DNA of 64,000 nt, taken from NCBI RefSeq assembly GCF_000024545.1, contig NC_013947.1:2914001-2978000 (forward strand), read 5' to 3'. This document shows, one piece after another, positions 1-64,000 of this stretch. This stretch comes from Stackebrandtia nassauensis DSM 44728. Lineage in GTDB: Bacteria > Actinomycetota > Actinomycetes > Mycobacteriales > Micromonosporaceae. Below the pieces are notes generated by a model. The model was not told the origin of the DNA, made no database searches, and saw nothing but the letters and a program-made list of their open reading frames with translations. Positions within the stretch are counted from its first letter, which is position 1; every line of letters begins with the position of its first letter. A program made the translations under genes and the position numbers.

Positions 1-1
1 G

Positions 2-397
2 GTCGCGCGGATCTCGGAGGGCATCGCCGAGGTCGGGTTGCCCGGCGCCGACGGGACGGCCGCCGAACACGCCGATGGCCTGCGGCGGTTGATCGCGACG
101 CTGGTTCCGCTCGGAGCCAGGATGCACTTCCTGCTGCGGCACTCATCCGCGGATCTCGACGCGGATCTGGCCGCCAACGTCGCGGCGCTCGACGAACCGA
201 TCGACGCGTTCGTGCGGGAGGCGCAGCGGGCCGGGGTGGTCAAGCCGGAACTGGCGCCGTGGTGGGTGATCTCGACGCTGTACTCGCTGACCTACGCCGC
301 CTGGGACGGCGTCGCGGCGGGGCGGCTCGCGCCCCTGGACGCGCCGTCCCAGGTGTTCGACACGCTCCTGGGCGGAATCGGGGGAGGAGCGGCGTAG
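2..397 (+). CDS. TetR-family regulator, C-terminal part (cut by window edge)
   Basis: The reading frame is open from the left edge to a TAG at 395-397, so only the last ~131 residues are seen and the helix-turn-helix must lie outside. What remains is all-helical and ends in a segment with WWVISTLYSLTYAAWDGVAAG, like the ligand-binding and dimerisation domain of TetR proteins. It lies 67 bp upstream of an MFS exporter on the same strand, whose start codon is covered by a palindrome, so it probably represses that pump and the Rieske oxygenase. The family call rests on the C-terminal fold and context only. Confidence 0.6.
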   Translation, partial: VARISEGIAEVGLPGADGTAAEHADGLRRLIATLVPLGARMHFLLRHSSADLDADLAANVAALDEPIDAFVREAQRAGVVKPELAPWWVISTLYSLTYAAWDGVAAGRLAPLDAPSQVFDTLLGGIGGGAA

Positions 398-425
398 GTC
401 CGGCTCACACCTCAACAACTGAACC

Positions 426-476
426 TTGATGCTCTGATTCGAGCACGTGTGTATAGTTCTGAACATGAGTGTTCAG
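426..476 (+). promoter_or_regulatory. Leaderless promoter with operator over the start codon of the MFS gene
   Basis: A TATAGT -10 (452-457) lies 7 nt before the ATG at 465, so the transcript should begin at or next to the start codon. The best -35 is TTGATG (426-431), with a long 20 bp spacer. The palindrome CTGAACA-TGAG-TGTTCAG (459-476) covers the start site and ATG. The upstream TetR protein is the obvious candidate ligand-controlled repressor (inference). Confidence 0.55.
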
Positions 477-1718
477 ATCGGGCAGAGTGCGGACCGCCGT
501 CCGCTGGTCGGTCTGCTCGCCTCCACCACCCTGTCCATCACCGGCAACGCCATCGTCGCGGTGGCCGTGCCCTGGGTGGTGTACGCCCGCACCGGCAGCG
601 CCACCGTCGCCGGACTCGCCGGGGCGGCGGCGATCCTGCCGGTGGCACTGTCGTCCCTGTTCGGCGGCGCGCTGATCGACCGGTTCGGACGCACCGTGTG
701 CGCCGTGGCCGCCGACCTGTGCAGCGCCGCGGCCGTCGCCGCCCTGCCGCTGCTGGACAGCCTCGTCGGACTGGGCACCGGCCTGATCCTCACCCTGGTC
801 GCCCTGGGCGCGGTGTTCGACGGACCCGGAACCGCCGCCCGCGAATCGCTGCGGCCCGACGTCGCCAGGGTCACCGGCACCGAGCTGACCAAGGTCAACG
901 CGTGGGGTGAGGCCGCCGAGAGCGTCGGCAACATGGTCGGCCCCGGCCTGGGCGGAATCCTGATCGCCGCGCTGGGCGGCTTCGGCGCCCTGTGGGTCAC
1001 CGTCGCCCTGTTCCTGGCCTCGGCGCTGCTGACCGTCCTCGCCGTGCCCCGCACCATCTCGCCGCCGCCGCGACCACAGCCGTACCTGCGCGCCGTGGCC
1101 GAGGGCCTGAAGTTCGTGGTGCGCGAACCCGGACTGCGGGCCGTGGCGCTGACGGCCACGATCATCGTCGCGTTCATCGCGCCCTTCGAATCGGTGGTGC
1201 TCAACGCCCACCTACAGGCCACCGGCGCCGCGAGCCAGTACGGGCTCATCCTCACCGCCTTCGCCCTCGGCGGCCTCGCCGGCGCCGTCGGCTACGGGTT
1301 CGCCGCCCACCGGCTCACCGAACGCGGCACCCTGATCGCCTCGGTTTCGCTTGTCGGACTGGGCATCGCCGGATTCGCGCTGCTGCCGCCGGTCCCGGTC
1401 ATGCTGGCGCTGGGCCTGGCCGTCGGCGTCGCGGCCGGACCGATCAACCCCATCGCCGCGGTGATCATGCAGCGCCGCACCCCGGAACGACTGCGCGGCC
1501 GCGTCATCGGCAGCTACACCTCGCTGGCGCTGGCCGCCGGGCCACTGGGCCTGCTCGTCATGGGCCCGGTCGTCGACACCGGCGGACCGGCCACCGGTTT
1601 CGCGGTGATCGGCGCCGGATGCCTGCTGGCGGCGGTGTTCGCCGGTACCGCCCGTGGACTGCGCGGCGGCCAGACCGCCGACGAACCCGACCCCACCACG
1701 AAGGAAGGCACGACATGA
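465..1718 (+). CDS. MFS transporter (MFS_3-like, 12 TM)
   Basis: A 417-residue integral membrane protein, probably a drug or metabolite exporter. It has regularly spaced hydrophobic helices from residue ~15 to ~400, and a loop after TM2 with GGALIDRFGRT, the usual MFS motif A region. An RTPERLRGRV segment lies in the second half. I chose ATG 465 because the -10 box is 7 nt upstream. A GTG at 447 is possible but lies inside the promoter. Its stop overlaps the start of the Rieske gene by 4 bp, so the two are translationally coupled. The substrate cannot be read from the sequence. Confidence 0.85.
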   Translation: MSVQIGQSADRRPLVGLLASTTLSITGNAIVAVAVPWVVYARTGSATVAGLAGAAAILPVALSSLFGGALIDRFGRTVCAVAADLCSAAAVAALPLLDSLVGLGTGLILTLVALGAVFDGPGTAARESLRPDVARVTGTELTKVNAWGEAAESVGNMVGPGLGGILIAALGGFGALWVTVALFLASALLTVLAVPRTISPPPRPQPYLRAVAEGLKFVVREPGLRAVALTATIIVAFIAPFESVVLNAHLQATGAASQYGLILTAFALGGLAGAVGYGFAAHRLTERGTLIASVSLVGLGIAGFALLPPVPVMLALGLAVGVAAGPINPIAAVIMQRRTPERLRGRVIGSYTSLALAAGPLGLLVMGPVVDTGGPATGFAVIGAGCLLAAVFAGTARGLRGGQTADEPDPTTKEGTT

Positions 1719-2911
1719 CCGCCGTCAACCACCAGATCCTGCGACCGGAGACCTACTACTCCCGCGAATGGTTCGACCGCGAACAGGCCGAACTGTTCGG
1801 CGACACCTGGCAGTTCGCCGGGATGGCCGACGACTACGGCCCGCCCGGCGCGTTCCAGTCCGTCCAGGCCGGTCGGCATCCGCTGGTCGTGTTGCGCGAC
1901 GGCGAAGGCGTGCTGCGCGCGTTCCACAACCTGTGCCGCCACCGGGGAGCCGCCGTGCTGCCGCAGTCCGGTGTGGTCAAACGCGCGATCGTGTGCCCGT
2001 ACCACAACTGGACCTACGGCCTGGACGGTTGCCTTTTGGCCACCCCGCAGCGCAAGGAACTCGACCCCGCCCCCGACCGCTCCACGCTCGGCCTGCACCC
2101 GGCCGGGCTGGCGCAGTGGCAGGGCATGCTGTTCGTCCACCCCGATCCCGCCGCCCAGCCCCTCGACGAATGGCTGGCCGACCTGCCGCAGCGCGTCGCC
2201 CCCGTCGACCCGCTGGAACTGACCGAACCGGGCGAACCCGAGGTCCACCACCTGAAGTGCAACTGGAAGATCTTCATGGAGAACGCCCTGGACAACTACC
2301 ACCTCGGTTACGTCCACCGCGACAACCTCGCCGAGTACGACCACAAACGCCAGGAACAACACCAGTGTGGACAATGGCACTGGTCCTTCTACGAACCGCC
2401 CAAGAAGCCCGGGCACATGCCGCCCTCGGAGGTGCGCGCCGGACTGCGTCCCATCCACATCGACCCGCGCTGGTACGGATCGTCCTTCGGCATGATCTTC
2501 CCCAACACCTTCGTCCTCACCGGACCGACGTTCTGGGTCAGCGTCGAGGTCATCCCCACCGGGGCCGAGACCACCACGGTGCGGCTGCGCGCCCGGGTCG
2601 CGGCCGGTCAGAACGGCGCGCTCGCCAGGGGACTCGTCACCGAGGCCGCCGCCCGGGTCTTCCGTCCGATCAGGTCACTGGCCGGTGGCATGGTCTCAGC
2701 GATCCGCACCCGAAGCTCGGTGCGCGCCGCGATCCGCAAGGCGTCCCAGGACCAGCGGCGCTACACCGTCGTGGAGGAGGACGTCTTCTGCTGCGAGGCA
2801 CTGCAACGCGGGATCCGGTCACCACGGTTCAGCATCGGACCGGTCGCCCCGCGCCTGGAACGCGGGGTACTGACCTTCCAGCAAAACGTCCGCGACTACC
2901 TCACTGGTTGA
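1715..2911 (+). CDS. Rieske non-heme iron oxygenase, large subunit
   Basis: A 398-residue oxygenase alpha subunit. The Rieske [2Fe-2S] ligands are C74-x-H76 and C94-x2-H97 (CRH...CPYH). The mononuclear iron motif is ENALDNYHLGYVH, with bridging D193 and ligands H196 and H201; the second carboxylate was not assigned. The family oxidises or demethylates aromatic, quaternary-ammonium or natural-product substrates with electrons from a reductase. No reductase gene is adjacent; the ferredoxin reductase at 62.4-63.6 kb is too far away to assign. It overlaps the MFS gene (ATGA), which suggests that its product or substrate is exported. Its last 11 bp overlap the convergent glucosaminidase gene. Confidence 0.9.
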   Translation: MTAVNHQILRPETYYSREWFDREQAELFGDTWQFAGMADDYGPPGAFQSVQAGRHPLVVLRDGEGVLRAFHNLCRHRGAAVLPQSGVVKRAIVCPYHNWTYGLDGCLLATPQRKELDPAPDRSTLGLHPAGLAQWQGMLFVHPDPAAQPLDEWLADLPQRVAPVDPLELTEPGEPEVHHLKCNWKIFMENALDNYHLGYVHRDNLAEYDHKRQEQHQCGQWHWSFYEPPKKPGHMPPSEVRAGLRPIHIDPRWYGSSFGMIFPNTFVLTGPTFWVSVEVIPTGAETTTVRLRARVAAGQNGALARGLVTEAAARVFRPIRSLAGGMVSAIRTRSSVRAAIRKASQDQRRYTVVEEDVFCCEALQRGIRSPRFSIGPVAPRLERGVLTFQQNVRDYLTG

Positions 2912-3824
2912 AGCGGTACAGGTCGTACTTCTGCATCAGGCCGATGATCTTGTCCGCGTAACCGGGATCGGTGGCGTACCCGGCCTTGTGGACCTCGCGG
3001 ATGAACTGGTCCGGGTCGTCGGTGTGCTTGAACGCCTCGGCGTAACGCGGGTTCTCGCTCAGGAACTGGCCGTGGTCCAGGAACGAGTCCGAAGGGGAGT
3101 CGTAGGCGCGGAACGCGTCGCGAACCGTGGTGTCGTTGCCGTTGATGACTTCCCAGGTCTTGTAGTTCACACAGGAGCTCGCGGTGGAACCCGGGTCGCC
3201 GTCGGCGCACTTGATGCCGAAGTAGTTGTTGGCCTCCTGGGCCAGCCCGCTCTTGCCCCAGCCGGACTCCAGAATGGCCTGTGCCGAGGCCACCGAGGCC
3301 GGGACGCCGAAGCGTTCCTGACCGGCCTTGGCGGCGTTGCCGACGTTGTTGATGAACTCCTGCCGGGAACCCGGTTTGCCGGAGGCGGGGGCGATCTGGG
3401 TCGGGCTGGCCTCGGCCGGTTTCCCGCCCGGGCCGAGCACCTCGCGCAGCGGGTTGGGCGTCGGGGTGGGCACCTTCGACGGTGTCGAACCCCCTGATCC
3501 TTTGGGGCCCTTGATGTTCTTGGCGGCCAGTTGCTGGTTGAGGTCCCGCATCGAGCGCTGGTTGCGCTGCTCGGCGCGGGCGTGCGCCTGCGCGGCCTTG
3601 CCGACGTTGCCCGCCGTGGTGTTGGTGCCGGTGATGAGCTCGCCGGTCTGCTTGGCCAGTGTGTCCAGCACCTGGCGAAGTCGTTGCACCGCCGAGAAAC
3701 CGGTGTTGGCCTGGGTGGACTGTTGCAGCGGGCCGGACATAGTGCGCAGGTAGGACTCGGCGTCGGCGCCGACACGGCCGATGCGTTGCCCGGTGTTCTG
3801 CACTTGGGAAACGTCGATGTGCAC
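2901..3824 (-). CDS. ESX-like (WXG100/EspC-type) protein with C-terminal glucosaminidase domain
   Basis: A 307-residue peptidoglycan hydrolase candidate. Residues ~1-100 form a helical hairpin without a signal peptide or TM segment, resembling EspC/WXG100 type VII substrates. A Pro/Thr/Ser/Gly-rich linker (~105-150) leads to a FlgJ/LytG-type endo-beta-N-acetylglucosaminidase domain (~153-307) with catalytic E186 in AILESGWGKSG and the YFGIK motif. The GTG start at 3824 is chosen because AGGAG lies 6 nt upstream. With no Sec signal, secretion by an ESX system is inferred from the head domain. No ESX machinery is in the window. Confidence 0.75.
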   Translation of the reverse strand: MHIDVSQVQNTGQRIGRVGADAESYLRTMSGPLQQSTQANTGFSAVQRLRQVLDTLAKQTGELITGTNTTAGNVGKAAQAHARAEQRNQRSMRDLNQQLAAKNIKGPKGSGGSTPSKVPTPTPNPLREVLGPGGKPAEASPTQIAPASGKPGSRQEFINNVGNAAKAGQERFGVPASVASAQAILESGWGKSGLAQEANNYFGIKCADGDPGSTASSCVNYKTWEVINGNDTTVRDAFRAYDSPSDSFLDHGQFLSENPRYAEAFKHTDDPDQFIREVHKAGYATDPGYADKIIGLMQKYDLYRFNQ

Positions 3825-3854
3825 GAAAGACTCCTGGGGTCGGGAAGCCCCACC

Positions 3855-3883
3855 AGCATATGCAAATCGATTTGTGTCCGCAA
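3855..3883 (-). promoter_or_regulatory. Promoter with palindromic spacer for the glucosaminidase gene
   Basis: Read on the minus strand, TTGCGG (3878-3883) and TATGCT (3855-3860) are separated by 17 bp. The perfect palindrome CAAATCGATTTG (3863-3874) sits in the spacer and may be an operator. It lies in the intergenic space divergent to the NB-ARC gene. Confidence 0.45.
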
Positions 3884-3958
3884 GGGCGTCGCCCCGGTCG
3901 GAACGCTTGGTACCGTGTTGACCGCCCCCCGTGTTGCCTTTCCCTGGTAGGACAGCCG

Positions 3959-5359
3959 ATGCGTCAAGCACCCGCCGTGCCGGACTGCCGGACCCCGGAC
4001 GAGGTCTGCGCCTATCTCCAGCAGTTGCGCACCTGGGCCGGTGGGGTGTCGTTCCGCGAACTCACCCTGCGCGACAACGCGATCCGGCTGTCCCGCAACG
4101 CCCGCCAGACCGCCCGGCAGACCGTCAACGACTGTTTCCAGCAGGGCCGCAAACGGCTCGACCGGGATCTGGTGCTGGACATCGCCAAGGCGCTCGGCCT
4201 GCCGGAGGCGTCGCTGCTGCGACTCGACCAGGTCTGCCAGGTGGCCGACGGCCGTCGCTCCATCGCGGCCCTGGCCGACGTCTCCGACTCCATTCCGGCG
4301 GGCAGCGGCGAGTTCACCGGACGCGAACCGCTGCTGGAGCGGGCACTGACCGCCGTCGAGGACGCCTGGGCGCGCAGAAGCCAGCCGGTGGTGGCGTTCA
4401 CCGGCCCGGCGGGCATGGGCAAGACGGAACTGGCCGTCCAGCTGGCACACCGGCTGCCGCGGAAGTATCCGGACCTGAGCAGACGATTCTTCGTGGACCT
4501 CCACGGCTTCGACACCCGGCTGGAACCCACGCCACCGTTCGAGGTGCTGGCCGCGATCGTCAAACTGCTGGGCGTGCGCGACTCCGCGATCCTCGCGCTG
4601 TCCACGGTGGAACAGATGTGGGACCGGCTGCTGAACACCCTCGCCGGTCAACGCGCGCTGCTGCTGCTGGACAACGTCTCCGACGCGGCCCACCTCGGCC
4701 AGTTCACCAGCGGCGCGCCGAACCTGGCCATCGTCGCCACCTCCCAGGAGCGGCTGCCGCTGACCGAACCCGGCCACGGCATAGAGGTCGGCCCGCTCGA
4801 CTATCCCTCGTGCGTCCGGCTACTGGACGGATTCGACCGGCTCGGCCGCGTGAACCGGGAACCGGGCGTGACGGTGCGGCTCATCAACGAGCTGTGCGGC
4901 GGCCGTCCCTTCGACCTGGTCGCACTTGGCGGCCAGCTCTCCGACCCGGCCGAGGCCGCGTGGAGCCTGGCCGACCACGCCGACCGGCTGGCCGCGCTGC
5001 CCCGCGACGAGGCCAGCCACCCGATCCTGGCCGGGTCGTGCCACCGCCTCGAACCCGAGATCCGACGGGTGTTCCGGCTGTTGGGTCTGTATCCCGGCTT
5101 CGACTTCTCCGCGTACGACATCGCCGTCCTGGCCGATCGCGACGTCGACCTGATCGACAAGTACCTGGAGCGGCTGTACGACCGGCACCTGTTGGTGCGA
5201 CGGCACGCGCACCGCTACCGGCTGCACGACGTCGTGGCCGCGTATTCACGCAGGCTGCTGCACCGCGAGGAGTCGCCCACCAACCAGCGACAGGCGTTGC
5301 GGCGGTTGCACACCGCCACGACCCTCAACGCGAACAACCGCCTCGGTCCGCGTCGCTGA
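3959..5359 (+). CDS. HTH plus NB-ARC ATPase regulator
   Basis: A 466-residue STAND-type protein. The first ~100 residues are helical and resemble the XRE-like heads found on actinobacterial NB-ARC proteins. A P-loop follows (GPAGMGKT, 149-156), with a Walker B-like strand RALLLLDNVSD near residue 235, then winged-helix-like segments (DLIDKYLERLYDRHLLVRRH). It lacks the C-terminal TPR array usual in AfsR-type regulators, so it may be a short version. ATG 3959 was chosen over upstream in-frame codons because GGTAGGA precedes it and the upstream residues look non-protein-like. It is divergent from the glucosaminidase gene. The target is unknown. Confidence 0.7.
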   Translation: MRQAPAVPDCRTPDEVCAYLQQLRTWAGGVSFRELTLRDNAIRLSRNARQTARQTVNDCFQQGRKRLDRDLVLDIAKALGLPEASLLRLDQVCQVADGRRSIAALADVSDSIPAGSGEFTGREPLLERALTAVEDAWARRSQPVVAFTGPAGMGKTELAVQLAHRLPRKYPDLSRRFFVDLHGFDTRLEPTPPFEVLAAIVKLLGVRDSAILALSTVEQMWDRLLNTLAGQRALLLLDNVSDAAHLGQFTSGAPNLAIVATSQERLPLTEPGHGIEVGPLDYPSCVRLLDGFDRLGRVNREPGVTVRLINELCGGRPFDLVALGGQLSDPAEAAWSLADHADRLAALPRDEASHPILAGSCHRLEPEIRRVFRLLGLYPGFDFSAYDIAVLADRDVDLIDKYLERLYDRHLLVRRHAHRYRLHDVVAAYSRRLLHREESPTNQRQALRRLHTATTLNANNRLGPRR

Positions 5360-5370
5360 CGACCCGGCCC

Positions 5371-6264
5371 TCAGACCTTCGCGCGCTCCAGCGTGCTGAC
5401 GAAGTGCTGCGGCTGTCCCGACTGCTGCTCTTTGTGGACGATCGCCAACGGGCACTGGCTCGTGCGCATCAGCGTGTAGCCCGTCGAACCCAGCAGCCGG
5501 GTCCGCAGCTTGCCGCGATGCCGGGAACCCAGCACCAGCATGCTCGCCGAACTCGAGAAGTCGAGCAGCGCCGCGACGGGGTCGAGGGCGTGCACCGAGA
5601 ACAGGTGCACCGCGACCGTCGGGTACCTGTCGCGCCACTCGCCCACCCAGTTGGCCAGCAGCCGGTTGGCGCGTTCGTGCTCGCGCTCCGAGATCTGTGA
5701 CGCGTCGCGGGTGTACGGGTAGTTGAACGCGTGTACCGCGTGCAGCGGGACGCCGCGGGCTTCGGCTTCGGTGAAGGCGTAGCCGATGGCGTCGCGTCCG
5801 GTGGGGGCTCCGCTGACTCCGACGACGACGGGCGCGTCGGTGGCGGGCTCGGTGCCGCGGGCCATCATGACCGGCCGGTGGGCGCGGGTGACCACGTCGA
5901 GCGCGACGGAGCCGAGCAGCAGCTGCGAGACTCCGCCAGCGCCCCGGGACCCGATGACCAGGACGGCGGATTTGTCGGATTCGTCCAGCAGGACGGTGGA
6001 CGCGGAGGCATCGATGATCTCGGTGGTGATCTCGAGCCCGGGCCGGGCGTCCAGGGCGGTGCGAAGCGCGGCCGCCATGGTCGCCGAAACGTCATGGGGA
6101 ACAAGGGTTTCGGCGTCGGCGGTCGCACCGGAAACACGTGCGTGCACCACTCGCAGCGGTGCGTCACGCAGTGCCGCTTCTGCGGCTGCCAGGGAGACCG
6201 CGGCGAGACTTTCCGCCGAACCGTCTACCCCGACGACAACGGGTGCGGACGTTGTATTTTTCAT
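5371..6264 (-). CDS. Universal stress protein, two UspA domains
   Basis: A 297-residue tandem Usp protein, domains ~8-140 and ~150-290. The first domain carries the ATP-binding pattern GSRGAGG...GSV; the second has GSRHRGKLRTRLLGST. Both begin with the typical VVVGVDGS / VVVGVSG strand. Actinobacterial tandem Usps accumulate in hypoxia and stationary phase. ATG 6264 has GGGAG 9 nt upstream. It converges with the NB-ARC gene and is divergent to the epimerase operon. No SigB-type box was found in front of it, unlike several neighbours. Confidence 0.9.
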   Translation of the reverse strand: MKNTTSAPVVVGVDGSAESLAAVSLAAAEAALRDAPLRVVHARVSGATADAETLVPHDVSATMAAALRTALDARPGLEITTEIIDASASTVLLDESDKSAVLVIGSRGAGGVSQLLLGSVALDVVTRAHRPVMMARGTEPATDAPVVVGVSGAPTGRDAIGYAFTEAEARGVPLHAVHAFNYPYTRDASQISEREHERANRLLANWVGEWRDRYPTVAVHLFSVHALDPVAALLDFSSSASMLVLGSRHRGKLRTRLLGSTGYTLMRTSQCPLAIVHKEQQSGQPQHFVSTLERAKV

Positions 6265-6352
6265 GGTTCCATTCTCCCTCAACGATTCTCAGTATGGCAG
6301 GGCCATTTGGACTCGTGGGGTGATGCTCTTTGGACGTCCATTCGCGACGCAG

Positions 6353-6378
6353 GGTTCGCGAACGGTTCTGATGGGTAG
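6353..6378 (+). promoter_or_regulatory. SigB/SigF-type promoter for the epimerase operon
   Basis: GGTT (6353-6356), 16 bp, GGGTAG (6373-6378). The ATG at 6388 lies 9 nt after the -10-like element and has no Shine-Dalgarno, so the mRNA is probably leaderless. The last base (G) departs from the GGGTAA/C/T consensus. Confidence 0.45.
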
Positions 6379-6387
6379 CCGTCCTCC

Positions 6388-7443
6388 ATGAATACCAAAC
6401 GCATCGCCGTCACGGGCGCGACCGGGAATATCGGCACCAGCGTCGTCAGCGCGCTGGCCGAGGACAGCCGGGTCGGCTCGATACTCGGGGTCGCCCGCCG
6501 CAAACCCCGCTGGACCTGTCCGAAACTCCAGATGGTCACCGCCGACATCGCCGAGGACCCGCTGGAGGGCCTGTTCGACGGCTGCGACGCCGTCATCCAC
6601 CTGGCGTGGCTGTTGCAGCCGACCCACAACCCCGCCGTCACCTGGCGCACCAACGTCCTGGGTGGCAAGCGGGTGTTCGAGGCCGCCGCCGGTGCCGGGG
6701 TGCCCGCGCTGGTCTACGGGTCCTCGGTCGGGGCGTACTCGCCGGGTATCGACGACCTGCCCGTCACCGAGAACTGGTCGACGGACGGCTGGCCCGGCGC
6801 GGCGTACACCCGCGAGAAGGCTTATATGGAGCGACTTCTGGACATCTTCGCCGCCGAGCACCCGAAGCTGCGGGTCGCCAGGCTGCGGCCGGGTTTCGTG
6901 TTCAAACGCGAGTCCGCCAGCTCCCAGCGTCGGCTGTTCGCCGGTCCACTGCTGCCGAACGCGCTGCTGCGTCCGGGCCTGATCCCGTTCGTGCCGAACC
7001 TGCCGGGGGTGCGCGCCCAGGTGGTGCACAGCTTCGACGTGGCCCGCGCCTACGTGGCGGTGACCCTGTCGGAGGCCGAGGGCGCCTTCAACGTCGCCAC
7101 CGAGCCCCCCGTCACCAGCGAGATGATCGCCGAACTGTTGCGGGCCCGCCGTTTCGGCCTGCCCACCAAGGCCGCGCGCACGGCACTGGCGGCGGCGTGG
7201 CGGCTGCACGCCGTCCCGGCCTCGCCGGGACTGTTCGACGCGTTGTGCCGCCTGCCGGTCATGGACACCACCCGGATCCGCGAGGAACTGGGCTGGCAAC
7301 CGGGCTACACGGCCATGGAGACCATGCGGGAACTGTTCGACGGGCTGCGCGACGGCGCCGGGTTCGCCACTCCGCCGCTGCGCCCACGCGTCCCGGGCGG
7401 ACGCCTGGGCGAACTCAGAACCGGTGTGGGGCAACGGTCATGA
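6388..7443 (+). CDS. NAD(P)-dependent epimerase/dehydratase family protein (extended SDR)
   Basis: A 351-residue extended short-chain dehydrogenase. The nucleotide-binding turn is G10-ATGNIG near the N-terminus, followed by a D-x-V-I-H-L-A-W segment and the catalytic YTREK with an upstream YGSSVGAY serine strand. The family interconverts nucleotide sugars or reduces small carbonyls; the substrate is not evident. It is the first gene of a two-gene operon with the DUF6766 protein (ATGA overlap) and appears to start on a leaderless stress-type transcript. Confidence 0.85.
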   Translation: MNTKRIAVTGATGNIGTSVVSALAEDSRVGSILGVARRKPRWTCPKLQMVTADIAEDPLEGLFDGCDAVIHLAWLLQPTHNPAVTWRTNVLGGKRVFEAAAGAGVPALVYGSSVGAYSPGIDDLPVTENWSTDGWPGAAYTREKAYMERLLDIFAAEHPKLRVARLRPGFVFKRESASSQRRLFAGPLLPNALLRPGLIPFVPNLPGVRAQVVHSFDVARAYVAVTLSEAEGAFNVATEPPVTSEMIAELLRARRFGLPTKAARTALAAAWRLHAVPASPGLFDALCRLPVMDTTRIREELGWQPGYTAMETMRELFDGLRDGAGFATPPLRPRVPGGRLGELRTGVGQRS

Positions 7444-7835
7444 AGGGGCGAACGCATGAGCATCTGCGGCGCTGGGGTGCCGTCTATGTCCTGGTGATCC
7501 TGTTCGCCGGTTCCTGGGTGGGGCAGTTCCTCGCCCAGCTTTCCGAGTTCACCTCGGAACAGCGGCAGCACGGGGTCGCGTTCTCCTGGGGCGATTTCGC
7601 CTCGACGTTCATGGCCTCCACGTTCGAGAACTGGCAGAGCGAGTGGCTGCAACTGGTGTTCCAGGCGATCCTGCTGCTGGGCGCCAAACACCTGATCTTC
7701 CGCGCCGACTCGGAGGACCTGGAACGCATCGAGAAGAAGATCGACGACGTCCGCGCCGAGATGGGTCTGGCGGAGAAACCGCCCTCCGACCCCGAGCGCG
7801 CCAGCGACAAACGGAAACAGCAGTACGGCCGCTGA
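7440..7835 (+). CDS. DUF6766 membrane protein
   Basis: A 131-residue protein with two membrane segments (~12-31 and ~74-92), a conserved FENWQSEWLQ motif between them, and a charged, Lys-rich C-tail. This arrangement matches the actinobacterial DUF6766 family, whose function is unknown. Its ATG overlaps the stop of the epimerase (ATGA). DUF6766 genes often sit among stress genes such as hemerythrins and sigma-B targets, as here. Confidence 0.75.
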   Translation: MKGRTHEHLRRWGAVYVLVILFAGSWVGQFLAQLSEFTSEQRQHGVAFSWGDFASTFMASTFENWQSEWLQLVFQAILLLGAKHLIFRADSEDLERIEKKIDDVRAEMGLAEKPPSDPERASDKRKQQYGR

Positions 7836-7840
7836 GTGTC

Positions 7841-7866
7841 GTTTCGACGCCGACGACCCCGGGTAA
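7841..7866 (+). promoter_or_regulatory. SigB/SigF-type promoter for hemerythrin 1
   Basis: GTTT (7841-7844), 16 bp, GGGTAA (7861-7866), 43 bp upstream of the hemerythrin ATG. This is a near-perfect match to the SigB/SigF consensus of streptomycetes and mycobacteria. Confidence 0.7.
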
Positions 7867-7909
7867 TCCGGGGTGTGAAGCCAGCACAACCGCTCAGACA
7901 GGAGCGATC

Positions 7910-8464
7910 ATGCATGACAACAATCTGATCAACGTGATCACCGCGGACCATCGTGCCGTCGAGGCGGCGTTCTCCGAACTGGAGGCGAACCTGACGACGC
8001 CGAAGCAGCGTCGCGACCTGGTGGATCACGTCATCGCCGAACTGGTGCGGCACTCGGTCGCCGAGGAACAGTTCATGTACCCGGCGGTGCGCAAGTACGT
8101 CCCGGGGGGCGACGAGATGGCCGACCACGAGATCGAGGAACACGCCGAGGCCGAACGGGTCATGAAGGACCTGGACGAGATGGACGTGTCCGATCCCGGC
8201 TTCGAGATCAAACTCCAGGAACTGATGCACGACATCCGGCACCACGTCCAGGAGGAGGAGACCACGCTGCTGCCGACACTGGCCGCCGCGTGCTCGGCGT
8301 CCGAGCTGGAGGACCTGGGGGAGAAGGTCCTGGCGGCCAAGAAGGTCGCCCCGACCCGGCCGCACCCGTCGGCCCCCGACACGCCACCGGCCAACCTGAT
8401 CGTGGCGCCCGGCGCCGGTCTGATCGACCGGATCCGCGACGCGCTGTCAGGCCGCCAAACCTGA
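7910..8464 (+). CDS. Hemerythrin-like (HHE) domain protein 1
   Basis: A 184-residue cytosolic protein with an N-terminal four-helix HHE cation-binding domain (~1-130). Expected diiron ligands are present: ITADHR (H14), LVRHSVAEEQ, EHAEAE and IRHHVQEEE. These proteins bind O2, NO or iron, or scavenge oxidants. ATG 7910 follows GGAG. It is a close paralogue of the gene at 27.9 kb, sharing the ADHR..., VIAELVRHxxAEE and RHHVxEEE blocks and the same promoter type. A strong hairpin ends the transcript. Confidence 0.9.
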   Translation: MHDNNLINVITADHRAVEAAFSELEANLTTPKQRRDLVDHVIAELVRHSVAEEQFMYPAVRKYVPGGDEMADHEIEEHAEAERVMKDLDEMDVSDPGFEIKLQELMHDIRHHVQEEETTLLPTLAAACSASELEDLGEKVLAAKKVAPTRPHPSAPDTPPANLIVAPGAGLIDRIRDALSGRQT

Positions 8465-8480
8465 TTCGATCGCCATGAAC

Positions 8481-8525
8481 CGCGTCGTCCCGCGGGATCC
8501 GCACCGGGTCCCGCGGGACGACGCG
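8481..8525. terminator. Rho-independent terminator
   Basis: A perfect 17 bp stem (8481-8497 with 8509-8525), an 11 nt loop, then TTT. It lies between hemerythrin 1 (+) and the SDR gene (-), so it can serve both strands. An AT-rich stretch (8567-8583) follows without an assignable role. Confidence 0.85.
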
Positions 8526-8607
8526 TTTCCCGTTCTGGAACGAATCATCCCAGCTCACCAATCACATCTTTTATAGATATATCGTCTGCGAGGCTTCTCG
8601 AAAACCC

Positions 8608-9432
8608 TCAGATCTTCCGCCAACCCTCATCGGCCAGAGCCGAACTCGCCTGCGGCCCCATCAGCGTCATGCCCCCGTCAACCACATAGGACGCACCCGT
8701 GACGTAGGCCGCCGCGGGAGTCGCCAGGAACGCCACCACCGCCGCGACCTCGTGGGCGTGCCCGGGCCGACCCGCCGGAATCCCGGGGCGCGGCTCCTCG
8801 CGGGGGTCCTCGTTGTCCTGCCCCGTCATCGGCGTCGAGATCTCCCCGGGCGCCACCGAGTTGACGGTGATGTCGTGCTGCGCCAGCTCCAGCGCCATCA
8901 CCTTGGTCAGCGCCCCCAGCCCCGCTTTGGCGGCGCAGTACGGTGCCGCGCCCACCCGGGGGGCGTGCTCGTGGACGCTGGTGATGTTGATGATCCGGCC
9001 GCCGTGCCCGGCCGAGATCATCTGCCTGGCCGCCTTCTGGGAGCACAGGAACGCGCCGTCCAAGTCGATGTCGACGACGTTGCGCCAGGTGTCGTAGTCC
9101 ATGTCGATCATCGCCTCGGCGCTGCCGGTGCCGGAGCAGTTGACCAGCACGTCGATGCCGCCCAGTTCGTTGGCCAGTTCGTCGATGACGTCGGCGGCCT
9201 CGGGCAGCTCGGCCAGGTTCAGGTGCCGCACGGTGGTCTCGGCGCCCAGCTGCCGGGCTTCGGCGGCGGTGTTCTTGGCGCCCTGCTCATCCCGGTTGTA
9301 GGTGATGCCCAGGTTCAGGCCACCACCGGCGAAGGCCGCGGCGATGGCGCGCCCGATACCGGAATCGGAACCGGTGATGACCGCGGTACGCGGCGAGACG
9401 GTCTCCTGCGGCAGCGGTGCGATCGTGTTCAT
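8608..9432 (-). CDS. SDR-family oxidoreductase (glucose/3-oxoacyl dehydrogenase-like)
   Basis: A 274-residue classical short-chain dehydrogenase with the cofactor motif TGSDSGIGR, the N-S-Y-K tetrad (catalytic serine in ITSVHEHAP, YCAAK) and a C-terminal YVTGASYVVDGGMTLMGP that typifies the glucose-1-dehydrogenase-like branch. It is the second gene of an operon with a zinc alcohol dehydrogenase, 57 bp downstream of it. The substrate is unknown. Because the upstream gene has a SigB-type promoter, a role in redox or osmotic stress is inferred. Confidence 0.9.
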   Translation of the reverse strand: MNTIAPLPQETVSPRTAVITGSDSGIGRAIAAAFAGGGLNLGITYNRDEQGAKNTAAEARQLGAETTVRHLNLAELPEAADVIDELANELGGIDVLVNCSGTGSAEAMIDMDYDTWRNVVDIDLDGAFLCSQKAARQMISAGHGGRIINITSVHEHAPRVGAAPYCAAKAGLGALTKVMALELAQHDITVNSVAPGEISTPMTGQDNEDPREEPRPGIPAGRPGHAHEVAAVVAFLATPAAAYVTGASYVVDGGMTLMGPQASSALADEGWRKI

Positions 9433-9489
9433 GGTCGAGTCCTCCTTCTGGTGTGGATGTTGTTCGGTTTCCGGTTGCCGCCGAGCGCT

Positions 9490-10668
9490 TCATGGCCGCA
9501 GTACGACCTTGACGCAGCCGTTCTGCTGGCGCGCGAACCACTCGTACGCCCGGGGAGCCTCGGTGAGCGGGAACTCGTGCGTGACGAGGTCGTCGAGCCC
9601 CAGCGGATCGTCCGGCCGCTCGATCTCCGGCAGGATCTCCTTGAGCCAGTGCCGCACGTTGGTCTGCCCCATCCGCAGCGTGATCTGCTTGTCGAACAGG
9701 TCCATCAACGGCATCGGATTGGCCCGGCCCCCGTAGACCCCCAGGATGGACACGGCCCCGCCGCGCCGCACCAACTGGAACGCCAGGGTCAGCGCCGCCA
9801 TCCGGTCGCCCCCGAACGACTCGACGGCCACTCGGGCCACCGACTTCGGCAACGCCGCGAGGGTCTCCTGCTCCGATTCCGGCGCCGGAGCCCCGTGCGC
9901 CTCCATTCCCACCGCTTCGATCACGGCGTCGGCCCCGCGCCCGTCGGTCAGGTCCCGCACCAGCTCGGCCGGATCGTGGCGCGAGATGTCCACCGTGTGG
10001 ATTCCGTTGCGGGCCGCCATGTACAGCCGCTCGGCCACCCGGTCGAGCCCGATGACCGTGTCGGCCCCGAACAGCCGCGCTACCCGCGCCGCCAACTGTC
10101 CGACCGGTCCCAAGCCGACGACCACGACGTTGTCGCCCGGCCCCACCTCGGCGTAACTGGCGCCCTGCCAGGCCGTCGGCAGCACGTCGCACAGCAACAG
10201 GTACCGATGAGACTCGTCGTGTGGCACCTTCACCGGCCCGAACTGCGCCTGCGGCACCCGCAACAACTCCGCCTGCCCCCCGGGTATCGCCCCGTACAGC
10301 GAGGTGTAGCCGAAGATCTGACCACCCTTGCCGCTCTGCCGCACCTGGGTGGTCTCACACTGCGAGGTCAGCCCCCGCACGCACATCCAGCACGTTCCGC
10401 AGGCGATGTTGAACGGCACCACCACCCGATCCCCGGGCTGTATCGAGGTGACGGCGCTGCCGACCTCCTCCACGATCCCCATCGGCTCGTGACCCAGGAT
10501 CTCCCCGGGTTCGAGACACATGCCCAGCAGACTGTAAAGATGCAGGTCGGACCCGCAGATCCCCGTCGACGTGACCCGGATGATCGCGTCGGTCGGCTCC
10601 AGAATGGCAGGGTCGGCCACCTTCTCGACGCTGAGTTCTCCCGGTGCTTGCCAGGTAACGGCTTTCAT
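9490..10668 (-). CDS. Zinc-dependent alcohol dehydrogenase
   Basis: A 392-residue MDR-type dehydrogenase. GICGSDLH and GHEPMG carry the catalytic-zinc ligands, CGTCWMCVRGLTSQC is the four-Cys structural-zinc loop, and GLGPVGQLAARVA is the NAD(P) Rossmann turn. Its length and the long insertion before the C-terminus resemble the formaldehyde/threonine dehydrogenase-like branch. ATG 10668 follows GGGGTGG. It leads the ADH-SDR operon, and a SigB-type promoter lies about 60 bp upstream. Confidence 0.9.
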   Translation of the reverse strand: MKAVTWQAPGELSVEKVADPAILEPTDAIIRVTSTGICGSDLHLYSLLGMCLEPGEILGHEPMGIVEEVGSAVTSIQPGDRVVVPFNIACGTCWMCVRGLTSQCETTQVRQSGKGGQIFGYTSLYGAIPGGQAELLRVPQAQFGPVKVPHDESHRYLLLCDVLPTAWQGASYAEVGPGDNVVVVGLGPVGQLAARVARLFGADTVIGLDRVAERLYMAARNGIHTVDISRHDPAELVRDLTDGRGADAVIEAVGMEAHGAPAPESEQETLAALPKSVARVAVESFGGDRMAALTLAFQLVRRGGAVSILGVYGGRANPMPLMDLFDKQITLRMGQTNVRHWLKEILPEIERPDDPLGLDDLVTHEFPLTEAPRAYEWFARQQNGCVKVVLRP

Positions 10669-10725
10669 GTCCACCACCCCACCGAAGTCGGATACCGACG
10701 GCCACGTCCGACCGATCCCTGACGG

Positions 10726-10750
10726 GTACCCGGTAGCCAATGCGCCAAAC
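10726..10750 (-). promoter_or_regulatory. SigB/SigF-type promoter for the ADH-SDR operon
   Basis: On the minus strand, GTTT (10747-10750), 15 bp, GGGTAC (10726-10731), 57 bp before the ADH ATG. It is a strong consensus match. Confidence 0.65.
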
Positions 10751-10831
10751 CCGGACGGGGTTGAGCCCCGCCGTGGTGGCGACATGGGCACGGCGGGGCT
10801 CGGCTCTCGGCGGCGGTGGTGCGGCCGGTCG

Positions 10832-11317
10832 TCAGCCGGGCAGCAGGGCGTCCATCTGGCCGACGGCCTGTTTGAGGCCCTCGGTCATGCCCATCTTGTC
10901 GAGTTGTTCCATCTGTTCGCGGGTGTCGAAGGTCGAGCGCATCTCCATGCGGGTGCCGCCGTCGTGTTCGGTCAGGCGCATCCGCATCGTGGTGACGGGC
11001 ATGTCGGCGACGGGTTTGCCGTCGGCGTCGGCGAAGCCGTCGGTGAACTCCAGCGAGGTGGGCGGTTCGACGGCGTCGACACGCCACCAGCCGCGGTGCC
11101 GGTCGCCTTCGGGGCCGGTCATGAAGTAGGTGACGTCGCCGCCGGGGGTGAGGTCGTGTTCCTCGACGGTGGCGGGGTAGGTCGGCGGACCCCACCAGCG
11201 TTCGAGTTTGCGCGGGTCGGCCCACAGTTGCCAGACTTCGGCCACGGGGGCCTCGAAGTCGGCGACGAGCGTGAGGGTCAGGTTGTCGAGGTCCTTGTCG
11301 ACGCTGGTGACGGTCAT
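10832..11317 (-). CDS. SRPBCC (AHSA1-like) domain protein
   Basis: A 161-residue START-fold protein. It has the AHSA1 hallmarks: VEAP-like start (FEAPVAEVWQLWADPRKLERWWGPP), GGDVTYFMTGPEG and a C-terminal helix EGLKQAV. These proteins bind hydrophobic ligands; activity is unknown. Its ATG overlaps the stop of the ArsR gene by 4 bp, AAGGA lies upstream, and it follows the classic ArsR-then-AHSA1 order, so the regulator is probably dedicated to it. Confidence 0.85.
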   Translation of the reverse strand: MTVTSVDKDLDNLTLTLVADFEAPVAEVWQLWADPRKLERWWGPPTYPATVEEHDLTPGGDVTYFMTGPEGDRHRGWWRVDAVEPPTSLEFTDGFADADGKPVADMPVTTMRMRLTEHDGGTRMEMRSTFDTREQMEQLDKMGMTEGLKQAVGQMDALLPG

Positions 11318-11664
11318 GTCGGTTGTCCTTTCGTGTCTTCGTCGAGCAGTCGCGCCATCCGCTCGATGCGGCCGAACCACGCGTTCTCGAGTCGGTCGAT
11401 GGTGTCGCGGATCGCGCGAACCGCTCGTGGGTTCGTCTTGACGAGGTGCTCTCTGCCGTTGCGTTGTTTGGAGACGAGCCCGGCTCGTTCCAGGACCGCC
11501 ACGTGCTTCTGCACCGCGGCGAAGCTCATCGGGTAGTGCTCGGCGAGGCGGGAGACCGACAGGTCGCCGCTCACCGCGCGGCGCAGGATGTCGCGGCGGG
11601 TGGTGTCGGCCAGCGCGTGGAACACCTGGCTGGTGGCCTCGTCGTCGATATCATCTACAACCAT
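11314..11664 (-). CDS. ArsR-family transcriptional regulator
   Basis: A 116-residue winged-helix repressor (FHALADTTRRDILRR..., SVSRLAEHYPMSFAAVQKHVAVLERAGLV). It has no CxC metal motif in the recognition helix, so metal sensing is unlikely; the SdpR/AHSA1-linked branch fits better. It is translationally coupled to the SRPBCC gene. A palindrome lies across its own start codon, implying autorepression. Confidence 0.9.
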   Translation of the reverse strand: MVVDDIDDEATSQVFHALADTTRRDILRRAVSGDLSVSRLAEHYPMSFAAVQKHVAVLERAGLVSKQRNGREHLVKTNPRAVRAIRDTIDRLENAWFGRIERMARLLDEDTKGQPT

Positions 11665-11701
11665 TTGGTTGTACGTTAGCACCGCGGGCCGACACCGTCC
11701 A
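11656..11701 (-). promoter_or_regulatory. Leaderless promoter and operator of the ArsR-SRPBCC operon
   Basis: The palindrome TACAACCA-TT-TGGTTGTA (11656-11673) includes the ATG (11662-11664). On the minus strand a TGGACG (11696-11701), 17 bp, TAACGT (11673-11678) promoter ends 8 nt before the ATG, so transcription should start at or within 2 nt of it. Confidence 0.6.
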
Positions 11702-11714
11702 TCGAACACGCGAA

Positions 11715-11752
11715 ACCGGCGGACGGGAGCGTTTTCGCTCCCGTCCGCCGGT
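11715..11752. terminator. Terminator after the methyltransferase gene
   Basis: A perfect 17 bp stem (11715-11731 with 11736-11752) with a TTTT loop, directly after the stop of the minus-strand methyltransferase. Confidence 0.8.
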
Positions 11753-11763
11753 GAATATTCGGA

Positions 11764-12462
11764 TCAGGTGGTAGGGGATTTACGTGGCCCGCGAGCGGTC
11801 AGCAGCCGAGCCGGTGGCAGGTTGCCGAAGTTGGGACGGCTGACCGTCACCTCGGCGAACCGGCTCTCCAGCAGCGCGCGGAACCGTTGCGCGGCCGGGA
11901 AGTACCCGGCACCCACGTAGCGGTGGGTCGCGAACACGCCGTCCTCGTTCAGGGAGCCGACCACGGCGTCCAGGATGTCGGACTGCAACTGCGGAGTGAA
12001 CGCCGTGAACGGGAGCCCGCTGATGACGACGTCCAGCGAGTCGATCTGGTGCTCCTTGAGGATCTGCTCCAGGTCGGCGGCCGACTGGTTGACCACGCTG
12101 ACGTCGGGATACAGCTTCTGGAGCCGGCTCGCGAACTCCTCGTGGATCTCGATGGCGAGATGCGGCGAAGCGCCTCGCAGCCGCTGCTGGATCACGGCGG
12201 TCACCGCACCCGTGCCGGAGCCCAGCTCCGCGACGGTGGGGGACTGGTAGCCCTCCAGCACCGTGCCCATGGTGCGGGCCATGGCGCGGGAGGACGGAAG
12301 CATCGCCCCGGTGACACCGGGGGCGCGAAGCCAGTGACGGAAGAACAGCTTCCGGTCGTGCCACTGACTCGGGGGGATCTCTTCGTTCTCGTTGCTCGGG
12401 ACGGCCGACGGTGGCGCGTCGCCGCCGTGCCGGGGCAGCGATGTGGTCATCTCGGTCTCCAT
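11764..12462 (-). CDS. SAM-dependent methyltransferase (phospholipid N-methyltransferase-like)
   Basis: A 232-residue class I methyltransferase. SPTVAELGSGTGAVT is the SAM-binding motif I, DVVISGLPFTAF is motif IV, and RPNFGNLPPARLLTARG ends the fold. The opening RKLFFRHWLRAPGVTGAMLPSSRAMAR is characteristic of phospholipid methyltransferase/rRNA adenine dimethylase-like proteins of the PmtA type. The start at 12462 is supported by GAGG 5 nt away; an ATG at 12450 is the alternative. A weak SigB-like box lies at 12493-12518. Confidence 0.75.
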   Translation of the reverse strand: METEMTTSLPRHGGDAPPSAVPSNENEEIPPSQWHDRKLFFRHWLRAPGVTGAMLPSSRAMARTMGTVLEGYQSPTVAELGSGTGAVTAVIQQRLRGASPHLAIEIHEEFASRLQKLYPDVSVVNQSAADLEQILKEHQIDSLDVVISGLPFTAFTPQLQSDILDAVVGSLNEDGVFATHRYVGAGYFPAAQRFRALLESRFAEVTVSRPNFGNLPPARLLTARGPRKSPTT

Positions 12463-12492
12463 TTCTCCCTCGCGGGACAGGTAACTTTCCCG

Positions 12493-12518
12493 ATACCCGC
12501 TAACCAGGCGGCTCACAC
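12493..12518 (-). promoter_or_regulatory. Weak SigB-like promoter for the methyltransferase
   Basis: On the minus strand GTGT (12515-12518), 16 bp, GGGTAT (12493-12498). The -10-like half is good; the -35 half only fits the loose GNNT consensus. Confidence 0.3.
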
Positions 12519-12766
12519 CCCTTTTGAGGTGGTGAGTGCTTCGTCAGCGGTATATCGAATTCGGCGAAACCGGGGACATGGGTCATGTCGACGGCTCCAA
12601 TCGGGCGCGGATTTCGGGCATCGGCCCAGGTGACCGCGACGGAGAGGTTGTGATGCGGGAGAACCTGACGAACCTGGAGCGATCGGCCGTCGAACCGGCC
12701 GTATCGCAGGCGTGAGCTGGGCGCGGCGACGTTCGTCGACCGTTGCGAGGCGCCGGGCTCAGTCAT
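12500..12766 (-). CDS. Small hypothetical protein, leaderless (88 aa)
   Basis: An 88-residue unrecognised protein, MTEPGASQRS..., with an RFDGRSLQVRQVLPHHNLSV core and no membrane segment. The case for a real gene is its promoter: on the minus strand TTGTCT (12797-12802), 16 bp, TAGGGT (12775-12780), then 8 nt to the ATG, which fits a leaderless transcript. It ends 37 bp before the methyltransferase start and could be transcribed with it. It may still be a chance frame in GC-rich DNA. Confidence 0.4.
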   Translation of the reverse strand: MTEPGASQRSTNVAAPSSRLRYGRFDGRSLQVRQVLPHHNLSVAVTWADARNPRPIGAVDMTHVPGFAEFDIPLTKHSPPQKGCEPPG

Positions 12767-12848
12767 ACCGTCGAACCCTAACAAGTTTTCCCACTTAGAC
12801 AAGGCCGCGGATTTCACGACGCCGGACGGACTCTGGCACAGTGGGCCG

Positions 12849-13592
12849 ATGCGTGCAGACGACACCCCCGTTGGCCCGGTGCGACCGTCGTGGCTGGTGT
12901 GGCCACTAGCTCTGGTGGTGGGGCTGTTCGGGGGAGTGGCGACCTCATACGGACAGACCATTCTGGGCGGCGGCTGGGCGGCGCTGGCGAATTCGGCCTC
13001 GCCGTGGGTGATGTTCGCGTTCGCGGCCGGGGTGCTCGTGCCGGGCCGCTGGGTGACGGCGGCGCTCGCGGGGCTGCTGACCCAGGTGGGTCTTGTCGTC
13101 GGCTACTACGCGACGACGGAGCTGCGCGGGTTCGCCGCCGGGATGGCGGCCATCGTGATCTGGGTGGCGGCCGGAGCCGTTGCCGGACCGGTGTACGGCG
13201 CGGCGGGTTCGCTGTTCCGGTACCGGCCGGGAGCGGACGTGGCGGGGAGTGACGCGGGCGTGGCCGGCGAGCGGCCGGTGGCGGGGGCTGACGGCTCCGC
13301 AGTGGACGGTTCACGGGACCGATGGTGGCTGGTGCGTTCGTGCGCCGCTGGAATCACCGGTTCGGTGTGGATCATGGAGGGGCTCAACTTTTTCAACTTG
13401 GCGCGCGATGTGAACTCGAACAGCGGTCCGGGGATTGGCGCGGCGTGGGTTTACGTCGTCGTCGGGTTGCTGCTTCCGTTGGTGTTGGCGCGAGCTGTGC
13501 GGGAGCGGCTGTTCGCACTATTGGCTTTGGCTGTCGCGACAGGACTGGCTCTTGTGGCCGGAATTGTTGTCAATGCGGCCTTCTTTATTTGA
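12849..13592 (+). CDS. DUF6518-like integral membrane protein
   Basis: A 247-residue protein with seven or so membrane helices. The pattern GGVATSYGQTILGGGWAALANSASPWVMFAFAAG matches the actinobacterial DUF6518 family. A hydrophilic loop at ~128-157 divides the two halves. The function is unknown. It is divergent from the small leaderless gene, 82 bp away, and alone in its operon. Confidence 0.65.
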   Translation: MRADDTPVGPVRPSWLVWPLALVVGLFGGVATSYGQTILGGGWAALANSASPWVMFAFAAGVLVPGRWVTAALAGLLTQVGLVVGYYATTELRGFAAGMAAIVIWVAAGAVAGPVYGAAGSLFRYRPGADVAGSDAGVAGERPVAGADGSAVDGSRDRWWLVRSCAAGITGSVWIMEGLNFFNLARDVNSNSGPGIGAAWVYVVVGLLLPLVLARAVRERLFALLALAVATGLALVAGIVVNAAFFI

Positions 13593-13704
13593 AATCGGAA
13601 ATTATCGCCGGTCGTAATTTCGGATTCGTCTTAAGAAAGTGCCAAATTGCGGCGGATCTGTGAAAACAAGACGACACGCGCTATGGATTGCGCCACTTCG
13701 CATT

Positions 13705-13719
13705 TATGATCCGTGCATG
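13705..13719 (+). promoter_or_regulatory. Leaderless promoter of the XRE/DUF5753 gene
   Basis: TATGAT (13705-13710) is a strong -10, and the ATG (13717-13719) lies 6 nt downstream with no Shine-Dalgarno. No good -35 with 16-18 bp spacing is visible. Confidence 0.45.
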
Positions 13720-14565
13720 AGCAGTGACGCGAACCCCGCCAGCACGGCGGCAGTCGAATTGGGACTACAGCTAAAGGCGGAACGGAATCGGGAACGCCCG
13801 GGAAAGCCTAAGGGCTATTCGAAACGAGAGATCCCAAGGAACATCTGTTCAGATCGGACGCTACTCGACATCGAGGAGGGGCGGAAGCGGGTAGTCAAGC
13901 GGGGCTTCGTTCGGGACATCTGTGCGTTCTACAAGACGGACAGGGTGCTGATAGAGCACCTGGTCAAGCTGGCTGACGCGACCTATATGGATGATTGGAC
14001 GGACGCTTACGCCGGAGTGATTGACAAGGACGGATGGCTATACCTACAGCGGGAGGAGCGTGCGTCCCGGGCCGTCTTCCATGACTCAACGGCGATACCG
14101 TCACTTATCCAGCCTCGCTCCTACGTCGAAGTAATCCTTCGGACCACGAAAGTCAGCTATGACGACGCAGAGGCCGAATGGGATCAGACGATTCGCTTTC
14201 GTGAAGCTAGGCGATCACGATGGCTGAAATCCAGGCGATCGATAGTTTGCTTGATCGGTGAAGCGGCGTTCGCCGTTGATCTCGGCGCTCAAGCGAACGA
14301 CGAGCTCCGGCAACACGTGCTGGAACTGTCGACGCTGCCGTTCGCGGACATCAGAGTAATCCCGTTCGCCGCCGGTCGATACGACTTGATGGGGTGGGAG
14401 GTGAACGTCCTGGAGTTCGGAGAGGGAGAGGAACCATTTATCCGTGTCGCTTCGCCGCGCGGGGCTGGTTTCGTGTCCGCGCACAGTCATAGGGGTAAGT
14501 TCTTCAGGGGCGGCGTTGGCCACGCCCGCGACCTATCCGTTCCAGTCAGGGAGTTCTTCAAATGA
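13717..14565 (+). CDS. XRE-type regulator with DUF5753 domain
   Basis: A 282-residue protein. The N-terminal HTH region (~10-90; KRE...ICSDRTLLDIEEGRKRVVKRGFVRDICAFY) is followed by a DUF5753 domain (~105-280; IPSLIQPRSYVEVIL, RRSRWLKSRRSIVCLIGEAAF, FADIRVIPFAAGRYD). Such proteins come in pairs with small DUF397 proteins and affect development and antibiotic production in streptomycetes. The DNA is less GC-rich than its neighbours (codons such as aag, gaa, ata), suggesting horizontal acquisition. It overlaps the DUF397 gene by 4 bp. Confidence 0.85.
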   Translation: MSSDANPASTAAVELGLQLKAERNRERPGKPKGYSKREIPRNICSDRTLLDIEEGRKRVVKRGFVRDICAFYKTDRVLIEHLVKLADATYMDDWTDAYAGVIDKDGWLYLQREERASRAVFHDSTAIPSLIQPRSYVEVILRTTKVSYDDAEAEWDQTIRFREARRSRWLKSRRSIVCLIGEAAFAVDLGAQANDELRQHVLELSTLPFADIRVIPFAAGRYDLMGWEVNVLEFGEGEEPFIRVASPRGAGFVSAHSHRGKFFRGGVGHARDLSVPVREFFK

Positions 14566-14756
14566 CGTACCGGCCGAGCTCGTGGCGACGGTCAAGCCGC
14601 AGCGGAACCAACACGAACAACAACTGTGTCGAAGTGCGACTGGACGGCAGGACACCGCAAGTGTCTGACAGCCAGTTCGTTGGCAGGCGACCGATAGTGG
14701 AACTTGACCGCACTGACTACCTGGCCTTCCTTGCGACCGTGAAGAGTGACCTGTAG
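14562..14756 (+). CDS. DUF397 protein
   Basis: A 64-residue protein with the full DUF397 signature WRRSSRSGTNTNNNCVEV, then VSDSQF, and an E/D-Y-L-AFLATVKSDL end. It is coupled to the XRE/DUF5753 gene (ATGA) and probably acts as its small antagonist or partner, as in WhiJ-type and toxin-antitoxin-like pairs. Its last codons are duplicated downstream by a 24 bp tandem repeat. Confidence 0.9.
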   Translation: MTYRPSSWRRSSRSGTNTNNNCVEVRLDGRTPQVSDSQFVGRRPIVELDRTDYLAFLATVKSDL

Positions 14757-14788
14757 CCAGTACCGAAGAGTGAGTTGTAGCCAGAACT
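14741..14788 (+). repeat. 24 bp tandem repeat at the end of the DUF397 gene
   Basis: Two copies, 14741-14764 and 14765-14788 (GAAGAGTGA.. TGTAGCCAG..), start within the last codons and include the stop. The second copy repeats the stop codon, so the protein is unaffected. A partial third copy (GAAGCAG) follows. Confidence 0.75.
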
Positions 14789-14794
14789 GAAGCA

Positions 14795-14817
14795 GCCGCT
14801 CGCCCTCCGCGAGCGGC
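14795..14817. terminator. Hairpin between DUF397 and LuxR genes
   Basis: A 9 bp GC-rich stem GCCGCTCGC/GCGAGCGGC (14795-14803, 14809-14817) with a 5 nt loop between two convergent genes. No T-run follows. Confidence 0.5.
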
Positions 14818-14860
14818 CCGCCTTGCATGCTCGCAGTCTTGCGAGCTAACCAAACCCGAG

Positions 14861-17800
14861 CTAACCGAACCACTGTTCACGATGCGCAAGCGCCGCCGCC
14901 TCGCCCCGGCTCGCGACCTCAAGCTTCGCCAGAATCCGCGACACGTGCACTCCCGCTGTCGACACGGAAATGAACAGCTCACCCGCGATCTGGCGATTGC
15001 TCAGCCCCTTCGCGAGCAGCCGCAGCACGTCCACTTCGCGCGCTGTGAGTCCGCGTCCCGGGCCTGGGTTTGCTTGCGGCGCTTCGCCCACGGCGATACC
15101 GACTTGAGCCGCCAGCCGGGCGACGCGCTCGGCCAGTGGCCGAGCGCCGAGCTTGGCCGCGATGGTCGCGGCTTCCCGAAGCGGCGCGTCGCTGGCTTGG
15201 CCGCGAGCTCGCAGCGGGACGTCGGCGGCTTGGCCACGGCCTCGCAGCAGCGCGTCCGCGGCTTGCCCGCTGGTTCGCAGCGGCGCGTCGCTGGCTTGGC
15301 CACTGGTTCGCAGCAGGGCGTCGGTGGCTTGGCCACTGGTTCGCAGCAGCGCATCCGCAGCTTGCCCGCTGGCTCGCGGCGGCGAGTCGGCGGCCTGGCC
15401 GCGAGCTCGTATCGCCTCGGCGGCTTGACCACTGGCTCGCAGCGCTTCGGCCAAGCCCACCAGGCACCACCCCAACTGGTGCGGAGCCTCCAGCTCCCGC
15501 CACAGCGTTGCCGCACTCCGCCAGCCCGACGGATCCTCGTGATCGACAGCGGCGAGGAACCCCGCCCGATGGGCGGCTTCGAAACGGCCGGGGATGGTCA
15601 GCGGTTCGGCCAGCGCCAACAGTTCCCTCCGCCACCCGGCATCGGCGCTCGAACGCCGGGAGCGCAGGTCCGCCGCCAGCGACAGGACATACCATCCGGA
15701 CGTCGAGTTCGACACCACGGCGAAATCGTCCAGCAACCGCCGCATGATCGTCTCGGCCTCGTCGTGTTCCTCGCGCGCCATCGCGAGCCGGAACCGGTAG
15801 GTCGCCTGTTCCACCCGCCAGGTCGGGGCGGTGTTCGCGGCGTCGACCAGCGCGTCGATCTCGGTGGCCAGCAGCTGTGCCTCGTCGAGTTCACCAGTGG
15901 CGATGGCGATGCCGCCCAGTCCCCGCAGCAGTCCGATGCGGTACAGCGGTGCCGCGGTCCACGACAGACCGTCGCGGTAGACCTTCGCCGCTTCGGGCCA
16001 GTCGCCGAGTTGTTCGAGGGCGAACCCGAGGCTGATCGACAGGGCGGGCCCTCGGCTGTGGATGAGCCCCAGCCGCTCGGCGGCGGCGATGCCGCGCCGG
16101 ATTGCCGTCGCCGCTTTGCGGAACTGGCCGCCGTTGACCAGGACGTTGCCGTGCCACTGCGAGATCGACATCAGCGTGGGGTGGTCACCCAGCCGCTGGG
16201 TCAGTTCGGTGGCCTCGGCGAACACCGGTTCGGCGGCGTCCACGCCGGTCTCCAGACCTTCGGCGACTCCCAGCGCCGCAAGCGCTTTCGCCAGGGTGCC
16301 GGGGTCGTCGTGAAGCCGGGCGATCCGCACCGCCTCGGTGGCCGGTTCGCGGACCTCGGCCAGATCCCGGACGCTGATGCGGGTGTGGGCCAGTGCCGCC
16401 AGCAACCGGCCGCGCAGCCGGGTGGGTTCGTCGGACGGCAGCAGCGCCAGCGCGGCCTCGATATCGGGCAGGCCGCTGGTGTTGTGCCGGTTGCGCAGTA
16501 CGCCGCGCAGTTCGAGCAGTGCGGCGACTCTCTCGGGATCGCCTGCCCCGTCCGGGTCGTCGACCGCGGGTTCCAGCAGGGCGCTGACCAGCTCGTCGCC
16601 GCGAGTGAAGTCACCACTATGGACGCAAGCGGTCGCGGCCAGCTCGACCACGGCGTCCCGGTCGACGCCCAGCCGCGCAGCCGGGTCCTTGGCGCGGGGC
16701 CACAGGTCCAGGACCAACTCCAACATCCGCTGCTGCTCGTCGTAGGCGTAGGCGGTGGCCGCCACCCGCGCGGCGCGCCAGGCGTGCGCAAGCGCTTCCT
16801 CGACGTTCTCGGCGGCGTGCCAGTGCGCGGCCAGCTCGGCGGGCAGCCGTTCGGCCGGGACCGCGTCCGGATGATCGCGCAGGGTCTCGGCGAACCCGCG
16901 ATGCAGCCGGATGCGTTCGCCCGGAAGCAGACGCTCGTAGACCGCGTCGCGGATCAGCGCGTGCCGGAACCGGTAGCCGTCCTCGGTGATCACCAGCAGG
17001 TGCCGGTCGGCCAGCGCCCGGATGGCGGACTCGGCTTCGGTGTCGGCCAGCGGCAGCACCGCGCTGAGCAGCCGGTGCCCGACCTGGTTCCCGGCCACGG
17101 CGGCGTGGCGCAGCACCAGCCCGGCCGCTTCGGAAAGGTCGTCCACTCCGGACAGCAGCAGGGATCGCAGCGGCACCGGGTCGCCGGGTTCGGCGGTGCT
17201 GAGCGCTTCGACGAACAACGGGTTGCCGTCGCTGCGCTGGTACACCTGGGTGATCCGGTGCGGGTCGGGCTCCCGGTTGTGTATGGCGGCCAGCTGGCGC
17301 CCCACTTCGTGCACGCTGAGCCGTCGCAGGGATATCGACGTCACCGCCGGATCGCGGGTCAGCCGGATGACGAGTTCGCACAGCGGGTGGGCGCCCTCCA
17401 CGTCGGTGGAACGGAAGGAGCCGACGATCAGGACGTCGGGTGCCGTCAGGCTGCCCGCCAGGAACCCCAGCAGCGCCCGGCTGGACGGGTCGGCCCAGTG
17501 CAGGTCCTCCAGCACCAGCACCAACGGTCGCTGGGTGGCCAACCCCTCCAGCAACGCCAGGACCTCGCCGAACAGCCGGATCCGGCCCAGTTCCGCGTCC
17601 ACGCCGGACAGCGGTTCGCCGATGGCGGGCAGCCAGGACGCCAACGCGTAGGGGCCGTCGCCGGGAAGCGTCCTGGTGATCGCGGCGACCCCGTGTTCGC
17701 GGATGAGCTGGCGGATCACCGCGAGAAACGGCGCGTACGGCAGGCCCTCGGCGCCCAGTTCCAGGCATTCGCCTGTCAGGACCCGCACCCGATCGTCCAG

Positions 17801-17962
17801 CCTGCTGGCGAACTCGCGCAACAGCCGAGTCTTGCCGATGCCCGCCTCACCGCTGACGAGGCACACCCGGGCGGCCCGGCTCGATGCGCCATGGGCGTCC
17901 ATGAGCCGTGCCAACTCCGGTGATCGTCCGATGAGGACGGGGCTGATGACGCGGGGTGCCAC
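14861..17962 (-). CDS. Large LuxR-family regulator with AAA ATPase (LAL type)
   Basis: A 1033-residue regulator. Order: P-loop GEAGIGKT (38-45) and Walker [13 protein letters not shown], an AAA/STAND ATPase (~1-330), a long TPR-like middle (~370-840), an 11-residue tandem repeat, then a C-terminal LuxR HTH ([29 protein letters not shown]). LAL regulators often activate secondary metabolism or uptake in response to a ligand or ATP. GTG 17962 was chosen from its promoter and the family start (P-x-L-I-G-R). It is divergent from an epoxide-hydrolase operon, which is a plausible target. Confidence 0.9.
15170..15430 (-). repeat. 33 bp tandem repeat inside the LuxR gene (11-residue unit)
   Basis: Eight units encode [11 protein letters not shown]-like repeats (the first is one residue short; the rest are 11 residues), at residues ~845-931 between TPR region and HTH. 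The total, 261 bp, is an exact multiple of 3. The units differ mostly at hydrophobic and last positions. Confidence 0.9.
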
Positions 17963-17968
17963 CGGCCA

Positions 17969-17997
17969 ACTATGCCAGCGGCCCCGCTTACTGACAA
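17969..17997 (-). promoter_or_regulatory. Leaderless promoter of the LuxR regulator gene
   Basis: On the minus strand, TTGTCA (17992-17997), 17 bp, CATAGT (17969-17974). The GTG start at 17962 lies 6 nt after the -10, so the mRNA is likely leaderless. Confidence 0.6.
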
Positions 17998-18091
17998 GAT
18001 TCCTGAACGGAACGAAACAGGACGATCTTCCAGCGTAAATATATGGTTTTACCGATGTCGACGGTGCCTGTTTACTCACATGCTTACCGGC

Positions 18092-19231
18092 ATGGAACCG
18101 TTTCGCATCAACATTTCCCAGTCCGATCTGGACGACCTCAACACCCGTATCGACGCCACCCGATGGCCGGCCGCCTACCCGGGCGCCGCATGGAGTCGCG
18201 GCGTCCCGTTGTCGTATCTGCGACGCATCACCGAGTACTGGCGCCACGAATACAGCTGGCGGGCCGCCGAGGCGAAGCTCAACGAGTTTCCCCAGTTCAC
18301 CACCGAGATCGACGGCCACAACATCCACTTCCTGCACGTCACATCCCCGCACCCCGACGCGATCCCGCTGCTGCTGACCCACGGCTGGCCCGGCTCCATC
18401 GTGGAGTTCACCGGCATCATCGGCCCGTTGACCGACCCGAAGGCACACGGCGCCGACGGCCCCGCCTTCCACCTGGTGATCCCGTCCCTGCCCGGCTACG
18501 GCTTCTCCGGACCCAGCCCCGACGAAGGCTGGACCACCCGCCGCATCGCGAAAGCCTGGGCGGAACTGATGTCGCGGCTCGGATACGACCGCTACGTCGC
18601 CCAGGGCGGTGACCGGGGCGTCGGCGTCACCCGCGACCTGGGCATCGTCGACCCCGAACACGTCGCGGCCGTCCACGTCAACGGCGGCTTCACCTTCCCG
18701 GGCGGGGCCGACCCCGACGACGAGACCCTGTCGGAACGCGAACGCATCCGGGTGCGGCGGATGCAGGAGTTCATGAGCGAAAGCGGCGCCTACCTGGCGC
18801 TGCACTCCTCGCGGCCGTACAGCGTCGCCTACGCGTTCAACGATTCCCCGGTCGGGCTGCTGGCCTGGATCATCGAGCGGTTCAAGGACTGGAGCGACCC
18901 GGCCAAACAGCTGCCCGAGGACGCCGTCGACCTCGACCAACTGCTCACCAACGTGTGCGTCTACTGGTTCACCCAGACGGCGGGCTCGGCGGCCAACGCC
19001 TACTACGAGGACGCGGTCTCCGGCGCGGGCTGGGGGCCCAAGGAACCGTCCACGGTCCCGGCCGGGGTCGCACAGTTCACGACCCAGGACATCGCGCTGC
19101 GACGCGACGACGAGGCGGCCAACAACATCGTCCACTGGGCGGAGTACTTCCGGGGCGGTCACTTCGCGGCCATGGAGGCCCCGGACCTGCTGGTGGCCGA
19201 CCTGCGGGAGTTCTTCGGACGGCACCACTAG
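18092..19231 (+). CDS. Epoxide hydrolase (EHN family) 1
   Basis: A 379-residue alpha/beta hydrolase with the N-terminal EHN region (~3-105), an HGWPGS oxyanion motif (~97-102), nucleophile D174 in QGGDRG and the catalytic His in GGHFAAME (~H357). It would open epoxides to diols in the cytosol. ATG 18092 gives the normal EHN start ([10 protein letters not shown]); an ATG at 18080 is also possible, and neither has a clear ribosome site. It forms an operon with a paralogue and an MFS pump, divergent from the LAL regulator. Confidence 0.9.
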
Positions 19232-19323
19232 AAAAACTTGTCCACAGTTCTAGATCGAGGACCGAGGCTGTCCTCAATTCTCCATACAGTCTTTTTCAGC
19301 GACAACAACTAAGGAGCGACGAC

Positions 19324-20478
19324 ATGTCAAACGAAACCGCGATCACCCCCTTCACCATCGACATCCCGCAGTCCGAACTGGACTACGTGCGCGAGCGGCT
19401 GACCCGCACCCGCTTCGCCCAGGAGATCCCCGGCGCCGGAACCGACTACGGCGTCCCGACCGAACGCGTCCAGCACCTCGTCGACCACTGGCTCAACAAC
19501 TACGACTGGCGCGAATGGGAGGCCAAGCTCAACGCCTACCCGCAGTTCACCACCGAGATCGACGGCCAGAACATCCACTTCCTGCACGTCAAGTCCCCGG
19601 AACCCGACGCGATCCCGCTGCTGCTGACCCACGGCTGGCCCGGCTCGGTTGTCGAATACCTGGACGTCATCGACGCGCTGTCCGACCCGAAGGCCCACGG
19701 CAGCGACGGCCCCGCCTTCCACCTGGTGATCCCGTCCCTGCCCGGCTTCGGCTTCTCCGGCCCCACCACCGACCGCGGCTGGGGCACCGTCCGCACCGCC
19801 AAAGCCATGGGCGAACTGATGAACCGCCTGGGCTACCAGCGTTACGGCCAGCACGGCAACGACGGCGGCTCGATGATCGCCCCCGAACTCGGCCGCCAGG
19901 ACCCCGACGCCCAGATCGGCGTCCACGTCAACCAGGCGTTCTCGTTCCCGTCCGGTGACCCGTCCGAAATGGAGAACCTGACCGAGGAAGAGGGCCAGGC
20001 TCTCCAGGTCCTGGGCATGTTCTGGGAGGAGAAGGGCGCGTTCAACGTGCTGCACTCGCAGCAGCCGAACACCCTCGCCCACGCCCTGGCCGACTCCCCG
20101 GTCGGACTGCTGGGCTGGAACGACCAGCTGATGGGCGCCGAGGTCAGCGACGACTTCGTCATCACCAACGTGCTCATCTACTGGCTGACCAACACCTCCG
20201 GCTCGTCGATCCGGTTCTACTACGAGGACAAGAAGAACCCGCCGTCCACCGAACCCACCACCTTCCCGCTGGGGGTCTCCAACCACGCCAACGACTTCCA
20301 GGGCATCCGCCGGTTCGTCGACCGCGACCACAAGAACATCGTCCAGTGGCGGTTCCACGACGAGGGCGGTCACTACTCCGACCACCAGATCCCCGAGATC
20401 GCCGTGGCCGACATCCGCGACTTCTTCGGCGAGCTTGCGAGCCGAAGCGACAAGCACAGCCGCAAGGTTCAGGAGTAA
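19324..20478 (+). CDS. Epoxide hydrolase (EHN family) 2
   Basis: A 384-residue paralogue of the preceding gene, sharing long blocks such as [21 protein letters not shown] and [18 protein letters not shown], so it probably arose by tandem duplication. The nucleophile elbow is HGNDGG with D180 instead of the usual GGDWG-like sequence; the Sm-x-Nu-x-Sm pattern is kept. The terminal GGHYSDHQ supplies the His. AAGGAG precedes the ATG, 92 bp after gene 1. It carries a short Lys/Ser-rich tail (SRSDKHSRKVQE) lacking in gene 1. Confidence 0.9.
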   Translation: MSNETAITPFTIDIPQSELDYVRERLTRTRFAQEIPGAGTDYGVPTERVQHLVDHWLNNYDWREWEAKLNAYPQFTTEIDGQNIHFLHVKSPEPDAIPLLLTHGWPGSVVEYLDVIDALSDPKAHGSDGPAFHLVIPSLPGFGFSGPTTDRGWGTVRTAKAMGELMNRLGYQRYGQHGNDGGSMIAPELGRQDPDAQIGVHVNQAFSFPSGDPSEMENLTEEEGQALQVLGMFWEEKGAFNVLHSQQPNTLAHALADSPVGLLGWNDQLMGAEVSDDFVITNVLIYWLTNTSGSSIRFYYEDKKNPPSTEPTTFPLGVSNHANDFQGIRRFVDRDHKNIVQWRFHDEGGHYSDHQIPEIAVADIRDFFGELASRSDKHSRKVQE

Positions 20479-20482
20479 CCCC

Positions 20483-21946
20483 ATGGCCATCATCGAAGCC
20501 ACCCCAGAAACCACCGCTTCCACCCAACCGGCCCCCACCTCGACACCCGCCCCCTACCGGTGGCGCTGGATCGCGCTCGCGGTAGCCATGTCCGGCATGG
20601 CCATGGAACTCCTCGACGCCAGCGTCACCTCCGTCGCCGGACCCACCATGCGCGCCGAACTCGGCGGCGGCCCGTCGCTCATCCAATGGCTCACCGCCGG
20701 ATACACCCTCGCGATGGTCGGCGGCCTCCTCATCGGCGCCCGGCTCGGTGACATCTTCGGCCGCAAACGCATGTTCCTCTTCGGAGCCACCGGCTTCACC
20801 CTCACCTCGCTGCTGGTGGCGCTGAGCCAGAACCCCGAGTTCGCCATCGGCTCCCGCGTCGCCCAGGGCCTGTTCGGGGCCGCGATGGTCCCGCAGGTGT
20901 TCGGCCTCATCAAAGCGATGTTCCCGCCCAGCGAAACGCAGAAGGCGTTCAGCCTGGCCGGACCGATCATGGGAATGTCGGCCATCGGCGGCCCCATCCT
21001 CGCCGGGTGGCTCATCGGCCTCAACCTGTTCGACTCGGGCTGGCGACTGGTGTTCCTCATCAACCTGCCCATCGGCATCGCGATCGTCGCACTGGCATTC
21101 CGGCTGCTGCCCCGCGACGAACCCGCGACGGTCAAGAGCCTCGACCTCGCCGGCGCCACACTGGCGATCCTGGCCAGCACCTCCATGGTCTACCCGCTGG
21201 TCCAAGGCCACGAAGCCGGCTGGCCCGCCTGGTCTTTCGGCATGATCGCCGCCTCCGTGGTCCTGTTCGCGGTCTTCGGCGCCCACCAGGTCCGCCGCAA
21301 CCGCCGGGGCCGGGACGTGCTGGTACTGCCGAGCCTGTTCCACAAACGTGCCTTCAACGGCGGCCTGGTCCTGGGTGTCCTCCTGATCGCGGCCATGACC
21401 GGCCTAGGCTTCGTCATGACCCTGCACCTCCAACTCGGCCTGGCCTACACACCCCTGGAAGCCGCCGCCGCGATGGTCCCGTTCGCGGTCGCCATGAGCG
21501 CGGCCATGGGGGCAGGTCCGGCACTGGCCAAGTACGGCCGCAAGACCCTCATGGCCGGAGCGCTCATCAAGACCGCCGGAATCGGCGCGATCATCCTCGC
21601 CCTGGCCCTCGCGGGCGCCGACCTCACCTGGTACCACCTGGCCCCCGGCCTGATGCTGTCCGGAGTGGGAGCGGCACTGTTCATGGGCCGCTACTTCGAC
21701 TCGGTCATGGAAGGCGTCGAACCCCGCGAGATCGGCTCGGCGTCGGGAACCCTGACGGCGGTACAACAGCTGGGCGCCTCGTTCGGAGTCGCGCTGCTGG
21801 GCACCGCCTTCTTCGCGACCTACGGCCCTGACGTGGACAGCGCGGTCACCGCCTCGGGAACCACCCTCGGCTTGACGGGACTGATCCTGCTGGTCGGGTT
21901 CGCCGTCGGGTTCTGCCTACCCAAGCAGACGCGAACCGCCGACTGA
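20483..21946 (+). CDS. MFS transporter, DHA2 (14 TM) type
   Basis: A 487-residue drug/H+ antiporter-like pump with 14 predicted membrane helices. LIGARLGDIFGRKR is motif A, DASVTSVAGPTM lies in TM1-2, and a FMGRYFDSVMEGVEPREIGSASG loop precedes the last helices. AGGAG lies 7 nt before the ATG, 4 bp after the hydrolase stop, so it is co-transcribed. Export of the hydrolase substrate or product is inferred from the operon. Confidence 0.88.
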   Translation: MAIIEATPETTASTQPAPTSTPAPYRWRWIALAVAMSGMAMELLDASVTSVAGPTMRAELGGGPSLIQWLTAGYTLAMVGGLLIGARLGDIFGRKRMFLFGATGFTLTSLLVALSQNPEFAIGSRVAQGLFGAAMVPQVFGLIKAMFPPSETQKAFSLAGPIMGMSAIGGPILAGWLIGLNLFDSGWRLVFLINLPIGIAIVALAFRLLPRDEPATVKSLDLAGATLAILASTSMVYPLVQGHEAGWPAWSFGMIAASVVLFAVFGAHQVRRNRRGRDVLVLPSLFHKRAFNGGLVLGVLLIAAMTGLGFVMTLHLQLGLAYTPLEAAAAMVPFAVAMSAAMGAGPALAKYGRKTLMAGALIKTAGIGAIILALALAGADLTWYHLAPGLMLSGVGAALFMGRYFDSVMEGVEPREIGSASGTLTAVQQLGASFGVALLGTAFFATYGPDVDSAVTASGTTLGLTGLILLVGFAVGFCLPKQTRTAD

Positions 21947-21997
21947 GTCCAGTTCGCCAAAGCCGGTCCGCGGCCACGATCGAGCCGACCAGCCAAA

Positions 21998-22034
21998 GCC
22001 GTGCTGGTGCCTCCGCAGGAGGCACCAGCACGGC
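21998..22034. terminator. Bidirectional terminator
   Basis: A perfect 17 bp stem (21998-22014 with 22018-22034) with a GCA loop between the convergent MFS and YcaQ-like genes. Confidence 0.85.
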
Positions 22035-22035
22035 A

Positions 22036-23124
22036 TTACGTCCACACCGGATCAAGCCCCAGCCATTGCGCCAGATCCTGTATCTCGTCCCGCACGCCCT
22101 TGCTGATCGCCTTGGTGAACGGAACATCCTCGTGAATCGCGAACACGTCCAGCTTCCCGGCCTTGCGATCGGCCTTGGCGTCGAGCTTGCCCACCAGCCG
22201 ATCGCCGTGCAGGATCGGCAACGCGAAATACCCCCACCGCCGCTTGTCCTTCGGCTTGTACATCTCCAGGATGTACTCGAAGTCGAACAGTTCCATCGCC
22301 CGGTCCCGGTCGTGGACCAGCCGGTCGAACGGCGACAACAACGCCGTTCGACCGCTGAACGGCTTACCGATCGCGGCCGGATCGACCCGCCACTCACCCT
22401 CGATCCCCTCCACCACGGCGGGCTCGCCGGAATCGGCGACACTGAGCTGCTCACCCGGCGACCCGAAAGCGTTGGGCCGCACGATCCCCAGGCTCCGCAC
22501 CCGACGCTCGTTCATCAACCGATGCGACTCCTCCAACGACAACGCCTTCGCGTCGGCCGGATAAACCCGCTCGGGCAGATCCCAAACCCGCTGCCGCCCT
22601 TGCCGAGCGGTGATGGCGACCTCGCCGCTCTTGAGCAGCATCTCCAGCATCTTGGTGACGTTGCGGTTGTTGGTCCACCCCGACGACGGCCACGACACCT
22701 TGCTGGTGTCGGGAATATCGCGCGACAACAACGGACCCGAGGTCTTCAGCAGCTCCAGGATGTCGCGACGAAACGACTCGTTGTCGTCCAACCACTTGCG
22801 ACCGAACTCCCAATCCGCGGGGTACTCGGCCATGTCCGCCAGGTGGAGCCGCAGATCCTCCATGGGCCGCAGCATCGCGTTGTGCTCGAACATGGTCCGC
22901 TCGACTTCGAGCGCCCGAGTCAGATCCGCCGGACGATACGACGACCCGAGGCGGCTCCACGCCACGAGATCAGCACTGGGCGCGATGGCCGCCGTCGGGT
23001 CGACCTGCAACAGCGTCAGCTGCCGGGCCACGTCCAAAAGGTCGGTAGGACGCGGCGCGTCAAGCAGCTGTGCACGAACCGCAATCCGCCGAGCCTCAAC
23101 GCGATCAAGCCGATGTGGAGTCAT
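22036..23124 (-). CDS. YcaQ/AlkZ-like (HTH_42) DNA glycosylase
   Basis: A 362-residue winged-helix protein of the HTH_42 family. The catalytic-type motif is Q40-V-D42 in LLQVDPTAAIAPSADLVAW, which matches the QxD form of E. coli YcaQ rather than the QxQ form of natural-product self-resistance AlkZ enzymes. This family unhooks DNA interstrand cross-links. ATG 23124 is supported by TAGTAT 8 nt upstream on the minus strand (leaderless). The opening TPHRLDRVEARRIAVRAQLL fits the family N-terminus. Confidence 0.85.
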   Translation of the reverse strand: MTPHRLDRVEARRIAVRAQLLDAPRPTDLLDVARQLTLLQVDPTAAIAPSADLVAWSRLGSSYRPADLTRALEVERTMFEHNAMLRPMEDLRLHLADMAEYPADWEFGRKWLDDNESFRRDILELLKTSGPLLSRDIPDTSKVSWPSSGWTNNRNVTKMLEMLLKSGEVAITARQGRQRVWDLPERVYPADAKALSLEESHRLMNERRVRSLGIVRPNAFGSPGEQLSVADSGEPAVVEGIEGEWRVDPAAIGKPFSGRTALLSPFDRLVHDRDRAMELFDFEYILEMYKPKDKRRWGYFALPILHGDRLVGKLDAKADRKAGKLDVFAIHEDVPFTKAISKGVRDEIQDLAQWLGLDPVWT

Positions 23125-23191
23125 AAGGCCGGATACTAGCCCCGACCTGCGACACCGCCCTGGCTCCACGCCGCAGCCCAGCTACCCTCGC

Positions 23192-23250
<59 letters not shown>

Positions 23251-23259
23251 GCAGCCGTG

Positions 23260-23695
23260 GGCTTGAGCTGAGCTGCGCCAGCCTTGGCTCGCGCACCGTC
23301 TGAGGCTGCGGCACCGCGCGGCCACCCCAGCGCCAGCCTTGGCCCGCGCACCGCGCGGCGGCTACTGCACGCCGCACGGCCCTTGGCTCGCGCATCGGTT
23401 TTGGCTGTGCCGCACGGCCCTTGGCCTGCGCACCGGTTCTGGCTGCGCCACACGGCCCTTGGCTCGCGCACCGCGCGGCGGCTACTGCACGCCGCACGGC
23501 CCTTGGCCTGCGCATCGGTTTTGGCTGTGCCGCACGGCCCTTGGCTAGCGCACCGCGCACCGGCTCTGGCTGTGCCGCACGGCCCTTGGCTAGCGCATCA
23601 GCTCTGGCTGTGCCGTGCGAGCCGCAGCTCACGCACCGCGCGACAGCTACCGCAGCACCGCGCGGCCCATGGGTCGCGCATCGGCTGTCGCGTCG
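23260..23695. repeat. Non-coding tandem repeat tract with a 120 bp higher-order unit
   Basis: Degenerate units of about 38 and 44 bp built from phrases like CACGGCCCTTGGCTCGCGCA. A 120 bp period is clear: 23341-23434 recurs almost identically at 23461-23554. Several frames stay open across it only because stops are rare in such DNA. I see no credible gene; with the microsatellite it fills the 571 bp between the YcaQ-like start and the VOC stop. Confidence 0.85.
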
Positions 23696-24409
23696 CTAGC
23701 TGCTGGTCACCAGGCAGAACGGCTTCCCGGCCGGGTCGGCGAAGACGCGGAACGTCTCGCCCCCGCCCTCAAGCCTCGTGGCTCCCAGTCCCAGGACGGC
23801 CTTCTCGGCCGCGTCCAAGTCGCCCACCTCGACGTCCATGTGAACCTGCTGCGGGTGCTCAGGGTTGGGCCACTGCGGAGCCGTATAGCCCTCGACCTGC
23901 TGGAACAGCACCGGCTGCTCGCCGTCCGCGCCGATCATGCCCATGCCGTCGGCCTCGAACGTCACCGCCTTGCCCAACAGCTCCGCGTAGAACGCGGTCA
24001 GCTGCTTGGCGTCAGGCACGTCCAGCATCACGCCCATCAGCGTCGGCTTCGTGACCTCGTCGTTCCGGCACAGATCGAAGGGGTGCCCCGCCGGGTCGGC
24101 GACGGTGTACCAAGCTTCGTTCTTCTGCAACAGCGTCCCGCCCAGCTCCAGAACCCGAGCCAACGCCGCCTCCAGATCCGGCACCCTTAGGTCCAGGTGC
24201 GCCTGTTGCGGCAGGTCCTGGCCCGGCCACTGCGGCGGCTTGTGGTCGGGCACCTCTTGCAGCGCCACCTGCCAGCCGTCGTGGGTGTCGAGCACGATCC
24301 AGCCGTCCTCGCCTTCGGCTTCGGTCCACCCCGCCAGGTCCCGGTAGAACCGCGACAGGCCGGTGATGTCGGCGGCGTCGAGCGCGACGAGTTGAAGTTT
24401 TCCGATCAT
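23696..24409 (-). CDS. VOC-family protein, two glyoxalase-like domains
   Basis: A 237-residue protein with two vicinal-oxygen-chelate domains (~3-117, ~124-236). Each has the FYRDLAGW / FYAELLGK helix and a HLDLRVPDLEAA / HMDVEVGDLDAA metal-strand. Members bind antibiotics, act as dioxygenases or isomerise small ligands; this one cannot be placed. AGGA lies 7 nt before the ATG. It begins 40 bp after the TPP enzyme and is probably the last gene of that operon. Confidence 0.88.
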   Translation of the reverse strand: MIGKLQLVALDAADITGLSRFYRDLAGWTEAEGEDGWIVLDTHDGWQVALQEVPDHKPPQWPGQDLPQQAHLDLRVPDLEAALARVLELGGTLLQKNEAWYTVADPAGHPFDLCRNDEVTKPTLMGVMLDVPDAKQLTAFYAELLGKAVTFEADGMGMIGADGEQPVLFQQVEGYTAPQWPNPEHPQQVHMDVEVGDLDAAEKAVLGLGATRLEGGGETFRVFADPAGKPFCLVTSS

Positions 24410-24448
24410 GGCTCCATCCTGCCCGCCGGGTCTGACATCCGGGGCCAC

Positions 24449-26179
24449 TCAGTCGTGGGCTTGGGGCCGCAGCGTCTCCTTGACCTTCGCTATCGCGAAC
24501 CCCCAGGCCTGGCCCGGCAGCACCTTTCCCGGCACCGAGACCTCCTCGGGGTTGGTGAGCACGTCCACCAGGACCGGCCCGTCGGCGGCGAACGCCTCGG
24601 CCAGTCCCTTGTGTAGCTCGCCGGGTTCGGTGACGCGGATTCCCTTGGCCCCCATGGCTTCCGCGACGGCCGCCAGGTCCGGGTTGGGCAGTACCGTCCC
24701 GAACTCGGGCAGCCCGGCCTGCTCCTGCTCCAGCTTCACCATGCCGAGGCGGTGGTTGTCGAACACGATCAGCTTCACCGGCAGCCGGTACCGCACCGCC
24801 GTGAGGATGTCGCCCAGCAGCATGGTGAGGCCGCCGTCGCCGCAGAACGCGATCACCTGCCGGTCCGGGAAGGCCGTGGCCGCGCCGATGGCCTGCGGCA
24901 TCGCGTTGGCCATCGAGCCGAGATTGAACGATCCCAACAGCCGCTGGCCTTGTCGGAACTGGACGAATCGCGACAGCCACACCGTCGACATGCCGGTGTC
25001 GGCGGTGAAGATCGCGGTGTCGTCCGCGAGTTCGTTGACCGCCAGCGCCACCGATTCGGGGCGGATGTGGTGGTCCGGGTTGTCCACCAGGGAGCGCAGT
25101 TCGCCGACCGGTTCGCGGTCGTGGTCGGGGGCGGCGAGGCGTTCCTGGCCGACGTGCCATTTGCGGAACGCTTTCACCGCCTTGTCCAGGTGGCGCCGGG
25201 ATTCGTTGCCGCGCAGTCGCGGCGCGAGTGCTTCGACGGTAAGCGCGGCGTCGCCGACCAGCCCCAGGTCCACCCGGGTGCGTCGTCCGATGTGCTCGGA
25301 GACCGCGTCGATCTGGACCACTGTGGGTCCTTCGGGATACCAGTCCCGGTAGGGGAAGTCGGTGCCGATCATGAGCAGTAGTTCGCAGTCCTCCAGCGCC
25401 GCCACCGCCGCCGGGTTGCCGATCAGGCCGGTCTGCCCGACCTGGTACGGGTTGTCCCAGTCGAAGGTCTCCTTGCCCTTGAGGGTGACCACGATGGGTG
25501 CGGCCAGCGATCCGGCCAGGCCGAGGACGGCGTCGCGGGCGCCGCTGGCACCGGCTCCGGCGAGGATCGTGACCCGGTCGCGGCCGTTGATGAGTTTCGC
25601 GGCTTGGTCCAGCAGCTTGTCGGACGGCACAGACGCGGCGGGTTCGTTGAACACCCGCACCTTCGGTTTCCCCGACACCTGTTGCGGCCCAACGTCGCCG
25701 GGCAGGCTCAGCACCGCGACGCCGCGTCGGGACACCGCCGCCTCGATGGCCTGCTCGATCAGTTGCGGTACCTGGCCGGGGGAGGTGATGGTCCGGTTGA
25801 ACACCGACACGTCCCGGAACAGGTGGTCGTTGTCGACCTCCTGGAAGTAGTTCGAGCCCAGTTCCGGAAGCGGTACCTGGCCGGTGATCGCCAGTACCGG
25901 GGCGTGGCTCTTGGCCGCGTCGTACAGGCCGTTGAGCAGGTGGATCGCGCCGGGACCGACGGTTCCCGCGCACACGCCGAGTCGTCCGGTGAGTTGGGCG
26001 GCGGCTCCGGCGGCGAACGCGGCGACCTCCTCGTGCCGGGTGGCGATCCAGTCGATGCCGTCGGTGCGCCGGATCGCGTCGGTGACGCTGTTGAGCGCGT
26101 CCCCGACGACGCCGTACACGTGCGTAATCCCGCAGCCGACCAACCCGTCCACAAGGGTCTCGCTGACCGTCTTCGCCAT
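24449..26179 (-). CDS. Thiamine-diphosphate enzyme, pyruvate oxidase/dehydrogenase (quinone)-like
   Basis: A 576-residue ThDP enzyme. The catalytic Glu is in RHEEVAAFAAGAAAQL, the Mg/ThDP motif is GDGGLTMLLGDIL...FDNHRLG, and a PoxB-like FAD-binding middle domain lies between. PoxB-type enzymes decarboxylate pyruvate to acetate and pass electrons to quinone. GGAGGAG precedes ATG 26179. It starts 16 bp after the FMN glutamate-synthase-like gene, so they share a transcript. A paralogue is at 29.6-31.4 kb. Confidence 0.88.
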   Translation of the reverse strand: MAKTVSETLVDGLVGCGITHVYGVVGDALNSVTDAIRRTDGIDWIATRHEEVAAFAAGAAAQLTGRLGVCAGTVGPGAIHLLNGLYDAAKSHAPVLAITGQVPLPELGSNYFQEVDNDHLFRDVSVFNRTITSPGQVPQLIEQAIEAAVSRRGVAVLSLPGDVGPQQVSGKPKVRVFNEPAASVPSDKLLDQAAKLINGRDRVTILAGAGASGARDAVLGLAGSLAAPIVVTLKGKETFDWDNPYQVGQTGLIGNPAAVAALEDCELLLMIGTDFPYRDWYPEGPTVVQIDAVSEHIGRRTRVDLGLVGDAALTVEALAPRLRGNESRRHLDKAVKAFRKWHVGQERLAAPDHDREPVGELRSLVDNPDHHIRPESVALAVNELADDTAIFTADTGMSTVWLSRFVQFRQGQRLLGSFNLGSMANAMPQAIGAATAFPDRQVIAFCGDGGLTMLLGDILTAVRYRLPVKLIVFDNHRLGMVKLEQEQAGLPEFGTVLPNPDLAAVAEAMGAKGIRVTEPGELHKGLAEAFAADGPVLVDVLTNPEEVSVPGKVLPGQAWGFAIAKVKETLRPQAHD

Positions 26180-26195
26180 GCCGTCTCCTCCAGTC

Positions 26196-27776
26196 CTATC
26201 CGTATCGGTCGGCCGAAGCCTGCTGCCAGTAGTGCGCCCACCAGCGCGGTGGTTCGTAGAGGAGTTCACCGTCGTGGAGTCGGTGCCCGGACTCGTCGAA
26301 GCGCCGCAGTGTCTGGTCGTCGGTGCGGCGCACCAGATCCTCAGCCCGCAACTGTTCCGGCGAGGTCAGACCCATGGCGGCGATCAGGGCGTTGGCGCTC
26401 TTGACCGTCTCGCGCTGGAACCGGTACACGCGTTGGGCCTTGTCGTCGACGACGAGTGCCCGGTAGCGTCGGGGGTCCTGTGTGGTCACTCCGACCGGGC
26501 AGGTGTTGGTGTGGCAGCGTTGCGCCTGGATACAGCCCAGCGCCATCATCATGGCCCGGGCGGCGTTGGTGTAGTCAGCGCCCTGGATGAGCCGCTTGAC
26601 GATGTCGGCACCCGAGGCGATCTTGCCGCTGGCCGCCACCCGGATGTCGTCGCGCAGCCCGCAGCCCACAAGTGCCTGGTGGACGAACATGAGGCCGTCG
26701 GTCAACGGCATTCCCATGTGGTCCTCGAACTCCAGCGGCGCGGCCCCGGTGCCGCCCTCGCTGCCGTCCACAATGATGAAATCGGGTTTGATGCCGGTGG
26801 ACAGCATGGCCTTGCACACCGACAGGAACTCCGCGGGGCGCCCGACGCACAGTTTGAAACCGGTGGGTTTGCCGCCGCTGGCCTCCCGCAGCCGGGCCAC
26901 GAACTCCAGCAGTCCCACCGGCCCGGCGAAGGCCGAGTGCCCCGGCGGCGACACGCATTTCTCGTGCGCCGGAACTCCACGGGCGGCGGCGATCTCGGGG
27001 GTCATCTTCGCGGCGGGCATCACCCCGCCGATACCGGGTTTGGCGCCCTGCGACAGTTTCACCGACACGCACTTGACCCGGGGATCGCCCGCCTTGTCGG
27101 TGAACAGACCCGGATCGAAACCACCGGCGGCGGTGCGGCACCCGAAATAGCCCGAACCGATCTCCCACACCAGATCCCCGCCGGGCCGCAGGTGGTACCC
27201 GCTCAGGCCGCCCTCCCCGGTGTCGTGCGCGAACCCGCCCAGCTTCGCCCCGGCGTTGAGCGCCAGGATCGCGTTGGCCGACAGCGCGCCGAAACTCATC
27301 GCCGAGACGTTCAGCAGCGCCATCCGGTACGGCTTCGCGCACTGCGGGCCGCCGACGGTGACCCGGTGCGGCTCGTCCGGCGGCGACACCGGCGCGATCG
27401 AATGCGCCAGGAACTCCTGCCCGACGGCGTAGACGTCCAGCTCGGTGCCGAAGGCCTTCTCCTGGTTGTCGCCCTTGGCGCGTTCGTACACCAGTGACCG
27501 GGCATCCCGGTCGAAGGGACGGCCGTCGGTGTTGCGCTCGATGAAGTACTGCTGCAACTCCGGCCGCAGCGCCTCCAGCAGGAACCGGAAATGCCCCAGC
27601 ACCGGGTAGTTGCGCAGGATCGAGTGCCGCACCTGCACCACGTCGAGGACGCCGACGGCGGCGACCGCCGCCAGCGGCAGCGCCGCGAGCAGCCACCAAG
27701 CCGAGACGGCGATCGACAGCGCCAGGGCCACGGCGGCCAGCAGCACCGCCAGCACCGGCGTGGTGAACCGGACCAT
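26196..27776 (-). CDS. FMN-binding glutamate-synthase-domain membrane protein
   Basis: A 526-residue protein with two N-terminal membrane helices (~1-45) and a GltB central/FMN domain (~90-490). The motifs PGIGGVMPAAKMTPEIA, GSEGGTGAAPLEFED and CIQAQRCHTNTCPVGVTTQ (three Cys for a 3Fe-4S cluster) are complete, but the amidotransferase domain is absent. Archaeal-type GltS-like oxidoreductases have this form. The membrane anchor and the co-transcribed PoxB-like gene suggest a membrane redox role. A TATGGT at 27783-27788 on the minus strand, 6 nt before the ATG, suggests a leaderless transcript. Confidence 0.85.
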   Translation of the reverse strand: MVRFTTPVLAVLLAAVALALSIAVSAWWLLAALPLAAVAAVGVLDVVQVRHSILRNYPVLGHFRFLLEALRPELQQYFIERNTDGRPFDRDARSLVYERAKGDNQEKAFGTELDVYAVGQEFLAHSIAPVSPPDEPHRVTVGGPQCAKPYRMALLNVSAMSFGALSANAILALNAGAKLGGFAHDTGEGGLSGYHLRPGGDLVWEIGSGYFGCRTAAGGFDPGLFTDKAGDPRVKCVSVKLSQGAKPGIGGVMPAAKMTPEIAAARGVPAHEKCVSPPGHSAFAGPVGLLEFVARLREASGGKPTGFKLCVGRPAEFLSVCKAMLSTGIKPDFIIVDGSEGGTGAAPLEFEDHMGMPLTDGLMFVHQALVGCGLRDDIRVAASGKIASGADIVKRLIQGADYTNAARAMMMALGCIQAQRCHTNTCPVGVTTQDPRRYRALVVDDKAQRVYRFQRETVKSANALIAAMGLTSPEQLRAEDLVRRTDDQTLRRFDESGHRLHDGELLYEPPRWWAHYWQQASADRYG

Positions 27777-27846
27777 GGCGGGACCATATCGGAACAAAAC
27801 CGGCCAAGATCGGCATTCCCGACATCGCGCCACCGTGATCACCGTG

Positions 27847-27871
27847 GTTTAGCCGCCCCACCTCGGGGTAA
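27847..27871 (+). promoter_or_regulatory. SigB/SigF-type promoter for hemerythrin 2
   Basis: GTTT (27847-27850), 15 bp, GGGTAA (27866-27871), 69 bp before the ATG at 27941. It closely resembles the promoter of hemerythrin 1. Confidence 0.7.
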
Positions 27872-27940
27872 TCGCTGAAGCGGATCGGCGAAAGCGTGAA
27901 TACCTCAACGGAAAGTCGTTTCCATGGCCAGGAGGGCCCG

Positions 27941-28498
27941 ATGGTCACCAAGACCGATACGAACCTGATCAGCGTTGTCATAGCCGACCACCGCCACATC
28001 GAAGGCGTCTTCAAGGAACTGCTGAACCCCGCCACCCCGCATCCACGGCGGCAGCGGCTGCTGGAGCACGTCATCGGCGAACTGGTGCGGCACGCCACCG
28101 CTGAAGAACGCTACCTGTACCCGTTGGCGCGAGAGCTGCTGGTGGACGGAGACGAGGCCGTCGACCGCGAACTGGCCGAACATGTCGAAGCCGAAGCGGT
28201 GATGCGGAACCTGGAACGTCTCGACGTCGCCGACCCCCGCTTCCTCCCGCACCTGGAGAACCTGATCCGCATCATCCGCCACCACGTCGGCGAGGAGGAG
28301 CGGGTGCTGCTGCCCAAACTGGACCGTGCCGGTGAGGACTCGCAGCTGCGCGAACTCGGCCTGAAGATGTTGCGGTCCAAGGAAACCGCCTCGACAGTGC
28401 CACACCCCGACGCGACCGACCAGCCCTCGGCCGACCACCTTGTCGACACCGGAGCCGGATACGTCAACCGGTTGCGCGACCACCTGACCCGCACCTAA
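27941..28498 (+). CDS. Hemerythrin-like (HHE) domain protein 2
   Basis: A 185-residue paralogue of hemerythrin 1. IADHR, ELVRHATAEERYLYP, EHVEAEAVM and IRHHVGEEERVLLP supply the expected diiron ligands, and the tail TVPHPDATDQPSADHLVDTGAGYVNRLRD repeats the tail of paralogue 1. AGGAGG lies 5 nt before ATG 27941; a GTG at 27896 is unlikely. It is divergent from the GltS-like gene and closed by a bidirectional terminator. Confidence 0.9.
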   Translation: MVTKTDTNLISVVIADHRHIEGVFKELLNPATPHPRRQRLLEHVIGELVRHATAEERYLYPLARELLVDGDEAVDRELAEHVEAEAVMRNLERLDVADPRFLPHLENLIRIIRHHVGEEERVLLPKLDRAGEDSQLRELGLKMLRSKETASTVPHPDATDQPSADHLVDTGAGYVNRLRDHLTRT

Positions 28499-28516
28499 GC
28501 CCACCCAACCCCCACA

Positions 28517-28542
28517 GCGAGCGGTCCACCCGGACCGCTCGC
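28517..28542. terminator. Bidirectional terminator between hemerythrins 2 and 3
   Basis: An 11 bp stem GCGAGCGGTCC/GGACCGCTCGC (28517-28527, 28532-28542) with an ACCC loop; CTCGTTT follows on the plus strand. Confidence 0.8.
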
Positions 28543-28548
28543 TCTCGT

Positions 28549-29019
28549 TTACGCGGTGGGTTCCTGCGCCGCGTCGCGCTGCCGGATCCGGGCGTCCATC
28601 TCGGCCAGCCAGCGAAGCTCGTAGCGGCGGCCCACCTCGTCCAGCCACTCCGAGGTGAACACCTGCCGCAACACGGGCAGCACAGTGGACTCCTCGCTCT
28701 CCATCTCGCTGGCGACCTTGTGGCTGAACATGGTCAGCGAACGCGAGAAGTCCGCGGTCCCCAGATCCCGCTCCACATTGTCCAACTTGGCCTCCAGCTC
28801 CCGATGCTGGACGGTACGGGTACCGACGAGCTCGGAGCACGCGGGGGACTCACGCAGAAGTTCCCGGTAGACCTGCGTCTCGGTGGCGGCGTCGTGAGCC
28901 GCCAACCTCAGTCTCAGCTGCGAGATGAGGAACTCGGCGTCCTGTTCGTCCTGGCCGATCCGGTCGATGAGGTCGCGGATGTCGTCGTGGTCATGGGTTA
29001 TGGCGGCTACGGCGTTCAT
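28549..29019 (-). CDS. Hemerythrin-like (HHE) domain protein 3
   Basis: A 156-residue protein of a different hemerythrin branch from the other two. The ligands are in ITHDHDDIRDLI, LRLAAHDAATETQVY, TVQHRELE and SHKVASEMESEESTVLPVL. The GGAGG site lies 4 nt before the ATG. A SigB-type promoter reads into it, and it is divergent from the DNA that feeds the membrane protein and second TPP enzyme. A putative O2, NO or iron sink under stress. Confidence 0.88.
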   Translation of the reverse strand: MNAVAAITHDHDDIRDLIDRIGQDEQDAEFLISQLRLRLAAHDAATETQVYRELLRESPACSELVGTRTVQHRELEAKLDNVERDLGTADFSRSLTMFSHKVASEMESEESTVLPVLRQVFTSEWLDEVGRRYELRWLAEMDARIRQRDAAQEPTA

Positions 29020-29079
29020 GGCGCCTCCTGTATGCGAGGTTTCGGACTTAGCTCGATTTCCGCCGCACTGTTAGCAGCG

Positions 29080-29105
29080 TTACCCGGAACCCGAATCCGC
29101 TAACC
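29080..29105 (-). promoter_or_regulatory. SigB/SigF-type promoter for hemerythrin 3
   Basis: On the minus strand GGTT (29102-29105), 16 bp, GGGTAA (29080-29085), 60 bp before the ATG at 29019. It lies back to back with the plus-strand promoter at 29112-29137. Confidence 0.65.
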
Positions 29106-29111
29106 AGTCGG

Positions 29112-29137
29112 GTTTGGGCGCGTCGGGGATCGGGTAC
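29112..29137 (+). promoter_or_regulatory. SigB/SigF-type promoter for the TPP-enzyme operon
   Basis: GTTT (29112-29115), 16 bp, GGGTAC (29132-29137). Predicted start about 29145-29148, at or next to a small open frame's ATG. Only 6 bp separate it from the divergent hemerythrin 3 promoter. Confidence 0.65.
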
Positions 29138-29147
29138 CGAATCGGGT

Positions 29148-29330
29148 ATGACAGGCGAAAACGAGCAGAGCACACCGCCCCCCACGCGTCGGGGCAAGCA
29201 CCCGTACCGACGGTGGCGGACGGCGTGGAGACAGCACCGTGAGTCCAACATGGGCTACGTGTGGACACTGGCGCTGTTGATGCCAGGAGGCGACCGTGTT
29301 CGACGAGATTCATTCCCGGCACGGCCGTGA
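29148..29330 (+). CDS. Possible small basic protein (60 aa), leaderless
   Basis: Reads MTGENEQSTPPPTRRGKH..., rich in Arg, with a mildly hydrophobic YVWTLALLM segment. It has no Shine-Dalgarno but begins exactly where the SigB-type promoter should start transcription. Its last 35 bp overlap the next gene in another frame. Third positions are GC-rich except in the overlap. It may be real or only leader sequence. Confidence 0.35.
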   Translation: MTGENEQSTPPPTRRGKHPYRRWRTAWRQHRESNMGYVWTLALLMPGGDRVRRDSFPARP

Positions 29331-29574
29331 CGGCCGCGAGGCGCGCACCGCGCTGCCGGTGTCGCCCCGGTTGAAGGCCGTCACCGCCGCGAGTGGCGCG
29401 CTGGCGTGTCTGACGCTGGCCGCGGTCCTGTGGGCGACCGGTTGGGGGCCGGGCTGGCTGGCCGTGGTGGTGCTGGTCATCGGCGTGTGGGCCGTGGCCG
29501 ACACGGGGTTGCAGTGGCACCGGTACCGCGTGCGAAACCGTGACAATCCAACCAGGAAGGGCACCCAGACATGA
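29296..29574 (+). CDS. Small membrane protein (92 aa)
   Basis: A 92-residue protein with two hydrophobic helices (~27-48 and ~52-68) and charged ends (SRHGRDGREAR, HRYRVRNRDN). GTG 29296 follows a perfect AGGAGG at 5 nt spacing. The stop overlaps the TPP enzyme start (ATGA). I recognise no family. Its coupling to a quinone-type pyruvate oxidase suggests a membrane adaptor role, which is inference. Confidence 0.7.
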   Translation: MFDEIHSRHGRDGREARTALPVSPRLKAVTAASGALACLTLAAVLWATGWGPGWLAVVVLVIGVWAVADTGLQWHRYRVRNRDNPTRKGTQT

Positions 29575-31364
29575 CGTTCACCGTCGCCGACCACATCCTC
29601 GCCCGACTGCGCGAATGGGAGGTCGACACCGTGTTCGGCTACCCGGGGGAGGGCATCAACGGACTGCTGGCCGCCTGGCAGCGGGACACCAAGAACGCCC
29701 CCCGGTTCGTACAGGCTCGGCACGAGGAGATGGCCGCGTTCGCCGCCGTCGGGTACGCCAAGTTCTCCGGACGGGTGGGCGTGTGCGCGTCGACCTCCGG
29801 GCCCGGCGCGATCCACCTCCTGAATGGACTGTATGACGCCAAGATGGACCACGTCCCCGTGGTGGCGATCATCGGCCAGACCGAGCGGGGTGCCATGGGC
29901 GGCACCTACCAGCAGGAGATCGACCTGCCGAACCTGTTCAAGGACGTCGCCGGAGCCTACGTCCACACCGTGACGGTCCCCGAGCAGCTTCCCAACGTCC
30001 TCGACCGGGCGATCCGCACCGCCGTCACCCGGTGCGCGCCCACCGCCGTGATCATTCCGCAGGACGTGCAGGAGCTGCGGTTCCCCGGTCCCAACGAGAC
30101 CTTCCGCCCCTCGCCGTCCAGTGTGGGTATCGAACGGCCGGTCGCCGTACCCGACACCGACGCGCTGGGCCGGGCCGCCGAGGTCCTCAACGCGGGTCAC
30201 AAGGTGGCCATCCTGGTCGGTCAGGGAGCCAGGGACGCCGCGCCCGAGGTCGCGCAGGTGGCCGAGCTGACCGGTGCGGGCGTCGCCAAAGCGTTGCTGG
30301 GCAAGGACGTCCTGCCCGACACACTGCCCTTTGTGACCGGTGCGACGGGTCTGCTGGGCACCCGGCCCAGCTACGAGATGATCCGCGACTGCGACACGCT
30401 GCTGGCCGTCGGGACCAGCTTCCCGTATGCGAAGTTCCTGCCCGGCATCGAGCAGGCGCGCGGCGTCCAGATCGACATCGACGGCGGTATGATCGGCATG
30501 CGCTACCCCTTCGAGGTCAACCTCGTCGGCGACGCCAAGGCGACGCTGCGGCTGCTGATCCCGTTGCTGGAGAACAACCGCAACCGTTCCTGGCGCGACA
30601 AGATCGAAGCCAACGTCGCACAGTGGTGGAACGTGATCGAACAACAGTCGACGGTCAGCGCCAAACCCACCAACCCGATGCGGACCTTCGTGGAGGCGTC
30701 CAAACGGCTGCCCGACGACGCGATCGTCACCTGCGACTCCGGTTCGGCGGCCACCTGGTACGCCCGGCACCTGAAGTTCGGCGAGCACACCCGCGGTTCG
30801 CTGTCGGGAACGCTGGCCAGCATGGGATGCGGTGTGCCCTACGGGATCGGGGCCAAGGCCGCCTTCCCCGAACGTCCGGTGTGGTGTTTCGTCGGCGACG
30901 GCGCGATGCAGATGAACGGCCTGGCCGAACTGCTGACGGTGGGACGGTACTGGCGCGAGTGGGACAACCCGCACTTCGTGGTCGTCGTCCTCAACAACGG
31001 CGAACTCAACCAGGTCAGCTGGGAGATGCGCGCCATGGCGGGCTCCCCGATGTTCCCCGAGTCGCAGACGCTGCCGCAGCTGAACTACGCCAGGTTCGCC
31101 CACGACATCGGCATGGTCGGACTGGAAGTCGGTTCCCCCGAGGACATCCCCGGCGCCTGGGACGCGGCGGTCGCCGCCGAACAGCCCGTCGTGATGGACG
31201 TCCACTGTGATCCGAACGTGCCGCCGATCCCGCCCGCGGCCAGCTTCGAGCAGATCAAGTCGACCACGGCGGCCCTGCTGAAGGGCGATGACAACGCCTG
31301 GGAGGTCCTGAAGGAAGGCGTGATGACGAAGATGAAGGAGATGGCGACGCGTCGCCGCGACTAG
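29571..31364 (+). CDS. Thiamine-diphosphate enzyme 2, pyruvate oxidase-like
   Basis: A 597-residue ThDP enzyme, paralogous to the one at 24.4-26.2 kb. The catalytic Glu lies in ARHEEMAAFAAVGYAKF, GPGAIHLLNGLYDAK is shared with the paralogue, and GDGAMQMNGLAELL...LNNGELNQ is the Mg/ThDP motif. It is likely a pyruvate oxidase or decarboxylase linked to quinone or O2. It is co-transcribed with the upstream membrane protein (ATGA overlap) and reads on into the Rho_N-domain protein, all from the SigB-type promoter at 29112. Confidence 0.88.
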   Translation: MTFTVADHILARLREWEVDTVFGYPGEGINGLLAAWQRDTKNAPRFVQARHEEMAAFAAVGYAKFSGRVGVCASTSGPGAIHLLNGLYDAKMDHVPVVAIIGQTERGAMGGTYQQEIDLPNLFKDVAGAYVHTVTVPEQLPNVLDRAIRTAVTRCAPTAVIIPQDVQELRFPGPNETFRPSPSSVGIERPVAVPDTDALGRAAEVLNAGHKVAILVGQGARDAAPEVAQVAELTGAGVAKALLGKDVLPDTLPFVTGATGLLGTRPSYEMIRDCDTLLAVGTSFPYAKFLPGIEQARGVQIDIDGGMIGMRYPFEVNLVGDAKATLRLLIPLLENNRNRSWRDKIEANVAQWWNVIEQQSTVSAKPTNPMRTFVEASKRLPDDAIVTCDSGSAATWYARHLKFGEHTRGSLSGTLASMGCGVPYGIGAKAAFPERPVWCFVGDGAMQMNGLAELLTVGRYWREWDNPHFVVVVLNNGELNQVSWEMRAMAGSPMFPESQTLPQLNYARFAHDIGMVGLEVGSPEDIPGAWDAAVAAEQPVVMDVHCDPNVPPIPPAASFEQIKSTTAALLKGDDNAWEVLKEGVMTKMKEMATRRRD

Positions 31365-31397
31365 CGGCGGCCGGCCGTCTCCGGGAAGGGAGGCGAG

Positions 31398-31733
31398 ATG
31401 CCACAGCAACAGTGGAGCGCCAAACGAGAACGCCAGTACGAGAAGATCAAGTCCTCGCAGAAGAAGCGGGGAGCCAGCGAAGACCGTGCCGAGGAGATCG
31501 CGGCCCGCACGGTCAACAAGAACCGCGCCCAGTCGGGTGAGGCGAAGAAGTCCAGCAAGCTGTCACGCGAGGACGTCTCGCCGCAGCACCGCGGCGGCAA
31601 ACGCTCCGGCAACCGGCAGGGGCCGGGCGGCCCCACCCTGGACCAGCTGTACCAGGAGGCGCGGCGCAAGAACATCAGGGGCCGTTCCACCATGAACAAG
31701 GCCCAGCTGCAACGAGCCGTCGGCCGGTCCTGA
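31398..31733 (+). CDS. Small basic protein with C-terminal Rho_N-like domain
   Basis: A 111-residue Lys/Arg-rich protein. The first half (QYEKIKSSQKKRGASEDRAEEIAARTVNKNRAQSGE) is the widespread actinobacterial 'plasmid stabilization' small-protein pattern, and the C-terminal LDQLYQEARRKNIRGRSTMNKAQLQRAV resembles the nucleic-acid-binding Rho N-terminal (SAP-like) domain. GGGAGG precedes the ATG. Homologues occur beside stress genes; the function is not established. A strong terminator follows. Confidence 0.8.
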   Translation: MPQQQWSAKRERQYEKIKSSQKKRGASEDRAEEIAARTVNKNRAQSGEAKKSSKLSREDVSPQHRGGKRSGNRQGPGGPTLDQLYQEARRKNIRGRSTMNKAQLQRAVGRS

Positions 31734-31750
31734 CCGACCGACGCGTAAAA

Positions 31751-31784
31751 CGGGTGTCCCAGCTAGTTCTAGCTGGGACACCCG
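31751..31784. terminator. Bidirectional terminator
   Basis: An inverted repeat CGGGTGTCCCAGCTAG/CTAGCTGGGACACCCG (31751-31766, 31769-31784) between convergent genes. The innermost pairs must open to form the loop. Confidence 0.8.
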
Positions 31785-31851
31785 CGTGTGGGTGGGAGAA
31801 ATGAGCTGAGGGGTGGCCAGCCAGGCGACGACGGCTGGCCACCGAGAAATG

Positions 31852-32274
31852 TCAGATGTTCGGCGTCGCCGCGCTGATGTCGGCCAGCGCCGATTCCGGA
31901 TCGAGTTCCTCGGCCAGGTCTCCCAGGCTGACGATGCCGACCGGATGACCGGCCGAGTCACACACCGGCAGCCTCCGGACGCTGCTCTCGCGCATCTGGC
32001 GAACAGCGTCAGCGGTCGAGGAGTCGGGCGCCAGGCAGATCGCCGACGGCGAAGCCACAGCCCCGACCGGTGCCTCCTGCGGGTTGAAACCCTCGGCCAG
32101 GCCCCGCACCACGAGATCGCGGTCGGTGACGATTCCCGACACCCGGCCGTCGTTCATGATGATGACCGAACCGATGTCGTTGTCGCGCATGATCGCGGCC
32201 GTGGCCGAGACCGACGCGTCCTGTGGGACGCATACCGGATTGGGTGTCATGACGCTGGAGATTTGCGCACCCAT
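31852..32274 (-). CDS. Tandem CBS-domain protein
   Basis: A 140-residue protein consisting of two CBS domains (~7-60 and ~72-126): VMTPNPVCVPQDASVSATAAIMRDNDIGSVIIMNDGRVSGIVTDRDLV, then a second copy ending VGIVSLGDLAEE. Such stand-alone pairs bind adenosyl nucleotides and are induced by dormancy or stress (e.g. Hrp1-type). GGAGG precedes the ATG. It lies 55 bp downstream of the sigma gene on the same strand and may share its transcript. Confidence 0.9.
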   Translation of the reverse strand: MGAQISSVMTPNPVCVPQDASVSATAAIMRDNDIGSVIIMNDGRVSGIVTDRDLVVRGLAEGFNPQEAPVGAVASPSAICLAPDSSTADAVRQMRESSVRRLPVCDSAGHPVGIVSLGDLAEELDPESALADISAATPNI

Positions 32275-32310
32275 GGTGATTACCCTCCTTGAGTCGACTC
32301 TGGCTGTGGA

Positions 32311-32335
32311 GTACCCAGCCGGACGAAATTCATGC
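32311..32335 (-). promoter_or_regulatory. Possible internal SigB-type promoter for the CBS gene
   Basis: On the minus strand GCAT (32332-32335), 15 bp, GGGTAC (32311-32316). The -10-like half is strong, the -35 half weak. It starts within the last codons of the sigma gene. Confidence 0.35.
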
Positions 32336-33133
32336 GTCCAGCCGTTCCCGCAGCTTCGTCAGCGTCTGCCGCAGCAGCCGTGAGACGTGCATCTGGGAAA
32401 GGCCGACCTCGCGGGCGATCTCCGACTGGTGCAGGTCGTCGACGAACCGCAGTGACAGGATCCGGCACTCGCGGGGCGTCAGTTCCTTGATGGCCGGGCG
32501 CAGCAGCATCCGGGCCTCGGCCGAGGCCATGGCCGGGTCACTGCCACCGAGCGAGTCGATCAGTTCCTCCGACGACTCGCGGTGCGCCGGTGTGTGCAGC
32601 GACACGCCCTCGTAGGCGCCGACGCAGTTGATGCCGGCGCGGACCTGCTCCACCGGCATCGACAGGTACTCGGCGTAGTCCTCCAGTGTGGGACTGCGGC
32701 CGAGCCGCTGGGACAGATCCTTGGACGCCTCGTTGAACGCCAACCGGGTCTCCTGCAGGCGGCGCGGTACCCGCACCAGCCAGCCCTTGTCACGGAAGTG
32801 GCGTTTGAGTTCGCCGAGGATGCTGGGTACGGCGAAGTGGGTGAAGCCACCACCCCGTCCGCACTTGAAGTTGTCGACCGCGTTGATCAGACCCAGTCGG
32901 GCTACCTGGGTCAGATCCTCCAGCGGTTGCCCGCGGTGCTCGAAGCGGCGGGCGAGCCGGTCGGCCAGCGGCAGCGCGCGTTGCACCACGGTGTTGCGCA
33001 GCGCACGGCGGCGGGGATCGGTTTTCTTGAGTCGTTCCATCCGCTCCAGGACGGGTTTGACCTGGGGATCCAGGTCCTCACGCCGGGCGGGGGTCGGTTG
33101 GGTACGGGTTCTGGAAAGTGTCGCATTGCGCAT
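32330..33133 (-). CDS. RNA polymerase sigma factor, SigB/SigF/SigG type
   Basis: A 267-residue group 3 sigma factor. Sigma-2 includes PLEDLTQVARLGLINAVDNFKCGRGGGFTHFAVPSILGELKRHFRD and RRLQETR; sigma-3 covers ~130-185; sigma-4 ends with LRFVDDLHQSEIAREVGLSQMHVSRLLRQTLTKLRERL. This is the general stress branch. ATG 33133 has GGAAG 8 nt upstream. No anti-sigma (RsbW) or antagonist (RsbV) gene is adjacent; instead the divergent gene encodes an ANTAR-GAF-PAS-PP2C protein. It is the natural reader of the GTTT-GGGTAA boxes in this window. Confidence 0.92.
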   Translation of the reverse strand: MRNATLSRTRTQPTPARREDLDPQVKPVLERMERLKKTDPRRRALRNTVVQRALPLADRLARRFEHRGQPLEDLTQVARLGLINAVDNFKCGRGGGFTHFAVPSILGELKRHFRDKGWLVRVPRRLQETRLAFNEASKDLSQRLGRSPTLEDYAEYLSMPVEQVRAGINCVGAYEGVSLHTPAHRESSEELIDSLGGSDPAMASAEARMLLRPAIKELTPRECRILSLRFVDDLHQSEIAREVGLSQMHVSRLLRQTLTKLRERLDA

Positions 33134-33469
33134 GGTTATCACTTCCACGGTTGACGCCGGTCACCGCGCTGATGTGCGCTACCGACGGGAAGTTGTTCGC
33201 CATCTGTGCCCGTTGCTTGAGCACCTTCACGACGCCAGTTCGCGTTATGAGATCGACCTGTGAGCCAGGGGCCGTTGCTTGACCCTCAGAACTGGCTGTA
33301 TGCCGGTCGTGATGGTCACGATACGCCCATTCGCCCCGTTGTGTCAAAGAGGGGCGATTTATTAAGGGAATCCCGAATTATCCTGCGGGACAGCAGTTCA
33401 AGAAAGATCCAAAATGGATTCAATGGTGTTTGTGTGGACAAACGTCCCCGAATCTGCTGTTGTGAGTGC
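33134..33469. other. 336 bp divergent intergenic region (sigma factor / PP2C)
   Basis: Relatively AT-rich. It should hold the sigma promoter(s) and the PP2C promoter (a weak TTGTGT, 15 bp, TATTAA at 33340-33366), plus a small palindrome GTTTGT-GTGG-ACAAAC (33428-33443). I find no SigB-type box here, so autoregulation is not evident. Confidence 0.4.
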
Positions 33470-35821
33470 ATGGCGAAATCCGAGTCCGGCGTGCCCGACT
33501 CCCTCGAAGCGCTGGCGCAGACCGTCGTGAAGCTGCGTTCCGAAAGGGATGGCCTGCGTGAGGCCATGCGCAACCGTGCGGTCATCGAACAGGCGAAGGG
33601 GATGCTCGCCGAACGGCTCTCCCTCGATCCCGAACAGGCGTTTCGGCACATGATCGAGATGTCCACGCGCAACAACGTCAAGGTCGCCGAACTGGCGGCG
33701 GCCGTGGTGGCCGGACGGCAGCCCGAACCGGACGAGCCCACCGAGATCGCCGTCGACACCGCGCCCCCGGTCCCGGACGTGATGGACGCGCCCGAGGCGG
33801 ACTCCCCGCCCATCGACCCCAACGCGCTGCGCTCCGAGGTGAGCCTGATCGGTGGCCGCATCGAGGCCGCCACCAACTTCGACGAGATCGCCGAGTCGCT
33901 GTCGGTGGCCACCTCCGGCTGGCCCGCGCCCGCCAACGTCATCCTGCTGCTGGTGGAGGGGGACGGCGCGCTGCGCCTCGTGGGCTCGGCCGGACTGTCG
34001 CCCACCACCCGCAGCCAGTGGGACCGGGTCCCGCCCATCGAGAACGTGCCCGTCGTCGCGGCGGTCCAGAACCGGGCCCCGGTCTACCTGGCCGACCTGG
34101 AGGCGGTGTCGCGACAGTTCCCCGTCGTCGCCGACCGTCCACACGAGGCGCTGGTGGCGATGCCGCTGATGAACGGCGACGAAGTGGTCGGCGTCCTGGA
34201 ACTCACCTGGGCCACCTCGCCCACCATGGACAAACACACCCGCTCGCACCTGCTGTGGCTGGCCGAACCGGCGGCCCGGCAGTGCCACGCGCTGTCCGCC
34301 CGGTCGGAGGCGTTCACCAACACCTCCATAAGCGACGACGCCGTGGACACCAGCCTGGTCTCGTTGTTCCTGGAGGCGCTGAGCTTCCCGGCCGTCCTGC
34401 TGCAACCGCGCTACGGCGAGAACAACCAGCTGCTGGACTTCGATCCGGTGTACAGCAACTCCGCCGCCGCGCCGGTGACCACCAGGCCCAACGGCCGTCC
34501 GATGAGCCTGATGACCGCGCTGCCCGACTCGGGCGCCCGGCAACTGCTGCCCGCCTTCGCCGCCACCCTGCGGGGCGGCCAGCCGTGCATGCTGCGCGAC
34601 ATCAAGATCACCACCATGAGGGACGGACACCCCCGGATGTTCAACGCCGACATCCGCGGCACCCGGGTGTGGGAGAAACTGCTCGTCACCTGGCGGGTGG
34701 AATCCGAACCGGCCCGGCACTTCGGTTCACTGCTGAACTCGGAGAAGACCTTCGGCACCGGCGGGTTCTACTGGGACCTCGACAACGGCGAGATCCGCTG
34801 GACCCCGGGGATGTACCGGCTGGCGGGCCTCGACCCGGAGAAGGGCACCCCGCCGGTCGACACCATCGTGTCGCTGATCCACCCCCGGGACCAGGAATCC
34901 CTGGTCAAAGAGGCGATGGAGACGCTGAAGGCCGGGCGGGAACTGCGCAAGGAACTGCGCGGCCACGGCGACCTCGACGGCCGGGTGTTCCGCGTGGTGG
35001 CCACCCCCGAACTGACACCCAGCGGCGAGCTGAAGATCGTGCGCGGCGCCGTCCGCGAGATCACCACCGACCGCAGGCTGGGCGACCAGCTGCGCCGCGA
35101 ACGGATGTCGGTGGCCGCCGCCCGCGGCGAACGCGACAACCTGCGCACCGCCCTCGAACCGCTGCTGACACCGCTGCGACTGCGCGGTGGTACCGCCGGC
35201 GTCGAGATCTCCGGGCACTCGCTGGGCTGCGGCGCGCAGTCCGCGCGCAGCTGGTACGACGCCGTGGACCTCCCCACCGGCAGAGTCGCCCTGATCGTCG
35301 GCGAAGTGCACGGCGACCAGCCGACCGCGCCGATGCTGCGACTGCGGCTGTCCACAGCGGCCTTCGCCCTGGCCGGAATGAACCCCGCCGAGGCGATGAG
35401 CGCGGCCAACACGGCCTTCATCGCGACCGTCCCCGACCGCACCGCGACCATGACCCTGGCCAGCCTCGACCCGGCCACGGGCGCCCTCACCTGGGCGACC
35501 TCCGGCCAGGCCAGCCCGGTGCTGTCGTTGGCGTCCAAGTCACGCAACCAGGCCACGGGCTCCCTGGGCCTGCCCATCGGTGCCGACAGTCCACTGGAGT
35601 TCCCGCTCAACCAGGCCGAGATGGAACCCGGTGACCAGCTGCTGCTGTACACCGAGGGCCTCCTCATGGGCCCGGGCAACGGCGGCCCCCGGATGTTCGA
35701 GGCGCTGCGCGAGGCGGCCGCCGCGGCCTCGGCCGAACTGGCCTTCGAGAAGGTCAGCGACGCCGAGCCGCGAGTCGCGGAAGCCGAGGCCAGCCTGCTG
35801 CTGGTGCGTCGGGAGTCGTGA
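33470..35821 (+). CDS. ANTAR-GAF-PAS-PP2C (RsbU/SpoIIE-like) sensor protein with altered catalytic residues
   Basis: A 783-residue multidomain protein. Residues ~15-80 are an ANTAR RNA-binding module (RNRAVIEQAKGMLAERLSLDPEQAFRHMIEMS), ~130-290 a GAF domain, ~415-545 PAS-like (FYWDLDNGEIRWTPGMYRLAGLDP), and ~555-780 a SpoIIE-type PP2C. The metal-binding PP2C motifs are off consensus: ARSWYDA for GGDWYD, GEVHGD for GDVxGHG, and YTEGL for YTDGL. It may therefore be a weak phosphatase or pseudophosphatase. ATG 33470 is the start that excludes a non-protein-like extension; no clear ribosome site precedes it. The divergent sigma factor is its likely output. Confidence 0.85.
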   Translation: MAKSESGVPDSLEALAQTVVKLRSERDGLREAMRNRAVIEQAKGMLAERLSLDPEQAFRHMIEMSTRNNVKVAELAAAVVAGRQPEPDEPTEIAVDTAPPVPDVMDAPEADSPPIDPNALRSEVSLIGGRIEAATNFDEIAESLSVATSGWPAPANVILLLVEGDGALRLVGSAGLSPTTRSQWDRVPPIENVPVVAAVQNRAPVYLADLEAVSRQFPVVADRPHEALVAMPLMNGDEVVGVLELTWATSPTMDKHTRSHLLWLAEPAARQCHALSARSEAFTNTSISDDAVDTSLVSLFLEALSFPAVLLQPRYGENNQLLDFDPVYSNSAAAPVTTRPNGRPMSLMTALPDSGARQLLPAFAATLRGGQPCMLRDIKITTMRDGHPRMFNADIRGTRVWEKLLVTWRVESEPARHFGSLLNSEKTFGTGGFYWDLDNGEIRWTPGMYRLAGLDPEKGTPPVDTIVSLIHPRDQESLVKEAMETLKAGRELRKELRGHGDLDGRVFRVVATPELTPSGELKIVRGAVREITTDRRLGDQLRRERMSVAAARGERDNLRTALEPLLTPLRLRGGTAGVEISGHSLGCGAQSARSWYDAVDLPTGRVALIVGEVHGDQPTAPMLRLRLSTAAFALAGMNPAEAMSAANTAFIATVPDRTATMTLASLDPATGALTWATSGQASPVLSLASKSRNQATGSLGLPIGADSPLEFPLNQAEMEPGDQLLLYTEGLLMGPGNGGPRMFEALREAAAAASAELAFEKVSDAEPRVAEAEASLLLVRRES

Positions 35822-35846
35822 CGCGGCAAAACCTTGCCGGGTGAGG

Positions 35847-35872
35847 GTTTCGCATGCCCGGACGCCGGGTAA
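35847..35872 (+). promoter_or_regulatory. SigB/SigF-type promoter for the SRPBCC gene
   Basis: GTTT (35847-35850), 16 bp, GGGTAA (35867-35872), 58 bp before the ATG at 35931. Confidence 0.7.
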
Positions 35873-35930
35873 CCCCCTTGACGAAACGGTCGCCACCCAA
35901 GGGCGGGCGACCAGGTTAGGGAGGTACCTG

Positions 35931-36368
35931 ATGAGCAATATCGTCGAAAGCATCACCGTCAACGTTCCCGCCTCCGACGCCTACGGGCAGTGGTCGAAGT
36001 TCGACGAACTGCCCAAGTTCATGTCCGGTGTGAGCCGGGTTGACCTCGGCCCCAACGGGTTGACTCACTGGGTCATCGACATCGGTGGTGTGACACGAGA
36101 GTTCGACGCCAAGGTGCTGACGGCGGAAACCGACCGGCGAGTCGCATGGACCTCAGTGGAGGGTCCGCGACACTCCGGCAGCGTCGAATTCGCCCCCATC
36201 AACGAGAGTTCCACCAGAGTCACTGCTCAGCTCGACGTCGATCCCGAGGGCTTCGTGGAAAGCGCCGCCGACAAGCTCGGCGTACTGAACCTGCGGCTGA
36301 AGAAGGATCTGGCGAGCTTCAAGAACTACATGGAGGATCCGGCCAACCCGCATGGCGAACGCCATTGA
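35931..36368 (+). CDS. SRPBCC (cyclase/dehydrase-like) protein
   Basis: A 145-residue START-fold protein with the polyketide cyclase/dehydrase pattern: IVESITVNVPASDAYGQWSKFDELPKFMSGVSRV, then a TREFDAKVLTAETDRRVAW strand and a long C-terminal helix. Small stress-induced members of this branch are common in actinobacteria; the ligand is unknown. AGGGAGG lies 6 nt before the ATG. It is monocistronic, with its own SigB-type promoter and a terminator. Confidence 0.85.
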   Translation: MSNIVESITVNVPASDAYGQWSKFDELPKFMSGVSRVDLGPNGLTHWVIDIGGVTREFDAKVLTAETDRRVAWTSVEGPRHSGSVEFAPINESSTRVTAQLDVDPEGFVESAADKLGVLNLRLKKDLASFKNYMEDPANPHGERH

Positions 36369-36424
36369 CGGACGAGAACCGGAGAATCCCATCGACTTGC
36401 CTTTCCGGGTAAGGGGGATGGAAA

Positions 36425-36463
36425 AGACGGTGTGGTGCGGTTTGGGGCGGCACCACACCGTCT
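36425..36463. terminator. Bidirectional terminator
   Basis: A 14 bp stem AGACGGTGTGGTGC/GCACCACACCGTCT (36425-36438, 36450-36463) with an 11 nt loop, followed by CTCTTCG, between convergent genes. Confidence 0.8.
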
Positions 36464-36475
36464 CTCTTCGCGTCA

Positions 36476-37384
36476 CTAGCCGGGCACCTTCGGCCCCTTC
36501 TTCAACACGTCGGCCCACAGGTCACCCTGCTCGGCCACCCGCTCCAGCACCTCGTCGGGCCCGGGCGGCGTCAGCTTGTCGGAGTCCAGCTCCTCCCACG
36601 TCAACGGCGCCGAAACCGTAGCCTCGGCCCGATTGCGCAACGAATACGGGGCGACCGTCGTCTTCGCGGCGTTGTTCTGGCTCCAGTCGATGAACACCCG
36701 CCCCTCACGCTCGGCCTTGGCCATCTTCGCGGTCACCAACTTCGGCTTCTCAGCCGCCAGATCATTGGCCACCGCCTTGGCGTACCCCGACACCACGTCA
36801 TCGCCCTGACTGCCCGCGATGGGACAGCACAGGTGCACCCCACTCTTCCCCGACGCCTTCACGTACACGGTCAACCCGTCGGCCTCAAACCGCTCCCGCA
36901 ACAGCTGCGCCACCTCCACACACTCGCGCAACCCAGCCCCCTTCCCCGGATCCAAATCGGCAACCAACCGATCGGGCCGATCACTCGCCTCATGCCCGTC
37001 GAACCGCCACTGCGGAACATGCAACTCCAACGCGGCCTGATTCGCGAGCCAAGCCAACGTCGCGGGCTTCTCGGCCACGATGTAGTCAACCGAAGCCCGC
37101 CCCTTCGTCGAACCCGGCGTGGCAACCGTCTCGGTCCGAATCCAACTCGGCGTGTACTTCTGAGCGTTCTTCTCGAAGAACGACTCACCCCCGGTCCCAT
37201 CGGGGAACCGGATCCGCGTCAACGGCCGATTCCTGATGTGCGGCAACAAAACCGAGGCGACCTTCAGGTAATAGTCGACGACGTCCTGTTTGGTGAACCG
37301 ACTGTCGGGATACATCACCTTTTCGGGATTGGTCACCTCGATGTCGTAACCGTCCACGGTGATCGTCCTGTGCTCACGTGCCAT
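36476..37384 (-). CDS. LigD-type DNA polymerase/primase (NHEJ) 1
   Basis: A 302-residue stand-alone LigD polymerase domain (archaeo-eukaryotic primase fold). The metal motif is VADLDPG, with ASGKSGVHLCCPI, FIDWSQNNAAKTTVAPYSLR and APLTWEEL as the other family blocks. It fills and templates ends during end joining and works with Ku and a ligase. Here Ku and ligase are ~9 kb away and a second polymerase paralogue sits next to them. A SigB-type promoter precedes this copy. It is monocistronic. Confidence 0.93.
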   Translation of the reverse strand: MAREHRTITVDGYDIEVTNPEKVMYPDSRFTKQDVVDYYLKVASVLLPHIRNRPLTRIRFPDGTGGESFFEKNAQKYTPSWIRTETVATPGSTKGRASVDYIVAEKPATLAWLANQAALELHVPQWRFDGHEASDRPDRLVADLDPGKGAGLRECVEVAQLLRERFEADGLTVYVKASGKSGVHLCCPIAGSQGDDVVSGYAKAVANDLAAEKPKLVTAKMAKAEREGRVFIDWSQNNAAKTTVAPYSLRNRAEATVSAPLTWEELDSDKLTPPGPDEVLERVAEQGDLWADVLKKGPKVPG

Positions 37385-37445
37385 TGTCCGCCCCTTCCAA
37401 CTCGGGCCTCCACAGCGAGGCGCACCGCGCCCCTGACATGCGTTT

Positions 37446-37471
37446 TTACCCAGCCCCCACGCCCGTCAAAC
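37446..37471 (-). promoter_or_regulatory. SigB/SigF-type promoter for LigD-type polymerase 1
   Basis: On the minus strand GTTT (37468-37471), 16 bp, GGGTAA (37446-37451), 61 bp before the ATG at 37384. Confidence 0.6.
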
Positions 37472-37531
37472 GCCCCCTACCGCCTCGACGGTAACCCGCC
37501 CGACAGCGCAAGGTAGCGGGTTCCGCATACA

Positions 37532-38212
37532 GTGGCCCCGTGCTGGTACCTCATGTCCCGGCTGAGCGGCACCCCGTGGCGAGAGCTGGGCGCGGACGTG
37601 GGACGCGACGCGAGGGTGCTCGACCAGCTCGCCGAAGTCTTCGCTCACCTGCATTCGGTGAGGGGGAAGGGTTTCGGGCCGGTCACCGACGAGTCGGACG
37701 ACTCGTTCGGCTCGTGGGCGGAATGGCTGCGCCAGGGGCTCACCGTCGACATCGGGCAGTTGCTGGACGCCCGGGTTGCCGACCGTGGACTGCTGGAACT
37801 CGCGGAGTCGGCGCTGTCGGCCGTCGCGGTAGAGCTGGCCGACCGTCCCGGTGCGTTGGTGCACGGCGATCTCGGCGACGGGGAGGTGTTCGTGGATGCG
37901 ACCACCGGTCGGGTCACCGGGATCGCCGACTGGGGAGCGGCCGTCATCGGCGATCCGTTCTACGATTTCGCGCGGTTCGTGGCCGGCGGGCCGGTGGACG
38001 ATGCACGAGTGCCTCGGTTGTTGCCGGGATTGCGCGCCGCCTACGCGGCTCGTACCGGTATCGACTGGGACGACCATCGGCGGCTCATGGATCTGTACGA
38101 CGCCCACAACGCGGTCAATAACGCCGCTTGGGCGTTGCGGGAGGGCGTCGACTGGGTTGCTTCGCTGCGGGCCAAGGCCGAGCGACTGCTACAGCGCGTT
38201 GTGGAGGCGTGA
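37532..38212 (+). CDS. Truncated aminoglycoside phosphotransferase-like protein
   Basis: A 226-residue remnant or shortened kinase. It begins at the hinge (YLMSRLSGTPWREL) and lacks the ~90-residue ATP-binding N-lobe; an in-frame TAG at 37512-37514 blocks extension. The C-lobe is intact in shape (HGDLGDGEVFVD..., IADWGAAVIGDPFYDFARF), but the Mg-binding Asn of HGDxxxxN is Glu. It is therefore probably inactive or does something else. No ribosome site is clear for the GTG at 37532. A terminator overlaps its last base. Confidence 0.55.
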   Translation: MAPCWYLMSRLSGTPWRELGADVGRDARVLDQLAEVFAHLHSVRGKGFGPVTDESDDSFGSWAEWLRQGLTVDIGQLLDARVADRGLLELAESALSAVAVELADRPGALVHGDLGDGEVFVDATTGRVTGIADWGAAVIGDPFYDFARFVAGGPVDDARVPRLLPGLRAAYAARTGIDWDDHRRLMDLYDAHNAVNNAAWALREGVDWVASLRAKAERLLQRVVEA

Positions 38213-38250
38213 ATGTGGGCACGAGCCGAGAACCGGCCCGTGCCCACATT
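38212..38250. terminator. Bidirectional terminator
   Basis: A 12 bp stem AATGTGGGCACG/CGTGCCCACATT (38212-38223, 38239-38250) with an inner GCCG/CGGC pair, between convergent genes. Confidence 0.75.
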
Positions 38251-38261
38251 GGGGGATTGGG

Positions 38262-39359
38262 TCAGGTACCGGCCCGCAACGCGCGCCAGGTGTTCACACC
38301 GACGATGCCGTCAGCGTCCAGTCCCGCTTTCTCCTGGTACTTCTTCGCCGCCGCTGTTGTTTCGGCGGTGAACTTGCCGTCAATGGGGACGGTTGTTTCC
38401 AGAGCGGCCGTCAAGGCTCGCTGCAAGCGGCTGACGTTGCGGCCCTCCTCGCCTTCCTGGAGCTGGACGTTGCTGCCGCGTCCCAGGAGTGCTGTCCAGG
38501 TGTGGGAGTCGATCTCGCCGGTCTCTTTCAGGCCGATGTCGGCCTGGAACTGTTTGACCGACTTGGCCGTGGCCTTGTCGTACTCGCCGTTGGGGTCGCC
38601 GTCGGTGGTGGGGCGGCCGGACTTGTCCAGGAGGCATTGCGCCGCCGTGACCTCGTCGCCGGAGTCTCCGTCCTTCAGTGCCGGGTATTTCTTGAAGTCC
38701 AGATTGGCCTTTTCGCAGAAGGTCGGTTCGCCGCGACCGGTCCACCAGCTGGTTTCCTGGTTCGCGCCGTCCCAGCCGAAGCTGAAGTGGACGTGGTCGG
38801 TGTGCGGGTTGGACCCGTTGTAGTCGCGCCAGCCCTCGTCGACGTTGTACGCGCCGAGGATCTTCTTGTCGAAGATGATGTACATGACGCCGAGCCGACG
38901 CAGCAGCGCGTGGGCCTCGCCGTCGCGGGTCTTCAGCAGCCAGTCGAAGACCTCGTCGGCCTGTTCGCGTTGGGTGGCCGCGTCGACCTTCCAGTCCCAG
39001 GCGCGGCCTTCGTAGTGCTCGCTGGTGTCGCCTTCGTAGTGCTCGATCTTCTTGACGCTCTTGGGATCGCAGTCGCGGCCGATTCCGGCGTCGGAGGTGT
39101 CGGGGTAGCTTTCCAGGATCAGGTCACGGAAGTCCTCGACACCCGGTTTCGGGGTGGGATCGCAGGTGGTCTGGGTGTCCTCGGCCTGGTAGTCGTCGAC
39201 CGGGGTGGTGAACTCGGGGACCTCGGGGGGTTCGGCACCCGCCGAGCCGACCAACGTCACCGTGACGGCCGCGGCCGCCGCGGCGGCCACAGTCGACAGG
39301 ACCACGCCTCGGCGCCGGGTGAACCATCGTCTCGTATTGGGGGATTTGTCAGTCATCAA
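38262..39359 (-). CDS. Secreted M15-like peptidase with two peptidoglycan-binding domains
   Basis: A 365-residue exported protein. A signal peptide with an Arg-rich n-region (RRWFTRRRG) and an Ala-rich h-region ends near GSAGA-EPP (~43). An M15/VanY-like zinc carboxypeptidase-type fold follows (~60-200; EHYEGRAWDWKVD, NPHTDHVHFSF supplying H/D ligands), then two PG_binding_1 domains (~228-290, ~295-365). It would trim or bind the cell wall. The start may be the second Met. It is monocistronic. Confidence 0.85.
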   Translation of the reverse strand: MMTDKSPNTRRWFTRRRGVVLSTVAAAAAAAVTVTLVGSAGAEPPEVPEFTTPVDDYQAEDTQTTCDPTPKPGVEDFRDLILESYPDTSDAGIGRDCDPKSVKKIEHYEGDTSEHYEGRAWDWKVDAATQREQADEVFDWLLKTRDGEAHALLRRLGVMYIIFDKKILGAYNVDEGWRDYNGSNPHTDHVHFSFGWDGANQETSWWTGRGEPTFCEKANLDFKKYPALKDGDSGDEVTAAQCLLDKSGRPTTDGDPNGEYDKATAKSVKQFQADIGLKETGEIDSHTWTALLGRGSNVQLQEGEEGRNVSRLQRALTAALETTVPIDGKFTAETTAAAKKYQEKAGLDADGIVGVNTWRALRAGT

Positions 39360-39443
39360 CGCCGAAGGCTAACAAAGCTGTCAGTACCGCGCACGCGGGT
39401 GACAGGTGTGATGGAACCGACCACGCAGCGAGTTCTCCGCTCG

Positions 39444-40331
39444 TCAGAACAATGTGGGCGGTTCGTCTTCGGGTCGCTTGGGGCGCACGGGTTCCGACAG
39501 GATCAGTCGCCCCCGCGCTTCGGTGGCGGTTTCCAATGGCCAGCCCGACAACAGTCGGGCGTCGCACAGTACCGGTCCGTCGTCGGTGGACACGAGCAGC
39601 AGCTTGCCCGCGGCCACCATGACGTGTCCCGACAGGACGCTGTCTTCCGCGAGCGCGGTCAGGGAACGGTATCGGTCCGGTAGCGGCTGGTCGAGACCGA
39701 ACAGGGCCGTGTGGTCGACGATGTTCGGTTCGAGCGCCTGAAGCCCGTCGGGGAGTGGGATTGTGGTGGCCACGGTCTCGGCGGTGGTCTTGAGGATGTC
39801 GGTGGCGTCGCCGACGCCCGCCCACCAGCCCGGGGTCTTGTCGCGGGCACGGACGCGTTCGGTGGCGATACCCGCCTCGGAGATCGCCATCTCGGCCGCC
39901 CGTACCAGTGGTAGTGGTCCTTCGGCGATGAAGGTGAAGGCCAGCGCGCCCTGTTCCAGCAGGCGGCCGGTGCCGCGGGCTTGGGCGGTGATGCCGATCT
40001 TGACCGTCGAGCCGGGACCGAACCAGGCCAGGTACAGCCGGTAGGGCCGGTCGTCGCCGGTGGCGATGAAGCCGCGTGCCAGCTGGCGGCCCGAGTCGGC
40101 GCCCGCGCAGGCGGAGCACTGGTGGTCGGTGGTCTCCGGGGGAAGGGTGTTGCCGAACAGGCAGTCGTGGTCGCCGTCGACGCGGCTCCAGTAGCCGACG
40201 CAGCGCCGCTCCCCGGTGAGGTGGATCGCGAGGGTGCTGCCGGGGCCGACCGGTACGAAGACGTCGTCGTGGAGCCGCAGCCGGGGTTCGCCGGTGCTCC
40301 ATGACAGGCCGGTGGAGGGGGAGGGGGACAC
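39444..40331 (-). CDS. DUF2797 protein
   Basis: A 295-residue cytosolic protein. The Cys/His block CVGYW...HDCLFGNTLP, CSACAG and the segment YRLYLAWFGPGSTVKIGITAQARGTGRLLEQGALAFTFIAEG match DUF2797, a family with an N-terminal zinc-binding part and a GIY-YIG-like core whose activity is unknown. The G-x-KIGIT...R strand-helix is the GIY-YIG-like element. It stands alone between peptidase and hydrolase genes, all on the minus strand. Confidence 0.85.
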   Translation of the reverse strand: MSPSPSTGLSWSTGEPRLRLHDDVFVPVGPGSTLAIHLTGERRCVGYWSRVDGDHDCLFGNTLPPETTDHQCSACAGADSGRQLARGFIATGDDRPYRLYLAWFGPGSTVKIGITAQARGTGRLLEQGALAFTFIAEGPLPLVRAAEMAISEAGIATERVRARDKTPGWWAGVGDATDILKTTAETVATTIPLPDGLQALEPNIVDHTALFGLDQPLPDRYRSLTALAEDSVLSGHVMVAAGKLLLVSTDDGPVLCDARLLSGWPLETATEARGRLILSEPVRPKRPEDEPPTLF

Positions 40332-40443
40332 GATCGCACCTTTCCGCGCGGCGTCAGACTGGACGGAAGGTTACCGGTTCGGTACGACAATGTGGCAGGG
40401 TGGTGGCCGAAGCCGTTGCGCGGGAGGCTTACCGGCGCTGTGT

Positions 40444-41298
40444 TCAGCGCAGGAACTCGACCAGGCCCGCCGTCAGCGCCGCCGGGTTGTCTACTGGGGA
40501 CAGGTGTCCGGCGCCGGGGAGCATCCGCAGTCGAGAGCCGTCGATGAGCTCGGTCAGTTCCCGGGCCCGCTCGACGGGGATCCAGGTGTCCTCGGTGCCC
40601 CAGAACAGTCGCACCGGGATGGTGATCGTGGGGTAGCCGTCCTTGATGCGGTCGGTGTAGGGCTCGTCGGCGCCGCGGTGCGCGAGCTGGCGGTAGAAGG
40701 CCGCCTGGCCGTCGGTGCCCAGCCACGGCGCGAGCAGTCCGTCCAGAGTGGCCGGGTGCAGGCCCGGGCCGCTGGCCAGGTTCAGGTACTCGCGCATCAG
40801 TGCTTCGTGCAGGGTGCCCGGCAGTCCCGCGAACACCTCGGTGTGGCCGTCGATCGCCCGGAAGAACGGGCTTCCCCACGGGGACAGGGCGACGGCGTCG
40901 ACCAGGGCGAGCCGGTCGTAGCGCGCGCCGTGGGTCACGTGCGCGTCGAGGGCGACTCCGCCGCCGGTGTCGTGCGCGATCACGGCCGGGCTGCTCAGGC
41001 TCCAGTGCTGGAGGAGTTCGGCGAAGATCCGGCCCAGGGCGGGCAGTGACAGGTCCTTGTCGGGTGTCTTCTCGGATTGCCCGTACCCGGGCATGTCCCA
41101 CACGTACACCCGGTGGTCGTGCGCGAGCGCGGCGGCGATGTCGCGCCACACGAAGGACGAGAACGGGGTGCCGTGCAGCAGCACGACGGGCGGCGCGTCG
41201 GGTTCGCCGAACCGTTCCCAGGCAACGGTTCCCGAGTCTGACGGGTAGGTCCGGCTCAGCGTCCAGTCGCGGACGGCCGGTGTCTCAGGGTTTCGCAT
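40444..41298 (-). CDS. Alpha/beta hydrolase (haloalkane dehalogenase/epoxide hydrolase-like)
   Basis: A 284-residue cytosolic hydrolase: oxyanion HGTPFSS, nucleophile Asp in AHDTGGG, acid in GTEDTWIP, His in GAGHLSPV. The Asp nucleophile points to dehalogenase or epoxide-hydrolase chemistry, not an esterase. Its start lies inside the last codons of the MarR gene (14 bp overlap), so both form one operon under MarR control. Confidence 0.88.
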   Translation of the reverse strand: MRNPETPAVRDWTLSRTYPSDSGTVAWERFGEPDAPPVVLLHGTPFSSFVWRDIAAALAHDHRVYVWDMPGYGQSEKTPDKDLSLPALGRIFAELLQHWSLSSPAVIAHDTGGGVALDAHVTHGARYDRLALVDAVALSPWGSPFFRAIDGHTEVFAGLPGTLHEALMREYLNLASGPGLHPATLDGLLAPWLGTDGQAAFYRQLAHRGADEPYTDRIKDGYPTITIPVRLFWGTEDTWIPVERARELTELIDGSRLRMLPGAGHLSPVDNPAALTAGLVEFLR

Positions 41299-41815
41299 CG
41301 TTTCGCTCCGCTTCTCCGACGGGACAGGGTTCGTTGGCCGCGCAGCACTTGCGGTCGCACAGGCGGCACAGGTACTGGGAGCCGCCGACCTCGCCGTACA
41401 GCCGGGTCAGCAGCTTCGCCAGTACATCGGACAGTGCTTTTTGGTCGTCCTCGTCCAGGGCGGCGACGGCGTCGGTCAGCGGGGTGCCGCGCGCGACCAG
41501 CAGCTGGCGGGCGGCCTGTCGTCCGGACCTGGTGGGGTGCACGGTCACCCAGCGGTTGTTGAACGCGTGCGGTCGGCGTTCCACCAGTCCGGAGCGCTCC
41601 AGTGAGTCGACCATGCGCGCGGCGGCGGACTGGCTCAGTCCGACGCGGCGGCCCAGTTCGGTGACGCTGATGTCGGGGCTGGCGGTGAGGGTGACCAGGG
41701 CGGCGGCGCCGCTGACGCTGACTCCGGCGGCCTTGGTCGCGTCGTCGAGCGCCAGGTCGGTGAAGGCCAACGCGGCCGCTCCCAGGAGGTTCGCGGTTCG
41801 GTCTACATCATGCAT
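41285..41815 (-). CDS. MarR-family regulator with Cys-rich tail
   Basis: A 176-residue winged-helix regulator (ISVTELGRRVGLSQSAAARMVDSLERSGLVERR, then the WVTVHPTRSG wing). Unusually it ends in a five-cysteine tail, YLCRLCDRKCCAANEPCPVG, which could sense oxidants or bind metal. The start codon is in the middle of its own operator repeats, and the transcript appears leaderless. It is coupled to the Asp-nucleophile hydrolase, so a toxic alkyl halide or epoxide inducer is possible (inference). Confidence 0.88.
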   Translation of the reverse strand: MHDVDRTANLLGAAALAFTDLALDDATKAAGVSVSGAAALVTLTASPDISVTELGRRVGLSQSAAARMVDSLERSGLVERRPHAFNNRWVTVHPTRSGRQAARQLLVARGTPLTDAVAALDEDDQKALSDVLAKLLTRLYGEVGGSQYLCRLCDRKCCAANEPCPVGEAERNDAKP

Positions 41816-41850
41816 AACTCATGATCGCATGCATGACTCATGATTGTCAA
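41807..41850 (-). promoter_or_regulatory. Leaderless promoter and double operator of the MarR operon
   Basis: On the minus strand TTGACA (41845-41850), 18 bp, GATCAT (41821-41826), then 5 nt to the ATG at 41815. Two direct copies of ATGCATRACTCATGAT (41810-41825, 41829-41844) sit two helical turns apart across promoter and start codon; the first lies in an inverted repeat ATCATG-N7-CATGAT (41807-41825). Confidence 0.65.
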
Positions 41851-41866
41851 ACCTGCCGGCAAACCC

Positions 41867-41900
41867 ATCGGCCGCCAGCGAGGCAACGCTGGCGGCCGAT
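41867..41900. terminator. Terminator after the transglycosylase-like gene
   Basis: A 14 bp stem ATCGGCCGCCAGCG/CGCTGGCGGCCGAT (41867-41880, 41887-41900) with a 6 nt loop, downstream of the minus-strand gene ending at 41943. Confidence 0.75.
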
Positions 41901-41942
41901 TCGGGAGAGGATCATCTTCGCGCCGGAGCACGAAGGAAACAG

Positions 41943-42494
41943 TTACGTGTTAGCGGCCTCCGCGATCAATTCGCGAGCCTTTCCCTCGGACTGGTCATAG
42001 CGCTCCGGATAGGCGGAACGCTGCACGCTCTGGGCCAGTTCGCCCGCGGTGAATCCGGGATTGTTCTGGTCATTCGGAATCGCCTGGTCCAGGAACGCGT
42101 TGGTGGCGTGATTGACGTCCAGGCACAGATCCGCCGGGTCGCACCAGCCCTGACTCGGACGCTGCTGGAATACGCCCAGCGAATCCTTGTCGCCGCAGTT
42201 GAGGTTGTTCACGTGCGATTCGACCCAGCCCGCCTCGAACATGGCGAGCATGACCTTTTCGTTGACTCCGCGACTGGTGCCGATGTCGTGGATCTGCTGG
42301 ATGATCGCGGGGTCGTGGTTGGGCGGCACGTCGCATTTCGCGTCGAGCAGTTCGGCGTTGGCCTTGTGGTCGCGCGAACCGTCGTCCGGGCTCTCGGCCA
42401 GTACCGAGGGCGCGGCGAGCCCGACGGTGACGGCCGCGGCCAGGGTGGCTATGCCGGTGATGAGTAGACGGCGTTTGCGTTTCGGTGTCGACAT
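41943..42494 (-). CDS. Secreted transglycosylase-like (lysozyme-fold) protein
   Basis: A 183-residue exported protein. A Lys/Arg-rich n-region (MSTPKRKRRLL), h-region and APSVLA cleavage site (~34) are followed by a small lysozyme-like domain: VMLAMFEAGWVESHVNNLNCGDKDSLGVFQQRPSQGW, with the catalytic-type Glu in E(A)GW-VES and the GVFQQRPSQGW block. This family is abundant in actinomycetes and probably acts on peptidoglycan. ATG 42494 has GGAGG 8 nt upstream; the in-frame ATG at 42500 is too close to it. Confidence 0.85.
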   Translation of the reverse strand: MSTPKRKRRLLITGIATLAAAVTVGLAAPSVLAESPDDGSRDHKANAELLDAKCDVPPNHDPAIIQQIHDIGTSRGVNEKVMLAMFEAGWVESHVNNLNCGDKDSLGVFQQRPSQGWCDPADLCLDVNHATNAFLDQAIPNDQNNPGFTAGELAQSVQRSAYPERYDQSEGKARELIAEAANT

Positions 42495-42736
42495 GTGCAT
42501 TTCCTCCAGGGGTTTGGGGGAGTGCCGGGAATTGCTCCGTCACGTGTTTCGCAAATTATCAGGTCTTAGCCATACTCGGAATACAAAAATTGTCTGACCC
42601 GACAAAACGTCCATAAAAATCGAGAAAATAAGAAATGGAACCGTTTGCCAAAATGGCTCCCTAATGCCATTTAAGGGCGCATTTTGAAACTATTATGCTT
42701 TCGTTCGAGGTGGCTAAATAGGAAAGGCTGTTACGG
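42495..42736. other. AT-rich 242 bp divergent intergenic region
   Basis: Much richer in A and T than its surroundings (e.g. 42580-42720), with several A-runs. It presumably carries promoters for both flanking genes. I could not assign exact elements and see no RNA gene. Confidence 0.4.
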
Positions 42737-43651
42737 TTGCGGCCCGATATCGTCACGACCCCGGGTGTGTATGAGTTCTTTGCCGCGAGTGAGATACCGC
42801 TGGTGTGCGGTGGGAGTAGCAGTCGTCATCGTTGGCGCGATGGCGAACCCGAGATCATCGACGACCTGTCGGGCGTCCGGGGCGTCAACTCCGACGGGAC
42901 GATCGCGGGCAGCGGGCGCGACGGTGCCTGGCGGTACGCCGACGGAGCGGTGTCCGAACTGGATGAACCCAGAGGCGGCGACGTGGATGTCAACGGCATC
43001 AACGACAACGGCGATGTCGTGGCGACGGTTCGGGACGCCGACGCCGAGAGCGAAGTCGCCGACGGCGACCCGGTGTCGTCCCGGGGCTATCCACTGTTGT
43101 GGAAGGCGGGAACGGACAAGCCGGTGGAGCTGGAGGTCGCCGACGGCAAACGGGCGCACGCCGACGCCGTGACCGAGGACGGGACCGTGCTCGGCTACCA
43201 GGTCGACAACGGCACCGACAAGCCGGTGCCGTGGCGGTGGAACAGTCGTGGCGAGGGTGAACGGCTGCCCCGGCTGCCCGGTGACGAGGACGGCGGCCCA
43301 CAGGCGGTTCCCGTCGACGTGGCCGGGGACTGGGTGCTGTTGACCAACGCCCCGGACGGCTACCGCTGGAAGCTGTCGGCACCGGACAAGGCCGAACGGC
43401 TCAAGCTCGACAGCCAGAGCGCCGTGGCCGTCGACTCGCGTGGCCTGGCCTACGGGCTGGCCGAATGGGGAGTGCCGGGCCGTCAGTCCGGCGACAAGGT
43501 GATGCCGCTGAAGAACCTCACCGACGACCCGAGCGGCGGCGATGCCGGTGCCAACACGCTGAAGGGCGCCAGCGACGACGGGACCGTGCTCATCGGTTCG
43601 TCCGTCGATGAGAAGGGCACCGCCCGCGCGGTGACCTGGACCTGCGGATGA
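42737..43651 (+). CDS. HAF-repeat-like protein, N-terminus uncertain
   Basis: A 304-residue Asp/Gly-rich protein with repeated units of the form W+.DG..-L----.-.GVN.DG.IAG, like extracellular HAF (beta-propeller-type) repeats. No signal peptide exists in this frame. In the next frame, ATG 42771 starts MSSLPRVRYRWCAVGVAVVIVGAMANP, a credible signal peptide, so a frameshift in the gene or the read is possible. The TTG at 42737 is a poor start; AGGAAAGG is ~10 nt upstream. The body from ~42850 on is reliable. Confidence 0.5.
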   Translation: MRPDIVTTPGVYEFFAASEIPLVCGGSSSRHRWRDGEPEIIDDLSGVRGVNSDGTIAGSGRDGAWRYADGAVSELDEPRGGDVDVNGINDNGDVVATVRDADAESEVADGDPVSSRGYPLLWKAGTDKPVELEVADGKRAHADAVTEDGTVLGYQVDNGTDKPVPWRWNSRGEGERLPRLPGDEDGGPQAVPVDVAGDWVLLTNAPDGYRWKLSAPDKAERLKLDSQSAVAVDSRGLAYGLAEWGVPGRQSGDKVMPLKNLTDDPSGGDAGANTLKGASDDGTVLIGSSVDEKGTARAVTWTCG

Positions 43652-43657
43652 CAACGG

Positions 43658-43710
43658 TTGACAGCCGCTGAGCGGCTCAGTAGTTTTTGCCTCAATGAGC
43701 ATTGAGGCAA
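43658..43710 (+). promoter_or_regulatory. Consensus leaderless promoter with operator over the start codon (ArsR fusion gene)
   Basis: TTGACA (43658-43663), 17 bp, TAGTTT (43681-43686), then 8 nt to the ATG at 43695. Inverted arms TTGCCTCAAT (43687-43696) and ATTGAGGCAA (43701-43710) enclose 4 bp and cover both start site and start codon. This is textbook ArsR autoregulation. Confidence 0.75.
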
Positions 43711-44384
43711 TCGATATCAAGACCCGCGCCGCCGTCTACGCGGCACTGGGCGACCCGGCCCGGCTGGCGATCGTGGACCGGTTGCGGCTCGCCGATGCCT
43801 CACCGGCGGAACTGTCGGCGCTGGTGGGCGCCGCTTCGAACCTGCTGGCGCACCACCTGCGCATCCTCGCCACGGCGGGCGTGATCACCCGTACCCGGTC
43901 CGAGGGCGACCGCCGCCGGGCCTACGTGCGGCTCAAGCCCGACGTCCTCGCCGACCTACATCTGCCGCCCCGCGTGACCGCGCCCCGGGTGGTGTTCGTG
44001 TGCACCCGTAACACCAGCCGGTCACCGTTGGCGGCGGCGCTGTGGCAGCGGCACAGCCCGGTGCCCGCGGCCAGCGCCGGAACCGATCCCGCCGCCCGGG
44101 TGCACCCCAAGGCGATGGCGGTCGCGCGACGGCACGGCTTGCGGCTGACCTCCGCGAAACCGGCCCACGTGTCCGAGGTGCTGGACAAGGACGACCTCGT
44201 GATCGCCGTGTGCGACACCGCCCACGAAACCCTGACGAACCACCCGCGACGGCTCCACTGGTCGGTTCCCGACCCGGTCGCGGCAGACACCGACGCCGCG
44301 TTCGACGCGGCGTTCGCCGAGCTGGACGACCGCGTCACCCGGATGGCGAAACTGCTGACCGACAACGGAAGGGACCACCGATGA
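43695..44384 (+). CDS. ArsR regulator fused to low-molecular-weight phosphatase/arsenate reductase domain
   Basis: A 229-residue fusion. Residues ~1-90 are an ArsR winged helix (ALGDPARLAIVDRLRLADASPAELSALVGAASNLLAHHLRILATAGVI); ~96-225 are an LMWP/ArsC-like domain with the P-loop CTRNTSRSPLAAA and the acid loop SVPDPVA. The fusion could sense arsenic or another thiol-reactive ligand while acting on arsenate or phosphotyrosine. The CxC-type arsenic site is not obvious in the HTH part. It overlaps arsC by 4 bp. Confidence 0.9.
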   Translation: MSIEAIDIKTRAAVYAALGDPARLAIVDRLRLADASPAELSALVGAASNLLAHHLRILATAGVITRTRSEGDRRRAYVRLKPDVLADLHLPPRVTAPRVVFVCTRNTSRSPLAAALWQRHSPVPAASAGTDPAARVHPKAMAVARRHGLRLTSAKPAHVSEVLDKDDLVIAVCDTAHETLTNHPRRLHWSVPDPVAADTDAAFDAAFAELDDRVTRMAKLLTDNGRDHR

Positions 44385-44791
44385 CCACCAAGCCCGAAGT
44401 CCTGTTCGTCTGCGTCCACAATGCTGGACGCTCGCAGATGGCCGCCGCCATCATGGACTACCTCGCCGACGGGCGGGTTTCGGTGCGCTCGGCCGGTTCG
44501 GCTCCGGCCGAGCAGATCAACCCCGCCGTCGTGGAGGCGATGGCCGAACTCGGCCTGGACCTCAGCAAGGAGGTGCCCAAGAAGCTCCTGGACGAGACCG
44601 TGAAAGCCTCCGATGTGGTCATCACCATGGGTTGCGGCGACGCCTGCCCGGTGTACCCCGGGAAGCGTTACCTCAACTGGGAACTGGACGACCCCGCCGG
44701 GCAGCCGGTGGAGAAGGTCCGGGCCGTCCGCGACGAGATCCACGCCCGGGTGCGCCGACTGCTCGCCGAGCTCGAAACCCCGGCGGACTAG
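44381..44791 (+). CDS. arsC: Arsenate reductase (LMWP-fold ArsC)
   Basis: A 136-residue ArsC. The P-loop is C11-VHNAGRS, and the redox region MGCGDACPVYPG supplies two more Cys. The WELDDPAGQPVE loop carries the general acid. It reduces arsenate to arsenite using mycothiol or thioredoxin in actinobacteria. It is coupled to the ArsR fusion gene. No arsenite efflux gene (acr3/arsB) is found nearby, so it may serve a system elsewhere. Confidence 0.9.
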   Translation: MTTKPEVLFVCVHNAGRSQMAAAIMDYLADGRVSVRSAGSAPAEQINPAVVEAMAELGLDLSKEVPKKLLDETVKASDVVITMGCGDACPVYPGKRYLNWELDDPAGQPVEKVRAVRDEIHARVRRLLAELETPAD

Positions 44792-44796
44792 AACCG

Positions 44797-45129
44797 CTAC
44801 GGCCGCACCAGCGCGCTCGCCTGCCGCGCCAGCCCGTCCAGGACCGGCACCTGGGCCCGCGGCACGGCGATGTCGACGCCGATCCGGCCCGGCGCGGCTT
44901 CGCCGATCGTGAAGGTGAAGAACGAGCAGCACGACGACTCCGCTTCGGTGAGTCGCACCGTCTCGGCGCGGGCCGAAGCGTCCAGCAGCAGGCGCAGTCG
45001 CGTCGGCGCCACGCGTTCCACGGACCGCAGCGACGCGGCGAACAGCTCGGCGAACTCGGCCTCCCGAAGCGGCTGTTGCTCCGAGGGCAGCGTGCACGCG
45101 TCGGTCGCCCAGTGGTTGTCAGTACTCAT
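44797..45129 (-). CDS. Small Cys-containing protein of arsenic/mercury-type loci
   Basis: A 110-residue protein. It starts MSTDNHWATDACTLPSEQQPLREAEFAELFA and includes ESSCCSFFTFTI, a pattern seen in actinobacterial proteins next to arsenic or heavy-metal genes. The cysteines (one near the N-terminus, a CC pair) could bind thiophilic metal. It converges with arsC, 5 bp apart. The function is unproven. Confidence 0.7.
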   Translation of the reverse strand: MSTDNHWATDACTLPSEQQPLREAEFAELFAASLRSVERVAPTRLRLLLDASARAETVRLTEAESSCCSFFTFTIGEAAPGRIGVDIAVPRAQVPVLDGLARQASALVRP

Positions 45130-45177
45130 GAGACCGACGGTAGACCCGGACCGTGGTACCGGATGCAAGTCGCGCGC

Positions 45178-46032
45178 CTAGGCGGCCTTGCGTGACTTCG
45201 ACGACTTCTTGGCGGTCTTCTTCGCGGTCGTCTTCTTCGCCGCCTTCTTCGCGGGGGCCTTCTTCGACCTGGTCTTGCTGAGGCTCTTCTCCAGCGCTTC
45301 CATCAGGTCGATGACCTTGCCGCCCTCCTCGGCGTCCTCCGGTTGCACCGTCGCGTTTCCGGCCACCTTGGCGTCGATGGTCTTCAGCAGCGCGGCCCGG
45401 TAGTCGTCGTGGAACTCGTTCATGTCGAGCGCGTCGACGGTCATGGACTCGATGAGCTTCTTCGCCATCGAGATCTCCTGACGCGACACGGTCACCGTGT
45501 CGCCCAGCGATTCGAACTCGGGTTTGCGGACCTCGTCGGGCCAGTACACGATGTGCAGCATCAGGAAGTCGTCCCTCGGACGCAACACCGCCAGATGCTC
45601 CCGGTTGGTCAACGCGATCTTCGCGATCGCCACCCGCCCCGCGGCGGCCAGCGAGTCGCGCATCAGGACGTACGGCTTCACGGGCCGATCGGGTTCCACA
45701 TAGTACGACCGGGAGAAGTAGACCGGGTCGATGTCGCCAGCGTCGACGAACTCGGCGACGTCGATGGTCTTCTTGCTGGGCAACGGCAACGCGTCGAAGT
45801 CGCTCTTCTCCAGGATCACCACCTCGCCGGACTGGAGCTCGTAGCCTTTGGCGATCTCGGAGTAGGGGACCTCGACGTCCTCGATTTCGCAGAAGCGGCG
45901 TTGCCGGATCCGGCCGCCGTCGGTGCGGTGAACCTGGTGGAAGCGGACGTCCTTGTCCTCGGTGGCGGGCACCAGTTTGACCGGCATCGACACGAGGCTC
46001 CACACGATGGAGCCCTTCCACGAGGCTCTCAT
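45178..46032 (-). CDS. ku: Ku protein (bacterial NHEJ)
   Basis: A 284-residue Ku homodimer protein: MRASWKGSIVWSLVSMPVKLVPATEDKDVRFHQVH start, CEIEDVEVPYSEIAKGYEL zinc-less bridge region, and a Lys/Ala-rich tail (KKAPAKKAAKKTTAKK...), typical of actinobacterial Ku and helpful for threading along DNA. It binds ends and recruits ligase and polymerase. ATG 46032 matches the family start. It is divergent from the ATP-dependent ligase by 88 bp. A SigB-type box GGTT-N15-GGGTTC lies upstream. Confidence 0.95.
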   Translation of the reverse strand: MRASWKGSIVWSLVSMPVKLVPATEDKDVRFHQVHRTDGGRIRQRRFCEIEDVEVPYSEIAKGYELQSGEVVILEKSDFDALPLPSKKTIDVAEFVDAGDIDPVYFSRSYYVEPDRPVKPYVLMRDSLAAAGRVAIAKIALTNREHLAVLRPRDDFLMLHIVYWPDEVRKPEFESLGDTVTVSRQEISMAKKLIESMTVDALDMNEFHDDYRAALLKTIDAKVAGNATVQPEDAEEGGKVIDLMEALEKSLSKTRSKKAPAKKAAKKTTAKKTAKKSSKSRKAA

Positions 46033-46078
46033 TTCCACACCATGGCATCGATGGGCACGGATGTCCGGCGAAACGGCC

Positions 46079-46103
46079 GAACCCACCGCACACCCTTGTA
46101 ACC
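46079..46103 (-). promoter_or_regulatory. Possible SigB/SigF-type promoter for Ku
   Basis: On the minus strand GGTT (46100-46103), 15 bp, GGGTTC (46079-46084), 47 bp before the Ku ATG. The T at position 5 of the -10-like half is allowed but less common. Confidence 0.4.
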
Positions 46104-46120
46104 AGCCATAACATCAATAC

Positions 46121-47218
46121 ATGGCTGTCCCGCTGACACCAATGCTGCCCACTCCGGGGACGCTTCCGGAAGGGCCGGGGTGGGGGTTCGAGTTCAAGTG
46201 GGACGGCATGCGCACCCTCATCGCGACCGCCGACGGCCGGGCCCGGATGATCGCGCGCGGCGGGGGCGACTACGCCAGCGCCTTCCCCGACCTGGCCGAC
46301 ATCGCGGACCAGCTGCCCGAGGGGGTCATCGACGCCGAGATCATCGCGCTGGACGCTAGTGCCCGGCCGTCGTTCTCGCGGGTGGCCAAACGGTTCTCCA
46401 ATCGCCATCCCCCTCCCGACCTGGTCCGGTCGGTGCCGGTGAACCTGATGATCTTCGACCTGCTGCGGCTGGGGGACGCGGAGGTTGTGGGGCAGCCGTA
46501 CTGGCGGCGCCGCGAGGTCCTGGACGCCCTGGAGCTGGTGGGGGAGCGGTGGCTGGTGCCGCCGTGGCACGACGATGGCGCGGGGACGCTGGCCGCCGCG
46601 CTGGACGCGGGGCTGGAGGGGGTTGTCGCCAAGCGGTTGGACTCCCGGTACGTCGCGGGGCGCAGCCGCGACTGGGTGAAGGTCAAGGCCGTGGACACCG
46701 GTGACGTGGTGGTGGGCGGCTGGCGAACCGCGATCCGCTCGCTGCTGGTGGGCACCCCGAACGCGGCGGGGACCTTGACGTATCGCGGCCGCGTCGGTTC
46801 GGGCCTGACCGACGCCGAGCTGGGACGCTTCCGCGCGGAGCTGGCCCCGTCCGACGCCTGCCCCTTCGATCCGCCCCCGCCGGGAGACCACGCTCGCGAC
46901 GCGATCTGGACCGCCCCGGTCGCGGTCGTCGAGGTCGCGTTCTCGCACCTGACCCGCTCGGGGCTGATGCGCCACCCCCGATACGTGCGCGCCCGGCCCG
47001 ACAAAACCGCCGCCGACATCGACCCGGCCGCGATGGATCCTGGCGCAAGCGATTCCGGCCCGATCGACCCGCGCGCGATCGATCCTGGCGCAAGCGATTC
47101 CAGCACGATCGCCCCGGCCGCGATCGATCGCAGCTCGACTGATGCCATCGCGAGCGACCCTGACGCAATCGGTTCCGGCTTGATCGAGCCCGACGGCGAC
47201 GAGACGGGAGAGTCGTGA
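46121..47218 (+). CDS. ATP-dependent DNA ligase (stand-alone LigD/LigC-type) with repetitive acidic tail
   Basis: A 365-residue ligase. K26 of FEFKWDGMR is the adenylated lysine, with DAEIIALD, LDAGLEGVVAKRLDSRY and DWVKVKAVDTGDVVVGGW as later motifs, then an OB fold ending near HPRYVRARPDKTAADID (~299). Residues ~300-365 are an acidic Ala/Asp/Pro/Ser tail made of 15-residue repeats. It seals ends for NHEJ with Ku. It overlaps the second polymerase gene. Confidence 0.92.
   Translation: MAVPLTPMLPTPGTLPEGPGWGFEFKWDGMRTLIATADGRARMIARGGGDYASAFPDLADIADQLPEGVIDAEIIALDASARPSFSRVAKRFSNRHPPPDLVRSVPVNLMIFDLLRLGDAEVVGQPYWRRREVLDALELVGERWLVPPWHDDGAGTLAAALDAGLEGVVAKRLDSRYVAGRSRDWVKVKAVDTGDVVVGGWRTAIRSLLVGTPNAAGTLTYRGRVGSGLTDAELGRFRAELAPSDACPFDPPPPGDHARDAIWTAPVAVVEVAFSHLTRSGLMRHPRYVRARPDKTAADIDPAAMDPGASDSGPIDPRAIDPGASDSSTIAPAAIDRSSTDAIASDPDAIGSGLIEPDGDETGES
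47033..47167 (+). repeat. 45 bp tandem repeat in the ligase 3' end (15-residue unit)
   Basis: About three units of pattern (M/I)DPGASDSGPIDPRA; TGGCGCAAGCGATTCC recurs exactly at 47041 and 47086. It encodes a disordered acidic tail after the last conserved ligase motif. Confidence 0.75.
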
Positions 47219-48135
47219 TGGCACCGGTTTCGCAGCGGGTCCGCTTCGGCGACCGGGAGCTGACCGTGTCGCACCTCGACAAATTGATGTACCCCGAGAC
47301 CGGCACCACCAAGGCCGACGTAATCGATTACTACGCGCGCGCCGCCGCCGTCCTGCTGCCCCACATCACCGGCCGCATCCTCACCCGGGTGCGGTACCCG
47401 CACGGCACCGGCGACGTCCGGTTTTTCGAGAAGCATGCCCCGCCCGCCGTCCCCCCGTGGTTGCGCACCGCCACCGTCCCCAGCAAGACCCACGCCGATG
47501 GCGTCACCTACGTCGTCGCCGACGAACCCGCCGCGCTCGTGTGGCTGGCGAACCTGTACACCATCGAGCTTCACACTCCACAATGGCAGCTCGACGACAC
47601 CGCCCCGGACAGCACCCGCCGTCCCGACCGGCTCGTCATCGACCTCGACCCCGGCGAGGGCGCCGGAATCACCGAGTGCGTCCACATCGCTCACCTGGTG
47701 CGGGAGCGGCTCGAAGCCGACGGCCTGATCGCCTACCCCAAGACCTCGGGCAAGAACGGCGTGCACCTGGTGGTGCCCATCAGCGGCACCCAACCGGCCG
47801 AGCAGGTCATCGATTACGCCAAGGCTCTCGCCCGTAGCCTGGCCGCAGCCCATCCCCGTCTCGTCACCGCCACCATGGGGCCGCGCAACCGGATCGGCAA
47901 GGTCCTCATCGACTGGAGCCAGAACAATCCGGCCAAGACGACCGTCGCCGCGTACTCGCTGCGTGGCCAGCCCCGTCCGGTGATTTCGACCCCCATCACA
48001 TGGTCCGAACTGGACGCCGGGAACACCGGCCCCTTCGGCCCCGAAGCGGTGCTGGGACGGGTTGCCACCCTGGGCGACCTGCACGCCGACGTCACCACGC
48101 CCGGGCCGCCGCTGCCCGTCGCCGCTGGGCGGTGA
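47218..48135 (+). CDS. LigD-type DNA polymerase/primase (NHEJ) 2
   Basis: A 305-residue stand-alone LigD polymerase domain and paralogue of the one at 36.5-37.4 kb. The metal motif is VIDLDPGEG; other blocks are TSGKNGVHLVVPISGT, LIDWSQNNPAKTTVAAYSLR and TPITWSELD. GGGAG lies 7 nt before ATG 47218, which overlaps the ligase stop by 1 bp (a GTG at 47215 is the alternative). Ligase and polymerase are co-transcribed, divergent from Ku. No LigD phosphoesterase domain is fused to any of them. Confidence 0.93.
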   Translation: MAPVSQRVRFGDRELTVSHLDKLMYPETGTTKADVIDYYARAAAVLLPHITGRILTRVRYPHGTGDVRFFEKHAPPAVPPWLRTATVPSKTHADGVTYVVADEPAALVWLANLYTIELHTPQWQLDDTAPDSTRRPDRLVIDLDPGEGAGITECVHIAHLVRERLEADGLIAYPKTSGKNGVHLVVPISGTQPAEQVIDYAKALARSLAAAHPRLVTATMGPRNRIGKVLIDWSQNNPAKTTVAAYSLRGQPRPVISTPITWSELDAGNTGPFGPEAVLGRVATLGDLHADVTTPGPPLPVAAGR

Positions 48136-48184
48136 AACCGGTTGCGCCGGGCCCGAGACGGCGCGGCGCACGGCCGGTACCGGT

Positions 48185-48244
48185 GGCGCTCACCGGCACC
48201 GGGGGGCACTCACCGGCACCGGAGGGCACTCAACGGTGCCGAGG
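48185..48244 (+). repeat. Three 20 bp tandem repeats
   Basis: Units GGCGCTCACCGGCACCGGGG, GGCACTCACCGGCACCGGAG and GGCACTCAACGGTGCCGAGG follow one another in the short gap before the end of the ABC ATPase gene. Non-coding. Confidence 0.85.
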
Positions 48245-48249
48245 GTTGT

Positions 48250-49041
48250 TCAGCGGTCGCCGACCGGCACCACCAGCGGCGTCCCCGCCACGGGGTCCTC
48301 GATCACCCGGCAGGGCAAGTCGAAGACCTTCTCCACGATGCCGGGCGTGAACACGTCCGCCGGTGGCCCCTGCGCGACGATGTCGCCGTCGCGCATCGCC
48401 ACCACGACATCGGCGTAGCGGGCGGCGTGGTTGAGGTCGTGCAGCACGGCCACAATGGTGCGCCCACTCGAGGAGTTGATGCGGGCGAACAGGTTCAGTA
48501 CGTCGATCTGGTGTCCGATGTCGAGGAACGTCGTGGGTTCGTCCAACAGCAGCGTCGCGGTCTCCTGGGCCAGCGTCATCGCGATCCACACCCGCTGTCG
48601 TTGCCCGCCGGACAGCTCGTCGACGAGCCTGCCGGAGAACTCGGTGACCCCGGTTTCGCGCATCGCCGTGGCCACCGCCGCCTCGTCGCGTTCGGACCAG
48701 CGGTCGAAGGCGCCCTGGTGCGGATAGCGGCCCCGGGCCACCAGGTCGACGACCCGGATGCCGTCGGGCGCGATGGCCGACTGTGGCAGCAGTCCCAGTT
48801 GCCGGGCCAGGGCCTTGCTGCGCATGGTGGCGATGTCGCGGCCGTCCAGCACCACCTGTCCGGCCTTGGGATTGAGCAGCCTGGCGAACGCCCGCAGCAG
48901 GGTCGACTTGCCGCAGCCGTTGGGGCCGATGATGGCGGTGAAGGCACCCGGCCGGATCGCGACGGACAGGTCCTGGCTGACGACGCGGTCACCATACGCC
49001 AGCGACACCCGCTCCGCGTTGAGTCCACTTTCCAGTGTCAT
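48250..49041 (-). CDS. Iron-siderophore ABC transporter ATP-binding protein
   Basis: A 263-residue FecE/FhuC-type ATPase: Walker A GPNGCGKST, signature LSGGQRQRVWIAM, Walker B LLLDEPTTFLD, switch His in AVLHDLNHAARYAD. It energises ferric-siderophore import. It is the last gene of a four-gene operon (binding protein, two permeases, ATPase); its ATG overlaps the preceding permease stop by 4 bp. An IdeR-type box precedes the operon. Confidence 0.95.
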   Translation of the reverse strand: MTLESGLNAERVSLAYGDRVVSQDLSVAIRPGAFTAIIGPNGCGKSTLLRAFARLLNPKAGQVVLDGRDIATMRSKALARQLGLLPQSAIAPDGIRVVDLVARGRYPHQGAFDRWSERDEAAVATAMRETGVTEFSGRLVDELSGGQRQRVWIAMTLAQETATLLLDEPTTFLDIGHQIDVLNLFARINSSSGRTIVAVLHDLNHAARYADVVVAMRDGDIVAQGPPADVFTPGIVEKVFDLPCRVIEDPVAGTPLVVPVGDR

Positions 49042-50102
49042 CGGGAGAATCCTTCCCTCATGAGGACGTACACGAAGTAGGCGCCGCCGACGCAGATCGT
49101 CAGCAGCCCGGTGGAGATCGTCAGCCATTCGGCGGCGTAGTCCGCCGCCACCAGCAACAGCGCCCCGTTGAGTGCGATCAGCGGCAGCGAGGCGGTGTCG
49201 CGCCGCGCCAGCCGCATCGCGACCTGGGGCGCGATCAGCGCGATGAAGGTCAGCGGCCCGGACACGGCGGTGGTGGCCGCCGCGATGACGACACTCAGGA
49301 CGGTCGCGGCGATCCGGGTGCGGTTCACCGACACCCCGGTGGTTCCGGCCATGTCGTCGCCGAGCGTGAACTGGGCGAGCCTGCGCGACACCGGGACCAC
49401 CAGCGCCAGCAGCGGCACGATCAGCACCAGGTAGGGCAGCAGTTGCTCGAAGGCCAGGTTGGCGAAGGACCCGGCGTTCCAGGCGGCGGTGCCCGCCGCG
49501 GCCTCGGGGGAGGCGGTCAGCAGCAGATAGGAGTTGACCGAGGTCAGCATCGCCGCGGTGCCGATGCCCAGGATGATGAGCCGGAAACCGGTTACGCCGC
49601 CGCGGAGCGCCAGGAACAGCACGATCGCCGCCGCGACCAGGCCGCCGGCGGAGGCGCCGATCGCCTTGGCCAGGAAGGTGGGAACGCCGACGGCCAGCGT
49701 CATGACCAGGACGCCGGTGTAGGCCCCGGCGTCGAAGCCCATGATGTCGGGACTGCCCAGCGGGTTGCGGGTAATCGATTGCATCAGCATCCCGGCCAGC
49801 CCCAGCGCGGCCCCGGCCACGATGGCGAACAGCAGCCTCGGCAGCCGCCATTCGAGCACCACGATCCGGGTGCCACGCGAGGCGGTGCCCGACAGCAGCG
49901 AAGTGAACTCGTCGAAACCGACGATGATCGTCCCGACCGTAAGGGTGACCAGGCTGGCGGCCAGCAGCAGGACCAGGAACACGCCGCACCACACCGCGTC
50001 ACGGGCGTCGACGCGCGCGGACACGCGCCCCAGCCGGAGTGTCCACATCGACCGTCCGAAGTCGAGTCCGGTCGTCGGTTTCGGTTGGGAACGCGTCGTC
50101 AC
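49038..50102 (-). CDS. Iron-siderophore ABC transporter permease (FecCD) B
   Basis: A 354-residue FecCD permease with about nine to ten membrane helices and the conserved RLPRLLFAIVAGAALGLAGMLMQSITRNPLGSPDIMGFDAGA block. A hydrophilic N-terminus of ~45 residues precedes TM1. The GTG at 50102 overlaps the stop of permease A (GTGA), which fixes the start. It forms a heterodimer with permease A. Confidence 0.92.
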   Translation of the reverse strand: MTTRSQPKPTTGLDFGRSMWTLRLGRVSARVDARDAVWCGVFLVLLLAASLVTLTVGTIIVGFDEFTSLLSGTASRGTRIVVLEWRLPRLLFAIVAGAALGLAGMLMQSITRNPLGSPDIMGFDAGAYTGVLVMTLAVGVPTFLAKAIGASAGGLVAAAIVLFLALRGGVTGFRLIILGIGTAAMLTSVNSYLLLTASPEAAAGTAAWNAGSFANLAFEQLLPYLVLIVPLLALVVPVSRRLAQFTLGDDMAGTTGVSVNRTRIAATVLSVVIAAATTAVSGPLTFIALIAPQVAMRLARRDTASLPLIALNGALLLVAADYAAEWLTISTGLLTICVGGAYFVYVLMREGFSR

Positions 50103-51133
50103 AGTGAACTGGCCTTCCTGCGCATCACGAGACCCATCATCAGTGGCGCCCCCAGAAACGCCGTCACAATGGACACGCGCAGTTCGCCGTTGGGCAGCAG
50201 AATCCGGCCCAGCGAGTCGGCGACCAACAACAGCACCGGCGCCACCACCACCGACAGCGCGACGATCCAGCGTTGGTCCGGGCCGGTGAACCATCGCACC
50301 ACGTGCGGGACGATCAGTCCGACGAAGCCGATCGGACCGGCCAGCGCGGTGGCCGCGGCGGCCAGCACCGTGATCGCGGTGATGGTGATGACGCGGACCC
50401 GGTTGGGGTTGCCGCCCAGCGACCGGCCCAGGTCGTCACCCAGCGCCCAGGCGTTGAGCGGCTTGGTGACCAGCACCGCCAGCACCAGGCCGATACCGAC
50501 GAGCGGGGCCAGAGCGGCGATGATGCCGAGATCGCGGCCGCCGAGGCTGCCCACCGTCCAGCTCAGCGAACTGTGGAACAGCCGCGGGTTGGTCAGCGAC
50601 ACGATCTGGGTGACCCCGGCCAGCACCGCCGACATCGCCACCCCGGCCAGCGTCATCCGCACCGGCGTCGCGGCGGCCCGTCCGATCGAGCCGATCGCGT
50701 ACACCGCCAGCGTCGCGACGAAGGCACCGGCGATCGCGAACCACACATATCCCCACGGCGAGGACAGGCCGAGGAACGCGATGGCCATGGTGATCGCGAA
50801 CGCCGCGCCCGCGTTGACGCCGAGGATGCCCGGGTCGGCCAGCGGGTTGCGGGTCAGCGCCTGGATCAGCGCGCCGCAGGCACCCAGCGCGGCACCGGCG
50901 GTCAGCCCCATGAGGGTGCGCGGAATCCGCAGGCTCCACACGATCGGGGCCTCGGCGCCGTTGTCGGGATCGAGGATCGCCGCGATGACGTCGGAGGCTG
51001 GGATCGCCTTGGCGCCGACTCCCAGGCTCAGCACGCACGCGCCCGCCAGCGCGAGCACGGCCAGCGCCAAGCCCAGACCCCGTCGCGGAGCCCGGGCCGG
51101 TTTGGTGCGTTCGGCGAGTCGGGTGCTCGTCAT
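50099..51133 (-). CDS. Iron-siderophore ABC transporter permease (FecCD) A
   Basis: A 344-residue FecCD permease: SLRIPRTLMGLTAGAALGACGALIQALTRNPLADPGILGVNAGAAFAI is the family block, with about ten helices. Its ATG overlaps the binding-protein stop (ATGA). It is the partner of permease B in the inner membrane. Confidence 0.95.
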   Translation of the reverse strand: MTSTRLAERTKPARAPRRGLGLALAVLALAGACVLSLGVGAKAIPASDVIAAILDPDNGAEAPIVWSLRIPRTLMGLTAGAALGACGALIQALTRNPLADPGILGVNAGAAFAITMAIAFLGLSSPWGYVWFAIAGAFVATLAVYAIGSIGRAAATPVRMTLAGVAMSAVLAGVTQIVSLTNPRLFHSSLSWTVGSLGGRDLGIIAALAPLVGIGLVLAVLVTKPLNAWALGDDLGRSLGGNPNRVRVITITAITVLAAAATALAGPIGFVGLIVPHVVRWFTGPDQRWIVALSVVVAPVLLLVADSLGRILLPNGELRVSIVTAFLGAPLMMGLVMRRKASSL

Positions 51134-52179
51134 GCCTTCCCCGCGACCGCCTTGTCAAGGCCCGCGACGATGTCGTCCATGGCCCACGGGATACCCAGGA
51201 CTGACGGCGCCGAGCTCGCCCAGGCCACCGCCTGGTCCTCCATGATGTAGTACGAGTCGGAGGCGAACGGCTTCCACTTCTTCAACACGGCATTGTCGAC
51301 GGTGCGGTTGAGGTCCTTCTTGTTGTCGACCCATCCGATGTAGACGTCGGCCTTGATGGTGTCGACCTCCTCCAGACTGAAGCTGGCCGTGAAGGTCCCC
51401 GGATCCGACTCCTTGTCGGCGACCTGCGGCGACAGCTTGAACCCGAGCTGCTGCACGAACTGCACCCGTGGGTCGGCGCTGACGTACAACGGCAGTTCGG
51501 TGGAACCCTCCTCCAGGTACCAGCCGTAGGCGAAGCTGGTCTTGGTGAACTTCGGGTTGTCCTCGGCGGTGTCGGCGATGAGTTTCTCGGTCTCGTCGAG
51601 CAGCTTCTGGGCCTGTTTCTTCTGTCCCATCGCGGTTCCGACGGTGAGGGTGACGTCCTTCCAGTCCGACTGCCACGGTTTCTTGTCGTAGGCGATGGTC
51701 GGGGCGATCGACGACAGCTTCTTGTAGTTGGAGTCGGTGATCCCGGAGTGCGCGGCCACGATCAGATCCGGGTCCAGGTCGAGGATCTGCTCGGCCGAGG
51801 CCTCGTCGGAGTCGTTGACCTCGATGAGCTCCGGCATTTCCCCGTCGAGTTCCTTCACCCGTTCGGCGAACCAAGGCAGGTACTTGTCGACGCTGCCCCA
51901 GCTGAAGTCGGTGACGCCCACCGGTACCGTGCCCAGCGCGGCAACCACGTCCTGGGACAGCCAGCCGATGGTGACGACGCGCTTGGGCTTCTTCTCGATC
52001 TTCGCCTCGCCCAGGGCGTGGTCGATCGTGACCGGGAACGAGCCGGACTCGGAGCCGTCGGCGCCGGAGTCCTCGGACAGCAGCCCGCAGGCGCTCAACG
52101 TGGACACGGTCAGGACGATGGCCAACAGCGCGAGCAGTGGACGCGCCGGACGACGCGGGGGCCGGGAAACCGTGGACAT
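51130..52179 (-). CDS. Siderophore-binding lipoprotein (FepB/FhuD-like)
   Basis: A 349-residue lipoprotein. The signal peptide ends in the lipobox LSAC-G (~Cys35), then a class III periplasmic-binding fold: PKRVVTIGWLSQDVVAALGTVPVGVTD, ILDLDPDLIVAAHSG and YIMEDQAVAWASSAPSVLGIPWAMDDI. The start at 52179 has GAGGAG 4 nt upstream. It is the first gene of the operon, 43 bp downstream of the IdeR box. It delivers ferric-siderophore to the permeases. The ligand is unknown and no siderophore biosynthesis gene is in the window. Confidence 0.93.
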   Translation of the reverse strand: MSTVSRPPRRPARPLLALLAIVLTVSTLSACGLLSEDSGADGSESGSFPVTIDHALGEAKIEKKPKRVVTIGWLSQDVVAALGTVPVGVTDFSWGSVDKYLPWFAERVKELDGEMPELIEVNDSDEASAEQILDLDPDLIVAAHSGITDSNYKKLSSIAPTIAYDKKPWQSDWKDVTLTVGTAMGQKKQAQKLLDETEKLIADTAEDNPKFTKTSFAYGWYLEEGSTELPLYVSADPRVQFVQQLGFKLSPQVADKESDPGTFTASFSLEEVDTIKADVYIGWVDNKKDLNRTVDNAVLKKWKPFASDSYYIMEDQAVAWASSAPSVLGIPWAMDDIVAGLDKAVAGKA

Positions 52180-52221
52180 GACTCTCCTCGTCGGGGGTGC
52201 GGCAGTCGGGGCGAGCAAAAC

Positions 52222-52240
52222 TTAGCTAAGGCTAACCTTC
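52222..52240 (-). promoter_or_regulatory. IdeR/DmdR iron box
   Basis: TTAGCTAAGGCTAACCTTC matches the 19 bp iron-box consensus (TTAGGTTAGGCTAACCTAA) at 15 positions. It lies directly upstream of the siderophore-transporter operon, so the operon should be repressed by Fe-IdeR. Confidence 0.85.
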
Positions 52241-52344
52241 CTAAATTCTGGCGGCAACCGGGTCCCAGCACCCGGGCCCCCGCCACCCGCGTCGGCTTTG
52301 TCTGATATGACCAGTACCGACTCCGAGGACAAAGGACGACGACG

Positions 52345-52869
52345 GTGACCCAACCCGAACACGAGGCCCCGACCGACCGGCGACCGGCGCGGCTGCGACC
52401 ACCCCGGCACCGCGTCGAACCCCGCGCGAAAGGACTGTGGACGGTCCACGCGCTGCTGGTGGTGCTGCCGCCGGTCGCGGCCCTGGCCGTCCTGGCGATC
52501 CTGCTGCCCCCGGCGCGCGGCTGGCTGACGGCCGGGCTTGTCGTCGTCGCCGTCCTGGGGATCGGATACGTACTGGTCATGCCGCGCTGGCGCTACCGGG
52601 TACACCGGTGGGAGACCACCGAGGAAGCCGTCTACACCGCGTCCGGCTGGCTGCGTCAGGAATGGCGGGTCGCGCCCATGTCGCGGATCCAGACCATCGA
52701 CACCAGCCGCGGCCCGTTGCAGCGGATGTTCCGGCTGTCCAGCCTCACCATCACCACCGCCTCGGCCAAGGGCGCGATCGCCATCAACGGGCTCGACCAC
52801 GAGATCGCCGACGACCTGGCGCACCAGCTGACCGCGATCACCCAGGCCACCCCCGGGGACGCGACATGA
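52345..52869 (+). CDS. PH-domain membrane protein (YdbS-like)
   Basis: A 174-residue protein with two membrane helices (~33-52, ~57-78) and one bacterial PH domain (bPH2, ~85-165: WRYRVHRWETTEEAVYTASGWLRQEWRVAPMSRIQTIDTSRGPLQRMFRLSSLTI). YdbS/YdbT pairs protect Bacillus against bacteriocins; here the role is unknown. It starts with GTG and its stop overlaps the next gene (ATGA). Confidence 0.88.
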   Translation: MTQPEHEAPTDRRPARLRPPRHRVEPRAKGLWTVHALLVVLPPVAALAVLAILLPPARGWLTAGLVVVAVLGIGYVLVMPRWRYRVHRWETTEEAVYTASGWLRQEWRVAPMSRIQTIDTSRGPLQRMFRLSSLTITTASAKGAIAINGLDHEIADDLAHQLTAITQATPGDAT

Positions 52870-54449
52870 GCCCGACGGACGAATCCACCGGTACGGGCGG
52901 GTGGCTGCGACTGGAACGCCGGTTGATGCTGCTGATGGCGGGCATCGCCGTGGTGCCGTTGCTGCCCATACCGTTCCTGGTCCTCACCGGCGTCAAGGGC
53001 GTCATCCTGGGTGTGGGCATCCCGCTGGCCTCCATCTCGCTCACCTTCGCCGTGATCTGGCTGGTCGCGCTCATGCAGTACCGCACCACCACCTACCGGG
53101 TCACACCCGAACGCTTCGAACTGCGTTCCGGGGTGTTCGCCAAGAAACGCCACTCGGTGGCGCGCGACCGGATCCGCGCCGTCGACCTGACCGCCTCGCC
53201 GTTCCACCGCGTCATCGGCCTGGTCGTCGTGCGCATCTCCAGTGGACAGCACTCCAGTTCCGAGAACCAGCTGGAACTGGACGCGGTCACCAAACCGGTC
53301 GGCGCGGCACTGCGTCGGGAACTGTTGCACCGCAAGGCACACAGCCCGGACGTCGCCGGGGCCGAGAGCGTTGGGGCCGACATCGACGACACCGGCGACG
53401 AGCTCGCGCGGCTGCGGCTGTCGTGGCTGCGGTTCGCGCCGCTGACCTTCGTGAGCCTGGCGCTGGGCTTCGGCGCGTTCGGGGTCGCGGCCCGGTTCCT
53501 GGGCGACTTCGGCGTCAACCCCACCGAACTGCCCGGCGCGACGGGACTGTGGGAACAGCTCAAGACCGACCCGGTACTGGTGGGCGCGACGATCCTGGGC
53601 GTGGCCACCGTCATCGCGATCGTGGTGGGCGCCATCGCCTCCACGGCGTTGTTCACCGAGGCGTGGTGGGGCTACCGGCTCGACCGCGAGGAGGCTGGGA
53701 CGCTGCGGGTGCGGCGGGGCTTGCTGACCACCCGTACGACCTCCCTTGAGGAGGAACGGCTGCGCGGCGTCGACGTGGTCGAGCCGCTGCCGCTGCGGTG
53801 GGCCAAGGGCGCCTATCTGAAGGCGATCGCCACCGGAATGACGGCCAGCAAGAAGAACCAGGAGCAGGACACGCTGCTGCCGCCGTCCCCGAACACCGAG
53901 GCTGAACGGGTGGCGGCGGCGGTGCTGCGGGAATCCGACCGGGTCGCCGACCCCGCCCGGCTCACCGCGCACTCGCGGGCGGCCCGGCAGCGGCGCCTGA
54001 CCCGAGCCGTGGTCACGATCGGGGTCACCGCGGCGGTGCTGGCGATCATCCAGTGGCAGTTGGGTTCCATCGCCGCCTGGGGTTGGCTCGCGGTGGTGCT
54101 GCTGCTGATCCCGATCGCCGTCGGCCTGGCCGTGGACGCCTACCGCAACCTGGGCCACGCGATCCGGGGCCGCTACCTGGTGAGCCGGTCCGGGACGTTG
54201 ACCCGCCGCACCGCGGCCCTGCGGCGCGACGGCATCATCGGCTGGACGATCACGCAGTCGGTGTTCCAGAAGCGATCCGGGCTGTTGACCGTCGCTGCCA
54301 CGACCGCCGCCGGGCGCGGGGCCTACAAGACCCGCGACCTCACTGTCGGAGAGGGGCTGGACCTCGCCGACGACGCGGTACCCGACCTGCTGGCCCCGTT
54401 CCTGGAGCGACCCGACACGACCGACGACCGCGAAGCCGAGAGCCGCTAG
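52866..54449 (+). CDS. PH-domain membrane protein (YdbT-like), three bPH2 domains
   Basis: A 527-residue membrane protein with three bPH2 domains: ~75-150 (YRVTPERFELRSGVFAKKRHSVARDRIRAVDLT), ~270-340 (RLDREEAGTLRVRRGLLTTRTTSLEEERLRGVDV) and ~430-500 (YLVSRSGTLTRRTAALRRDGIIGW), each following a pair of membrane helices. Partner of the YdbS-like gene. The operon's product probably senses or remodels the membrane. A tandem repeat tract follows the stop. Confidence 0.88.
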   Translation: MSPTDESTGTGGWLRLERRLMLLMAGIAVVPLLPIPFLVLTGVKGVILGVGIPLASISLTFAVIWLVALMQYRTTTYRVTPERFELRSGVFAKKRHSVARDRIRAVDLTASPFHRVIGLVVVRISSGQHSSSENQLELDAVTKPVGAALRRELLHRKAHSPDVAGAESVGADIDDTGDELARLRLSWLRFAPLTFVSLALGFGAFGVAARFLGDFGVNPTELPGATGLWEQLKTDPVLVGATILGVATVIAIVVGAIASTALFTEAWWGYRLDREEAGTLRVRRGLLTTRTTSLEEERLRGVDVVEPLPLRWAKGAYLKAIATGMTASKKNQEQDTLLPPSPNTEAERVAAAVLRESDRVADPARLTAHSRAARQRRLTRAVVTIGVTAAVLAIIQWQLGSIAAWGWLAVVLLLIPIAVGLAVDAYRNLGHAIRGRYLVSRSGTLTRRTAALRRDGIIGWTITQSVFQKRSGLLTVAATTAAGRGAYKTRDLTVGEGLDLADDAVPDLLAPFLERPDTTDDREAESR

Positions 54450-54453
54450 CTTC

Positions 54454-54572
54454 GTCAGCCGTCAGCCGTCAGCCGTCAGCCGTCAGCCGCGGCCGAGAGC
54501 CGTCCGCCTCGCGGCCGTCAGCTGAGAGCCGCGGCCGAGGGCCATCAGCCTCGCGGCCGTCAGCCGAGATGG
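54454..54572 (+). repeat. Compound tandem repeat: five 7 bp and two 42 bp units
   Basis: GTCAGCC repeats five times (54454-54488), immediately followed by two 42 bp units (54489-54530, 54531-54572) that themselves contain GCGGCCGTCAGC. Non-coding, between the stop of the PH operon and the stop of the GH-like gene. Confidence 0.9.
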
Positions 54573-54585
54573 CTTCGCGCCCGGC

Positions 54586-56607
54586 TCAGGTCGCCGAGCC
54601 CGCTGGTACCGGGGCGATCGGGTCGCCGTCGAGCTTTCGCCACTCGCCCCAGCCGTTGTTCGCCGCCGTCTGGGTTCGCGTGTGGACTGTTCCGTCGGGG
54701 GCGACGGTGAACACGTGGACCTTGCCCTCGCCGTCGCGACACGCGGTGGGCGTCGCCGTGACCGGGCCGGTGCCGAACTCCTCCTGCTCGCTCCAGGACG
54801 CGTCCGACAACTGGAAACTGTGGTAGATCACGTCGCCGCCCGGCGGCATGAAGAACGCCTCCAGCCGCCCGTCCTCGCTCGCCACCATCGTGGCCGCGCC
54901 CGCGTCGATCCAGTACGTGACCCGCCGCCAGTCGCCCCACTTGCCGTTGGCCGTCGACTGGGGACGGTTGTTCAGCGACAGCCCCATGGGTTCGATCACC
55001 ATGACCTGCAAGCGATCCCCGGCACCCAGCGCGGCCGTTGGCGCGGCACCCGCGGCGGTGCCGAAGGAACCGTCCCAGTCGTGCCAGTCGCCGCCGGGGG
55101 AGTTCTGCCAGCGGTGGGCGATGTTGGCGCCGCCCGGGCCAAGCGCGATCACCTCCAGCCGGCCGTCGGCGTTGGCCGCCACCACCGGCGGGGCACCGGC
55201 GCCGTCGCCGAACCGCTCCCAGTCGGACCATTCCTCGCTGTTGGGCGTGGACTGGCGGCGACGCTGAATGCTTTCCCCCGCTTGGCCAAGCGCGAACAGC
55301 TCCAGCCGGCCGTCGGCGTCGAGGGCGGCGACCGGGGCGGCGTCGAACGGGCCGCCGAAGTCGCGCCAGTCGCTCCAGCCGCCGTCGCCGGTCTGGGTCC
55401 GGACCGCCAGAGACGCGTCGGGGCGCAACGCGAACACGCTGAGCCGTCCGTCCTCGTTGCCGCCGATCGTGGGCACGGTGGCGAAGCCGGTGCCGAACTC
55501 CTCCCAGCCGCTCTCCAGGGTTCGGGTGACCAGTGTGGAGCGGTCCTCGGCCAGCGCGAACAGCCGCACCGCGCCGGTGACGTCCACGGCGGCGGCGGGA
55601 TTTCGGGGACTGTGCCACAACGGGGGAGTGTCGCGCCAGTGCAGCGGCGCCAGGTGCAGTCCATCCTGGAACCAGCCCGCGGCGGTGACCCACCAGTCCT
55701 CGCCGTCGCGCACGATCTCGGCGCAGTGCGCCGGAATGTGCCCCGCGTATCCGTCCAGTGTGAACGCGAACGGGTCCCGGCTGGCGAACACGTCGGTGCC
55801 GACGTATCCGTTGCGGGTGCCGATGAACAGGTACCACCAGCCGTCCCGCTCGACCAGGAACGGCGACTCGGTGACCGACACGGTGTGGTCGGTGATCGCG
55901 TCGGTCCACACCGCGCGGGCGTCGCTCCAGCCCTCGCGCAGGTCCTTGGAGGTGCGGGCCGCGACGATGTGGTGCCGCTGCTCGTCGACCTCGGTGTAGT
56001 ACATGACCCACTCGTCGCCGATCCACACCACCATCGGGTCCCGGGCCGCGCCACCGTACCGGAACAGCGGGTTCTTGTCGTTGCGCTCCCAGTCGGTCAG
56101 GTTCTTCGATGTGGCCAGGTTGATCGCCCACGGCTCGCCCTTGGGCGCGCCCGCCGAGTAGAACATGTAGTAGGTGCCGTCGTGCTCGATGACGTGCGGG
56201 GCCCACAGGTGGTCCTCGCCCTTGCCCGTGTCGGTGGTCAGCACGTGCGGCTTGGACTCCCACGGTCCGTCGAGGTTGTCCGCGACGGCGTGCGCGATGT
56301 GGTCCTCGACCGCCGAGTCGGGGACCTGCCCGGGTGGGGCGGTGTCGCCGATGATGCTGAACAGGTGCCACTTGCCGTCCGGGCCCTTGATGGTGCAGTG
56401 GTCGTTGAGATAGCGCCTGTGATCCTGGTCCGGGCTCGGGTCGTACACGTGCTGGAACGGACCGGCGCCCAGCCAGCGCGGCCCGGCCTCCCGCCGCCCG
56501 GCGGGGGTGGCGTTCGCCGAGGCCGAGACCAGCAACGGGACGCCGCCGATCAGCGCGCCACCGGCGATCATGCCACGCAGCAGTTGTCTTCTGGGGATGG
56601 TGGTCAT
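54586..56607 (-). CDS. Secreted GH43/GH32-like enzyme with C-terminal PLL-type beta-propeller
   Basis: A 673-residue exported protein. A twin-arginine-type signal (PRRQLLRGMIAGGALIGG, ~1-33) precedes a five-bladed glycosidase-like domain (~40-330: DHCTIKGPDGKWHLFSIIGD, GEDHLWAPHVIEHDGTYYMFYSAG, YGGAARDPMVVWIGDEWVMYYTEVD). Residues ~330-670 are repeated W..W..FG strands with DGRLELFALG motifs, a PLL/tectonin-like lectin propeller. It probably binds and cleaves a plant or cell-surface glycan. A LacI-type palindrome precedes the start. Confidence 0.8.
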   Translation of the reverse strand: MTTIPRRQLLRGMIAGGALIGGVPLLVSASANATPAGRREAGPRWLGAGPFQHVYDPSPDQDHRRYLNDHCTIKGPDGKWHLFSIIGDTAPPGQVPDSAVEDHIAHAVADNLDGPWESKPHVLTTDTGKGEDHLWAPHVIEHDGTYYMFYSAGAPKGEPWAINLATSKNLTDWERNDKNPLFRYGGAARDPMVVWIGDEWVMYYTEVDEQRHHIVAARTSKDLREGWSDARAVWTDAITDHTVSVTESPFLVERDGWWYLFIGTRNGYVGTDVFASRDPFAFTLDGYAGHIPAHCAEIVRDGEDWWVTAAGWFQDGLHLAPLHWRDTPPLWHSPRNPAAAVDVTGAVRLFALAEDRSTLVTRTLESGWEEFGTGFATVPTIGGNEDGRLSVFALRPDASLAVRTQTGDGGWSDWRDFGGPFDAAPVAALDADGRLELFALGQAGESIQRRRQSTPNSEEWSDWERFGDGAGAPPVVAANADGRLEVIALGPGGANIAHRWQNSPGGDWHDWDGSFGTAAGAAPTAALGAGDRLQVMVIEPMGLSLNNRPQSTANGKWGDWRRVTYWIDAGAATMVASEDGRLEAFFMPPGGDVIYHSFQLSDASWSEQEEFGTGPVTATPTACRDGEGKVHVFTVAPDGTVHTRTQTAANNGWGEWRKLDGDPIAPVPAGSAT

Positions 56608-56637
56608 CGGGGCCGCCGCTCTCTCGTCACGTCGCGG

Positions 56638-56649
56638 GTAATCGATTAC
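56638..56649 (-). promoter_or_regulatory. LacI-type operator upstream of the secreted glycosidase
   Basis: GTAATCGATTAC is a perfect 12 bp palindrome with the central CG-containing core typical of LacI-family operators, 30 bp before the ATG. No LacI gene is in the window. Confidence 0.55.
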
Positions 56650-56864
56650 TCGGACAGGTTTACCGTGTCGGCGACCCGAAGGCAAGACGTCCGGCGGCGG
56701 AATATGGCAGGTTTGTTGACTCCCAGCCCCGGATGGTTCGGCAGGTCGCGGCACGGGCTGGTCGCGGGCAAGTCGCGACCTAGACGCGCCCTAGACCCGC
56801 GCGGCGAGACTTCCGGCATGGGTCGCCGCAACGGCGACCACAGCTGGGAAACCAGGGAGGAAAC

Positions 56865-57185
56865 ATGCGTAAGGCGATCATCGCGATAGCGACGGCGACG
56901 GTGCTGACGGCCAGCGTGGTCGGCGGCGTCGCCACGGCACACGCCGAGGGCGACGCCAAAGGCGACCCCAAGGGCAACTGCGCCACCAAGACCCTGCGGC
57001 TGAAGACCAAGAAGTCGTCCCCCGTGCACTACAGCCCGAGCGGCTCGTCGTCGGTGTTCGGGCACACCAAACGCCGCGCCTACACCTTCGACCACTACTG
57101 CGTCAACAAGCACGGCAAGCGCTGGTACCAGTTCAAGGGGGGCCGCCTCGACAACGGCTGGATCTACACCAAGTACGTGTTCTAG
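56865..57185 (+). CDS. Secreted SH3-like domain protein
   Basis: A 106-residue exported protein: signal peptide MRKAIIAIATATVLTASVVGGVATAHA (~27), then a small domain CATKTLRLKTKKSSPVHYSPSGSSSVFGHTKRRAYTFDHYCVNKHGKRWYQFKGGRLDNGWIY that fits a bacterial SH3 fold with two cysteines able to bridge. It may bind cell-wall peptides. GGGAGG precedes the ATG. It is monocistronic with a strong terminator. Confidence 0.8.
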   Translation: MRKAIIAIATATVLTASVVGGVATAHAEGDAKGDPKGNCATKTLRLKTKKSSPVHYSPSGSSSVFGHTKRRAYTFDHYCVNKHGKRWYQFKGGRLDNGWIYTKYVF

Positions 57186-57197
57186 AACCGAGGGGCT

Positions 57198-57234
57198 CGG
57201 TGGGTTCCGGTTGTGCCGCAACCGGAACCCACCG
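57198..57234. terminator. Bidirectional terminator
   Basis: A 16 bp stem CGGTGGGTTCCGGTTG/CAACCGGAACCCACCG (57198-57213, 57219-57234) with a 5 nt loop between convergent genes. Confidence 0.85.
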
Positions 57235-57236
57235 TC

Positions 57237-58952
57237 TCACGCGCTGGCCACCGGCGCGGCGGCGATGTCCCAGAACGCGGCGTAACGGCCGCCGTGGCGC
57301 AACAGCTCCTCGTGGCCGCCCTGCTCCACGATCCGGCCGCCGTCGACGAAGACCACCCGGTCGGCGCGCTGGACGGTGCGCATCCGGTGCGCCACCATCA
57401 CCACCGTCCGGCCCGCCATCAGCCGCTCGATTCCCGCGTGGACGGCCTGCTCGTTGACGGGGTCCAAAGCGGAGGTGACCTCGTCCAGCAGCACGATCGG
57501 CGCGTCCTTCAACAGCGCCCGCGCGATCGAGACCCGTTGCCGCTCACCGCCCGACAGCAGCGCACCGCCCTCACCGACGTTGGTGTCCCAGCCGCCGGGC
57601 AGCCGCTCGATCACCTCGTCCAGCCGCGCGGCGGCCGCCGCCGCACGTACCTCGGCGTGGTCGGCGTCGGGACGACCCAGCCGCACGTTCTCCTCGATCG
57701 TGCCGTCGAACAGGTAGACGTCCTGAAAGACGAACGCGATCCGCGCCATCAGTTCCTCGCTGCTCATCGCACGCACGTCCACACCGCCGACCGAGACCGT
57801 TCCGGCGTCCACGTCGTAGAACCGGGCCAGCAGTTGCAGCAGCGTGCTCTTGCCCGCGCCCGAAGGCCCGACGACCGCCAACCGCTGTCCCTCCGGTATG
57901 GACAGCGACAGGTCGTCGATGACGGTGCGGTCGCCGTGCCGGAACGACACCGCCTCCAGCGCCAGGTCATGGCTTCGCGGCCGCCGCGGTCGCGAGGGCT
58001 CGGGCAGCGGTTCGGTGCGCAACACGGCGTCGAGCCGGGACAGCTCGCCGCGGGCGCCGCGGATCTTGCCGCCGATGTCGGTCAACGCCAGCAGCGGATC
58101 GGCGCAGCGTGCGGCCAGCACCAGGATCGCCAGCACCTCGGCCACCCCTATGTTCCCGCCCAAGGCCAGATACGCGCCCAGCACCAGGATCGCGGTGAAC
58201 ATCGCCTGCACCACCAGCGTCGAACCCACCACGCCCGGCAGCGCCGACAGGGTGGTGCGGCGGGACGCGCGCTGAAGTTCGCGCAGCGAATCGTCCAGCA
58301 GACCGAAGCGCTCGGTCGTGCGGCCACCGGCCCGCAGCACCGGCTGGGCCTGGAGGTATTCGATTACCCGGCCGGTGGCCTGGTGGCCGCGTTCGTGGCG
58401 CTGCGCGTCGGTGGCGGCCACCGACCGCCCCGTCCACACCTGGACCGCCGCCACGATCGGCGCGGCGGCCAGCGCCGCCAGACCCAGCTGCCAGTTGAAC
58501 GCGACCATCACGCCCACGATCGTCAACGGCGTCACGCACGCGGAGATGAACGGCGACAACAGATGCGCGATGACACCCATCGCCTCCAGCACACCGCTGG
58601 AGGCCGTGACTGACACCTGTCCGACCCGGCCGGAGTCGTACCAGCCGATGGGCAGCCGGGCCAGGTGATCGCCGAGTCGGCGGTACATGCCGCGCAGCAG
58701 CGTGGTGCCGACCCGAAATCCCGACACGTCACTGCGGTACCGCAGCACCCCGAACACCGCGACGGCCGCCGCGAAGGCGGCCAGCCACGGCCAGGCGTCG
58801 GCCGGTCGGCTGCCGAACAGCGCCCGCAGCACCGGAACCAGCAGTGCGTAGGACAGACCCTCGACGATCGCGGTGACCGTCATCAGGGCCACGGTGCGGC
58901 GCACCGGACCGGCGTACTCGTTACCCAGTACCCGCAACAGCATTCGAATCAT
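57237..58952 (-). CDS. ABC exporter-fold transporter B (IrtB/YbtQ-like)
   Basis: A 571-residue half-transporter: six membrane helices (~20-300) and an ATPase (~335-565: GPSGAGKST, LSGGERQRVSIARALL, IVLLDEVTSALD, MVAHRM). Its partner overlaps by 4 bp, and the pair has the organisation of IrtAB/YbtPQ transporters, which move siderophores although built like exporters. The siderophore-interacting domain of IrtA is missing from both. The substrate is inferred only from similarity of layout. Confidence 0.85.
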   Translation of the reverse strand: MIRMLLRVLGNEYAGPVRRTVALMTVTAIVEGLSYALLVPVLRALFGSRPADAWPWLAAFAAAVAVFGVLRYRSDVSGFRVGTTLLRGMYRRLGDHLARLPIGWYDSGRVGQVSVTASSGVLEAMGVIAHLLSPFISACVTPLTIVGVMVAFNWQLGLAALAAAPIVAAVQVWTGRSVAATDAQRHERGHQATGRVIEYLQAQPVLRAGGRTTERFGLLDDSLRELQRASRRTTLSALPGVVGSTLVVQAMFTAILVLGAYLALGGNIGVAEVLAILVLAARCADPLLALTDIGGKIRGARGELSRLDAVLRTEPLPEPSRPRRPRSHDLALEAVSFRHGDRTVIDDLSLSIPEGQRLAVVGPSGAGKSTLLQLLARFYDVDAGTVSVGGVDVRAMSSEELMARIAFVFQDVYLFDGTIEENVRLGRPDADHAEVRAAAAAARLDEVIERLPGGWDTNVGEGGALLSGGERQRVSIARALLKDAPIVLLDEVTSALDPVNEQAVHAGIERLMAGRTVVMVAHRMRTVQRADRVVFVDGGRIVEQGGHEELLRHGGRYAAFWDIAAAPVASA

Positions 58953-60769
58953 CGGGGTTCGTCTCCTCGCATCACAGCACTGTGGTCTTCGAGCTCGTCG
59001 GCGAGCACCGGCGAGCGGGACTGCCAGAACGCGGCGAACTTTCCCTCGCGCCGCAACAGTTCGGACGGGGCGCCGCGCTCCACTATCGACCCGTTCTCCA
59101 GCAGCACGACGGTGTCGGCGTCGACGATCGTCTCCAGACGGTGCGCGATGACCAGCATCGTGCGCTCGCCCTCGGCCAGCGTGTTGCGCACCGCCTGCTC
59201 GGTCTGCGGGTCGGCGAAAGCGGTCGCCTCGTCCAGCACCAGGACCGGCGTGTCGGCCAGCAACGCCCGCGCGATCGCGATCCGCTGCGCCTCCCCGCCC
59301 GACAGCCCGGCCTCGTCACCGATCACGGTGTCGTAGCCACGCGGCAGTTCCAGAATCCGGTCGTGGACATTGGCCAGCCGGGCGGCGCGCTCCACGTCGG
59401 CGCGGTCGGCGTGCGGCACCGCCAGCGCGATGTTGTCCGCGACCGAGGCACGCAGCAGCCGCACGTCCTGGAACACGAACGACACGGTCCGGTACAACCG
59501 CTGACTGCCCAGCCCGCGCAGGTCGACGCCGCCGAGCAGCACCGCCCCGTGGGTCGGGTCGAAGAACCGGGGCAGCAACTGCACCAGTGTGGACTTTCCG
59601 CTGCCGGAGGGCCCGACGATCGCGGTGACCGTCCCCGGCTCCAGCACCAGGTCGATCCCGCGCAGCACCTCCTGGTCATCGCTGTACCCGAACCGGACGT
59701 CGCGCAGTTCCACCCGGTGACCTCGTGGCGCAACCGGTTGCGTGGGCTCCGGTAGCGACGGCACTCCGAGCACGTCCCGGATCCGGCCGACCGCTCGCCG
59801 AGCCGCCTGCAACTCGTCGAAACCGTGGCCCAACGCCGCCACCGGGGCGGTCAAACCCAGTCCCAGCAACAGGAACGGCAACAGATCGGCCGCGGCCATC
59901 GCGCCGTTCGTGATGAGGGCCGTGCCGCCGGTCAGCACCACGACGAGCACGAACGGCGGCGACAACGCCAGCTGCATCCCGGCGGCGGGCCGGGACAGTC
60001 CGCGCACCATCCGGTAGAAGATGTCGACGAAACCGTCCACCGCGGTGACGAACTTTCGGTGGGCGCGTCCGGAACCGTTGAAGGCCTTGACCACCGCGAT
60101 GCCCTGCACGAACTCGACCACCGAACTGGAGATCCGCCCCATGGCCGAGTCGAAGTCCTTCTGCTCGCGCAACCGCGCCGGAGTCATCATCAGCGGGACC
60201 AGCGCGATCGCCAGCACCACCGGAATCAGCGTGATCAACGTGAGCCGCCAGTCGACCGTGAACAGATAGACCAACGACACGAGCGGCACCACGAACGCGG
60301 CCACCAACTCGCCGGGGGAGTGGGCGATGAACGGGTGCATCGCGCCGACGTCGTCGCCGACCACCTTCGCCAGCTCACCGGTGCGGCGCTGGGAGAACCA
60401 GCCGATCGGCACCCGTCCCAACCGCTCGGCCAGCCGCCTGCGAAACGCCAGCTGCACCCGGTCGTCGAGCAGGTGCCCGATCCCCGAGGACGCGGCCGTG
60501 AACAGCAGCCGGACGAACAGGCCGATCGCGCCCACGGTGACGGTGAACCAGACGTGGCCGGGATCGACCGGGCCGGGGGACAGGAACGTGCGGCCCAGTT
60601 CGACGACCGCCAGCAGCGGTGCCAGACCCGCGACGGCGCCGACGATCTGGAACAGCACGACGGCGGCGAAGGTCCACAGGTGCGGGCGCAGCAGCTTCGC
60701 CAGACCGGGCCCGGGCTTCGCGTCTGTCGTGGTTGTTTGTCTCGCCTCGGCGAGTTCGGTGGTGGTCAC
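58949..60769 (-). CDS. ABC exporter-fold transporter A (IrtA/YbtP-like, no SIP domain)
   Basis: A 606-residue half-transporter with six helices (~30-320) and an ATPase (~350-590: GPSGSGKST, LSGGEAQRIAIARALL, VLVLDEATAFADPQTE, VIAHRL). ATAFADPQTE, with Ala for Ser of the usual ATSALDP-type H-x, is a change common in this branch. GTG 60769 has GGAGG 5 nt upstream. A strong palindrome lies 15 bp upstream of the start. Confidence 0.87.
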   Translation of the reverse strand: MTTTELAEARQTTTTDAKPGPGLAKLLRPHLWTFAAVVLFQIVGAVAGLAPLLAVVELGRTFLSPGPVDPGHVWFTVTVGAIGLFVRLLFTAASSGIGHLLDDRVQLAFRRRLAERLGRVPIGWFSQRRTGELAKVVGDDVGAMHPFIAHSPGELVAAFVVPLVSLVYLFTVDWRLTLITLIPVVLAIALVPLMMTPARLREQKDFDSAMGRISSSVVEFVQGIAVVKAFNGSGRAHRKFVTAVDGFVDIFYRMVRGLSRPAAGMQLALSPPFVLVVVLTGGTALITNGAMAAADLLPFLLLGLGLTAPVAALGHGFDELQAARRAVGRIRDVLGVPSLPEPTQPVAPRGHRVELRDVRFGYSDDQEVLRGIDLVLEPGTVTAIVGPSGSGKSTLVQLLPRFFDPTHGAVLLGGVDLRGLGSQRLYRTVSFVFQDVRLLRASVADNIALAVPHADRADVERAARLANVHDRILELPRGYDTVIGDEAGLSGGEAQRIAIARALLADTPVLVLDEATAFADPQTEQAVRNTLAEGERTMLVIAHRLETIVDADTVVLLENGSIVERGAPSELLRREGKFAAFWQSRSPVLADELEDHSAVMRGDEPR

Positions 60770-60783
60770 CGCGGCCTCCTTTT

Positions 60784-60805
60784 ATTTTCGTACACGTACG
60801 AAAAT
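60784..60805 (-). promoter_or_regulatory. 22 bp palindromic operator before the ABC pair
   Basis: Arms ATTTTCGTAC (60784-60793) and GTACGAAAAT (60796-60805) around AC. It fits a TetR-type site. It starts 2 bp after (minus strand) the stop of the esterase gene, so the ABC operon has its own controllable promoter. Confidence 0.6.
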
Positions 60806-60806
60806 A

Positions 60807-61778
60807 TCACGCGAATCGCTCGGACAAAAACGCGGCGATCCGGTCCCGCGCCGCCTTGGCCTGCGACACCAGTCCCGGCATGCTGAGAAACGCGTGCCCC
60901 GCGAGGGAGTGCTCGGACAGCTGAACCGGCGTACCGGCCTCGCGCAGCCGGGCAACGTACGCGCGTCCCTGATCGGCCAACGGATCCAGCTCGGGCACCA
61001 CCACGAGCGCCGCTGCCAAGCCACCGAGGTCTTCGGCGCGCAACGGCGACACCGCCGCCGCGTTCGTCCCTTCGGGAGCGGCCAACCGGCGAAACAGTTC
61101 CAACTGCGACGAGGTGAGGGTTGGGCTGTCGCGGAACTCGACCATCGAGGCGTAGTCGAAGGCCGAGGCGGTCACATCGAGCGCGGGATTGACCAGCACC
61201 TGCGCCCGCAACACCAGTCCCGCCTGCCGGGCCCGCATCGCGGCCAGGGCCACGATCGCGCCACCGGTGCTCTCGCCGACGATGGCCACCCGCGCCGGAT
61301 CGACACCCCAGTCGGCGGCGTGCTCCACCAAGTGGCGCAACACATCCCAGCCGTCGTCGACGGCGGCCGACAACGCGATCCCGGGCGACAGCAGCCGGTG
61401 CTCCACCGACACCACCACCGCGGGCAGCGCCGCCATGCGGCTGTTGTTCCAGTCGCACTGCGCCGCCGTACCCACGAAACCGCCGCCGTGCACGTGAACC
61501 ACGAGCGGCAGCCGCGAATCACGATCGTCCGAGGGCCGGTACACCCGAACCCGAACCCGCCGATCCGGCAGCGTCACTCGCTCCCAATCGATCCGCACGC
61601 CACGCTCGGGAAAACCGGTGATCAGCCGGATCAACCCGGACTCCATCCTGCGGTTGTGCGCCTGCTGCACGGCGGCCAGTTCCGCGGCCGACAGCCTCGG
61701 CCAGTCCGGCTCCTTGCGCAGGCCATAGGCCAGCCGGACGCCCAGCGGTGGGCGCCGCGTCGCGACGGTTTCGCTCAT
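60807..61778 (-). CDS. HSL-family alpha/beta hydrolase (esterase/lipase)
   Basis: A 323-residue hormone-sensitive-lipase-type esterase: oxyanion HVHGGGFVG, nucleophile elbow GESTGG (family usually GDSAGG), acid in ELDPLADQG, His in LAGHAFLS. It probably hydrolyses short-chain esters in the cytosol. ATG 61778 has GGGAG upstream. It is divergent from a TetR gene, separated by 70 bp that hold a TetR-type palindrome, so the TetR protein is its likely repressor. Confidence 0.87.
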   Translation of the reverse strand: MSETVATRRPPLGVRLAYGLRKEPDWPRLSAAELAAVQQAHNRRMESGLIRLITGFPERGVRIDWERVTLPDRRVRVRVYRPSDDRDSRLPLVVHVHGGGFVGTAAQCDWNNSRMAALPAVVVSVEHRLLSPGIALSAAVDDGWDVLRHLVEHAADWGVDPARVAIVGESTGGAIVALAAMRARQAGLVLRAQVLVNPALDVTASAFDYASMVEFRDSPTLTSSQLELFRRLAAPEGTNAAAVSPLRAEDLGGLAAALVVVPELDPLADQGRAYVARLREAGTPVQLSEHSLAGHAFLSMPGLVSQAKAARDRIAAFLSERFA

Positions 61779-61806
61779 CTTCGCTCCCAGGGGTTTCGCT
61801 ACTTGA

Positions 61807-61818
61807 GGTATCGATACC
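61807..61818. promoter_or_regulatory. TetR-type operator between esterase and TetR gene
   Basis: GGTATCGATACC is a perfect 12 bp palindrome in the divergent gap; the flanks (TTGA..GAAG) extend it imperfectly. Confidence 0.55.
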
Positions 61819-61848
61819 GAAGGTAGCATAACTTGATAGGCTGAGCAC

Positions 61849-62409
61849 ATGACCCGAGCAGCCGCATCCGCCCGGCCCCCCGGCCGTCCCCGCAACAGCG
61901 TCGACGCCACGGTCTTCGCGGCGACACTGAGCACTGTCGACGAACTCGGGTACGCGCGCGCCACCGTCGACCGCATCGCGGCCGCCGCCGGGATCGCCAA
62001 GACCACGATCTACCGGCGCTGGCCGACCAAGGGCGCGCTGATCACCGCGTGCCTCATCGAGGCGTTCGGCCCGCTGCCGATGACCGCGACCACCCGGGAG
62101 GACTTCCTGGCGGAGTCGATCCGCTTCGCGGCGGCGAAGATCGCCGAACCCGGTGTCGGCGCGGCGTTCGCGGGCGTGTTCACCGACGCCGTCAACGACC
62201 CGGCACTGCGCGAGATCCTGGCCACGCAGCTACAGGAGCCCTACCTGATCGCCATCCGGGAAGTGCTGGGCGAACCGGAGCACCGGGTGCTGTTCCTCAT
62301 CGACGTCATCATCGGCACCCTGTTGCACCGCATGGGCATGACCGGGGAACCGATGGTCGACGACGACGTCGACGCCCTGGTCGCGATGACCCTGCGGGTG
62401 CTGGACTGA
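61849..62409 (+). CDS. TetR-family regulator
   Basis: A 186-residue repressor: HTH (~20-65: ATLSTVDELGYARATVDRIAAAAGIAKTTIYRRWPTKGALITACLIEAF) and a C-terminal TetR_C-type domain (~80-185). It is divergent from the esterase and probably represses it and itself through the palindrome at 61807. It converges with the ferredoxin reductase gene, 4 bp apart. Confidence 0.9.
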   Translation: MTRAAASARPPGRPRNSVDATVFAATLSTVDELGYARATVDRIAAAAGIAKTTIYRRWPTKGALITACLIEAFGPLPMTATTREDFLAESIRFAAAKIAEPGVGAAFAGVFTDAVNDPALREILATQLQEPYLIAIREVLGEPEHRVLFLIDVIIGTLLHRMGMTGEPMVDDDVDALVAMTLRVLD

Positions 62410-62413
62410 CGTC

Positions 62414-63646
62414 TCAGCTCAACTGGTCGAACGGCACCGAGGCATCCGCGAGCCGCTTCGCGTCGACGGCACCGCCGCCGAGGATGAGCGCCTGCGCCGG
62501 AGCGATGCCGTCGTCCCACTGGTTGATGTGCATGGCGGCCACGACCCGCTCGCCCGACAACCAGAACGCGTAGAACGCCTGCTCCGCGACGTCGCCCCGG
62601 GTCACGACCGCGTCGTAACCGCCGGGCGGGAACCAGCCGCTGAACTCCATCCCGACGTCGTACTGGTCGGTGAAGAAGTACGGCAGCCGGTCGTAGTCGA
62701 CGTCCTGGCCCAGCATCGCCTTCGCCGCGGCCTGGCCGCCGTGCAGGGCGTTGTCCCAGTGCTCCACCCGGACCCGGCGCTGGTAACGCGGGTGCGTCGG
62801 ATTGGCGACGTCCCCGGCGGCGTAGATGTCGGCGTCGTCGGTGCGCAGCGACGCGTCCACCAGCACACCATTGTCGACGGACAGTCCGCAGCGCTCGGCC
62901 AGCTCGGTGTTGGGGCGCGCGCCGACGGCCACGATCACCGCGTCGGCGGGCACCTCCTCGTCGTTGTCGTCCACAACGGAGGTGACCCGGCCGTCGGAGC
63001 CGTTGATCCGGCTTACGCCGCTGCCGAGTCGCAGGTGGACGCCGTGGCGGCGGTGCAGTTCGGCGAAGAACTCGCCCATCTCGGCGCCGAGTGCCGCGTG
63101 CAGCGGGGTGGGCTGCGGCTCGAAGACGGTCACCTCGCAACCCAGCTCGCGGGCGGCGGCCGCGGTCTCCAGCCCGATCCAGCCCGCGCCCACCACGGCG
63201 ACTCGGCTGTGGGCTCGCAGCGCGGCCTGCAACCGTTCGGAGTCGCCGACCCGGCGCAGGCTGAAGATCCCGTCCAGGTCGGTGCCCGGCACGTCGAGTT
63301 CGCGTGGTGAGGCGCCGGTGGCCAGCAGCAGCTTGTCGTACTGAAGCTGTTCACCGTTGTCGAGCCGCACCGTGCGGGCGCCGCGATCCAGCTCGACGGC
63401 CGAGTGCCCCAGCCGCAGCTCCACCGAGTGCTTGGCGTACCAGTCCTCCTCGTGCACGAAGATCGTCGGCCGCTCCTCGCTGCCGAGCAGGTATCCCTTG
63501 GACAGCGGTGGACGCTCGTAGGGCCGTTCGTTCTCGGCGCCGACGAGGACCACCCGTCCGGTGAATCCCGCTTCCCGCAGTGTCTGCGCCGCTGAGGCGC
63601 CGGTCAGGCTGGCGCCCACGATGACGAATGTCTGTTCGGTGGTCAT
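62414..63646 (-). CDS. FAD-dependent ferredoxin reductase (rhodocoxin/putidaredoxin reductase type)
   Basis: A 410-residue flavoprotein: FAD motif VIVGASLTGASAAQTLREAG, NAD motif VAVVGAGWIGLETAAAARELG, and the second FAD motif TDDADIYAAGDVA. The C-terminal Reductase_C domain is present (GIAPAQALILGGGAVDAKRLAD). It passes electrons from NAD(P)H to a ferredoxin for P450s or oxygenases such as the Rieske enzyme at 1.7 kb, but none is adjacent. It starts 21 bp after folE, likely in one operon. Confidence 0.9.
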   Translation of the reverse strand: MTTEQTFVIVGASLTGASAAQTLREAGFTGRVVLVGAENERPYERPPLSKGYLLGSEERPTIFVHEEDWYAKHSVELRLGHSAVELDRGARTVRLDNGEQLQYDKLLLATGASPRELDVPGTDLDGIFSLRRVGDSERLQAALRAHSRVAVVGAGWIGLETAAAARELGCEVTVFEPQPTPLHAALGAEMGEFFAELHRRHGVHLRLGSGVSRINGSDGRVTSVVDDNDEEVPADAVIVAVGARPNTELAERCGLSVDNGVLVDASLRTDDADIYAAGDVANPTHPRYQRRVRVEHWDNALHGGQAAAKAMLGQDVDYDRLPYFFTDQYDVGMEFSGWFPPGGYDAVVTRGDVAEQAFYAFWLSGERVVAAMHINQWDDGIAPAQALILGGGAVDAKRLADASVPFDQLS

Positions 63647-63667
63647 GAACCCTCCTTTGTAGCGGGT

Positions 63668-64000
63668 TTAGCCGTTGGTGCCGGTGAGCGCGAAGAACTC
63701 CTGCCGCGAGCGGGCGTCGTCACGCAGCTGTCCGTGCATCGCCGAGGTCAGGGTGCGCGAACCGGTGGCGCGCACTCCCCGCAGCGCCATGCACATGTGC
63801 TCGGCCTCGATGACCACGCCGACACCCTTGGGCGCCAGGTGATCCCGCAACCAGTCGGCGACCTGTTTGGTCAGTCGTTCCTGTACCTGAAGGTCGCGGG
63901 CGAACAACTCCACCACCCGCGCCAGCTTCGACAGCCCGAGAATCCGTTCCCCGGGCAGGTACCCGACGTGCGCGACGCCGTGGAACGGCAGCAGATGGTG
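63668..64000 (-). CDS. folE: GTP cyclohydrolase I, C-terminal part (cut by window edge)
   Basis: The last 110 residues of GTP cyclohydrolase I; the frame is open to the right edge ([31 protein letters not shown]). HMCMALRGV supplies the zinc Cys and a His, and [10 protein letters not shown] ends the protein. It makes dihydroneopterin triphosphate for folate. The N-terminus lies beyond the window. Confidence 0.95.

Follow-up and report, generated by a model that had tools for sequence, protein, structure and literature searches.

Control of SigB/F-type sigma factors is commonly described at the protein level, as partner switching. At the RNA level, the ANTAR domain of NmPAL, the PAS-ANTAR-LOV photoreceptor of Nakamurella multipartita, binds hairpins with the loop AGCAGC; its aptamers are described as motifs 1–3, the published search pattern includes a U-G pair and aptamer Nm60 has an additional C-G pair (PMC10966536). 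As far as the accessible part of that paper goes, the natural RNA of NmPAL is reported as unknown, the class has been used in optogenetics by way of aptamers selected in vitro, and the genomic RNA candidate precedes a gene for a PAS/PAC sensor instead of a sigma gene (PMC10966536).

The DNA analysed here (the window) is a stretch of 64,000 nucleotides of the Stackebrandtia nassauensis genome, and the original prediction of an ANTAR-headed PP2C protein beside a stress sigma factor holds on both counts. The open reading frame at 33470..35821 (+), delimited by the ORF list, Pfam and a fold model, encodes a 783 amino acid ANTAR-GAF-PAS-PAS-pseudoPP2C sensor protein with the following order of domains, all on the + strand: an RNA-binding ANTAR domain (residues 29–80, 33554..33709; PF03861, 62.7 bits against a curated Pfam cut-off of 27.3, E 2.7e-17), a GAF sensor domain (residues 157–268, 33938..34273; Pfam GAF_2 and fold matches), a PAS-like domain recognized from predicted secondary structure and the model without a Pfam match (residues ~295–415, 34352..34714), a PAS domain (PAS_3, residues 442–497, 34793..34960) and a degenerate SpoIIE/RsbU-type PP2C domain (residues ~575–783, 35192..35818; PF07228 at residues 603–757, 2e-22, also above the curated cut-off). 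F58 of the ANTAR domain aligns with EutV Tyr164, the conserved aromatic of the RNA site, and is Phe in every aligned row shown. The divergent gene at 32330..33148 (-) is a SigB/F/G-family sigma factor (TIGR02980, 252.7 bits against a cut-off of 234.35) and the only match above that cut-off in the genome; its true start is likely the ATG at 33131–33133, which is an inference. The linkage is conserved, as a divergent SigF-type gene lies 276–635 bp away in 9/9 members of the clade of orthologues described below; the DDDD sisters have no SigF-type gene within ~5 kb (one could be read for only 1.4 kb upstream). RsbV and RsbW genes had been said to be missing nearby, and indeed none of the genome's 5 STAS and 36 HATPase_c_2 matches falls in the window; the clearest stand-alone STAS and HATPase pair is at 526–527 kb (C1:526293-527036, the STAS protein at 526740–527036), ~2.4 Mb away. 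Neither an ANTAR-GAF-PAS-PP2C protein family nor the leader hairpin described next was found among the literature matches listed.

The 5' leader of the sigma gene contains two hairpins on the - strand, A (33263..33291, 5 contiguous bp) and B (33201..33229, 6 contiguous bp), both with the loop AAGCAAC, as well as a sigma70-type promoter-like site, TTGACA-18-TATCGT (33318..33347, -), that reads into the sigma gene. Each of the nine clade sigma leaders has two such hairpins, with a 7-nt loop and a U-G pair under the closing pair, the latter in 18/18 of these discovery hairpins. The two blocks were first spotted by eye in the clade intergenic regions, and the A copies in the discovery alignment (A4) were placed through their similarity to a single block, in part by eye; pair statistics are from A4, since another alignment (A5) is biased by the choice of its rows by pairing. 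In A4 78.5% of cells are paired, compared with 65.5% in shuffles (0/500), there are 22 double-change cells compared with 11.0 (0/500), and register 0 is the best of seven; fewer than five contiguous pairs are present in 6/18 hairpins. The loops vary: AG is at positions 2–3 in 13/18 discovery hairpins and 34/42 later loops, AGCA is present in 8/18 and 10/42, respectively, and the loop of hairpin A is frequently UAGACCC or UAAACCC.

These elements might instead be DNA operators of a transcription factor, and some A copies do contain a palindrome, GGTCTAGACC, that presumably resembles a DasR-type site. We regard this as improbable, since the elements lie downstream of the best promoter-like -10 (by 11–33 nt in 8/9 leaders and 56 nt in the ninth, although the promoter calls are weak, with a shuffle fraction at or below 0.02 in only 2/9), U-G replaces the self-complementary pair in all 18 hairpins, and the stems vary by double changes. 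An Rfam search gave only sub-threshold chance matches, no A1xxG4 dual hexaloop was found in the window's intergenic region, and no conserved pair of them occurs on either strand of the nine sigma-ANTAR intergenic regions, the 18 strand scans giving one tandem pair (L055). A simple pattern scan found no terminator-like site at 33100–33520. A link between antitermination and partner switching, which the original prediction had proposed, finds no support for this protein: the leader showed no intrinsic terminator, its loops differ from the classical ANTAR hexaloop, and the partner-switching arm looks lost. RNA-coupled control of the sigma factor, its other suggestion, is supported but not proven by the two conserved leader hairpins and by the co-occurrence of the hairpin with the ANTAR family across genomes.

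This co-occurrence was examined with a scan of the 400 nt that precede the aligned start of the sigma gene. The rule asked for a T next to a closing C or T, on its 5' side, for a 7- or 8-nt loop whose second position is A and for GG after the loop, and it counted contiguous pairs; the two innermost pairs and loop A2 are fixed by the rule. The 8-nt loop option was added after L071, L072 and L079 had been seen and before the test genomes were scanned, and the threshold of 7 bp was settled on once test 1 had been seen and retained, along with 6 bp, for test 2. Sigma genes were searched at E 1e-30 in test 1 and at 1e-40 in test 2, test 2 carriers were chosen by a match that begins no later than residue 37, and absence of the orthologue in G058, G101, G118 and some genomes of genus g4 is inferred from weak best E-values without a listed row. 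Among the further genomes, 13/16 with an orthologue and 0/32 without have a hairpin of at least 7 bp in a sigma leader (Fisher 2.9e-9); by genus the counts are 9/11 carriers and 0/15 non-carriers (1.8e-5), and phylogeny is not modelled in either figure. At 5, 6 and 7 bp, respectively, test 1 gave 6, 6 and 6 of 6 carrier genomes and 4, 2 and 0 of 21 non-carriers, and test 2 gave 8, 8 and 7 of 10 carriers and 3, 1 and 0 of 11 non-carriers. Hairpin and ANTAR protein co-occur even when their genes are apart, as 12/13 hairpin-positive genomes have a sigma gene with the hairpin on a different contig or more than 30 kb away. Two observations weaken the case: in G042 the hairpin sigma is the neighbouring gene, and near L219 there is a second, different ANTAR match ~1.4 kb away.

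The correspondence is not complete. No sigma leader of the orthologue-bearing test genomes G033 and G088 has a hairpin of at least 6 bp, and none was found at the Kitasatospora-type loci L081 and L089 or at L169. With so short a hairpin, 7 bp are reached in 2.5% of random 490-nt windows, and the matches of at least 7 bp in G205 (L366) and one of the two in G071 (L291) may be due to chance. The hairpin-bearing sigma genes are scattered over the sigma tree, requiring at least seven changes (labels were set by hand, with L215, at 6 bp in a non-carrier, as bearing and L291, with an 8-nt loop, as not bearing); the presence of the hairpin on several sigma lineages indicates that it tracks the ANTAR protein. 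Hairpins of at least 6 bp precede the ANTAR gene itself in only 3/58 leaders. Covariance searches could not single the hairpin out: whole-genome E-values of the leader hairpins were 0.07–0.4 with model R1, which was trained on them, and at chance level with R2, built without Stackebrandtia, although in five Stackebrandtia neighbourhoods (64 kb) 8 of the best 10 R2 matches are in sigma leaders. A match inside the open reading frame (34056–34084) scores well with R1 only and was taken as chance, and, in GC-rich DNA, scanning the surroundings of other ANTAR genes for AGCAGC, AGCAAC and AGAAAC hairpins gave no useful signal.

These tests are correlations over related genomes, so protein and hairpin could simply be inherited together without contact, the hairpin answering to some other factor common to these genomes. 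We think this unlikely, because within genus g4 the carriers L155, L163 and L164 have the hairpin at 6 bp compared with 0/8 sampled non-carriers, and because the hairpin resembles the NmPAL aptamers. The leader hairpin is probably the target of the ANTAR protein, although there are no binding data.

In the PP2C domain none of the four Asp ligands of the GGD, GDV, TDG and DD motifs is kept, as judged from sequence alignment and not from model coordinates: S594 (35249..35251) replaces the Asp of GGDWYD, E612 (35303..35305) that of GDV, E729 (35654..35656) that of YTDG and E773 (35786..35788) that of the C-terminal DD motif (all +). The motifs ARSWYDA, GEVHGD and YTEGL had been correctly read in the original prediction, but its count of three changed metal sites falls short; the C-terminal DD motif is altered too (AEASLLL), which makes four. 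The ligand loss is common to a clade of nine orthologues, five from Stackebrandtia and four from other genera (100% SH-aLRT support in a quick tree), and by this alignment evidence it is inherited; the same substitutions recur in the other 4/4 Stackebrandtia genomes at 34–41% protein identity and are thus beyond chance. A search for relatives with canonical motifs found none among the other eight clade members, and full ligand sets only outside the clade (23–38% identity); an Actinocatenispora orthologue is one that keeps the Asps. Sister clades retain 4/4 or 3/4 of the ligands, and other lineages have lost the PP2C domain wholly. With the eroded Longispora albida domain excluded, position 612 is Glu in 8/8 clade members (Asp in 11/11 chosen sister rows) and 729 is Glu in 7/8, position 594, a Mn2-ligand position, is S, C or A, and the C-terminal DD is lost or variable; D597 is retained in all eight members that align there.

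Domain by domain, ANTAR is the best kept within the clade, at a mean pairwise identity of 73%, and its identity is 69–78% in the three PP2C-bearing hairpin groups compared with 35% in the group with canonical PP2C, whose best-kept domain is PP2C. The ratio of PP2C to core identity is 0.90–0.97 in ligand-poor groups and 1.07–1.57 in groups retaining at least three ligands, and PP2C gaps are 0.09–0.13 and 0.014–0.042, respectively; by these two measures PP2C constraint is relaxed in the ligand-poor groups. The sister, canonical and DFCD groups in this comparison are hand-picked rows, and only pairs with core identity 0.25–0.60 were averaged.

Both central D-to-E changes leave a carboxylate in place, which makes some binding of metal possible, and E612 and E729 could coordinate metal in place of Asp in an active, rewired phosphatase; their near-fixation in the clade (8/8 and 7/8, without the eroded ninth row) at ~35–40% overall identity would suit such an enzyme. 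We give this very little credence, given that residue 594 (S/C/A), at a Mn2-ligand position, and the C-terminal DD motif are lost or variable, the relaxed constraint just described, and the finding, in the portion of the SpoIIE report available, that a substitution of Gly609, which adjoins Asp610, impairs the phosphatase (PMC3517971). The PP2C half looks catalytically dead, an inference without enzyme data; of the two halves, the RNA one seems to be live. That the clade domain is a stable pseudophosphatase, one of the original suggestions, is supported but not proven by E612 and E729, by the substitutions common to clade orthologues, by the intact predicted fold (top solved-structure match the Rv1364c RsbU domain, 3ke6, Z 25.6) and by the absence of the domain in other lineages.

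Such a dead domain might act at the protein level, as a scaffold that docks and titrates a STAS protein or RsbW, with the hairpins belonging to another regulator. The intact predicted fold and the STAS and HATPase pair at 526–527 kb are compatible with this, as is the 38% PP2C identity in the clade (eroded member excluded), which is near the sensor-domain mean of 41% and so points to constraint. It remains a minority possibility in our judgement, because several lineages without PP2C keep the ANTAR domain, the nearby sigma gene and the hairpin, because PP2C is eroded in L. albida, and because the hairpin tracks the ANTAR family.

We consider it likely that this locus encodes sensor-gated ANTAR control of the sigma mRNA through its leader hairpins, with the phosphatase arm lost; the binding, its outcome, the signal and the dead enzyme are inferred. 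The protein would be a cytoplasmic sensor acting through RNA on a sigma factor of the stress type. Its GAF and PAS domains would sense an unidentified signal and thereby gate ANTAR at the N-terminus; the ANTAR domain would bind hairpins with (N)AGCAAC-like loops in the sigma mRNA 5' leader and alter sigma translation or early termination, in a direction not specified. The PP2C module would derive from an RsbU-like phosphatase acting on an anti-anti-sigma (STAS) protein and, without its metal-ligand Asps, would be retained in the clade for regulation or interaction, without catalysis, and be absent in other lineages. We also lean, with more reserve, towards a widespread natural RNA circuit in which NmPAL-class GAF/PAS-gated ANTAR domains would bind (N)AGCA(A/G)C loops in SigB/F-type leaders of Micromonosporaceae-type actinobacteria, including those of distant sigma genes, and in which two-level proteins would repeatedly have dropped the phosphatase arm, by ligand or domain loss, and kept the RNA arm. 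If true, a sensor-gated hairpin on sigma mRNA is a second control layer beside partner switching, the locus is an example of a phosphatase-based pathway becoming RNA-based, and the NmPAL class of ANTAR domains has natural targets.

Among known systems, the RsbU/SpoIIE phosphatases, such as the Rv1364c RsbU domain (Z 25.6, 26% identity), share the domain family, but the 783 amino acid protein lacks their metal-ligand Asps and has no STAS/RsbW partner nearby. The actinobacterial ANTAR-target RNAs of a covariance survey are likewise ANTAR-linked leader RNAs, but in the part of that survey available to us they are hexaloop dual stem-loops (PMC8164766), and neither "sigma" nor "Stackebrandtia" occurs in its main text. 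EutV, NasR and AmiR share the ANTAR fold, and the nine-member clade shares with them two leader hairpins; their hexaloops, as far as the available text of the reports describes them, have A1 and G4, whereas the loops here are mostly heptaloops with AG at 2–3 (PMC8934654, PMC8164766, PMC7496416), and, unlike in those systems, no terminator was found and a single hairpin was detected in most lineages outside the clade. The protein differs from NmPAL in having no LOV domain, an N-terminal ANTAR and a C-terminal (pseudo)PP2C. It resembles NmPAL, as described in the accessible text, in being a one-component sensor with an ANTAR domain, the two ANTAR domains being identical at 19/57 positions, with Ser/Thr at the EutV Met172 position; its putative target hairpins have a U-G pair, as does the NmPAL search pattern, while their loops come near AGCAGC to a varying degree.

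The gene at 33470-35821 (+ strand) encodes a 783 amino acid protein with Pfam matches above cut-offs to ANTAR (residues 29-80), GAF (157-268), PAS (442-497) and SpoIIE/PP2C (603-757) domains. AlphaFold2 (22 sequences; mean pLDDT 81.4, pTM 0.36) orders it as a long N-terminal helix leading to ANTAR, GAF, two PAS-like domains, a connecting helix and a PP2C fold. Among solved structures, the PP2C part is closest to the Rv1364c RsbU domain (3ke6; Z 25.6, rmsd 2.3, 209 aligned residues, 26% identity), which is also its best match by sequence (E 4e-14). The accessible part of a SpoIIE report (PMC3517971) gives Asp610, Asp628 and Gly629 as putative Mn2 ligands, the bound Mn being held by three carboxylates. 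In a sequence alignment the window protein has S594, E612, E729 and E773 at the metal-ligand positions; their pairing with individual SpoIIE residues was made by motifs, not from model coordinates.

A quick maximum likelihood tree of the ANTAR-PAS part (58 rows, PP2C excluded) joins nine orthologues in one clade (SH-aLRT 100%): five come from Stackebrandtia genomes and four from genomes spread over three other genera, with Longispora albida among the four. The clade members read SEEE, SEE-, CEEP, AEEP, CEED, SEED, CEEA, CEAD and -NPE at the four ligand positions; the SEE- row is cut by a contig end, and -NPE is L. albida, whose PP2C is eroded. In the sister groups the positions are DDDD or NDDD for Actinocatenispora, Planosporangium and two other genera (with one row of the Planosporangium group truncated) and DDGD for Dactylosporangium; Kitasatospora, Lentzea and Saccharothrix relatives have 4/4 Asp and the GHG motif. 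The frame of Actinoplanes- and Micromonospora-type relatives lacks PP2C, and the flanks read for the named ones gave no PP2C match. The clade-wide ligand changes and the PP2C-less relatives indicate an old, inherited lesion and an outright absence of PP2C elsewhere. With L. albida dropped, the clade keeps E612 in 8/8 members and E729 in 7/8, the chosen sister rows having Asp at 612 in 11/11 and at 729 in 7/11 (Gly in the other four). A paralogue on a separate branch (L170, G064:C1:1396946-1399150) reads GED-, and the Ca. Stackebrandtia faecavium orthologue (L058/L059) runs off one contig end, with its C-terminal part on another contig.

Mean pairwise identity within the clade is 73% for ANTAR and 34-45% for GAF and PAS; for PP2C it is 37%, or 38% when L. 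albida is excluded. The corresponding values in the canonical-PP2C group (16 pairs) are 35% for ANTAR and 47% for PP2C. The ratio of PP2C to core identity is 1.57 in the canonical, 1.13 in the sister and 1.07 in the DFCD group versus 0.90-0.97 in the clade, and PP2C gaps are 0.014-0.042 in those comparison groups versus 0.09-0.13 in the clade. From these sequences we read the clade PP2C as a putative pseudophosphatase domain under changed and weaker constraint, its activity state being inferred. By the same inference, the window PP2C part probably no longer dephosphorylates a STAS partner; the best candidate for such a partner adjoins an RsbW-like kinase 2.4 Mb from the window locus.

By profile match, the divergently oriented neighbour gene (32330-33148) encodes a sigma factor of the SigB/F/G family, and no other match in this genome exceeds that family's cut-off. 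In 9/9 clade members a divergent sigma gene is present at a distance of 276-635 bp, measured from the aligned start of ANTAR. In Dactylosporangium (L065, L079) it lies at 1.7-1.9 kb, with a glycosyltransferase-like ORF (named by eye) between. No sigma gene was found by the DDDD/NDDD sisters L064, L066, L068, L069 and L070 (about 5 kb each side), L080 (8 kb) or L067 (only 1.4 kb upstream covered). Around the window sigma gene, 27941-32274 holds two hemerythrin-domain genes and genes for a CBS protein, a small protein weakly matching Rho_N and, judged by eye, a thiamine-diphosphate-type enzyme; the small gene and a LigD-like gene (36476-37384, named by eye) also appear close to several Stackebrandtia orthologues. 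At another locus, the reading frame L165:3357-5498 (- strand), which separates a sigma gene from an ANTAR gene without PP2C, has a stretch that by eye resembles STAS.

Two blocks, hairpins A and B, recur on the sigma strand in 9/9 clade leaders, each a 7-nt loop on a stem ending U-C / G-G (U-U / G-G in one row); the window loop is AAGCAAC in both. In the 18-row alignment of these hairpins, standard pairs fill 78.5% of cells versus 65.5 in shuffles, double-change cells number 22 versus 11.0, and the covariation score is 0.378 versus 0.180 (0/500 shuffles as high in each case). The named register exceeds all six slid registers on cells paired and covariation. Less clear are the pairs with a double change (6 versus 4.7; 53/500) and further pair types (37/500), and the double changes stem partly from an A-versus-B difference at one pair. 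The U-G pair is present in 18/18; 12/18 have at least 5 contiguous pairs (including L063A, with an 8-nt loop) and the remaining six have 3-4. A promoter-like site, TTGACA-18-TATCGT (33347-33318), lies 29 nt upstream of hairpin A, so both hairpins would fall within the 5' leader; hairpin B is about 70 nt upstream of the sigma start. A further candidate inside the ANTAR gene (34056-34084, + strand) scored 26.6 bits with R1, a search model trained on leader hairpins, and only 13.1 bits with R2, built without Stackebrandtia, and is probably due to chance.

Among 19 further sigma genes in ANTAR neighbourhoods, a set that served to widen the hairpin rule to 8-nt loops, 16 have a leader hairpin of at least 6 bp and 8 reach 7 bp; the leaders of L081, L089 and L169 have none of at least 6 bp. 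Several hairpin sigma genes adjoin PP2C-less proteins, in Jidongwangia, Nucisporomicrobium, Pseudosporangium, Amorphoplanes and Micromonospora-type genomes. Sigma homologues were then searched in 28 genomes (27 with matches); six were carriers of an ANTAR-GAF orthologue whose flanks, as far as covered, hold no sigma gene, and 21 were non-carriers. At 7 bp or more, hairpins occur in 6/6 carriers (7/24 sigma genes) and before 0/60 non-carrier sigma genes, of which 2/60 have one at 6 bp (L249, L215) and 5/60 at 5 bp. A second test, its genomes picked after the first with the rule fixed, covered 10 carriers (42 sigma genes) and 11 non-carriers (43), giving 7/10 versus 0/11 genomes and 10/42 versus 0/43 genes at 7 bp, and 8/10 versus 1/11 genomes and 14/42 versus 1/43 genes at 6 bp. 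Two of its carriers, G033 and G088, both of canonical-PP2C type, have no hairpin of at least 6 bp. Combined, the tests give 13/16 carrier versus 0/32 non-carrier genomes (Fisher 2.9e-9), or 9/11 versus 0/15 by genus (1.8e-5; genus g29 on both sides), phylogeny being ignored in both; random 490-nt windows pass at 2.5% for 7 bp and 5.2% for 6 bp. In 12 of the 13 carriers with a 7 bp hit, a hairpin sigma gene lies over 30 kb from the ANTAR gene or on a different contig; the exception is G042, where the two are neighbours. In carriers G179 and G205, R1 matches that looked stray proved to sit upstream of sigma genes located at the border of the fetched stretch or just beyond it.

On a tree of 112 sigma proteins (quick method, many open forks, hairpin labels set by hand), the 32 hairpin-labelled ones fall in several separate places, with at least 7 state changes, often beside hairpin-less paralogues. 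This scatter indicates that the hairpin follows the ANTAR protein, not one sigma lineage. In Amorphoplanes auranticolor a second sigma gene (L096:14939-15604) lies some 5 kb downstream from the ANTAR gene and also has a leader hairpin, with loop AAGTAAC; a single ANTAR protein may thus act on two sigma mRNAs. Planosporangium loci L209 and L238 have two sigma-leader hairpins 46-47 nt apart, with the ANTAR gene on another contig, and at L219 (G044:C508) the hairpin sigma gene lies some 1.4 kb from a 434-aa frame with a second and different ANTAR match.

Most likely, the sensor domains would gate ANTAR binding to the sigma leader, and binding would alter sigma mRNA translation or early termination; what is established is sequence facts and correlations, and binding, its direction and the signal are inferred, as is the loss of catalysis. 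Classical antitermination is not favoured, as a scan of 33100-33520 gave no intrinsic terminator.

Matches of the window ANTAR domain to EutV (E 0.004) and NmPAL (6hmj; E 0.005) are of similar strength. At the position of EutV Met172, which the accessible part of PMC8934654 describes as needed for RNA binding and proposes to size the loop, it has Thr and NmPAL has Ser. The leader hairpins resemble SELEX hairpins bound by NmPAL, an ANTAR photoreceptor; as far as the available part of PMC10966536 goes, its aptamers 53 and 58 have the common loop AGCAGC, a U-G wobble pair is part of its search pattern, a genomic candidate, Nm60, is UUCAGCAGCGAG, and an A-to-U loop change lowers affinity 83-fold. 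Sigma-leader loops have AG at positions 2-3 in 13/18 discovery and 34/42 later cases; the hairpin rule fixes only A2, and background hairpins (leaders of part of the set included) have AG in 39/118. AGCA occurs in 8/18 and 10/42, respectively, and the full AGCAGC in 3/42 later loops and in hairpin L060B. ANTAR-RNA control and PP2C pseudoenzymes are already known kinds; an ANTAR-PP2C family coupled to a sigma-mRNA hairpin is, as far as literature listings show, new.
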